This document shows positions 1-36,061 of a stretch of 36,061 nucleotides of DNA, in pieces. This DNA comes from an uncultured Pirellula sp. Lineage in GTDB: Bacteria; Planctomycetota; Planctomycetia; Pirellulales; Pirellulaceae. Made by a program: the position numbers and the translations under genes. Below the pieces are notes generated by a model, which did not search any database, was not told where the DNA came from, and saw nothing but the letters and a program-made list of their open reading frames with translations. The stretch spans positions 1 to 36,061 of the forward strand of contig CAIYZV010000177.1 in the NCBI GenBank assembly GCA_903930765.1. The letters are read 5' to 3'. Within the stretch, counting starts at the first letter, position 1; every line of letters begins with the position of its first letter.

Positions 1-660
1 AAGTACAAACCTCAGCTATCCGCCTACATGACCTACTTGGAACGCAAATGCCCAGAAGGAAGCGATTCCGGCATGCGTCTTCTCGCAATTCCATCGACCG
101 AACGACTCAAACGATTGCTGGCCTACATGCTCGATGAAAAGGAGTTCCTCTCACCATTTGGTATACGCTCCCTCTCGGCCGCTCATCTTTCAAACCCATT
201 TGTGTTCGACTACGACGGTGGCACTAGCTCCGTCAGCTACGTTCCGGGCGAAAGCAATTCGGGAATGTTCGGTGGCAACAGCAATTGGCGAGGCCCCGTC
301 TGGTTCCCCCTCAACTACTTACTCGTGGAATCACTCAGGCATTACCATGAGTACTACGGTGACGAATTTACCGTGGAATGCCCCACCGGGTCCGGGCACC
401 ACCTCAACCTGATGCAAGTAGCTGACGAAATCGAACGGCGACTCGTCCACTTGTTCAAAGCCACACCCGATGGACAGCGTCCCTGCCATGGAGACAACGC
501 ACGCTACGCCACCGACCCTCACTGGAAAGACTTGATTCTCTTTTACGAATACTTCCACGGCGACAATGGAAAGGGACTCGGTGCAAACCACCAAACGGGA
601 TGGACCGCGCTGGTCGCATCCATTCTTGAACACCAAGCCAAATCTCGTGAGAACGCTTGA
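1..660 (+). CDS. GH63/MGH1-like glycoside hydrolase, C-terminal part (5' end outside window)
   Basis: The open frame runs in from the window edge without a start, so only the last 219 residues are seen. The visible part matches the end of the alpha/alpha-toroid catalytic domain of GH63-like (mannosyl-oligosaccharide-glucosidase-like) enzymes: a GMFGGNSNWRGPVW segment at about positions 268-303, followed by WFPLNYLL, and near the end LGANHQTGWTALVA. These aromatic and acidic patches line the sugar-binding groove in the family. Bacterial members hydrolyse alpha-glucosidic or related linkages in glycerate-containing or other small glycosides; the true substrate cannot be told from this fragment. 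The 3' end overlaps the next gene by 14 nt, suggesting cotranscription. Family call is fairly firm, substrate unknown. Confidence 0.8.
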   Translation, partial: KYKPQLSAYMTYLERKCPEGSDSGMRLLAIPSTERLKRLLAYMLDEKEFLSPFGIRSLSAAHLSNPFVFDYDGGTSSVSYVPGESNSGMFGGNSNWRGPVWFPLNYLLVESLRHYHEYYGDEFTVECPTGSGHHLNLMQVADEIERRLVHLFKATPDGQRPCHGDNARYATDPHWKDLILFYEYFHGDNGKGLGANHQTGWTALVASILEHQAKSRENA

Positions 661-1528
661 GCTGTATGCCGGAATAGGCGGATTGTCGGCCGCGTGCCCG
701 TGGCTCGAAATCGTCCATGCGGTGGATATCAACGCCGATAGTCGCGATTGGTATCAACTCAATTTCGATGCGCCGTACGCACTACGCGAACTGGAATCGG
801 TTCCCGCGCGGTGGCTGGAACAACACCACGCCGAACTGTGGTGGATGAGCCCCCCCTGCACACCTTACACTCGGCGGGGCAATCAGAACGATGCGCACGA
901 TCCTCGCGCTCAATCGTTCCTGCATCTGATCGATTGCGTCCAACACGTCCAACCGCCTTGGGTTGTCGTTGAAAACGTGGTCGGCTTTGAAACCTCCCGA
1001 ACGCATGCCCAGATGAAGGCCGTATGGGAACAAGCGGGATACCAGGTCGAAACGCTGACGAAATGCCCGAGCGAATTGGGCTGGCCGAATCGTCGCCCAC
1101 GGATTTATGTGGTGGCTTCACGATCGAACCTGCCGCGATTCCAATTCACTAGATCGTCCAACCACTCCATTCATGCCTACCTCGATCCCAGTATCACTGG
1201 AAGGAGCGCCCCGCAACTCTGGCTCGACGAACGCGTCGCTTCGCGATACCTGCATTCACTCCACCGCGTCGACCCCGCGGAACCAGATGCCATCACATCC
1301 TGCTTCGCTTCATCGTATGGCAAAGTTATCAATCGGGCGGGTTCCTACCTGCTTGCCGAGGGTGCCCTTCGGCGTTTTTCGCCCCGCGAAGTCGCAAACC
1401 TCCTCGGTTTCAGCCCAAACTTTCAAATCCCCACCCATCTGAAAGACACTCGAAAGTGGCAACTGCTCGGCAACTCGTTATCATTGCCCGTGATCCAACA
1501 ACTGCTTAACGTTACGCGCACTTCCTAG
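647..1528 (+). CDS. Dnmt2/TRDMT1-like cytosine-C5 methyltransferase (probable tRNA C38 methylase)
   Basis: A 293-residue protein with the full cytosine-C5 methyltransferase motif set: motif I RTLELYAGIGG (residues 2-12, SAM binding), motif IV MSPPCTPYTRRG with catalytic Cys71, motif VI VENVVGFE (Glu109), motif VIII NRRPR (148-152), motif IX-X RRFSPREVANLLGFSP and LLGNSLS. The wording of these motifs is that of eukaryotic Dnmt2: MSPPC then TR.G..D..D.R..SFLH, ENV.GFE, the CF-containing segment followed by YG (Cys219-Phe220-Ala221, CFT in human DNMT2), and F.P.E.ANLLGF. The recognition domain is short, as in Dnmt2, unlike restriction-linked enzymes, and no endonuclease gene is adjacent. Start chosen as GTG 647, which places the conserved N-terminus at residue 2; an ATG at 566 would add 27 non-conserved residues. 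No clear ribosome binding site, but it overlaps the upstream stop. tRNA activity is inferred from the family, including known bacterial Dnmt2 proteins. Confidence 0.85.
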   Translation: MRTLELYAGIGGLSAACPWLEIVHAVDINADSRDWYQLNFDAPYALRELESVPARWLEQHHAELWWMSPPCTPYTRRGNQNDAHDPRAQSFLHLIDCVQHVQPPWVVVENVVGFETSRTHAQMKAVWEQAGYQVETLTKCPSELGWPNRRPRIYVVASRSNLPRFQFTRSSNHSIHAYLDPSITGRSAPQLWLDERVASRYLHSLHRVDPAEPDAITSCFASSYGKVINRAGSYLLAEGALRRFSPREVANLLGFSPNFQIPTHLKDTRKWQLLGNSLSLPVIQQLLNVTRTS

Positions 1529-1564
1529 ATATTCGCATAACCCTTCACGAAGTAATTCCGTCTC

Positions 1565-3283
1565 ATGTCGAAACGCATCTGGACTCCGTGCTGCTTCTTA
1601 TGGATCGCACTCCTCGTCTCCGTCTCCGTCGCTCAAAACCAGAACGACATCGATGCTACCCAGCCGAGAATGGCAAAGGCTCTCTCATCGGTGCAGCGCA
1701 CTGCGATGCCTCCAAACTTCATGGTTATCCTTTGCGATGATTTAGGCTTTTCGGACATCGGCGTCTACGGTAGCGAAATCAATACGCCAAATTTGGACCG
1801 TTTGGCAAAAAACGGCGTTCGATTTCAACAGTTCTACAACACAGCCCGATGCTGGCCGACGCGGGCGGCATTGCTTACGGGATATTACGCCCAACAAGTC
1901 CGACGCGATACGGTGGAGGGGATCCCAAGCGGCGCGCAAGCAAAACGGCCTCGTTGGGCAAAGCTCTTACCCGAACGCCTGAAGAAGTACGGTTACCGCT
2001 CGTATCATTCAGGAAAATGGCATGTCGACGGGTCACCACTCGCCGGTGGGTTCGACCGTTCCTACAGCCTCCAAGACCACGACCGACATTTCAACCCAAA
2101 GAATCATACGCTCGACGATCAGCCATTACCCCCCGTAGGTAAAGGCGACAAATACTACTCGAGCACGGCGATCGCACAGTACGCCATCGACCAACTCAAC
2201 GAGCATCAACAATCCTTTCCTGAAAAGCCCTTCTTTTCATTCATAGCATTCACCGCCCCTCACTTTCCCCTGCATGCCCCGCAACCCATCGTCGATCGTT
2301 ATCGTGCGAAGTATCAGGACGGATGGGATGCGGTTCGCGAACGCCGGTGGGAGTCGATGAAGGACTCTGGTATTGCCTCAAAACCATCCTCAGTCGAGCA
2401 GTCCGTCGGTCCTCCATACGCGTTCCCCGACGCAATCCAGAAACTCGGCCCAGGGGAACTCAACCTCCCTAAACCGTGGCACGAATTGAACGAGGAGCAA
2501 AAGGGGTTTCAAATCGACAAGATGGCAGTCCACGCGGCGATGATCGATTGTATGGATCAAGAGATCGGACGCATCGTTGATTGGTTAAGCACCCACAAGA
2601 AATTCGAGGACACGCTGATCCTGTTCCTTTCTGATAACGGTGCTAGCGCCGAGATCATGGTGCGTGGTGATGGACATGATCCTCAGGCTCCCGCCGGATC
2701 TGCGGCCACTTTCTTAAGCCTTGGACCAGGTTGGTCCACCGTCAGCAACACTCCCTTTCGCCGCCACAAAACATGGGTTCATGAAGGGGGCATCAGTACC
2801 CCAATGATCGCCCATTGGCCTGCGACCATTGCTCCAAATCCAATGGCCATCGCAGCTCCGCATCACGTCATCGACATAGCACCAACGTTGCTGGAAATCG
2901 CCGACAAAGCGATCGGCAATGGCGGAGCAGACGATGGGAACGTCGAATGGCCCGGACCAACCCCAGCCGGGCAGAGTTTTGTTTCGGAATTAACGGCCAC
3001 GCGAAAACCGGAACGGGACGATGCATCACCGGCCGCATCCTCTCCCACCGAGCGAGTCCTTTGGTGGCAACACGAGGGTAACAAAGCCCTGCGTTGGGGA
3101 AATTGGAAACTAGTGGCGGCTGGAAAGAATGCTCCGTGGGAACTGTACGACATGGAACACGATCGTATTGAGTCGAACAACCAAGTCGCAATGCATCCTG
3201 AAATCGCAGCGAAACTAGCCGCGAAATGGGAACAAATTCAAGCGGAGAATGCCGCGCTCGCTAAGTCCGATGATGCAAAATAA
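1565..3283 (+). CDS. secreted arylsulfatase-family hydrolase (formylglycine sulfatase)
   Basis: A 572-residue alkaline-phosphatase-superfamily sulfatase. An N-terminal signal peptide (about residues 1-23, hydrophobic core FLWIALLVSVSVA, likely cleaved near AQ) indicates export. The metal-binding start FMVILCDDLGFSDIG (Asp58/Asp59) and the sulfatase signature CWPTR at residues 96-100 are intact; Cys96 would be converted to formylglycine by a sulfatase-modifying enzyme encoded elsewhere. GKWH (about 150), APHFPLHAP and LSDNGA supply the remaining metal and substrate ligands. Length is typical of the family. It cleaves sulfate esters, in planctomycetes usually from algal polysaccharides; the precise substrate is unknown. 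It starts 36 nt after the Dnmt2-like gene on the same strand, with no convincing Shine-Dalgarno. Confidence 0.93.
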   Translation: MSKRIWTPCCFLWIALLVSVSVAQNQNDIDATQPRMAKALSSVQRTAMPPNFMVILCDDLGFSDIGVYGSEINTPNLDRLAKNGVRFQQFYNTARCWPTRAALLTGYYAQQVRRDTVEGIPSGAQAKRPRWAKLLPERLKKYGYRSYHSGKWHVDGSPLAGGFDRSYSLQDHDRHFNPKNHTLDDQPLPPVGKGDKYYSSTAIAQYAIDQLNEHQQSFPEKPFFSFIAFTAPHFPLHAPQPIVDRYRAKYQDGWDAVRERRWESMKDSGIASKPSSVEQSVGPPYAFPDAIQKLGPGELNLPKPWHELNEEQKGFQIDKMAVHAAMIDCMDQEIGRIVDWLSTHKKFEDTLILFLSDNGASAEIMVRGDGHDPQAPAGSAATFLSLGPGWSTVSNTPFRRHKTWVHEGGISTPMIAHWPATIAPNPMAIAAPHHVIDIAPTLLEIADKAIGNGGADDGNVEWPGPTPAGQSFVSELTATRKPERDDASPAASSPTERVLWWQHEGNKALRWGNWKLVAAGKNAPWELYDMEHDRIESNNQVAMHPEIAAKLAAKWEQIQAENAALAKSDDAK

Positions 3284-3306
3284 GGCCAACAAACGCCTGA
3301 AGCGAA

Positions 3307-3339
3307 ACAGCGTTGATGCCTGCATGACACCAACGCTGT
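3307..3339. terminator. stem-loop between convergent genes
   Basis: ACAGCGTTG at 3307-3315 is perfectly complementary to CAACGCTGT at 3331-3339, separated by a 15-nt loop. It lies between the ends of the sulfatase (+) and the prepilin peptidase (-). There is no clean T-tract on either side, so intrinsic termination is only inferred from its position. Confidence 0.5.
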
Positions 3340-3369
3340 GCGTTTGAGTTTCAATTGGAATGCCCAGCT

Positions 3370-3933
3370 TTAGAAGTACATTCCTTGGAAGGCAAAGTAG
3401 CCAAGGGCTGCGATCGTCATCGGGATTCCGTAGGGGAGCAAGTACATCCGAGGCTTTCGCTCGGCCGCTCGCTGGAACAATGCCTCAGGGTCTTTCACCT
3501 CAAAAAACTCACCGATGAGCATGTTGAACTGCTGAAAGTGCTTCTTCCAACGCCCTGAGTAAGCGACCATAAGAAGAGCCATAATCCCACCAACGATCGC
3601 AGTCGTGGCGAAAATATTCCATGTATGTTGAGCGTGGACCCATGCACCGATGCCAGCTAGTAACTTCACGTCACCGGCGCCCATGCCACCGACCATGTAG
3701 ATGCCGTAAAGGAGACCGAGTCCGAAAAAGGTCCCGAGTAAACTCCAACCGAGACCTTCCATGCCTCCAGTCGCTACGCTGTAAATCCAGCCCGTTGCGA
3801 TCATCGGAAACGTAATCCAATTTGGAACCTTCAGCTTCCATCCATCGATCACAGCGGCTACCACGAGAACGATCGAAACCACCCAAATATGCCAATGTGC
3901 AATAATACCGTTAACCAAGTTGGTGGATTCCAT
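3370..3933 (-). CDS. type IV prepilin peptidase, A24 family (CpaA/TadV-like)
   Basis: A 187-residue polytopic membrane protein. It is an aspartic protease of the A24A fold that cleaves the leader of Flp-type prepilins at the inner face of the cytoplasmic membrane. The two catalytic aspartates are visible: Asp30 in VVAAVIDGWKLKVPNWITFP and Asp88 in the GxGD motif MGAGDVKLL. It lacks the N-terminal methyltransferase and zinc-binding domain of PilD, as in CpaA/TadV. About five hydrophobic segments follow one another, and the C-terminus is RMYLLPYGIPMTIAALGYFAF. Start ATG 3933 places the first membrane helix near residue 15; the frame is open to 4098 but the extension has no family resemblance. 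It lies downstream of Flp pilin genes on the same strand, their obvious substrates. Confidence 0.88.
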   Translation of the reverse strand: MESTNLVNGIIAHWHIWVVSIVLVVAAVIDGWKLKVPNWITFPMIATGWIYSVATGGMEGLGWSLLGTFFGLGLLYGIYMVGGMGAGDVKLLAGIGAWVHAQHTWNIFATTAIVGGIMALLMVAYSGRWKKHFQQFNMLIGEFFEVKDPEALFQRAAERKPRMYLLPYGIPMTIAALGYFAFQGMYF

Positions 3934-4217
3934 TTCCGATAATCCTTGTGGCTTGTGAATAAAAACAATGAGGTTGCGCGACGGCGCGCCGCAATTCCTG
4001 ACTAGCATGACCTGAGAACCGCCGTGGAGCGGATTTTGATCAGCGTCAGCTTCCCAAAATATCTGTTGCAGCTTATCGGGGAGCCAATATCCAAGCAAAG
4101 GCTGCGAAGAACAGCGTTCCGCAACAGCAGGTAATTTCCCACAGGCTTCCGAGCGCTTCGACTGGGTAGTTTGTAAGAAACATGGATGACTCCAAGTAAA
4201 CGGCCCTGAGATCTAAT

Positions 4218-4268
4218 CACGAGACCGGTTCGCCGAGACAATCTGTCACCGGCTACCGGTTTCTCGTG
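4218..4268. promoter_or_regulatory. long imperfect inverted repeat between flp pilin and prepilin peptidase genes
   Basis: CACGAGACCGGT (4218-4229) pairs with ACCGGT-TT-CTCGTG (4255-4268), a 12-bp stem with a 2-nt bulge and a 25-nt loop. In the minus-strand transcript it lies after the first Flp pilin stop (4362) and before the prepilin peptidase start (3933). No T-tract follows, so an attenuator or mRNA-stabilising 3' hairpin is as likely as a terminator. The rest of the 428-bp gap 3934-4361 shows no gene. Confidence 0.5.
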
Positions 4269-4277
4269 GTCATTTAG

Positions 4278-4305
4278 CGGGGCCCAAGACAGCGTCTCTG
4301 CCCCG
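4278..4305. promoter_or_regulatory. second stem-loop after the flp pilin gene
   Basis: CGGGGC (4278-4283) pairs with GCCCCG (4300-4305), and the interior contains a further AGAC/GTCT pairing, giving a compact GC-rich hairpin 57 nt downstream of the pilin stop on the minus strand. There is no T-run. Together with the neighbouring inverted repeat it may limit read-through into the peptidase gene or protect the pilin mRNA; both roles are inference. Confidence 0.4.
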
Positions 4306-4361
4306 AGATCCGAACAGTACCAATCACAACGTGTGCGAGTCGGCCTGTTCGACGTTTCAAA

Positions 4362-4544
4362 CTAGCTTGATGTTCCAAGCTGGTTTGCAACGTTGGTGAA
4401 CGTTGTTGCAGCGTTCTTACCAATGCTGGTTACAGCGGTGATACATACAACGATGATGAGCGACAACATAACCGCGTATTCAACCGCGGTTGGTCCGTCT
4501 TCACTCTTCAAGAAACGCTTCATCTTCATGGCGAAATTCTTCAT
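4362..4544 (-). CDS. Flp-type pilin (copy 1)
   Basis: A 60-residue Flp/Fap pilin, the structural subunit of Tad (type IVc) pili. It has a basic leader MKNFAMKMKRFLKSEDG, the prepilin cleavage site G|PTAVEYA with the diagnostic Glu-Tyr pair five and six residues after the cut, then a single hydrophobic helix MLSLIIVVCITAVTSIG and a short polar tail ending LGTSS. Start ATG 4544 is set by a strong ribosome binding site GGAGGG six nt upstream; the frame is open further upstream but without pilin features. It is nearly identical to the copy at 5283-5465, so the pair arose by tandem duplication. The adjacent A24 peptidase is the likely processing enzyme. Confidence 0.92.
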   Translation of the reverse strand: MKNFAMKMKRFLKSEDGPTAVEYAVMLSLIIVVCITAVTSIGKNAATTFTNVANQLGTSS

Positions 4545-5282
4545 GTTACCCTCCGGCAGGTCGCTCGGCTTTACGAGCAAACAGTTTCTAAATTCTCGCA
4601 TACCAACCACTAAACAGTCGCCACTGTCCAGGATCCGTAGCAAGAGTTCGATCTGTCTCGGACCATTCCAAATCCAGATCAGCGTTTGACAATTCACGCC
4701 GTACCAAACTTACGACAGGATTAGGGAGAGTCAAAAAATTCCGTTTGGGAAACTTGAATCATTTACGTCCCGTGACCTGACGTTCTATCCAAAGAGGTGC
4801 GAATGCAGGGGATTTACCGACTGCGCGTTGCATTCTCCCTCCAGCAATCCCCGATACGCTACTTGGGGATGGGTATCGCCAGGATTATCGAGATAGTTCC
4901 GCTTGAGTCTAACCTGCCATCAGCATTAGTGGGAATGAGTGTTGATGAGTGTTCTTTCACCATCGTCACTTCACGAATGAGAGCGGAACACTAAGCTCCA
5001 CGGCTCTACACTAATTGAGCAACCCATTGCAACGATGGGTGACAGCGATTCACTTCAAGCGTCGATCTGATTGGTGACCACAGGACATTTATTCCGATCG
5101 CGAGCCGCTCGTCGGAATCAAGGTATTACGACGTTATTTCCAATGACAGGTCAGTCCGACGGTGTGTACACAATCTCCGTAGATGGGCGCGAGGTTTCGA
5201 TAAACACTTCCGATGATGGCAAAAAAAAACTCCGACCAAAGGCCGGAGTTTTTTGATTCCGTGGAGCGAACCAATCTCGCAC
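4545..5282. other. 738-bp intergenic region between flp copies
   Basis: No convincing gene was found. Short open frames (for example 4797-4994 +) have no ribosome binding site and no recognisable product. It must contain the promoter of pilin copy 1 (minus strand, above 4560), but no unambiguous -35/-10 or sigma-54 motif could be picked out. The terminator of copy 2 lies at its right edge. Confidence 0.5.
5221..5254 (-). terminator. intrinsic terminator of flp copy 2
   Basis: CTCCG (5230-5234) pairs with CGGAG (5244-5248); the inner ACC/GGC adds two pairs around an AAA loop. The hairpin is flanked by nine A on the left and six T on the right, so it can terminate in either direction; the natural user is the minus-strand pilin gene ending 28 nt away at 5283. 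Confidence 0.88.
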
Positions 5283-5465
5283 TTAGCTTGAAGTACCGAG
5301 CTGGGCAGAAACGTTGGTAAACGTCGTCTTGGCTTTGGAACCGATACTGGTTACGGCAGTGATGCAGACGACGATGATCAAAGACAACATAACTGCATAC
5401 TCAACTGCAGTTGGACCGTCTTCACTCTTCAAAAAACGCTGAATCTTTTGTGCAAAACTCTTCAT
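5283..5465 (-). CDS. Flp-type pilin (copy 2)
   Basis: A 60-residue Flp pilin: basic leader MKSFAQKIQRFLKSEDG, cleavage motif G|PTAVEYA, hydrophobic helix identical to copy 1 through CITAVTSIG, and C-terminal QLGTSS. The two copies differ only in the leader and in the segment after TSIG (SKAKTTFTNVSA against KNAATTFTNVAN), so the processed helix is under strong constraint. ATG 5465 follows a good ribosome binding site (GGAAGG, 6 nt spacing). It has its own terminator, so copy 2 is probably transcribed independently and strongly, as expected for a major pilin. The rest of the Tad machinery is not in the window. Confidence 0.93.
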   Translation of the reverse strand: MKSFAQKIQRFLKSEDGPTAVEYAVMLSLIIVVCITAVTSIGSKAKTTFTNVSAQLGTSS

Positions 5466-5743
5466 GATATACCTTCCAAACGAATCTGAACTTTTAGCAA
5501 TCCGACCGCTGGACGCTCGAACTCGGCCTGATGGCAGATACTGTGACTAAAATCCCACTCGCAACACTACGAACGGAGACTCACTCGAAGCGTAGGACAG
5601 GTTTAACGTCAGGCAAACGTGGCCCAAGAAAAAAGCCAATGCAATCGGAAGACTTTCCCCATACGTTCTACTTCGTTGGGTTGATACCGATTGCTCGTAA
5701 CGATTATTCGGGCTACGAGGCGATCAAACCGTTGCCCTAGGAA

Positions 5744-5875
5744 TCAGGAAAACACCTGTAGGGTTACCATTACCACCACAACCGCGACGGAAAGGAAAAA
5801 TGCATACTCAACCGCCGCTGGGCCCTCTTCGTCTCGAAAAAAGCGAGCTAGTTGATCCGATATTCTGCTTTTCAT
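5744..5875 (-). CDS. short divergent Flp-type pilin (copy 3)
   Basis: A 43-codon gene that is easily overlooked. It starts MKSRISDQLARFFRDEEG and continues PAAVEYAFFLSVAVVVVMV, ending LQVFS. The Flp signature is intact (Gly18, cleavage, Glu and Tyr at +5/+6, hydrophobic helix), and a strong ribosome binding site AGGAGAGG lies upstream of ATG 5875. Unlike its 60-residue neighbours it stops right after the helix, so the mature peptide would be only about 25 residues and lack the polar tail. It may be a minor pilin, an initiation subunit or a gene shortened by a stop mutation. It is divergently oriented to glyA. Confidence 0.75.
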   Translation of the reverse strand: MKSRISDQLARFFRDEEGPAAVEYAFFLSVAVVVVMVTLQVFS

Positions 5876-5966
5876 CAATTGCCTCTCCTCTGTCTCGAAT
5901 TTCCGTCGGACGCTTCACGTCGGAAACGAACCTCTCCGATCCGTTGTGCCGATCCGGTCCTTCCTA

Positions 5967-5996
5967 GGCCACCACAAATCTGGCCACCACAAATCT
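5967..5996. repeat. perfect tandem duplication of a 15-bp unit
   Basis: GGCCACCACAAATCT occurs at 5967-5981 and again at 5982-5996, directly adjacent and identical. It sits in the 317-bp divergent gap (5876-6192) between pilin copy 3 and glyA, about 200 bp upstream of glyA. It could be a double operator or a simple replication slippage; no other feature was seen in the gap. Confidence 0.8.
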
Positions 5997-6192
5997 CTGT
6001 GGTACTATGTCGACGCGTCCCCCCAACGAGCAACAACCCAAACCACCTAGCCGGAAAAGCTGTAAAAACCAATAAAAACGGCAGCTCGGCCACGTCGATT
6101 GACGCAATCCAAGGCATCGTGAACAATGCTGCGTACCCGGGTTGCAATGCAGCCCGCGATTCCTGATCACCCTCAGCCCCCCCCAATCCCTT

Positions 6193-7458
6193 ATGACAAC
6201 TCTGCAGCGTCAAGACCCCGCTGTTTGGGCCGCAATCCAATCGGAGGCCCTCCGCCAACAAGATGGCCTGGAGATGATCGCCAGCGAAAACTACACCAGC
6301 GTCGCCGTGATGCAAGCTGTCGGGAGCGTCCTTACCAATAAATACGCCGAAGGCTACCCGGGACGACGCTACTACGGTGGATGCGAGTTTGTCGATGTCG
6401 TCGAAAATCTCGCCATCGAACGCGCGAAGCAACTGTTCGGCGCCGAACATGCCAATGTGCAACCTCACTCCGGCTCGCAAGCCAACACCGCCGTCTACTT
6501 GTCTCAACTCCAACCTGGAGACACCGTACTCGGACTAGATCTGGCCCAAGGTGGCCACTTGACCCATGGGATGGCGCTCAACATCAGTGGGAAACTGTAC
6601 AAGTTCCACTCGTACGGAGTCGATCCTGTCAACCATCGGATTGACTATGATCAAGTTGCAGCCCTTGCGAAAGAACACCGCCCCAAGCTCATTGTCGCAG
6701 GTGCCAGCGCTTACCCTCGCGAAATCTTTCATGATCGCTTCGCAGAGATCGCACGAGACGTCGGAGCAAAGCTATTGGTCGATATGGCACATTATGCGGG
6801 CCTTGTCGCAGCCGGCATCCATAACTCTCCGGTCCCTTGTGCCGATTTCGTGACGACGACAACCCACAAAACACTCCGAGGGCCACGAAGCGGATTGATT
6901 CTATGCAAAGCAGAATACGCGAAACCGATCAACAGCGCCGTTTTCCCTGGCATCCAAGGTGGACCGTTGATGCACGTCGTGGCTGGTAAAGCGGTCTGCT
7001 TTGGTGAAGCCCTTTTGCCTAGCTTCAAAGAGTACGGCAAACAAGTCGTCGCAAACTCCCGCGCTCTCGCAGAAGTCCTACTCAGCAACGGCTTGCGTTT
7101 GATCAGCGGCGGAACCGACAACCATTTGGTCCTCGTCGATGTGACCAGCTTCGGCATCGGCGGCAAAGTCGCCGAAAAAGCCCTCGAACACTGCGGCGTG
7201 ACCGTCAATATGAATATGATCCCCTTCGATACTCGCAAACCTATGGATCCCAGCGGCATCCGAATCGGGAGCCCCGCTCTAACGACGCGAGGGATGGGCG
7301 CCGATGAGTTCCGACGCATCGGTCAATGGATTGCCACGGCCCTTAAATCCTACGAGGACGCGACCACGCTATCCCGAATTCGAAATGAAATTCGAGAACT
7401 GACCAACCACTTCCCTGTCCCGGCATCAGGCTTGGCAACCGTTGGCGCGGAAAACTAG
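6193..7458 (+). CDS. glyA: serine hydroxymethyltransferase
   Basis: A 421-residue fold-type I PLP enzyme that interconverts serine and glycine while charging tetrahydrofolate with a one-carbon unit in the cytoplasm. Clear family blocks: [10 protein letters not shown] (28-36), [16 protein letters not shown] (48-63), [26 protein letters not shown], and the PLP-lysine motif [14 protein letters not shown] with Lys226. Length is standard. Start ATG 6193 gives the usual short N-terminus MTTLQRQDP; an ATG at 6142 would add 17 residues with no family match. It is divergent from pilin copy 3. The product feeds purine synthesis, for which purD lies about 7 kb away but in a different transcription unit. 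Confidence 0.97.
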
Positions 7459-7529
7459 ACGGACTGCCTGTTCCATAGTCCGAATCAGTCTCATTACCCC
7501 AGTCTGAAACAACATCGAGGAGACGTCCG

Positions 7530-7964
7530 GTGTCCACCCCAAAGATACTCATCGCTGATGACAACGCAGCCAACCGAGAATTGCTCGAAGCACTCCTCGC
7601 GAAATTCGACTGCGACACCGCGATCGCGGTCGATGGCAAAGACACCCTCGATCAAGTCGAAAAATTCGGACCGGACTTGATCCTGCTCGATGTAATGATG
7701 CCGAAACTCAGCGGCTTCGAGGTCTGCCGAAAGCTGAAAAGCGATCCCAAAACCTCGAAAATCATGATCCTGATGGTTACCGCCCTCAGCGAACTCGGGG
7801 ATATCGAACGGGCCGTGGAAGCCGGAACGGATGACTTTCTTTCAAAGCCTGTCAACAGTCTCGAGTTCCAACGCCGCGTTAGCAACATGCTGAAACTGAA
7901 AGGAACCGAGGACGAACTCGAACGCCTGCGCGCCTACATCCGCGAAATGGAAGAGCGACCGTGA
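7530..7964 (+). CDS. single-domain response regulator (CheY-like receiver)
   Basis: A 144-residue receiver domain with no DNA-binding output domain. The acidic pair Asp10-Asp11, the phosphoacceptor Asp54 in LILLDVMMP, Thr84 and Lys106 (FLSKP) are all present, so it should be phosphorylated by a histidine kinase. After the receiver (about 1-125) there is a short charged helical tail rich in Glu and Arg (EDELERLRAYIREMEE) that may mediate dimerisation. Start GTG 7530 is supported by GAGGAG ten nt upstream. It ends one base before the next gene's ATG, so it is cotranscribed with the methyltransferase and probably the whole run to 13113. No kinase is in the window, so its partner is unknown. Confidence 0.92.
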   Translation: MSTPKILIADDNAANRELLEALLAKFDCDTAIAVDGKDTLDQVEKFGPDLILLDVMMPKLSGFEVCRKLKSDPKTSKIMILMVTALSELGDIERAVEAGTDDFLSKPVNSLEFQRRVSNMLKLKGTEDELERLRAYIREMEERP

Positions 7965-7965
7965 A

Positions 7966-8691
7966 ATGATCGCTAGTACCGAGGACTCCAACACTCCATT
8001 GCAGTCCAAACTCTCGCGCGATCAATCAAGCCGACTGCTCGCGCGGCTTCAGCGAAAAGTTCCCATCGAACATGTTTCAACCACCATCGCGGGGATTTCC
8101 TATCCATGGACCCGCGTGATCGATCCGGACAAACTCCTCGAACACGCTCTTCAAAATAATGAAGACGGGAACGTCGAAACCGATCCATTTTGGGCGGCAA
8201 CTTGGCGAGCAGCCATCGGTCTCGATCGCTTCCTCGGAACACTTTCCGACCTCCATGGAATCGACGTTCTGGAACTGGGGGGAGGCAGTGGGCGAGCGGG
8301 AATTGCCGCCGCTCTTCGCGGCGCTAATGTCTGTATTACCGACGCCTCGAACATGGCGTTGCTCATGTGCCGCTACAACGCTCGCTTTGTTGCCAACAAC
8401 GTCTACGTACGGCGGCTCGACTGGGCAAAACCCTCTGAACTCCAACGCAGATTCCCAATCATTATTGGGTCGGATATCGTCTACAACCCGTCTCTTTACC
8501 CTATCCTAGAACCTTGCTTGCGGCATGTTCTCAGCGACAATGGTGTAGTGCTCCTCAGCGAACCACAACGGCATACCGGCGACCGCTTTGAAAAATGGAT
8601 CCGAGCCGCAGGCTGGATCTGCCAGCCTGCCCTCATCGATCTCAACGACGGCGAACGCCAAATCCGAATCTTTCGTTGCCAACTTGCATAA
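7966..8691 (+). CDS. class I SAM-dependent methyltransferase (METTL/lysine-methyltransferase-like)
   Basis: A 241-residue seven-beta-strand methyltransferase. Motif I VLELGGGSG (101-109) binds SAM, ITDAS (124-128) is the acidic post-I loop, and DIVYNPSLYP (170-179) corresponds to the D/E-x-x-Y/F motif of the METTL20/METTL21/FAM86 group of protein methyltransferases. DPFWAATWRAA at 73-83 matches the upstream aromatic motif of the same group. That group mostly modifies lysines in chaperones, elongation factors or ETF; the target here is unknown. ATG 7966 follows the response regulator stop by one nt and the stop precedes the next start by 11 nt, so translation is likely coupled. Confidence 0.82.
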   Translation: MIASTEDSNTPLQSKLSRDQSSRLLARLQRKVPIEHVSTTIAGISYPWTRVIDPDKLLEHALQNNEDGNVETDPFWAATWRAAIGLDRFLGTLSDLHGIDVLELGGGSGRAGIAAALRGANVCITDASNMALLMCRYNARFVANNVYVRRLDWAKPSELQRRFPIIIGSDIVYNPSLYPILEPCLRHVLSDNGVVLLSEPQRHTGDRFEKWIRAAGWICQPALIDLNDGERQIRIFRCQLA

Positions 8692-8702
8692 GCTACCCTC
8701 CT

Positions 8703-11700
8703 ATGCCATCCCTCAATCAGCCAACAGCCCTCTGCATCATGCTGATCCTGTGCTGCCTCGGATGCGGCGATAACAATCCGTCTCCCCAAGACGGAAAAAA
8801 ATCATCGGGGAATACCAGCGGACAAACCGATCGCAAACCTGAGTCGTCCGAGAAACGCGCTTCCTCGTTCCGCTCCTTGAAACTCCTCGAAGGAGAAAAG
8901 TTCGAGGAAGCATGGAAAGAATGCCAAGGCGTTCTCTTGACAACACCCAACGATACGCGGGCCCTCTACGTCGCGTCACAAATACTGAATCGAAGGAGCC
9001 GACTCGAACAATCGCTCCAAATGGTCGACCGAATCCCTATAAACGATCCAGAATACGGCCTCATCGCCCATCGCGGCGCCGTCTTTTGGTGCTTGAACAG
9101 TGTCGCACTTTCCGACGCCGAACAGCGAGCCTCGCGCCTGCTAGAGATTCATCCCAAAGACCCTGAACTGCTCAAAAGCATGGCTGCCATTCTCGACCTC
9201 CAAGGCCGACGCTACGAGTCAAGTCTCTGGATGCAGCGTTTGGTCGCCATCGGCAACATCGATATTACAACCCTCGTCCTAGCTGTGGATACCGCCAAAC
9301 CGGTACAAAGCGAAGAGATCATTCTGCGCAAATTGGAACAGTCTCCAAACGAGATTCGCCTCAAAAGCTCTCTCGCCTTTGGAGCGCTCTTCGAAAAGGA
9401 TCCCGAACGGGCCGAACGATTGTTCCGCGAAATCATCGCTTCCCCGAACGCCGCTGCCGCGATCCACGCAGGACTCGGCCTCTCCCTCATCGAACAAGAA
9501 AAACATGGGGAACTACCCAGTTGGCTCGCGTCCGTACCACGCCCCGCCGCAGATAGGATCCCGATGTTCTGGCGCGTTCTTGGATTATGGTACCAACATG
9601 ATGACGCGTTCGAAGAAGCGATTTACTGCTTGACGAAAAGCGTCGAATTAGACCCCTTCGATTTTCTAGCAATCGCTCCTCTCGCGCAATCGTTACTGGC
9701 AAATGGTCAGTCCGAGAACGCCGCCCGAGCAGAAGCACTTTTTCAACAGATGCAGCTCGCGAACCGGAATATCAATTATTCCAGGGACGGATTCCGTCGC
9801 CCCGAATGGTTGCTCCAAATCGCCGATGCTCTCGACCAACATGGACGCGGCATCGAAGCACTGGCTTGGCGAGAGATCAACGAAACCGCGAATGACAAAA
9901 ACACCACTGCCCTTGCAAACCTTCAAAAACAACGCAAGCAACAGATTGCAGCATTTTCCTCCCCACATCCAAAATCCAATCTCCCCTGGACGAGCGATTC
10001 TTTGAGATCACCCGACCTCAATCTTCTAACCTCGCGCTCTCCCATTACAACCAATACGAAATCACCACCCATCGCCAACTCCTCCGGCCAGGTAACCTTC
10101 ACGCTGGACTGGATCGATGTCGCAAGCCAATTAGGTGTCGACTTCCAATTCCAAAATGGAGACGATAAAAACGCCGTCGGAATGCAAACCTATCAAAGCA
10201 ACGGTGGCGGGGCTGGAAGCATCGACTATGACCGAGATGGCTGGCCCGATCTCTACGCCGTACAAGGAGGTGGCGATCCCCGTTTCCCAAACACCAATCT
10301 GCCGTCGGCTCTTTTCCGAAATGAACGCGGCCAGCGGATGGTCAACGTCGCTCCATCGGCTCGCGTTACCAACATGGCGTACGGTCAAGGCGTCGCGGTT
10401 GGGGACTGGGACCAAGACGGATACCCAGACATGCTCGTCCTGAACTTCGGTCAGAATCGTCTTCTCCGAAACATGGGGGATGGGACCTTTGAACACGTCG
10501 ATGTGCCCGCCATGAAACGCGACATTGAGACAGCGCCTGTTTGGAGCGTCAGCGGCGCCATCGCCGATGTCGACGGAGACCAACTCCCCGACCTTGTCGA
10601 GGTGAATTACTCTTCAGGCTCCGACGTTATTACGCATCAATGCCTCAGCCAAGAGAAACTCCTCCAAGTATGCCGACCAACCGAGTTCCCCGCGTCAAAG
10701 GACTTTATCTATTTGAGCGATGGTCAAGGCGGCTTCCGACTCGGAAATGATCAATGGAACATGGAACTCGACGAAGGCCGCGGATTGGGAATCATTGTCG
10801 GCAACCTCGACAATCAGTTCGGCAACGATATCTACATCGCCAACGACATGTCTGCAAACAACCTGCTCATCAGCCATCCTGACCCGAAAAATGTGGGACG
10901 GTTCAACCTAGGCGATGAAGCCGTGCGTCGAGGGTGCGCCGTCGACATCCAAGGCAAACCGCAGGCCAGCATGGGAGTCGGGTGCGCCGACGTCGATCGC
11001 AATGGAACGCTCGATCTGTTCATGACCAATTTCATCGATGAATACAATGCGCTTTACACACAAAGCCCAAGTCACTTCTACCAAGATGCATCGCGCCGAT
11101 ATCGATTGATCGATCCCAAGAAGAAAACACTTGGGTTCGGCACTCAACTGATCGATCTCGATCGGGATGGCTGGCATGACATCTTCGTGGTCAATGGACA
11201 CGTCGACGACTACCGATCCAAAGGCCAACCCTTCCAAATGAGACCGCAGGTGTTTCTGCAACGGGAGAACGCCTTTGCGGAACAATCGAGCGAGAGCCTC
11301 GGTAGCTTCTTTCAAAAAGAATACTTATCGAGAAGCCTCGGACTCTGGGACTTCAATCGAGATGGACAGTTGGATGCTTATGTCACCCACCTGGACCATC
11401 CAATTTCAATCCTAAAAAACCAATCGACATCCGATGGGGCTTGGATCTCTATCGAACCCGTCGGTACCCAGTCGGAACGGGATGCCATCGGTGCACAACT
11501 CGAGATCCGTGTTGGCGAACAACGCTGGATCCATCAACGCTTGGCGGGAAACGGTTTTGAATGCAGCAATGATCCAGCGATCTATCTAGGCCTTGGCCCT
11601 GTCCAGTCCATCGATGAATTGACCCTCACCTGGCCCTCGGGGTCCACTTCTCGATTCCAAAACGTTTCTCCCAATCAGCGGTATCGGATCGTCGAGTCGA

Positions 11701-11744
11701 TCGATGAATTGATGGAGGATTCACTTGAATCCAACCAACGCTGA
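8703..11744 (+). CDS. TPR / FG-GAP (VCBS) / ASPIC-UnbV lipoprotein (CRTAC1-like)
   Basis: A 1013-residue exported protein. The start ATG 8703 gives a signal sequence ending CCLGCGDN, a plausible although not textbook lipobox, so it is probably anchored on the periplasmic side of a membrane. Residues about 45-420 are helical TPR repeats. From about 470 there are six Ca-binding-type FG-GAP/VCBS units of the form D.D.DG.PDL: SIDYDRDGWPDLYA, VGDWDQDGYPDMLV, IADVDGDQLPDLVE, CADVDRNGTLDLFM, IDLDRDGWHDIFV, WDFNRDGQLDAYV. The C-terminal ASPIC/UnbV module follows (DAIGAQLEIRVG to ELTLTWPSGSTSRFQNV). Such proteins are expanded in planctomycetes and are thought to bind ligands or proteins; no specific role can be assigned. 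Its end overlaps the next gene by 20 nt. Confidence 0.9.
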   Translation: MPSLNQPTALCIMLILCCLGCGDNNPSPQDGKKSSGNTSGQTDRKPESSEKRASSFRSLKLLEGEKFEEAWKECQGVLLTTPNDTRALYVASQILNRRSRLEQSLQMVDRIPINDPEYGLIAHRGAVFWCLNSVALSDAEQRASRLLEIHPKDPELLKSMAAILDLQGRRYESSLWMQRLVAIGNIDITTLVLAVDTAKPVQSEEIILRKLEQSPNEIRLKSSLAFGALFEKDPERAERLFREIIASPNAAAAIHAGLGLSLIEQEKHGELPSWLASVPRPAADRIPMFWRVLGLWYQHDDAFEEAIYCLTKSVELDPFDFLAIAPLAQSLLANGQSENAARAEALFQQMQLANRNINYSRDGFRRPEWLLQIADALDQHGRGIEALAWREINETANDKNTTALANLQKQRKQQIAAFSSPHPKSNLPWTSDSLRSPDLNLLTSRSPITTNTKSPPIANSSGQVTFTLDWIDVASQLGVDFQFQNGDDKNAVGMQTYQSNGGGAGSIDYDRDGWPDLYAVQGGGDPRFPNTNLPSALFRNERGQRMVNVAPSARVTNMAYGQGVAVGDWDQDGYPDMLVLNFGQNRLLRNMGDGTFEHVDVPAMKRDIETAPVWSVSGAIADVDGDQLPDLVEVNYSSGSDVITHQCLSQEKLLQVCRPTEFPASKDFIYLSDGQGGFRLGNDQWNMELDEGRGLGIIVGNLDNQFGNDIYIANDMSANNLLISHPDPKNVGRFNLGDEAVRRGCAVDIQGKPQASMGVGCADVDRNGTLDLFMTNFIDEYNALYTQSPSHFYQDASRRYRLIDPKKKTLGFGTQLIDLDRDGWHDIFVVNGHVDDYRSKGQPFQMRPQVFLQRENAFAEQSSESLGSFFQKEYLSRSLGLWDFNRDGQLDAYVTHLDHPISILKNQSTSDGAWISIEPVGTQSERDAIGAQLEIRVGEQRWIHQRLAGNGFECSNDPAIYLGLGPVQSIDELTLTWPSGSTSRFQNVSPNQRYRIVESIDELMEDSLESNQR
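11714..11719 (+). promoter_or_regulatory. ribosome binding site deciding a TTG start
   Basis: GGAGGA lies five nt upstream of TTG 11725, inside the end of the preceding gene. It is one of the strongest Shine-Dalgarno sequences in the window, and the next in-frame ATG would delete the conserved LDQFRGYAVASM start of the protein, so TTG is preferred. Confidence 0.8.
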
Positions 11745-13113
11745 TTCACGCAAACCACCTGCTCGACCTCGCCTCGAGAGCCTCGACCAGTTTCGCGGTT
11801 ATGCGGTGGCATCGATGGTCGTCGTCAATTTCCTCGGGGCATTCGCCGTTACTCCGCGGGTCCTAAGACACACCAACGACTACTGCAGTTACGCCGATAC
11901 GGTGATGCCCCACTTCCTCTTCGCGGTAGGATTTGCGCTCGCAATCGTTTGGGGACGAACCGCGACATCCGGCGCCGACTCTCAACGCCGTACGCAATGG
12001 CGCCTGGTGCGTCGCTCTCTGACGCTTGCCGCCGTAGCATTTCTGCTTTACTTCCCATGGGGAACAAACAACCTGACAACGCAGTTTTTCGAACCGAGTT
12101 TTTGGTTTTCCGTGTTCAAGCGAGACTGGTTCCAAACACTTACCCATATCGCTGCAACCACGCTTTGGATGCTCCCGATGCTGCGATGGGGACTGGTAGG
12201 ACGTTCCGTTTGGTTAGCCACAAGCGCCTTGCTTCATGCGTGCCTCTCCGAGGAATTCTATTTCCACTGGGTCCACGCATCACCGGGAGGTATCGATGGC
12301 GGACCACTCGGATTTCTAACCTGGCTAATCCCAGCCTCCATGGGTCTATGGGCGGGTGAGGCGATGCAGCGACTCGATCCAAGAACTCTCGAAGCATTAC
12401 CACTGGCGAGTGCCAAGAAAACCCTTCGAGCAAAATGCCTGCTTGTAGCCTGCGTTCTTATGCTCCTAGGCTATTCGATGTCATGCTTCACCCGCCACTT
12501 TGACAGGAACGACCGTGGAATTGAATCAAGCCAAAAGTTGGCGGAAAGCCCAGTGCTCGGCGTAGGATTCCCAACCGACAGCGAGAACAACGACAGCGGG
12601 AACAACGACAGCGGGAACAACGACAGCGGGAACAACGACAGCGGGAACAACGACAGCGGGAACAACGACAGCGGGAACAACGACAGCGGGAAAAACGACA
12701 GCGGCACGCCCCACGCAAGCTCATCCGGTGCGTGGCAACACTTCCTCGCAGAGCCACCCTTTGTCCCACCACCCAGCTATCCCAAGCGCGCTTGGAACTA
12801 TTGGATGATGAGTCAGAAGGCGGGAGCGTTGTCCTACCAAATCTTTGCAGGTGGACTGTCCCTATTGGTCTTCTTAATCTTCGACTGGGCGTCGGAACGC
12901 TTTCGGAGCAGATGGAACCCACTGACCACGTTGGGACGAAATGCGATCGCTTGCTACATCGCCCACGGTTTTTTGATCGATGCAATCTCGTCAGGATGGC
13001 TCCAAAAGACATCCCCAGAATCCCATGTTCTGCTGGGACTTTTTCTCGTCCTGTCGGCCACCTTCGGGCTCGCAAAGTTCCTGGAATGGCGAGGTATCTT
13101 TTTGCGGCTGTAG
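11725..13113 (+). CDS. NagX/HGSNAT-like membrane N-acetyltransferase family protein
   Basis: A 462-residue polytopic membrane protein of the acyltransferase superfamily that includes heparan-alpha-glucosaminide N-acetyltransferase and bacterial NagX-like proteins. The family start RLESLDQFRGYAVASMVVVNF (first helix) and YADTVMPHFLFAVGFALAI are clear. About ten hydrophobic segments follow, ending GRNAIACYIAHGFLIDAI and FLEWRGIFLRL. Members transfer acyl groups from cytosolic donors across the membrane onto amino sugars or other acceptors. Start TTG with a strong ribosome binding site, overlapping the previous gene by 20 nt. Odd: residues 288-327, in a polar loop between membrane helices, are eight tandem NNDSG/KNDSG units encoded by a near-perfect 15-bp repeat. 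The acceptor is unknown; modification of a surface glycan is a guess. Confidence 0.85.
   Translation: MNPTNADSRKPPARPRLESLDQFRGYAVASMVVVNFLGAFAVTPRVLRHTNDYCSYADTVMPHFLFAVGFALAIVWGRTATSGADSQRRTQWRLVRRSLTLAAVAFLLYFPWGTNNLTTQFFEPSFWFSVFKRDWFQTLTHIAATTLWMLPMLRWGLVGRSVWLATSALLHACLSEEFYFHWVHASPGGIDGGPLGFLTWLIPASMGLWAGEAMQRLDPRTLEALPLASAKKTLRAKCLLVACVLMLLGYSMSCFTRHFDRNDRGIESSQKLAESPVLGVGFPTDSENNDSGNNDSGNNDSGNNDSGNNDSGNNDSGNNDSGKNDSGTPHASSSGAWQHFLAEPPFVPPPSYPKRAWNYWMMSQKAGALSYQIFAGGLSLLVFLIFDWASERFRSRWNPLTTLGRNAIACYIAHGFLIDAISSGWLQKTSPESHVLLGLFLVLSATFGLAKFLEWRGIFLRL
12586..12705 (+). repeat. eight 15-bp tandem repeats (coding, NNDSG)
   Basis: Seven units of AACAACGACAGCGGG are followed by one variant AAAAACGACAGCGGC, without spacers. 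The DNA identity between units is complete, beyond what the protein requires, which points to recent expansion by slippage. The unit is a multiple of three, so changes in copy number lengthen the loop without breaking the reading frame. Confidence 0.97.
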
Positions 13114-13136
13114 ACCCTTCCCGTACTCTGAACGAA

Positions 13137-14360
13137 TCACTGAGACCTTCCAACCGCAAGCATCAACTCAGCGTGCGCATCATGCCACTCCATCCAACGC
13201 TTGAGGACCTCCCCTTCGGCTTGTGCGAGTTCCATCCTTGCCGATATCTGTTCGGCGAGGTTACCACGTGCCTCGCTCAATCGCTCCAACTGCAACATCC
13301 GTTGCTTCCAAATGTCTACCAATGCCCGAGCATTCACCCATCGGAGCGCGGCCGCCCGCTTCTTCTCGAAAGCGATTTCCACCTCTACGGTTACTTGCTC
13401 TCGACGAGCCGCGATCAACGCATCGAGCCAACTCTGCCGACGCTGCAACTCGCCATCTCTTCTCCAAACCCGGGACTTCATCCAACTTGTCCATCGGTAC
13501 TTGCTCTCTAACCCTTGGGGCAATCCAAGTACCTCGGATGCGTAGCGATCGAACTCCTCGAGATCCCCACTGCCGATCCTGCACCGCAGTGCATGCAATA
13601 GACGTAGATCACCACGACAACGCATCGCCTCGTTGATATACTCGCAAACATCCATGTCGCTTGGAATTAGGTTCGATTCAAAGACCGGTGCGTAGACGCA
13701 AGCAACCTGAGAACCGACCAAAAGCGATAACTGCGTGCGAAGCTGCCCTAATTTTGACGTCGCCTCCAATCGCTGGCCTTCGACTTGCAACCGCAATCGT
13801 TGCAACTGCATGGGGTCGCCGAATCCTAGGCCCTGCTCGACGAGTTTATCCTGGGCGAGTTGTTGGATCTCTAAGTATCGCAGCAAATCATCCTGCAAGG
13901 TGATAGCCGCCGAGGATGCCGCAATCCCATGATGCAACTGCACAGCGCTCGACGCAGCTCGCTCGCGCTCCCTTTGCTCCAATGCGCTCGCGATGCATTC
14001 CTGGAGCCCACTTTCCGGACGCCGGACGATCGAGACAATCCAATTCCTTCTCTCAGAATAATCGTTATCGAGAAGACGCTCCGCCCGAATCAAATTCGCT
14101 GTGGAAGCATTCTTTGCGGCCAACTCGGCAATTGGAGACGCATCGAGTTCCAGCCGTGGCACTACCAGCGTCGGCGACTTCAAAGTCATATCCGAAGTTG
14201 CTTGGCCGGCCAGATCCAAGCTAGACACAGGTTGCACCGCATTTGCAACCGATGCCCTCACGTTGTTTTCCTCATTCCCTCCCCCCTCGGCCAACTTCAA
14301 TTCGCTTACGAACATCACCGCAGTGAACAACAACGTCGAATAAAAGGGTGCAGGGTTCAT
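13137..14360 (-). CDS. TolC-like outer-membrane efflux family protein (divergent)
   Basis: A 407-residue exported, largely helical protein. Start ATG 14360 gives a signal peptide (MNPAPFYSTLLFTAVMFVSE). Two long coiled-coil segments, about residues 115-215 (ALEQRERERAASSAVQLHHG to QLRTQLSLLVG) and about 305-400 (AARREQVTVEVEIAFEKKRA to AHAELMLAVG), have the spacing and heptad character of the two halves of TolC/OEP family channels. Typical beta-barrel strands are hard to see, and the middle part contains several Cys residues. It may be a TolC relative working with an RND or ABC pump encoded elsewhere; no membrane-fusion or pump gene is adjacent. It converges with the NagX-like gene, 23 nt apart. 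Family call is moderate. Confidence 0.6.
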   Translation of the reverse strand: MNPAPFYSTLLFTAVMFVSELKLAEGGGNEENNVRASVANAVQPVSSLDLAGQATSDMTLKSPTLVVPRLELDASPIAELAAKNASTANLIRAERLLDNDYSERRNWIVSIVRRPESGLQECIASALEQRERERAASSAVQLHHGIAASSAAITLQDDLLRYLEIQQLAQDKLVEQGLGFGDPMQLQRLRLQVEGQRLEATSKLGQLRTQLSLLVGSQVACVYAPVFESNLIPSDMDVCEYINEAMRCRGDLRLLHALRCRIGSGDLEEFDRYASEVLGLPQGLESKYRWTSWMKSRVWRRDGELQRRQSWLDALIAARREQVTVEVEIAFEKKRAAALRWVNARALVDIWKQRMLQLERLSEARGNLAEQISARMELAQAEGEVLKRWMEWHDAHAELMLAVGRSQ

Positions 14361-14609
14361 CCAGACGGATTGGCAAAACAACCCCTGGCTCGCGAGCAAC
14401 TCGCAAGTTTTCGTGGTGAGTAAATTTCCACACCTCGGGTGTCGCATGAAACCTCGGCGGACAGACCTTCAACGCTAGCATTTATAACGATCATGACGGA
14501 TCCACTGCTGGGATCGATTGTTGGACACCCCGCACTGAACGAATCCACCAGAAATGCGGAACGTGCGAGTTAGGTAAAAGATGCGGGCAAGCCAACTGCG
14601 ACGAAGCCG

Positions 14610-15926
14610 CTAAGCGTTGGCGGCCATCTTTTCAATGTACATGGCCGCCTTGTCGCTGATATCTTTGCGGCACCACGCACCCGGCCAGCGAATGGCTTGC
14701 ACCCCTTTGTACGCTTGGAGCTTTGCATTGGCGAGACTAGCGCCGATGGCGGTGACTCCCAAAACGCGACCACCATGGGTGTGCACCTTGCCATCCTGCA
14801 TCTTGGTACCGGCATGAAACACCTTGACGTCAGAAACCTCAGCGGCTGCATCCAGGCCGGTGATCTCTTCGCCGGTACGATACTCGCCAGGGTAACCCGC
14901 GCTGGCCATGACCACACAAATCGATGGGCGAGGATCCCACTGGGGTGGCTCGATCTCATCGAGCCGCCCATCGACGGTCGCTTCCAACAGATCGAGCAAA
15001 TCGCTTTGCAGTCGCATCAACAACGGTTGGCACTCGGGATCCCCGAAGCGAACGTTGTACTCGAGTACTTTTGGCCCCGTCTGCGTCAACATGAGGCCAG
15101 CGTACAACACTCCCTTGAAGGGCTTGCGATTCCGCTTCATCGTGTGAATCGACGGGACCAAGATCTTGTCTTGGATCGTTTCCAACAGTTCCTCGGTCAT
15201 GATCGGCGTCGGCGAATAAGCTCCCATACCGCCGGTATTGGGACCGGTATCACCATCGTAGGCCGCCTTGTGGTCCTGGGCCGCAGGCAACGGCACGATG
15301 GTTCGACCGTCGGTGATTGCCAGCACGCTCACTTCAGGCCCCTCGAGCCGCTCCTCAATCACCATTTGCAGACCTGCCTTGCCAAACTCGCTCTTGCGTC
15401 CAATACGGTCAATGGCATCCAGAACCTCCTCCCGTCGCGAGCAGACGATCACCCCTTTACCACTTGCCAATCCATCTGCTTTCACCACCAGAGGCGTTCG
15501 GTCCCGATCATTGGGATAGCGAGCCTTCACGTAACGCATGGCGCTATCCGCATCGCGAAAAACCTGATAGTCCGCCGTTGGAACATCCGCTTGCCGCAAC
15601 AACAATTTGCAGAAGACCTTGCTCGATTCAAGCTGTGCAGCCGCACGGGAAGGCCCAAATGCTCGGATCTTCTCGCTCGCCAGCGCGTCGACAAGTCCCA
15701 GAGACAATGGCAACTCAGGACCAACAACGACCAAGTCGACTTTCTCTTTCTTCGCGAATTGCACCAAGCCCTTGATGTCGTCCGCTGCGATCGAAACATT
15801 CTCCCCTTCTTGGGCTGTCCCCGCGTTCCCCGGAGCGATCCACAACCGCTTCATTCGAGGGCTCTGGCTCAACCGCCAAGCCAACGCGTGTTCCCGACCA
15901 CCATTTCCGACAACCAAAACTCTCAT
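14610..15926 (-). CDS. purD: phosphoribosylamine-glycine ligase (GARS)
   Basis: A 438-residue ATP-grasp enzyme of purine synthesis that joins glycine to phosphoribosylamine in the cytoplasm. Motifs: MRVLVVGNGGREHALAW at the N-terminus, VVGPELPLSLGLVD, PLVVKADGLASGKGVIV (ATP-grasp), GPNTGGMGAYSP, YNVRFGDPECQPLL and, near the end, SLANAKLQAYKGVQAIRWPG. Length is typical and no fused purM or purN domain is present. Start ATG 15926 is set by the conserved first strand; the frame is open for 25 more codons without similarity. The 249-bp space to the TolC-like gene (14361-14609) shows no gene. Confidence 0.97.
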   Translation of the reverse strand: MRVLVVGNGGREHALAWRLSQSPRMKRLWIAPGNAGTAQEGENVSIAADDIKGLVQFAKKEKVDLVVVGPELPLSLGLVDALASEKIRAFGPSRAAAQLESSKVFCKLLLRQADVPTADYQVFRDADSAMRYVKARYPNDRDRTPLVVKADGLASGKGVIVCSRREEVLDAIDRIGRKSEFGKAGLQMVIEERLEGPEVSVLAITDGRTIVPLPAAQDHKAAYDGDTGPNTGGMGAYSPTPIMTEELLETIQDKILVPSIHTMKRNRKPFKGVLYAGLMLTQTGPKVLEYNVRFGDPECQPLLMRLQSDLLDLLEATVDGRLDEIEPPQWDPRPSICVVMASAGYPGEYRTGEEITGLDAAAEVSDVKVFHAGTKMQDGKVHTHGGRVLGVTAIGASLANAKLQAYKGVQAIRWPGAWCRKDISDKAAMYIEKMAANA

Positions 15927-16332
15927 GAATATTCCTGATGCTACTTGGTTCTGCAGAACCCAAACCGAGTCGACTCGTACAACCGAGACGTGAGACTCCA
16001 CGTTTTCGCGTTGCGCATTTTAAGCATTTCGCGGTTCCTCTAAAGGTCCAAAATTGCAGATCGGCAGTCGGTTCCCAGACGCTCGCCGAGGCCTCGGTTC
16101 TTGATCCGCATCTAAATCTTTGTTGAAATGAGTGCGATTTTCCATGCCGATGACGGTCGCGACGGTTTCGACCTCCCAAACGTCTTTTCTCCTCGCTACC
16201 ATGACTTGAGGGATCCGAAGGTGGTGTTTGCCTAACTTCGGGCAAATGCCGTCGACCAACCCTGATGAATCGCAACGCCAACTCCCGGATAACCCCGAGG
16301 ATTCAGGTTGAAAAACCAGAGCTCCCCTATCC
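15927..16332. other. 406-bp divergent intergenic region
   Basis: Lies between purD (-) and the dihaem cytochrome gene (+) and must hold both promoters. Open frames on both strands here lack ribosome binding sites and family resemblance. No purine riboswitch or clear operator was recognised. Confidence 0.4.
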
Positions 16333-17922
16333 ATGACGCAACTACGTTTCAAAATCCACAGACCATCAGCCCCCAACACCGTTCGAGCGACGGTGGCAAA
16401 AACGTTGGCACACGCCGCACGCGTCATGGCGACTTGTTGTTTTTTCGCGACCCCGTTATCCCTCGCCCAAGACGCAACCAGCCCGCCTACCGAAGCCGAA
16501 GAAGCAATCGCTTCGATCCAAGATCGAATCAAGAACCGAGACGTTTTTCGCGATAGCATTGAAAATCAATTCCAGAGGCTCTTCGAAGGAATGTCCCCCG
16601 AAGCAAAATCGGGCTACAGGCACTTAGTGGGCTCGGTTTATCTACCTTCCGATTTTGATGAAGGGGTCCTCAAAGAACTCGACAAGATCGAACATCGCTG
16701 GCCATTCCTGGACGTACCACTCGAGGAAAACGCTCGTACCTCAACGTGGCTTGCTCATGGACTTGCTCCCAGGCCCGACGACCCAGGCAAACCCCTGCAG
16801 TACGTTGTCACTCGCGATGGCAAGTACGTCATGAATTGTTTCGCTTGCCATGGCGGAAACCTGTTCGGTGCGACTTACCCGGGCGCACCCAACACCACGT
16901 ACGCTCTCGAATCGCTGACCGAAAAGGTCAGGAAGGCCAAACTAAAACTCCGAAAGCCGATGGCACACATGGACGTTGGATCCCTGGTGATGCCCTTGGG
17001 TACCACCAATGGATCCAGCAACGCGGTCATGTTCGGCATCGCTTTGATGAATTACCGAGATAAAGATCTCAATATCCACACCAACCGATTACCCGCCGCG
17101 ATGACCCATCATGACATGGAAGCTCCCCCATGGTGGCATTTCTATCGCAAACATCACATCTACATCGACGGCTTTGCGGAGAAGGGGCACAAGGGACTCA
17201 TGCAGTTCATGCTGGTCCGACAAAATGGCCCCGAGAAGTTTCGAAAATGGGAATCGGATTTCCGAGATGTTTTCGCCTTCCTCTCCGAACTGCGACCTCC
17301 CAAATACCCAATGCCCATCGATCAAGAAAAAGCACTCCAAGGACAAGCTATCTTCAACGAGCATTGCGCGCGTTGCCACGGGACGTATGTCAACAAGTCG
17401 GTTATGGCGACTGACACCATCGTTGCCGCGGCCAAACACGGGGATTTTTACGGAGATGATTATCCCGAGATCCTCGTCGACATCGACGATGTGGGTACAG
17501 ATCGTGTGCGACTCGACTCCCTCACACCTCAGCATCGACGAAGTTACGGGGACAGCTGGTTCGCCAACTATGGCAAGCAAGAAACCATCGCCGAAGTCGA
17601 TGGTTACGTCGCCCCGCCACTCGACGGCATTTGGGCTTCAGCACCCTACCTCCACAACGGAAGTGTTCCCACGCTCTGGCATTTTCTACACCCGGAAGAG
17701 AGACCGAAAGTATGGAGGCGAATCGCCCTCGCCCTCGACGAAAAATCGATCGGCTTGGTGGTCGAGGAACTGGACGAAGTCCCCAATGGGCTACCTCCAA
17801 GCGATCGCCGATGGTACTTCGACACCAGCAAACCGGGGAAATCGGCATCCGGACACGACTACCCCAATCAACTCTCCGAGACGGAAAAAGTGCTTTTGCT
17901 CGAGTACTTGAAGTCTATTTAG
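16333..17922 (+). CDS. RoxA-like dihaem c-type cytochrome
   Basis: A 529-residue exported protein. A long N-terminal region ends in a signal-peptide core (VMATCCFFATPLSLAQ), so the start could be at 16333 or at an internal Met. Two haem-binding motifs are present: CFACH at residues 169-173 and CARCH at 345-349. Downstream lies YVAPPLDGIWASAPYLHNGSVPTLWHFL (about residues 420-445), the signature of the RoxA/RoxB and MauG/cytochrome-c-peroxidase-like family. RoxA cleaves rubber by dioxygenation; most planctomycete relatives are uncharacterised and may be peroxidases or oxygenases of the periplasm. It converges with the symporter gene, only 17 nt apart. The substrate is unknown. Confidence 0.85.
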   Translation: MTQLRFKIHRPSAPNTVRATVAKTLAHAARVMATCCFFATPLSLAQDATSPPTEAEEAIASIQDRIKNRDVFRDSIENQFQRLFEGMSPEAKSGYRHLVGSVYLPSDFDEGVLKELDKIEHRWPFLDVPLEENARTSTWLAHGLAPRPDDPGKPLQYVVTRDGKYVMNCFACHGGNLFGATYPGAPNTTYALESLTEKVRKAKLKLRKPMAHMDVGSLVMPLGTTNGSSNAVMFGIALMNYRDKDLNIHTNRLPAAMTHHDMEAPPWWHFYRKHHIYIDGFAEKGHKGLMQFMLVRQNGPEKFRKWESDFRDVFAFLSELRPPKYPMPIDQEKALQGQAIFNEHCARCHGTYVNKSVMATDTIVAAAKHGDFYGDDYPEILVDIDDVGTDRVRLDSLTPQHRRSYGDSWFANYGKQETIAEVDGYVAPPLDGIWASAPYLHNGSVPTLWHFLHPEERPKVWRRIALALDEKSIGLVVEELDEVPNGLPPSDRRWYFDTSKPGKSASGHDYPNQLSETEKVLLLEYLKSI

Positions 17923-17939
17923 CACCGAGTCGATACAAC

Positions 17940-18980
17940 TCAACCCGCCGGCTTACGGTTGGGAGTCTGGTCGCTCTTTGGAATCTGGCGACTCCAGATC
18001 GCCGCCAAAATAGAACCGGAGACGTTCATGACCGGCGCAAACAACGCCGGTGCAATCGCGGCCGCATCTTTCTTTAATACTTCCGTCGCCAGGCTCGCTG
18101 CCATACCTCCATTCTGCAACCCGACTTCAATCGCAACGGTACGGCAATCCTGTTCGGCCAGCCCGCACAGTCGGCTCCCCCAATACCCTAGTAAGTAACC
18201 CAACAAATTGTGTACGGTCACGCCGATCATCAGCACAAATCCAACCTGCAAAATCAACGCTTGCGAATTGGCTGCGATCAATCCGCAAATCATGCAGATC
18301 GCGATCATCGACGTCGCCGCGAGAATCTTCTCCGCAAGCGAAGCATTCACTTTGGCCTTCACCAATACCCAGTTCACCGCGATCCCGGCCACCACTGGCG
18401 CCACCACCGTCGTCAAGATACTTCGAAACATTCCTTGATAATCGACGTCGACCGACTGCCCTGCGTACAGGTAGACCATGAGTGGCGTCATGATTGGAGC
18501 GGCAAGGGTCGAGCACGCGGTCATCGTGACCGATAACGCCACATTGCCTTTCGCTAGATACGTAATCACGTTCGATGAGATCCCGCCAGGACTCGCTCCG
18601 AGCAACACCATGCCCAACATCAATTCAGGAGGAAGTCCCAAAGCCAACGAGATGCTCCACCCTAAAAAGGGCATCACCGAGAATTGCAACACGAATCCAA
18701 CAAGGACAGCTATTGGCATCTTGAGAACGCGGACAAAATCGGCGATGGTCAACGTAGCCCCCATCCCAAACATCGCTATCTGAAGTAACAAGGTTAAAAA
18801 AACCCCATACTTCATCGGCAGAATCCCGAGGAAAAAACTGGGATAGAGCAAAGCCGCTAGCACCGCAGCGCATACCCAGGAGGCAAACGCGTAGGTTCGC
18901 GTTTTCGGAGAGATCGCAATCGCCGTTGCCGCGACCCAAACTAAAAGCATTAAGACCAACCCGAGAGGGATTTCATTCAC
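17940..18980 (-). CDS. bile acid:sodium symporter (BASS) family transporter
   Basis: A 346-residue membrane protein with nine to ten hydrophobic segments. The family core is visible: LLLQIAMFGMGATLTIADF, then FVLQFSVMPFLGWSISLALGLPPELMLGMVLLGASPGGISSNVITYLAKGNVALSVTMTACSTLAAPIMTPLM, where the PGG and SN residues belong to the sodium/substrate site region, and later EVGLQNGGMAASLA. Members move organic acids such as bile acids, pyruvate or pantoate with sodium; the substrate here is unknown. Start is GTG 18980, overlapping the ruvA stop as GTGA, so translation is coupled to ruvA. Its presence in a ruv operon is unexpected and probably reflects opportunistic linkage. Confidence 0.9.
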   Translation of the reverse strand: MNEIPLGLVLMLLVWVAATAIAISPKTRTYAFASWVCAAVLAALLYPSFFLGILPMKYGVFLTLLLQIAMFGMGATLTIADFVRVLKMPIAVLVGFVLQFSVMPFLGWSISLALGLPPELMLGMVLLGASPGGISSNVITYLAKGNVALSVTMTACSTLAAPIMTPLMVYLYAGQSVDVDYQGMFRSILTTVVAPVVAGIAVNWVLVKAKVNASLAEKILAATSMIAICMICGLIAANSQALILQVGFVLMIGVTVHNLLGYLLGYWGSRLCGLAEQDCRTVAIEVGLQNGGMAASLATEVLKKDAAAIAPALFAPVMNVSGSILAAIWSRQIPKSDQTPNRKPAG

Positions 18981-19615
18981 GAAGTCACCTGTCCCGTTTG
19001 CCGCTGATAGATGGCTTGGATCATCGCCTCCGAATCCTTGTGCTTCTTTCCACCCGCGAGGACTTGCTCGATCAATTTCCTTGCATCCGCTTCGCTATGC
19101 CCCAATACAATAAGAGCCTGGAACGTTTCGTCGACAACGCCAGGTTTCTGCAAATCCACACCGGGGGCGTCGCGACGGACCAGCAGCGCGAATCGGGGCA
19201 TCTTCCTGCGCAACGTTGCAATGATCTTCTCCGCTGTCGCAGGACCAACGCCCGGCAAACTGGATAGCCCTTTCGCGTCCTGCTGCTCGATCAGCACCGC
19301 GGTGTCTTGAACGGGACGAGTCATCGCCCGCAGCGCCTTCTTGACGCCAACCCCGTCCACGGAACAAAAGAGTTCGAAAAAATCTCGCTCCGCTGTCGAG
19401 AGAAAACCAACCAGTTTCGGAACCAAGCGACTCCCCTGCGCTGCGTTCCCCTCGATGTAGTGAATCGTGTGCAACGAGATGGATTTCCCTATCTCACCCT
19501 GCAACTGCCTACGAGTAAACTCGGGAATCGCGACCTCGTACTCGAATGGGGCAATCGACAATGTTGCCGAATCGTCCGTCAACGACAACAGCAATCCGTT
19601 AATTTTGGTAATCAA
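18977..19615 (-). CDS. ruvA: Holliday junction branch migration protein RuvA
   Basis: A 212-residue RuvA that binds four-way junctions and loads the RuvB motor (ruvB is not in the window). Domain I is the OB fold beginning MITKINGLLLSL. Domain II carries helix-hairpin-helix motifs (LFCSVDGVGVKKALRAM, LSSLPGVGPATAEKIIATLRRK). Domain III is the C-terminal helical part DETFQALIVLGHSEADARKLIEQV that contacts RuvB. Start TTG 19615 is chosen because it gives the canonical N-terminus, overlaps the ruvC stop as TTGA, and follows GAGGA at 19623-19627 with seven nt spacing; the frame is open further upstream but has no RuvA match. The RuvA fold is slightly longer than the usual 200 residues. Confidence 0.95.
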   Translation of the reverse strand: MITKINGLLLSLTDDSATLSIAPFEYEVAIPEFTRRQLQGEIGKSISLHTIHYIEGNAAQGSRLVPKLVGFLSTAERDFFELFCSVDGVGVKKALRAMTRPVQDTAVLIEQQDAKGLSSLPGVGPATAEKIIATLRRKMPRFALLVRRDAPGVDLQKPGVVDETFQALIVLGHSEADARKLIEQVLAGGKKHKDSEAMIQAIYQRQTGQVTS

Positions 19616-20151
19616 GACTTCTTCCTCTGAGATTGAAATAGTTGGTTTGCAGGGCCAGTTGAAAAGAGATGGCACAATCCTATGGCTAATGCATCGGCGA
19701 CGTCCGGAGGGTCGGGCGGGGCGGCAAGCCCCAATTGCAATTGGATCGCATGCTGCATCTGCGATTTTGGCGCCCGACCATTGCCGGTCAGTAGTCGCTT
19801 GACTTTCGTCGCCTCATACGAATGCACCTCCAAACCAGCGTTCGCTGCGGCTAGGCACAACACGCCTCGCGCGTGCCCCATCAAAATCGCGGTTCGGGGG
19901 CGCTCGTAATGCGAATACAACTGCTCGATCGCAACCGCCCGAACCGGAAAACTCCCAAGGATCTCAACGACTCCCTCGAAGAGTTCCTTGAGCCGATCGG
20001 CAAGCGGACGACCTCGCGCAATCCGAATGATTCCAGCCTCGACCAACGTTGGTCGACCGGTTCGAGTTGAAAGAATTCCGTAACCGGTTATCCCTAGCCC
20101 AGGATCTAAACCGAGCACCACTCCTTCGGACGTCGTTTCATTCGTTGGCAT
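19612..20151 (-). CDS. ruvC: crossover junction endodeoxyribonuclease RuvC
   Basis: A 179-residue Holliday-junction resolvase of the RNase H fold. The four catalytic acids are all present: Asp16 (GLDPGLGITGYG), Glu76 (AIEQLYS), Asp150 and Asp153 (DVADALAIGLCH). GNGRAPKSQMQHAI matches the DNA-contacting loop of the family. It nicks symmetrically opposed strands of a Holliday junction together with RuvAB. ATG 20151 heads a three-gene overlapping unit ruvC-ruvA-symporter. It lies 22 nt downstream of the PQQ-propeller gene on the same strand. Confidence 0.97.
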   Translation of the reverse strand: MPTNETTSEGVVLGLDPGLGITGYGILSTRTGRPTLVEAGIIRIARGRPLADRLKELFEGVVEILGSFPVRAVAIEQLYSHYERPRTAILMGHARGVLCLAAANAGLEVHSYEATKVKRLLTGNGRAPKSQMQHAIQLQLGLAAPPDPPDVADALAIGLCHLFSTGPANQLFQSQRKKS

Positions 20152-20173
20152 TTTCGTATCACCCTAACAAAGG

Positions 20174-21889
20174 CTATTCACTCATCTCGCTGGGTGCTTC
20201 TTCGGAAACTCCGGCAGGCCTATCTCCGGATGATGGACTTTGCAAGCACACCACCTCGCTGCCATTGCGAACCAATAGGAACGGGCCTGCGACCGCAGGT
20301 GTATTCCACGTGATTCCCTCCAGCACGGATAACTCGGCCATGGTTTTTCCTCGATGGATTTCAACAGCCGCAACCCGTCCGTCCTCAGACAGCACCAGGA
20401 TCGTACCATTGACGATGAGGATCTGACCTTGGCCAAAACGACCTCCTCGCCAAACCCGCTCGCCCGTCGCCGCGTCCACGCATTCCAGAATCCCATCGCT
20501 GAGCGCGTACAATCGTCCCTCGAGGTGAATTGCATTGGTGAACTTGGTCTTTAATGTTTTGGTGTTAACCCAAATATCCTCGGCTTCAAAACGATCGGTA
20601 CTCCCAGTCGAATCACCACCCCCTCCATGCTTCCGAGATACTCGAATCATTTTTGAGCCTTGCGCATATCCTTTGCCAATCAGCAGCCTACGGCCATCCA
20701 CTTGGACTGGCTGCGATGCACACGCATCCGCATTCGATTTGCTCGGCCAAGGACTGGTCCATAAAACCGCTCCTGTCGACGGATCATGACCGGTGACACT
20801 TCCTTCATTGACACTCACGACTTGAGGGACACCATCCAATTCAAGAAACGCGGGAGACGCATAGGCAACCTGAGCGGCACCATTGCGCCAAATCTCCTTG
20901 CCATCGTCAAACCCGATCGCAATCAAACTCTTCGGAGAATCCTTATCCATCGTCCGACCACCCAATGGAACATAAACGACGCCATCGTTGACCAACGGCG
21001 AAGAACTTCGCCCCCACTGCACGTCCAGTTCGAACTCCGCTTGCGATACGCCACAAAGTTCATTGAGGTTGATCTTCCAAATCGGTTTTCCGGTCAGCAA
21101 GTCGACGCGCACGAGATGCCCAGTCGCACCTAAAGCAACCACCGACCATTGGCCATCGAATTCCACCAGCGTTGGAGTCGATCTCGGCCCTAAGCCTCCC
21201 ATCGCGTGAAAATGCCGTCCCGGCATCTTTTGCCGCCACGCAAACTCGCCCGTCGCGAGATTCAACGCGGTTAATGACTCCTCTTCCCCCAATTGCTCCA
21301 ATGTCACCGCCAAGGATTCAGCAATCGCAAAACCTGACCATCCTTCACCGATCGCGTGCCTCCAAACAACCTCCGGCAACTTCTTATCCCACTCCATCGA
21401 GAACGAGCGGTCATCGATGATTCCATCGCGAGAATCACCGAGGAACTGCGTAAAGCGGGCCTTTCTATTCGGATCGCTCTGAGCGAATCCCGACTCGTCA
21501 GGCCGTGTCGGTCGAATCGTTGGTCGTTGCCGCAAATACGATCTCAGTCGAAAGGTCGGTACCACCTCGCCGCTGAAGCCGATGAACTCGTACATCGCCC
21601 AAAACACAACCAGTCCCACAATCGGCATCGCCATTATGGCTAGTTTCACTCGCTTGCCGATCTTGGGATAAAGCAACAGCGCGAGAAACCCCATCAATCC
21701 CGCGAATGCAGCACACCCTGCACCCGCAAAATTCGCATACTGATGGTCCACTTCGAACAATGCCCAGCGGGCAACAGGAATCGCAGCGATCGCAATGACA
21801 CCCATCGCTAACGGGCCGACATACCAAGGCTTAGCCCCAGGTGCCTCCACACCCACTTCGGGCGCTTGCATGCGATCCTCTCCAGCCAT
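20174..21889 (-). CDS. membrane-anchored PQQ-like beta-propeller protein
   Basis: A 571-residue protein. After a short cytoplasmic N-terminus come three membrane helices within about residues 20-110 (PLAMGVIAIAAIPVARWALF; FAGAGCAAFAGLMGFLALLLY; LAIMAMPIVGLVVFWAMYEFI). The rest is a PQQ/pyrrolo-quinoline-quinone-like propeller with repeated blades such as LTALNLATGEFAWRQKMPG, HLVRVDLLTGKPIWKINL, VTGHDPSTGAVLWTSPW and LECVDAATGERVWRGG. The PQQ-cofactor ligands of true alcohol dehydrogenases are not evident, so it is more likely a structural or sensing propeller than a dehydrogenase. Start ATG 21889 has AGAGG upstream. It is the first gene of the unit leading into ruvC. Function unknown. Confidence 0.85.
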   Translation of the reverse strand: MAGEDRMQAPEVGVEAPGAKPWYVGPLAMGVIAIAAIPVARWALFEVDHQYANFAGAGCAAFAGLMGFLALLLYPKIGKRVKLAIMAMPIVGLVVFWAMYEFIGFSGEVVPTFRLRSYLRQRPTIRPTRPDESGFAQSDPNRKARFTQFLGDSRDGIIDDRSFSMEWDKKLPEVVWRHAIGEGWSGFAIAESLAVTLEQLGEEESLTALNLATGEFAWRQKMPGRHFHAMGGLGPRSTPTLVEFDGQWSVVALGATGHLVRVDLLTGKPIWKINLNELCGVSQAEFELDVQWGRSSSPLVNDGVVYVPLGGRTMDKDSPKSLIAIGFDDGKEIWRNGAAQVAYASPAFLELDGVPQVVSVNEGSVTGHDPSTGAVLWTSPWPSKSNADACASQPVQVDGRRLLIGKGYAQGSKMIRVSRKHGGGGDSTGSTDRFEAEDIWVNTKTLKTKFTNAIHLEGRLYALSDGILECVDAATGERVWRGGRFGQGQILIVNGTILVLSEDGRVAAVEIHRGKTMAELSVLEGITWNTPAVAGPFLLVRNGSEVVCLQSPSSGDRPAGVSEEAPSEMSE

Positions 21890-22238
21890 TACATCCTCTT
21901 GTTCTCTCAACGAAATATATCTCGCAATGCCACACAAACCTCGCCGCATGTCCAAACGGAGCATTGTACCTTGCTAACCCGCAATTCCTACACGGGCAAA
22001 AAACGCAGGGAAATACAGCGATCACAAACTCCGTACTCACCTTCGCGCCTTCGCGCCTTCGCGTGCCCCCCCCCACCCCGTGAAACGGACAACGCCCCAG
22101 AATCAAACCGCATTGATGGAGCTACGCTGGGGAGCACATCGGATGGCGTCAGTCAATAAAAACAGCCCCTGAGGTCAGGGGCTGTTGGGAACTTCACTCT
22201 CGCTTCTTGCGACTCGCTTTGACTGCGATGATCGCAGA
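21890..22238. other. 349-bp intergenic region with short triplet-unit repeat
   Basis: No gene was seen. On the right is the protease terminator. In the middle (about 22044-22067) CTTCGCGCC is repeated almost three times in tandem before a run of C, a simple-sequence element. The promoter of the PQQ-propeller gene should lie near its left edge. Confidence 0.5.
22156..22186 (-). terminator. intrinsic terminator of the Tsp/Prc-type protease gene
   Basis: AACAGCCCCTGA (22161-22172) pairs perfectly with TCAGGGGCTGTT (22175-22186) around a two-base turn. On the minus strand it is followed by T-rich sequence (AATAAAAA on the plus strand). It lies about 50 nt after the stop of the minus-strand protease gene at 22239. 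Confidence 0.9.
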
Positions 22239-24329
22239 CTACTTCGTTACGAGTTTATTCTCGCTTTGAAGCGACTTCACGTAATCGATTGCAACATTGA
22301 GGATCTCCTCGTTGTAGAAGTCACTCGTGAAAACCTTGTCTCGCTCCGCCTTGCCATCCAATTGCTTTTCTTCTTCCTTTTCAGCGCTCAATTCCTTGCG
22401 ACGCGCCATGTACTCCGATTCCTTGAGAGGAATCAACTTCTCCGACTTCTGCTTACGATACGCCTCGATCTGAGAAAGCCTCTTGGCGAACTCGTTGCTC
22501 TTCGCAATTCGTTCGGTCGACTGCTGCTGCAATTGCGCCTTCATCGAACTGGTAACCATCATGTAGTCTTTGTGGGGCTGAGCGCGAACGCTATCCATCG
22601 GAAGCGGGTAATCCAAGTCCGATTCGGACAGATCCATCTCTGCCGTCATCGACGGTAGAACGACATCCGCTCCAACGCCTTCGAGTTGGGTCGAGCGTCC
22701 ATCGGGCAAGTAGAACTGCTGGATGGTCAATTTCAATGCTCCCAGAGGCTTGGTTGCTCCTGCACCGAACAAGGCTGGAGCCAAGTCCAGCAGGGTTTGC
22801 ACCGTACCTTTGCCGTGGGTCTTTGGATCGCCAACGATCAAGCCGCGTTCGTAGTCCTGAATCGCACCCGCAAAAATCTCGCTCGCACTCGCACTGAGTT
22901 GGCTCGTTTTTACGACCAATGGTCCGCGCCAAGTGATCGTGCGGTTGTCGTCGTTCATCGGAATCACGCGTCCATTAGGATCCTTCACCTGGACAACAGG
23001 CCCGTAGTCGATGAACAAACCGGTGGCGGCGATCGCTTCGGGAAGGGACCCACCACCGTTGCGGCTCAAGTCCAACACACACACGTCGACGTTAGACTCG
23101 TTGAAGGTCTTGAGAATAGTCTCGAGGTCCTTGGACGTCCGTCGATAATCTTCCTTGTTGCTGCGAGCCCCTTCCATATCCAAATAGAAGCTCGGCAGCT
23201 TGATGAATCCAATCCGATACGGTGAACCATCACTCTTCTGTCCGCGGTCGAGGATGATGCTCTGTGCAGCGCTATCCTCGAGCTTGATCACCGCGCGGGT
23301 GATTTCGTAGATCTGGCGAGCGCTTTCACCCTTCGGCTTCACGTGCAATTTGACCTTGGTCCCTGCCTCGCCTCGGATCATCGACACAACGTCGTCAATC
23401 TTCATGTCGAGCGTTTCAACGGCCGGCGACCCATCTTCTTGCTGGACCGCGACAATCTCGTCTCCTTCTTTGAGGCGACCGTCTTTGTCCGCCGCGCCGC
23501 CCGGTACGACCTTGTCCACGATCGTCGAGCCATCATCCGGCCGCAGGGTTGCACCGATCCCCTTGAGCTTCAAGGAGATATGCATATCGAAGTTATCCTT
23601 CTCGCGCGGCGCCATGTAGTTGGTGTGCGGATCGAGCGAGCTGGTCAATGCGGTCAAGTACATTTCCAGCAGCTCGTAAACGTCGGTCTGCGACCGAGTC
23701 TTGTAAAAAGTGCGGTAACGTTTGTGAAGCTTTTCACGGGTATCTTCGTCCTTGTCCCCATCCGCTCGGGCCGACAAGAAATTGAGCTTAATCGTTTTTC
23801 GCCAACGGTCCTTGAGCTCATCCATGCTGGCCGCGTACTTCATGTTCTTCGCGTCATTTTCGATGAACTCTTCGATGTTGTAATCCTGAGGCGCATCGAT
23901 TTGCTCATGAATGATCGGCATCAGCTCGTTAAGCCGCTGCAGGTATCGCTTATACACCGTGTAGGCGAACGAAATATTGTTCTTGGCCAGCATGTCGTCG
24001 AGCTGCGCCTCGCTCGGTCGAAACTCGTCAACATCGGATTGCATCAGATACGACTTCAGCGGATCGACTTGCTTGAGGAACAGCTCAAACCCACGTTTCG
24101 AAAGCTCGTCATTGAACTTGCTCTGTGAAATGTGCCCTTCTTCGACCAAATTGCGAACACTGCGGATGATCAATCGGTTGTCGGCTGGCTGCTCCTGGAC
24201 CGCGGAAACCCGAGGGAACTCCTGAGCCCAACTGGAATGGAGCGTCATTGGTGCCAAAGCCGAACTGCACAGCGCCCCCAGCAACAACAAGCGGGAAGCT
24301 TTACGGTGTTCAACGGATCGAATCTGCAT
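22239..24329 (-). CDS. C-terminal processing peptidase, S41 family (Tsp/Prc-like)
   Basis: A 696-residue periplasmic serine protease close in layout to E. coli Prc. A signal peptide (LLLLGALCSSALA) is followed by a long helical N-terminal domain (50-240), a PDZ domain (about 250-340, KLKGIGATLRPDDGSTIVDKVVPGGAADKDGRLKEGD), the S41 core (370-560), and a charged helical C-terminal domain of the DUF3340 type with many Lys and Glu residues. The Ser/Lys dyad is visible as Ser481 in QLSASASEIFAGA and Lys507 in THGKGTVQ, 26 residues apart. Such proteases trim proteins with nonpolar C-termini and affect murein hydrolases. Start ATG 24329. The gap upstream (24330-24677) holds only short repeats. Confidence 0.94.
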   Translation of the reverse strand: MQIRSVEHRKASRLLLLGALCSSALAPMTLHSSWAQEFPRVSAVQEQPADNRLIIRSVRNLVEEGHISQSKFNDELSKRGFELFLKQVDPLKSYLMQSDVDEFRPSEAQLDDMLAKNNISFAYTVYKRYLQRLNELMPIIHEQIDAPQDYNIEEFIENDAKNMKYAASMDELKDRWRKTIKLNFLSARADGDKDEDTREKLHKRYRTFYKTRSQTDVYELLEMYLTALTSSLDPHTNYMAPREKDNFDMHISLKLKGIGATLRPDDGSTIVDKVVPGGAADKDGRLKEGDEIVAVQQEDGSPAVETLDMKIDDVVSMIRGEAGTKVKLHVKPKGESARQIYEITRAVIKLEDSAAQSIILDRGQKSDGSPYRIGFIKLPSFYLDMEGARSNKEDYRRTSKDLETILKTFNESNVDVCVLDLSRNGGGSLPEAIAATGLFIDYGPVVQVKDPNGRVIPMNDDNRTITWRGPLVVKTSQLSASASEIFAGAIQDYERGLIVGDPKTHGKGTVQTLLDLAPALFGAGATKPLGALKLTIQQFYLPDGRSTQLEGVGADVVLPSMTAEMDLSESDLDYPLPMDSVRAQPHKDYMMVTSSMKAQLQQQSTERIAKSNEFAKRLSQIEAYRKQKSEKLIPLKESEYMARRKELSAEKEEEKQLDGKAERDKVFTSDFYNEEILNVAIDYVKSLQSENKLVTK

Positions 24330-24615
24330 GTTGGTCTTTCAATTTCAAAAAATGGATCGGGACAGGTAAATAGTAGCGTCCCACGACCGATTCCCTGGAA
24401 ATAGTAGAACATCGTAAATCCCGAAGCAACACGGATATCACCCACCGTGGGGGATGGCCCGCCTAGAATGCTCGCATTTTCCGAGATTTGAAAGAAAAAC
24501 CAAGAAAAAGTCGGCTGATTACTTTCCCGAATCCATTACGGATTCCCAGGACACGACTGGGGCAGGTGCGAGGCTTGAGGCTTGAGGTGCGAGTGGCGAG
24601 GCCTTGCAGGAACAA

Positions 24616-24658
24616 TCAGGACATAGGTGGCGCAAGCGGGTCAGGACATAGGTGGCGC
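24616..24658. repeat. 18-bp direct repeats with 25-bp period
   Basis: TCAGGACATAGGTGGCGC occurs at 24616-24633 and 24641-24658, identical. A shorter relative (CCTAGGTGG) at about 24677-24685 includes the stop codon of the M24 peptidase gene. Just to the left, GAGGCTT is doubled (about 24571-24584). The 348-bp gap 24330-24677 otherwise shows no gene. It may be a remnant of a mobile-element end; no transposase is nearby. Confidence 0.75.
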
Positions 24659-24677
24659 GGTTCCCAACTTTCGAAGC

Positions 24678-25805
24678 CTAGGTGGTCGAGTTAGGCGAGT
24701 TACGGACCGCATCCCAATCTTTGGGCAAACTACTCAACACCCGATGCCCTGTCTTGGTCACCAAGATATCGTCTTCAATTCGGACTCCACCAAAACCAGG
24801 CAGATAGATCCCCGGCTCCACGGTGAGGACCATATCGGTCTCGAGCGGTCGGTCTTGGCCACGAGCCAAACGGATTGTCTCGTGGATTTGCAACCCGAAG
24901 GAGTGCCCCAAGCCATGGGTGAATTTCTTTCCGAAACCGGCGCGATCGATCACGCATCGGGCGATGGCATCGATTTCGCTCATCATTACGCCGGGCCGAA
25001 TGGCAGCGATCGCTGCCAACTGAGCCTCCAGAACGGTTCGATAAATCTTCTCCAGTTTGCTGTTCACTTTGCCCGTGATAACGACGCGGGTTAAATCGCT
25101 CAAGTATAGATTTTCCTTGGCCCCCCAATCGATGAGCACAAAGCCCGCTTCTCCTAATTTCATGGAGGAGGGGCGACCGTGCGGCAACGCGGCTCGAGGC
25201 CCAACACCGACGATCGTTTTGAACGCCGCCCCAGCTCCCCCTTGGCGTCGAATTCCGATCTCCAACTCATCTGCGACATTCTTCTCCGTCTGATCCTCGT
25301 GCATCAAGGCACACGTCGCGACGAAGGAGCGCTGGGCGTAATCGATCGCTCGTTCGATCGCAGCCAATTCGACAGCATCCTTTTTCTCACGGAGCTTCTC
25401 GACCGCGCCTCGCGAGGTCAAGCACGAGTTTGCTGGCATCAACTCAACCAATTTTTCCCATTGCGCCAACGATGTCGTCATGGACTCAACCCAAACAGGC
25501 GCGATCGCGCGCTCCCGAAACTCCTTGGCCGCGGCCTCGATGATCGGCATGGTGTTGGGCCGGAGCACCAGCTCCAGATCCGGGCATTCCTCGCTGATCT
25601 GCTCGTCGTACCTGCTATCACTAATCAAGTACGTGGAATCCTCACTGACCAATAGAAAACTATCTTCGCCGGTAAATCCGGTCAAATAGGTCACGTTGTA
25701 GGGACATGTCACCAGTAAATTGCCAACCTTTCGGTCCCGTAGCTCGCGGAAGAGTCGCTCGCGGCGTCGTTCGAAATCGGGTGTGGCCTCGTGCTGGCTT
25801 GCCAT
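24678..25805 (-). CDS. Xaa-Pro aminopeptidase/dipeptidase, M24B family
   Basis: A 375-residue two-domain metallopeptidase that removes residues preceding proline. The N-terminal creatinase-like domain (1-125) contains TCPYNVTYLTGFTGEDSFLLV. The pita-bread catalytic domain has the five metal ligands of the family in order: Asp in FVLIDWGAK, Asp in LSDLTRVV, His in HGLGHSFGLQIHE, Glu in MVLTVEPGIYLPG, Glu in GVRIEDDILVT. Length and layout are normal, so it is probably active in the cytoplasm. ATG 25805 has only a weak ribosome binding site. The last three codons and the stop lie within a sequence resembling the neighbouring direct repeats, so the C-terminus may have been altered there. Confidence 0.94.
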   Translation of the reverse strand: MASQHEATPDFERRRERLFRELRDRKVGNLLVTCPYNVTYLTGFTGEDSFLLVSEDSTYLISDSRYDEQISEECPDLELVLRPNTMPIIEAAAKEFRERAIAPVWVESMTTSLAQWEKLVELMPANSCLTSRGAVEKLREKKDAVELAAIERAIDYAQRSFVATCALMHEDQTEKNVADELEIGIRRQGGAGAAFKTIVGVGPRAALPHGRPSSMKLGEAGFVLIDWGAKENLYLSDLTRVVITGKVNSKLEKIYRTVLEAQLAAIAAIRPGVMMSEIDAIARCVIDRAGFGKKFTHGLGHSFGLQIHETIRLARGQDRPLETDMVLTVEPGIYLPGFGGVRIEDDILVTKTGHRVLSSLPKDWDAVRNSPNSTT

Positions 25806-25966
25806 GATGGATAGTTCTCTCTAGAAGTCCGCTTCAATCACGATGAAAATGGAACCGAAATGAAAACGGGATCCGCGATGCCTTGCAGAGTTGGGTCCCG
25901 CCAAGCGATAGGATACCGTTTTTCGGTGGTCGATTGAGTGAACCACCTTTCTCGTCCAGCGAAGGA

Positions 25967-27217
25967 TCAATGATCCAACGCAAGAAACTCGGTCAGCAAA
26001 TCGAGAAGACCTTCGGAAAAAACATCCCCGTAAAGCAGAAAATCCCGATCCTCGATCAAGCTCTGACTCAATCGTCTAGGGTCAGGGATGCCCCCCTCTC
26101 CTCCGGCGACACTCAGCGCATCACGCCCCGAGCCAACTTCGCCGGAAACCATTCCTGGATATTTGTTTTGGATCCCGTCGAGCATCGCCATCATCACCGC
26201 GGCCAAGTGAATATACGGGTTGAATTGCGACGGCGTACCGCGAAATTCGATCGCTCGCGATCGTGGGTTGTGCGAACCGAAGATCACATTGCAGATCGCA
26301 TCCGGGTCCCTCGGCGATACCATCCGCAACCATCGATACTCCACCGTCGGAGAGAATTGCTGGGTTGCCAGCGCGAGTGCCGCAAGCGTTGTGGCATGTT
26401 TCAATATTCCCCCGATCGCATACCAACCCACGTCGCTGACACCTTGTTGGGAGGATCCGCTGAAGACCATCTCAGAGTTCCGAGTCAGTACCCATTGGGT
26501 GGAACAAGCCAGCGCCGCGGGGATCAGCGACACCCGCTCGACAGTTGCAAGTTGATCGATCATGTAGCGGATCATCATCAAATTATCGCAGGTCTCCAGC
26601 AAATTCGAAGGTGCCAATACCACTTCGGAACTCGCCCGCTGACCTCGGTAATGCCGTTCAATCCCAACCCCTGCTTCAGCCGCTAGCATGGTGAGTTTGC
26701 ACCTAAACCCGAAATCCGCATCCGATGGCCCACAGCTCAAAAACCTTTGACTCGATGGAACCGGCACCGACTCGCCTCCCTCTCGCTCCGAGCCTTCGAC
26801 ACGTGGCCCATGTTGGATCAAGAAGGGGTGGCATGCCCTCACCTCAACATCGTCCGCGATACCCGTCGATTTCAAGTACTCGAGCGCTCGCGCTGCAACC
26901 GCTCGTGAATCAAGCCAACTCTCTTCGCGCGTCATCGCGTCCTGGACGGATGCGAGTATCACCAACGTCGGATGTTCGATCAATGGATCTAGATAGTTCG
27001 CGTTGGAAATCGGAATCAACACCATCTGCTCACGAAACTCATGCGAGACACCCCGCAAGGTCAATTCCTGTCCAAACCCAGATTCGAAGACTCCCTCGGT
27101 AAGTGCACTAACCGGAAATGTGATGTGCTTCCAATTCCCGCCGATGTCGGGGAATCGCAAGTCAACCGCCTTGATCCCCTTCTCGCGACAATACGCCAGT
27201 ACAGCCTTAGGCTTCAC
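25967..27217 (-). CDS. glutamine synthetase-like protein lacking catalytic residues
   Basis: A 416-residue protein colinear with type I glutamine synthetase: N-terminal beta-grasp (AVDLRFPDIGGNWKHITFPVSAL) followed by the catalytic fold (YLKSTGIADDVEV; AAEAGVGIERHYRG; CDNLMMIRYMI; GWYAIGGILKHATTLAALA; FNPYIHLAAVMMAMLDGIQNK). Active-site residues are mostly gone. The E-x-E pair of GPEPEFFLF aligns with ACHPFLI (128-134). The first Glu of HHEV...GQNE is replaced, though the second survives (SSE). GSGMHxH aligns with STQWVLT, losing the His. The two Arg of NRSxxIR are replaced in DPDAICNV. Only IEFR (323-326) is kept. It is thus a probable pseudoenzyme. GTG 27217 is chosen as start because GGTGGAG lies five nt upstream. 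Role unknown; possibly regulatory or ligand-binding. Confidence 0.85.
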   Translation of the reverse strand: MKPKAVLAYCREKGIKAVDLRFPDIGGNWKHITFPVSALTEGVFESGFGQELTLRGVSHEFREQMVLIPISNANYLDPLIEHPTLVILASVQDAMTREESWLDSRAVAARALEYLKSTGIADDVEVRACHPFLIQHGPRVEGSEREGGESVPVPSSQRFLSCGPSDADFGFRCKLTMLAAEAGVGIERHYRGQRASSEVVLAPSNLLETCDNLMMIRYMIDQLATVERVSLIPAALACSTQWVLTRNSEMVFSGSSQQGVSDVGWYAIGGILKHATTLAALALATQQFSPTVEYRWLRMVSPRDPDAICNVIFGSHNPRSRAIEFRGTPSQFNPYIHLAAVMMAMLDGIQNKYPGMVSGEVGSGRDALSVAGGEGGIPDPRRLSQSLIEDRDFLLYGDVFSEGLLDLLTEFLALDH

Positions 27218-27232
27218 AGCAACTCCACCTTT

Positions 27233-27268
27233 GTTGTTTCGAATGTTGTTTCGAATGTTGTTTCGAAC
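27233..27268. repeat. three 12-bp tandem repeats upstream of the glutamine synthetase-like gene
   Basis: GTTGTTTCGAAT at 27233-27244 and 27245-27256, then GTTGTTTCGAAC at 27257-27268. On the minus strand the array ends 15 nt upstream of the GTG start and abuts the ribosome binding site, so it is in the 5' untranslated region. The 363-bp stretch 27218-27580 otherwise shows no gene on the minus strand. Confidence 0.9.
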
Positions 27269-27580
27269 ACGCCAAACCCGCAGAAATATTCCGTTCGAAA
27301 TTCCAAGCCACATTGTGAGTACTCGGACAATCCTCAGCAACGGCCAATTCTATCAAGGCCGAGAAACACGGAACGAAACCTAGTGGAGCTCGCGACAAAG
27401 ATGCGAAAAACAGGGCAATTTGGCGACGGAAGGGAGCCTCGTCGGCAGAACAACGTTCCCATGGCGTCGCGCCGCTGCGAAACGCCTCTACCGGTCGCGA
27501 GACTTAGACGCGGGATACGCCATGTGCCGAAGCAATACCCATGCCGCGAAGCGGGGATACAGTTAGGAGTGCAAGCCGAC

Positions 27581-28141
27581 TTACGGATTCTCGCCAAAGG
27601 GTACGGCGGGCGCTTGCGGCACAACCGACGCTCTTCGCGCTGGTGTCTTTGCCAAAATCCGCGAAAGGTCCTGTACTGTTTCCATCAAGCCGAGTTCCAG
27701 ATCCAACGCGTCGGCGATCGCTTCCTCGGTTTCGAGTCGAATTTCAATCGTTTGGCTCAACCACGCGACATCATCGAGGAACGCCTCGGAGCAAAAGCAC
27801 GAGTCCACTCCCTCACTCGTCAAATCGGTCGCTGGACTAAATTGATGCTCAGGAGTAGCTTCCGGAAGGAACGACAGGTTCCACTGCGCACGACGATTCA
27901 TCAAGGCTGGAATGTCTGCCAACTCGGGGTTCTCGGATTGCAATGCAACGGACGGCAACCTCAACCCTCGGACTTGACTCGGCTCGCTTCCATAATGCTG
28001 CCGCATCTCATTCCAATGCGTCGCTGGAACGTAGCCATCCCGGGACGTGATCGAATCAAGCGGGGAGGATCCAGGAGTTGCCGAGCAGGAATCGCCGGAG
28101 CGGTGATTGGTTTTCGATTGCGACTGTTTCTTGAAAAACAT
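27581..28141 (-). CDS. hypothetical protein
   Basis: A 186-residue hydrophilic protein that I do not recognise. It has no signal peptide or membrane segment. The N-terminal half is Ser/Pro-rich and probably disordered (MFFKKQSQSKTNHRSGD), while residues about 115-170 are acidic and helical (FLDDVAWLSQTIEIRLETEEAIADALDLELGLMETVQDLSRILA). It lies between glgB and the glutamine synthetase-like gene, all on the minus strand. ATG 28141 has a weak GGAATGG upstream. A long frame on the opposite strand overlaps it, but that frame has the Arg/Pro/His-rich composition of a shadow. Moderately likely to be real. Confidence 0.6.
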   Translation of the reverse strand: MFFKKQSQSKTNHRSGDSCSATPGSSPLDSITSRDGYVPATHWNEMRQHYGSEPSQVRGLRLPSVALQSENPELADIPALMNRRAQWNLSFLPEATPEHQFSPATDLTSEGVDSCFCSEAFLDDVAWLSQTIEIRLETEEAIADALDLELGLMETVQDLSRILAKTPARRASVVPQAPAVPFGENP

Positions 28142-28435
28142 GATCTAACCATTCCTGGATTCACCCATCGGGCAAACCCCATGCAGGAGACTATCGAGCC
28201 AATCCGCTGGCGTGAAACCGGGAACCTTGCCGAAAACCTCGGCGTCCGTGGAAGCGTAGATCGAGCAGGCATTGAACACGGAGTTTCCATGCTCGACGCC
28301 TTAAAGAAAACCGACCAAGGATCAGACTTTGACGGTCGTGCGGCTTTTTCCGCATGCGACCATCCTGTTTCTAAACCGACTCTCCATCGCAGCAGTGGCC
28401 CTCACACAGTAGCCACCATCGGCGACCGCAGGCGC

Positions 28436-30643
28436 TTACTCGGGCTTGAATACCACGGTCGCTAACGGCGGCATTTGGAAAGAAATCGACGCGGGCCGAC
28501 CATGATGCGGGACCGTTGCATCGGCCATCACTCCGGCGTGGTTCCCAACATTCGATCCCGCGTAATAACTAGAGTCGCTGTTGAAGACCTCGCGGTAGTA
28601 TCCACCCTTTGGAACGCCCATGCGGTACTGACGTACGATTGGGGTGAAGTTGGAGCAGATCACCAAGAAGTCGTTCGGATCACGGCCCTTACGCAGATAT
28701 CCAAGCACGCTGTCACCCGCGTTCATGCAATCGATCCACTCAAAGCCTTCCCCGTTGAAGTCGATTTCATGCAAGGCCTTTTCTCGTTGCACCAGATGAT
28801 TCAAATCCGCAACGAGCCGTTGCATCCCTCGGTGCGTTTCCCATTGGAGCAAATCCCACTGGATCTCACCGTCGTAGTTCCACTCGTGCCACTGCGCAAG
28901 TTCGCTGCCCATGAACAGCAGTTTCTTGCCAGGATGCGTCCACATGTAGCTGTAGAGCAATCGCAGGTTCGCGAATTTCTGCCACAAATCACCCGCCATC
29001 TGGGCGATCAAGGCACCCTTGCCGTGAACCACTTCGTCGTGCGAGAGCGGCAACGCAAAGTTCTCAGTGAACGCATAGATCAAGCTGAACGTCAATTCGT
29101 TGTGATGGTACTGGCGGTGGATCGGATCATGGCGCATGTAGCGCAATGTGTCGTTCATCCAACCCATATTCCATTTCAAGGAAAAACCGAGACCACCGGT
29201 TTCGACCGGACGGCTGACGCCAGGCCAAGCCGTCGACTCTTCGGCGATCGTCAGCACGCCTGGATACTGTCCATGGGATTCGGTGTTGAACTCACGCAGC
29301 AGATGGATGGCTTCGATGTTCTCGCGTCCACCGTACTCGTTCGGAACCCACTCGCCAGCTTTCCGGGAGTAGTCGCGATACAACATCGATGCGACCGCAT
29401 CCACGCGGACCCCGTCGATGTGGTACTTGTCCATCCAGAACAACGCATTGGAAACAAGGAAGTTGCGTACTTCATGCCGCCCGTAATTGAAGATCATGGT
29501 TCCCCAGTCCGGGTGCTCGCCTTGACGTGGATCCTCATGCTCAAACAACGCGGAGCCATCAAAACGGCGAAGTCCATGCCCATCCTTGGGGAAGTGGGCT
29601 GGAACCCAATCGATGATCACGCCGATGCCGTTTTGGTGGCAGTGATCCACGAAGTACATAAAGTCCTCGGGCGTACCGTACCGGCTGGTCACCGCGAAAT
29701 ACCCAACAGTCTGATAGCCCCATGAACCGGTGAACGGATGCTCCGAAATCGGCATCAACTCCAAATGCGTAAAGCCCATCTCTTTGCAGTACTGCACGAG
29801 TTGGTGGGCCAAGTCGCGATAGTTCATCCAACCATGCACCCCACCCTCGCACTTACGCCACGAACCCAAATGGACTTCATACACGTTGATCGGACGATCT
29901 AGCTGATTCTCGGATCGACGTCGTTCCATCCATGGGTTGTCATTCCACGAATACTGATCCAAAGGTTGGACAACCGAAGCGGTACGGGGTGGCAGCTCGG
30001 CATACACACCAAACGGATCCGTCTTGTCCACAATCTGCCCGTCTTGGGTACGCATCCGGAATTTGTATCTCATTCCGGCCCCTGTATTTGGAACAAACAA
30101 TTCCCAAATTCCCGAGGGCGAACTCTTCTGCATGCAATGGGATCGACCATCCCAATGGTTAAAGTCCCCGACCACTTGTACGCTTTGTGCATTCGGAGCC
30201 CAAACGGCAAAATTCACCCCAACATGCCCGTCCACATCGCGCAGGTGCGCACCGAGCTTGTCGTAAATCTTCCAATGCTTGCCCGATCCGAATAAGTGCC
30301 GATCAAAGTCGGTGAGGAATGTCGGGACAGAGTATGGATCCTTCATTTCAATCGTATTCCCATTGGAGTTCGATACGCGAATTCGGTAGTTTGGAGATGC
30401 GGATTCGGCGCTCGGAATCAATCCCTCGTACAAGCCCGATGGATGGACACGACGCATCGGTCGCGTTGAATCGCTACGAGGATCCACCAACCACGCTTGT
30501 TGCGCACTTGGAAAATACCCCCGAACTGCGACGGCCCTCCTGCCGTCGATCTCGACCGTATGAGGTCCCAAGACCGCAGCTGGATTCGCGGACATACCGC
30601 TGATAACATCGCTCAACGAATCAAGATTCAATTGGGTTTGCAC
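28436..30643 (-). CDS. glgB: 1,4-alpha-glucan branching enzyme
   Basis: A 735-residue GH13 enzyme that creates alpha-1,6 branches in glycogen in the cytoplasm. An extra N-terminal module (about 15-115) precedes a CBM48 (140-225, [28 protein letters not shown]), then the catalytic barrel ([23 protein letters not shown]) and the C-terminal sandwich. Catalytic residues are Asp415 ([15 protein letters not shown]), Glu468 ([12 protein letters not shown]) and Asp536 ([11 protein letters not shown]). The length is typical of the long two-module GlgB group. Start GTG 30643 has GGAG five nt upstream. It lies 52 nt after the RNase H-like gene on the same strand. No other glycogen genes are in the window. 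Confidence 0.97.
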
Positions 30644-30695
30644 GTTTGCTCCGAATATAACGCAAGTTCAATACATCGTGTACGTAACGAAATGC

Positions 30696-31838
30696 CTAGA
30701 ATTTCCTAGGCTCGAATTGGTCCCGACGAGGATCCAGCAGGAACATGCAACGCAGGCATGCTACCAGGAAGGCATCCAAGCTGAGAATCGTTCCCCAAAT
30801 CCACCGGAAGGGAAACAAAAGGAACAGTAGGGGGCGTGCGTCCCGAATGAGAGAGGGCATCGGTGACGTACGCGGCAACTCCAGAGGGCCCCTATCCAAC
30901 TCCTCTGGTCTTGTAAAAATTTCAGAAACTCCATCTTCCAAACCCGATGAAGAACTCAACGCGGTCTCCTGAGTCTGCTCCTCTAGGATCACCGCTTCTG
31001 GTTCCACAATGGGGTCAATCGTCGTCGATCGGCATTGGTCCACAAAGAATCGGAATCGATTGGCATGCCGAGATTCTTGATCGCACGCAGCCGTGACAGA
31101 TTCTCCGATCACCGTCTCACAATCTCCATCGCTCGATCCGCCGACCATCGCACTGAACGATCGGGACTTCACTCGCGAGGCATCGACATCGTTCGCCCTG
31201 TTATCGATGGCCCTGTTGTTGCTTGTCCGTTGGCGTGTCGCGACCCTCTTTTGCGAGGACCGACGTGATCGCAATCCGATCGGCGCCGTGGACTGTGCAC
31301 CTGGCGGCGTACCATCATCATCGCGAGTCATGGTATCGGAATGGGAACGAGCGCTTTCCTCTGTCGGTTTGTTACCGGTGTCGACGGCAACCTCCCGAGC
31401 ATCCCCTTCACCTTCCCCCGCAGCCGCGTCTTGGCTCATCCACCGGCATCGAACTTCATGGAATTTTAAAGTCGCATCGACTCGCTTCCAGAGGTCCGCA
31501 TTGCGGATCGGTTGGACCGAACCGAAATGCTCCCAGCAATAGTCGTTCTCACGCCATTCCACGAGTCCATATTGCAATCCGCGAGCAACATAACGGTTGG
31601 TGGTGATCATCGTCACTCGGCTGGGTTGCTCGAGCGCTTCCAATCCTCGCAAAACCGCCAGCAATGCTGTTCGATCCGGATGGCTGATCGTTTCGCTGTC
31701 CGTGGCTTCGATGCGTTCTCCAGTCTCCAAATGCTCCAGGACAAAACGCCAACGCCCTCGTTCCGCAGCGAGGTTCTGCCCTTGTTGGCAGAGGTTGCCT
31801 TCGCAAAACAGTAGATAGTGCGGTTTCGTAACGGACAT
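30696..31838 (-). CDS. membrane-tethered RNase H-like protein with degenerate active site
   Basis: A 380-residue protein. Residues about 1-140 align with RNase HI throughout: HYLLFCEGN for the first strand (EIFTDGSC in E. coli), DRTALLAVLRGLEAL for NRMELMAAIVALEAL, MITTNRYVARGL for LSTDSQYVRQGI, and IRNADLWKRVDATLKFHEVRCRW for [23 protein letters not shown]. Catalytic Asp10 is replaced by Glu (residue 13), Glu48 by Ala (58) and Asp70 by Asn (81); the last Asp motif is absent. A charged, low-complexity linker (140-330) leads to a C-terminal hydrophobic segment PLLFLLFPFRWIWGTILSL...FLVACLRCMFLL that should anchor it in a membrane. Start ATG 31838; an ATG four codons earlier is possible. Likely a pseudoenzyme, perhaps nucleic-acid binding. 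Confidence 0.75.
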   Translation of the reverse strand: MSVTKPHYLLFCEGNLCQQGQNLAAERGRWRFVLEHLETGERIEATDSETISHPDRTALLAVLRGLEALEQPSRVTMITTNRYVARGLQYGLVEWRENDYCWEHFGSVQPIRNADLWKRVDATLKFHEVRCRWMSQDAAAGEGEGDAREVAVDTGNKPTEESARSHSDTMTRDDDGTPPGAQSTAPIGLRSRRSSQKRVATRQRTSNNRAIDNRANDVDASRVKSRSFSAMVGGSSDGDCETVIGESVTAACDQESRHANRFRFFVDQCRSTTIDPIVEPEAVILEEQTQETALSSSSGLEDGVSEIFTRPEELDRGPLELPRTSPMPSLIRDARPLLFLLFPFRWIWGTILSLDAFLVACLRCMFLLDPRRDQFEPRKF

Positions 31839-31998
31839 CGCTAGTAGCATCCATGAGCGGCATAGAGTTCGCAGACGCTATAGATTGCCCGATGATTCGG
31901 GTCCAACGCTAAAACGAGCACAAATTTAGGCTGGTTTCATTCGTTTTTATCGCCGAGCGTTGGAGCTTGCCGTCTATAACGACCGCAACGATGCACGA

Positions 31999-33171
31999 TT
32001 ATTTGACCACCTGACGACGGTACCTTCCAGGCGGTACACCGAAGGCCTTGCGGAACGCAACACTCATGTACTCGGGATGCTCAAAACCAGCCCGCTGAGC
32101 GATCGCCTCAATGGGCAACTCGGTTTGCTGCAGCAACTCTTTGACACGCGCCAACCTGGCATCAGAAATCATTTCATGCGGTGTTTTTCCAGTCGCTTCC
32201 GTAAACCGAGTCTCCAGCATACGACGGGACATTGCGACATGCTGCAGGACGTCCGTCACCTGAATGCCATCGCACGCGTGTGCACGAATGAATTGGATCG
32301 CCTTTGCCACAATCGGATCCTCCACCGCCAAAATATCGGTCGACTGCCTGGGCACGATCCCCAGGGGTGGCATCAACTTGGTCGGCGCCGATAGCTTGCC
32401 ATCGCGTCGCAACTGCTTGCCACTCTCCATGACTTGGTCCAACCACTGAGCAGCGTAGTACCCGGCTCCGCGTGCATCCGGCGCGATGCTGGTCAGCGAC
32501 GGCCTCGACAGATCGCACAGCAATGGATCGTTATCGACACCTATAACGGCGATTTGCTCCGGTACGGCCAACTCCAGATTCCGGCATCGATCGAGTACCA
32601 CTTGCGCTTGGATATCGTACGAACAGAACATCCCCAACGGCTTGGGCAATTCCTGTAGCCATTGCGATAACCGCTCCGTCGTTTGAGTCGAATCCGCCTT
32701 GCGATACGGGGACGGCGTTAAATAGGAATCGCAAGAAAAACCAGCTTGTTCGCAGCATGCTACAAAATGCTCGCGGCGCCATCGCGACCAGTTCAATCCC
32801 TTCGGTCCGCAAAATGCGAATGACCTGAACCCACGTTCCACTAAATGCTCGAACGCCAATCGAGCGATCGCCGCATCGTCGGTCTCGATCCAAGGTATAT
32901 GCGACACGCGGCGGGCGGAACTGACATCCACTACGGGGACCTTCAATCGGGATACCGCCCGAGCGATCGCCGCTGTTTCGATCCGAGCTATCACGCCGTC
33001 CAGCGGCGTCTTCGCAAGCCACCCAGGGGGCGACGCGCCTCGCTCCTGCTCGGGCAAAAATACCGACCAACGATCATGCTCCCGCTGGTATTCGACAATT
33101 CCCTCAAGCAACCCACGCGCGTAGGCATTGGAGGTTTCGATCAATAAGGCCACCCGTTTACGTTGCTTCAC
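31999..33171 (-). CDS. XylR-type AraC family transcriptional regulator
   Basis: A 390-residue regulator with an N-terminal periplasmic-binding-protein-like sugar sensor (about 5-275: RVALLIETSNAYARGLLEGIVEYQRE, VDVSSARRVSHIPWIETDDAAIARLAFEHLVERGFRSFAFCG, ALACSTQ-like elements absent) and a C-terminal AraC double helix-turn-helix (290-385: VTDVLQHVAMSRRMLETRFTEATGKTPHEMI and LPIEAIAQRAGFEHPEYMSVAFRKAFGVPPGRYR). This is the layout of E. coli XylR. It probably senses a pentose or similar sugar, but no sugar-catabolic genes are adjacent. GTG 33171 overlaps the coaX 3' end by 14 nt, indicating cotranscription with coaX and obgE. Confidence 0.92.
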   Translation of the reverse strand: MKQRKRVALLIETSNAYARGLLEGIVEYQREHDRWSVFLPEQERGASPPGWLAKTPLDGVIARIETAAIARAVSRLKVPVVDVSSARRVSHIPWIETDDAAIARLAFEHLVERGFRSFAFCGPKGLNWSRWRREHFVACCEQAGFSCDSYLTPSPYRKADSTQTTERLSQWLQELPKPLGMFCSYDIQAQVVLDRCRNLELAVPEQIAVIGVDNDPLLCDLSRPSLTSIAPDARGAGYYAAQWLDQVMESGKQLRRDGKLSAPTKLMPPLGIVPRQSTDILAVEDPIVAKAIQFIRAHACDGIQVTDVLQHVAMSRRMLETRFTEATGKTPHEMISDARLARVKELLQQTELPIEAIAQRAGFEHPEYMSVAFRKAFGVPPGRYRRQVVK

Positions 33172-34078
33172 GATCTGTGATCTGACAAAGACTCAATCCC
33201 AAGAGAACAAGATTACCAACGTAGTGGACCGGAGTTTCAATCGCGGCTCGAAGTAATTTCCCATCTCCTCCCGACACCACCACGGGAATCGGTCGACCAT
33301 TTCGATACCGGTCAATCAGAAATTTGGCTCCACCTACCACCGCTGCATGCACCCCCGCCGCGATCGCTTGCTCGGTGTTCCTCCCCGGTAACGTCGGGAA
33401 ATCCACAATGGAATGGGATGGCAACCACGGTAATTGATCGGTGCCTGCAGCCAAATACTGCAGCGATAACCCCACACCCGGAAGGATTGCTCCACCGCAA
33501 AACCGCCCCGCTTCATCCACCCAATCGACAGTCAACGCCGTGCCAGCTTGCACGACGATCAATGGTCCATTCCCATCGCCCCTATCGCGAACGAGTTCCA
33601 ATGCAGCTCGGGCAGCCAGCAACCGATCGATCCCGACTCGTTCCGGGTAATCCACGCGGATGGGTATTCCCACATCCTGATTCCCGACAATTTGAACGGC
33701 ATTATCGGACAAGTGATCTCGGATATATCGGACCAACACCTCCAGCATGCTCTGATTGACACTGGCTATTTTCCACGTATCGCCCGCCTCGGGACGAAGT
33801 TGCGATACCAACCATTCGATCCCCTCTCGATCAACGCCCGTTTGACCATCACGAGGTATCCAACGTTCTCCATCCGCAATCGACTGTTCCGGTTGCTCCT
33901 TATAGATTTTCTCCCCAATCGCACTCCAGGAGAGTTTGGTAATCGCTTCAAGCTCAACACCGGAGAGGGACGACCAGCGACGCCCGAAACTTTCAATGCC
34001 CGGAATCTTTGCGTCGGTCTCACCCTTCGTGACCTTGGCACCCCTCAGTCCGCTATTCCCAATGTCGACGACGATCAT
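33158..34078 (-). CDS. coaX: type III pantothenate kinase
   Basis: A 306-residue ASKHA-fold kinase that phosphorylates pantothenate, the first step of coenzyme A synthesis. Features: phosphate-1 loop [16 protein letters not shown], the [20 protein letters not shown] segment (family motif P..vG.DR), the phosphate-2 loop [36 protein letters not shown], the adenosine motif [10 protein letters not shown] and C-terminal [12 protein letters not shown]. It is somewhat longer than the usual 255 residues because of an insert at about 30-105. ATG 34078 overlaps the obgE stop as ATGA. Confidence 0.92.
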
Positions 34079-35082
34079 GAGACACTTGTTTTTTGCTCTT
34101 TGAGCAGATCTGCAATGCTCCGTACCAATTTGCTCAGCCCGGAACCGGTTACTGCACTGACCAAATGAATATCGTTTCGGCCCAACTCGAGCCCCAACGC
34201 CTCATGAACCTCCGCGGCACCGGGTAGCTCCGATTTGGTCACCACCACAATCTCCGGCCGCGCAGCCAACTCATTGCTGTACTGCTCCAACTCATGCCTG
34301 ATGGTTTTGTAATTGGTGATAGGATCCGATTGGTCCATCGGCATGGGCTCTACCAAATGGACCAAAATTCCGGCTCGCATGATATGTCGGAGAAAGTCGT
34401 GTCCCAACCCATGACCTTCGGCTGCACCCTCAATCAAACCGGGAATATCGGCCATCACAAAGCTGCGTTCCAAATCCACATTGACCATTCCGAGGTTGGG
34501 GAATTTGGTGGTGAAAGGATAATCCGCAATCTCGGGTCGAGCACGCGATAATCGGCTCAGCATCGTGCTCTTGCCGGCGTTAGGCATTCCGATCAAACCA
34601 ACGTCGGCGATCGACTTCAATTCCAAGATCAATCGGCGTGTTTCCCCGAGTCCACCCATGGTGGTGTCGCGCGGCGCTTGATTGGTCGACGATTTGAAGT
34701 GGGTGTTTCCCCATCCGCCACGACCACCACGTGCTGCGATAATCTCATCGCCGTCATGGACCAAATCGCGGATTTCAAGACCGATCTCTTTATCGAGGAT
34801 CACGGTTCCAGGGGGCACCTCCAAGATCAAATCCTTACCGCTGCGACCATGGCAGTCCGAACCCATTCCAGGCGATCCATGATCGGCTCGCCAATGCCGT
34901 TGATGAGCAAACGAAACCAACGAGTTTACGCCGGACTTCGCGCGGATCAAAATGCTTCCGCCATCGCCACCATCACCGCCACATGGTCCACCGCGCGGTA
35001 CGTGCTTCTCGCGACGGAATGCCATGCAACCGTCACCACCCCGCCCCGCGATAACCTCTATCTCAACTCGATCAACAAACAT
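34075..35082 (-). CDS. obgE: GTPase Obg/CgtA
   Basis: A 335-residue ribosome-assembly GTPase. The glycine-rich Obg domain (1-155: [42 protein letters not shown]) and the G domain are both present: G1 GMPNAGKST, switch I region ending [13 protein letters not shown]3 [10 protein letters not shown]4 VVTKSEL, G5 SAVTGSG. In G4 the usual NKxD reads TKSE, a conservative change also known in parts of this superfamily. No C-terminal OCT domain. It follows rpmA, the classic arrangement, but is separated from it by a terminator. ATG 35082. Confidence 0.96.
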
Positions 35083-35479
35083 ACAAGCTACTTCGTTGGA
35101 CTAAAAAATGAAACTTTTGAGAACGCGCCGTGATTATTGCAACAACGGCTTCAGCCTTGGAAAACGGAAGGGGATTCTCCCGCCAGCAGATTCTTATGAT
35201 ATTTTAGGCACTCAGTCCGTGCGAAGATATTCGCTACCCTTGGCGAACCTAGGATCGTCATCCAGACAACCAAGGTACCATCGGCTAAACACTCAACCCA
35301 TGGACCTGATCGTACCTGCTCGCTTGGGCCCGCGAGCGCTCGTCGATCACGCCCTCTCGTCGTGACCGGTTCTAAAAACAAAACGGACCCCACTAATCCG
35401 TGAGGTCCGTTCGCTGAACTATTGAACCGCACCGAACCGAATGGTCTCAACCATACCGGATCGTGCGGATTGGGAGCGG
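35083..35479. other. 397-bp intergenic region between rpmA and obgE
   Basis: Apart from the rpmA terminator at 35373-35411 there is no gene here. Open frames on both strands lack ribosome binding sites or family likeness. Because of the terminator, obgE probably has its own promoter within 35090-35360. Confidence 0.5.
35373..35411 (-). terminator. intrinsic terminator of rpmA
   Basis: AACGGACC (35382-35389) pairs with GGTCCGTT (35404-35411), with an inner CAC/GTG pairing across one mismatch. On the minus strand the hairpin is followed by TTTTGTTTTTAG. It lies about 70 nt downstream of the rpmA stop. Confidence 0.9.
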
Positions 35480-35731
35480 TTAGCTTGCCAATGGCTTAAC
35501 GTTGATACGGCGGCCTTCTTGATCGAAGTACACGTTTCCTTCAACCAATGCAAAAATCGTGTAATCATTCCCCATGCCGACATTGCGGCCGGGATGCCAC
35601 TTCGTTCCGACTTGACGGATCAAAATGTTGCCTGGAATGACCAGTTCGCCACCGAACTTCTTCACACCACGACGCTGAGCGTTCGAATCACGACCGTTTC
35701 GGGTTGAACCCTGACCTTTTTTGTGTGCCAT
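35480..35731 (-). CDS. rpmA: 50S ribosomal protein L27
   Basis: An 83-residue L27. The start [16 protein letters not shown], then [48 protein letters not shown], is the full family profile; the N-terminal tail reaches toward the peptidyl transferase centre. There is no N-terminal cleavable extension as in Firmicutes. ATG 35731. Its usual partner rplU (L21), normally immediately upstream, is not present in the 258 bp to the next gene. Confidence 0.98.
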
Positions 35732-35989
35732 TGCTAACTCAATCTGACCTTAAACTGTTCTTAAATCGATGCTTCGACGCCGCTGCGGGAATGACCGCAA
35801 AGAGCAAATCCGATTGCCTACTTTCGCCTGCCTCGAACGCGTGAACTTTTCGCGATACCCAATCATTCCTCAAGGAAAACGGGCTAGCACCATGTCACAC
35901 GCTCAGGCAGAAGGGCGCTTTTCTGAGCCGAACCGTACCAGTTGGACTGTCGACCACCCCTGCCTCTCGGCTACGTCGAGCGGGAAAGT
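35732..35989. other. 258-bp region upstream of rpmA
   Basis: No gene recognised, notably no rplU. It should contain the rpmA promoter on the minus strand; the AT-rich stretch ATTTAAGAACAGTTTAAGG (reverse strand, about 35749-35767) is the most promoter-like part but no definite boxes can be assigned. Confidence 0.35.
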
Positions 35990-36061
35990 TTAGCGATAGA
36001 TCCACTGATAATCAAGTCGTTCTTTGAGATCGAATTGATTCAGATAGTACTGAACCCGAGC
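35990..36061 (-). CDS. unidentified CDS, C-terminal 23 residues
   Basis: An open frame enters from the right edge and ends at TAA (35992-35990) after ARVQYYLNQFDLKERLDYQ and WIYR. It is long enough only to show that a minus-strand gene probably ends here. The sequence is not that of ribosomal protein L21. Product unknown. Confidence 0.4.
   Translation of the reverse strand, partial: ARVQYYLNQFDLKERLDYQWIYR

Follow-up and report, generated by a model that had tools for sequence, protein, structure and literature searches.

A predicted Dnmt2-type RNA methyltransferase of a Pirellula species and its probable tRNA-Glu target

The product of a gene located close to the beginning of the window (the whole stretch of 36,061 nucleotides of an uncultured Pirellula sp. 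that was analysed here) appears to be a true bacterial Dnmt2, a membership that is well supported by sequence, tree, and predicted fold. The main target of this enzyme in its host is most likely tRNA-Glu(UUC), with tRNA-Asp of the same organism having A at position 38.

The gene, its motifs, and its family

The gene (647–1528, forward strand) is predicted to encode a Dnmt2-type C5-cytosine RNA methyltransferase of 293 residues, an assignment that draws on the translation, Pfam, ranking against the PDB, a tree, AlphaFold2, and Foldseek. The longest open reading frame opens earlier, at position 566; the start is placed at GTG 647 because the alignment of the family begins there and a GTG is found at the same place in seven loci. 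The stop codon occupies positions 1526–1528. Motif IV, MSPPCTPYTRRG (residues 67–78, positions 845–880), carries the presumed catalytic Cys71 (857–859), and is followed by motif VI, ENVVGFE (residues 109–115, positions 971–991), by CFASSYG, located where Dnmt2 carries CFT (residues 219–225, positions 1301–1321), and by motif IX, RRFSPREVANLLGF (residues 242–255, positions 1370–1411), which aligns with LRYFTPKEIANLLGF of human DNMT2. The reading frame and four motifs quoted in an earlier note on this DNA were all found in the translation.

In an alignment of 24 sequences, residues Ser68, Pro69, Pro70, Cys71, and Pro73, as well as Glu109, Asn110, and Val111, are invariant, and so are Arg150, Arg152, Cys219, and Gly275, with Phe220, Asn276, and Ser277 nearly so; the motif set of C5-methyltransferases (PPC, ENV, RxR, GNS) is thus present. 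PF00145 is the sole domain found by Pfam in the protein (E = 3.6e-30, residues 1–288 of 293), with no companion domains, and this gene is the only match to PF00145 in the host genome (assembly 96% complete, in 527 contigs). The dN/dS values of two near orthologues against the window gene, at 86% and 76% identity, are 0.20 and 0.14, respectively (calculated with our own NG86 script), and values as low as these indicate that the protein is under purifying selection. This is a real gene, with an intact reading frame and intact catalytic motifs.

A single-sequence search of the PDB places five distinct Dnmt2 sequences at the top (E from 1.5e-38 to 6.3e-28), with HhaI next at 2.3e-14, and a profile built from 11 orthologues leaves the order, Dnmt2 before HhaI, unchanged. 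A control query, the planctomycete DNA methyltransferase L047, ranks DNMT1 and HhaI above Dnmt2 in the same search. With the AlphaFold2 model of the protein (mean pLDDT 96.1), ranks 1–9 in Foldseek are occupied by Dnmt2 chains from S. pombe, Entamoeba, human, and Spodoptera, and HhaI appears from rank 10. The fold, the motifs, the CF signature, and the clade in the tree are common to the predicted enzyme and eukaryotic Dnmt2/TRDMT1 (human 1g55 and 9hgm, S. pombe Pmt1 6fdf, Spodoptera 4h0n, and Entamoeba 3qv2), although the identity in the Foldseek alignments is 26–30%, the planctomycete enzyme is shorter than the solved eukaryotic chains (293 residues compared to 327–348), and it has CFA where they have CFT. 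The bacterial DNA C5-cytosine methyltransferases M.HhaI and Dcm also have the superfamily, the fold, and the catalytic motifs in common with it, but M.HhaI ranks below the Dnmt2 chains in both the PDB and Foldseek searches, whereas Dcm stands apart in the tree.

Two trees were calculated. The first left out four truncated loci (L153, L164, L187, L188) and retained only L038 of the orthologues from the genus survey, as the same genes recur among the loci of the peptide scan described below. The more careful one, from which four near-copies were also left out (L155, L174, L176, L183), comprises 62 rows: four eukaryotic Dnmt2 sequences, 40 bacterial relatives, and 18 DNA methyltransferases that include E. 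coli Dcm, plasmid and phage enzymes, and planctomycete PF00145 proteins; Geobacter Dnmt2 and DNMT6 are not among its rows. In the careful tree, the four eukaryotic sequences and the 40 bacterial relatives form a clade, supported at 99/98, against the 18 DNA methyltransferases. The eukaryotic Dnmt2 sequences form a single clade (99/93), and the bacterial relatives all lie on one side of a branch supported at 90/85. When the 19 planctomycete-side rows were forced together with eight rows of Dcm and restriction–modification (R-M) enzymes, the AU test rejected the arrangement (−94 log units, p = 2.1e-5); forcing all 40 bacterial rows with the same eight gave −79 log units (p = 8.6e-5). Membership of the product among R-M or Dcm enzymes is rejected on the strength of the 99/98 clade and these tests. 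The earlier note had preferred Dnmt2 to an R-M methylase and had named a phylogeny as the check; this preference is borne out by the sequence ranking, the tree, the AU test, and the predicted fold, and the clustering with R-M or Dcm enzymes that would have spoken against it did not occur in this tree.

The CFT signature is taken as a reliable mark of Dnmt2 in a 2011 study (PMC3227630), and the CFA of the window protein counts to that extent against the assignment. The signature varies among the bacterial relatives. The site is reached in 41 loci (two of the 43 being truncated before it), which have CFT in 29 cases, CFA in six, CFG in four, and CFI and CIT (L162) in one each. On the Obscuribacter side, 22 of the 23 loci complete at this position have CFT, while planctomycete-side loci vary in the third residue, with CFA or CFG in many Pirellulaceae and CFT in some members of the same genus; CFA is therefore compatible with Dnmt2, and CFT alone is no strict test. 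The suggestion of the earlier note that substrate choice might differ because of CFA is accordingly a weak one: within the genus, the hosts of CFA, CFG, and CFT enzymes do not differ in tRNA-Asp (A38) or, as far as it was found, in tRNA-Glu (C38), which leaves CFA unsupported as a cause of a change of substrate.

Two other readings of the protein itself may be weighed at this point. An orphan DNA C5-cytosine methyltransferase merely resembling Dnmt2 would share a fold and motifs that are common to all C5 methyltransferases, and it would fit with the best NCBIfam match being the general dcm model (90.5 bits, below the cut-off of 100.65), with CFA in place of CFT, and with PPCT where the animal Dnmt2 enzymes have PPCQ. 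The tree, the AU test, and the PDB and fold rankings oppose this reading, however, there is no nuclease partner, and no close relative is found among the phage, plasmid, or viral-contig matches listed; we consider it decidedly improbable. Even less probable, to the point of being far-fetched, is an RNA methyltransferase of Dnmt2 fold that acts on tRNA or another RNA away from C38, or that is nearer to the eukaryotic DNMT6 than to Dnmt2. A 2025 study does tie both DNMT2 and DNMT6 to RNA and does not find them monophyletic (PMC12344493), and DNMT6 is missing from the present tree, but the CF(T) signature, retained as CFT in nearly all the complete Obscuribacter-side relatives, as well as the direct ranking of the protein to Dnmt2, argues against it.

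Genomic context and distribution

Upstream of the gene lies a GH63/MGH1-like glycoside hydrolase gene (1–660, forward strand, identified by Pfam), of which only the 3′ portion is present because the contig begins within it; it shares 14 nucleotides with the beginning of the Dnmt2 gene. Downstream lies a sulfatase gene (1565–3283, forward strand) that clusters with the sulfatase of L148 (PF00884). The 14-nucleotide overlap, with its GTG start and an upstream gene of one cluster, is seen in seven loci (the window, L146, L147, L148, L149, L151, and L164), and the sulfatase lies 3′ of Dnmt2 in the window, L146–L149, L151, and L153. No restriction endonuclease adjoins the gene, its neighbours being the glycosidase and the sulfatase, so that the earlier note was right in seeing no restriction partner; a Spiroplasma plasmid enzyme, in contrast, has a restriction endonuclease annotated beside it. 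The glycosidase gene was found in all 27 genus genomes. In other members of the genus Dnmt2 is sited elsewhere (L150, L152, L155, L161), and in four genomes lacking any Dnmt2 match (G004, G013, G017, G019) the glycosidase is followed directly by the sulfatase. These four empty sites, together with the absence of the gene from some members of the genus, indicate that the Dnmt2 gene is dispensable.

Two features elsewhere in the window may be recorded here. A prepilin-peptidase-like reading frame and two similar Flp-pilin-like ones (4362–4697 and 5283–5465, minus strand), judged by eye, are located in the region 3370–5465, and a large membrane-protein-like reading frame contains a 15-base tandem repeat (12576–12704, 8.6 copies, 98% matching) that is translated as repeated Asn-Asp-Ser-Gly-Asn.

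The context on the Obscuribacter side is a different one. In 10 of the 24 loci (L160, L174–L176, L178, L179, L181, L183, L184, L186), a gene of a single cluster closely follows or overlaps Dnmt2; four members of this cluster were scanned, and all are RNA pseudouridine synthases resembling RluE. All ten loci belong to one subclade and the arrangement therefore counts as one event; as such, it is consistent with a role in RNA.

Dnmt2 is present in 12 of 25 genomes of the genus, that of the window included, with the other 11 proteins at 42–86% identity to the window protein; of two further genus genomes outside these 25 (G040 and G041), G041 is the thirteenth that carries it. Among 15 genomes of other families, nine have no match, and the PF00145 proteins of the other six all group with DNA methyltransferases in the tree. 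A sample of 294 genomes of the phylum gave four strong matches (at least 297 bits, the window included) and three weak ones (138 bits or less); the latter (G070, G092, G274) were dropped as Dnmt2 candidates because the tree groups them with DNA methyltransferases.

When genome_contigs, described as covering 84,980 species, was searched for two conserved peptides, 43 relatives emerged, a lower bound, as such a scan misses more distant members. They are assigned to Pirellulaceae and other planctomycetes, to Obscuribacterales/Melainabacteria/Cyanobacteria, or, in some cases, only to a bacterium, and single records are titled Riflebacteria, Holophagaceae, Actinobacteria, and Proteobacteria. The titles of metagenome-assembled genomes can be wrong: the loci titled Proteobacteria (L185, genome G065) and Actinobacteria (L163, genome G049) both come from genomes listed in the order of G064, the genome of Candidatus Obscuribacter phosphatis (L184). 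In the order of Candidatus Obscuribacter, a match is present in 33 of 53 genomes (weakest best E = 2.6e-69), interrupted by a stop codon in two (G049, G053). Phage records gave one match, at 21% identity to the Dnmt2 protein, and the 15 plasmid matches listed of 52 are all at 25% identity or less; one search of viral contigs gave none, and in another the best 80 of 182 matches all fall below 30%. An origin of the gene from a phage or plasmid was rejected, as the matches listed are all below 30% identity.

Judging from these counts, Dnmt2 is more common in bacteria than the published record suggests. The rarity assumed in the earlier note holds for the phylum sample, with its four strong matches, but neither for this genus nor for the Obscuribacter order. 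No report of Dnmt2 in planctomycetes or Melainabacteria was found in the literature searched, which excluded most subscription papers.

Position 38 in the tRNAs of the Dnmt2-bearing hosts

The 39 tRNAs found in the host have A at position 38 in 32 cases, U in four, G in one, and C in two; the assembly being in pieces, this set may be incomplete, Lys(TTT) being one tRNA that it lacks. The only two with C38 are Glu(TTC), with the loop CTTTCAC, and His(GTG), with the loop TTGTGGC, which are thus the only possible C38 substrates among them. The loop of tRNA-Asp(GTC), CTGTCGA, has G37 and A38, and position 38 is A or U in the Gly and Val tRNAs identified. According to a review, the substrates of mammalian Dnmt2 include tRNAs for Gly and Val besides Asp (PMC5372726); with A or U at 38 in all three, these substrates are absent in the host. 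The inspection of host tRNAs for C38 proposed in the earlier note therefore has a divided outcome, positive for tRNA-Glu and negative for tRNA-Asp, with C38 present in tRNA-His as well.

The genus survey was based on the best-matching loci of 27 genomes, in which tRNA genes were called. All 28 tRNA-Asp genes called in these genomes have CTGTCGA (A38), and a 29th (G012), cut by a contig end, is identical over bases 1–60. The activity on tRNA-Asp that the earlier note had assumed by analogy is thus not supported. In tRNA-Glu, CTTTCAC (C38) is found in 24 of 24 genes, the tRNA not having been found in three genomes (G001, G013, G017), of which G001 has Dnmt2. The tRNA-His genes are divided, with C38 in 18 and U38 in seven of the 25 called (L023, L117–L143). 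Within the genus, among Asp, Glu, and His, only tRNA-Glu has C38 in every Dnmt2-bearing genome in which it was found.

The presence of C38 in all tRNA-Glu genes found in the genus, with A38 in tRNA-Asp, makes tRNA-Glu the likely substrate. A main role for tRNA-His(GUG) C38, either alone or together with tRNA-Glu, in an enzyme that is Dnmt2 by descent, is an unlikely alternative to be weighed against it. C38 is present in the host tRNA-His, and it is found in 11 of 13 Dnmt2-bearing genus genomes compared to six of 11 without Dnmt2 (a table compiled by hand for the 24 of 27 genomes in which tRNA-His was called), but this difference, calculated with kinship ignored, is not significant (Fisher p = 0.18). 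Moreover, G011 and G021 have Dnmt2 and a tRNA-His called as U38, and the loop TTGTGGC has neither C32 nor A37, both of which are present in the tRNA-Glu loop CTTTCAC.

With tRNA-Glu as the preferred target, the enzyme would methylate C38 of tRNA-Glu(UUC) in the host; that the substrate is RNA rather than DNA, that the position is 38, and that the tRNA is tRNA-Glu are all steps that we infer. Its role would be a modest and dispensable one in translation, in the decoding or protection of tRNA-Glu. The host tRNA-Glu has U34, while human DNMT2 needs G34 or I34, and a 2021 paper reportedly describes position 34 as a discriminating element for the human enzyme. A TGT gene is present in the host; queuosine is described as confined to GUN anticodons, so that it is not expected on tRNA-Glu (PMC5372726). 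The same review states that the bacterial glutamyl-queuosine enzyme requires C38 (PMC5372726), and with A38 in tRNA-Asp glutamyl-queuosine may be absent in these planctomycetes.

The closest characterised counterpart is the bacterial Dnmt2 of Geobacter sulfurreducens (GSU0227), for which tRNA-Glu is the published substrate (PMC5372726, Table 1; PMC4860778). In Geobacter, tRNA-Glu is described as a preference, with low activity on tRNA-Asp (PMC5456315), whereas in the planctomycete tRNA-Asp has no C38. The latter paper prints the target position of the Geobacter enzyme as cytosine 28 (PMC5456315).

The tRNA-Asp of 25 other Dnmt2-bearing genomes was searched by pattern, with matches in 19, and ARAGORN was run on 30 retained loci. 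ARAGORN called CTGTCGA (A38) in G043, G046, and G052, whose titles name a planctomycete, and in G042, whose title says no more than bacterium. It called CTGTCAC (C38) in 11 Obscuribacter-side genomes, as well as in G045 and G059; G044, of the Pirellulaceae, has CTGTCGA by pattern alone. The division into A38 and C38 is not a clean one, since the tRNA-Asp of G053 is called as A38 (L212) and has C38 by pattern only, and G045 and G050 have additional tRNA-Asp genes in which position 38 is A or G. The tRNA-Glu pattern matched 13 of the 25 genomes, with CTTTCAC, by pattern only, in G042, G043, and G052 among others. At two loci (L202, L212), tRNA genes are densely arrayed and include additional tRNA-Asp copies lacking C38; the genomes concerned also have C38 copies or pattern matches. 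Besides the genus itself, four planctomycete-side genomes with Dnmt2 have a tRNA-Asp with G37 and A38 (L009, L063–L090, L203, L205, L206, L214).

Bearing on the history of Dnmt2

Jurkowski and Jeltsch (2011) describe bacterial Dnmt2 as known only in Geobacter and as possibly transferred there from eukaryotes (PMC3227630). The deep bacterial clade seen here, with members in 33 of the 53 Obscuribacter-order genomes and in about half of the planctomycete genus, reopens the direction of this history. In AU tests with four eukaryotic sequences and without Geobacter, none of three arrangements was rejected: a clade of planctomycetes with eukaryotes (p = 0.349), a clade of the Obscuribacter side with eukaryotes (p = 0.407), and a Dnmt2 group from which planctomycetes branch off first (p = 0.216). 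A recent transfer from a eukaryote to Pirellula has left no sign, the bacterial rows all lying on one side of the 90/85 branch, with the first of these three arrangements not rejected.

We can tentatively speculate that Dnmt2 may be an old bacterial family of tRNA methyltransferases (Obscuribacter order, Pirellulaceae, and scattered others), inherited or acquired by eukaryotes, rather than one that arose in eukaryotes and reached Geobacter by a single transfer. If planctomycete tRNA-Asp is without C38 and Dnmt2 there serves tRNA-Glu alone, tRNA-Glu may be an old substrate. The genus itself constitutes a natural experiment, with tRNA-Asp uniformly lacking C38, Dnmt2 present in some species only, and four empty sites; since close relatives differ in Dnmt2 while tRNA-Asp remains constant, the role that m5C38 may have in tRNA-Glu could be tested by comparing them.
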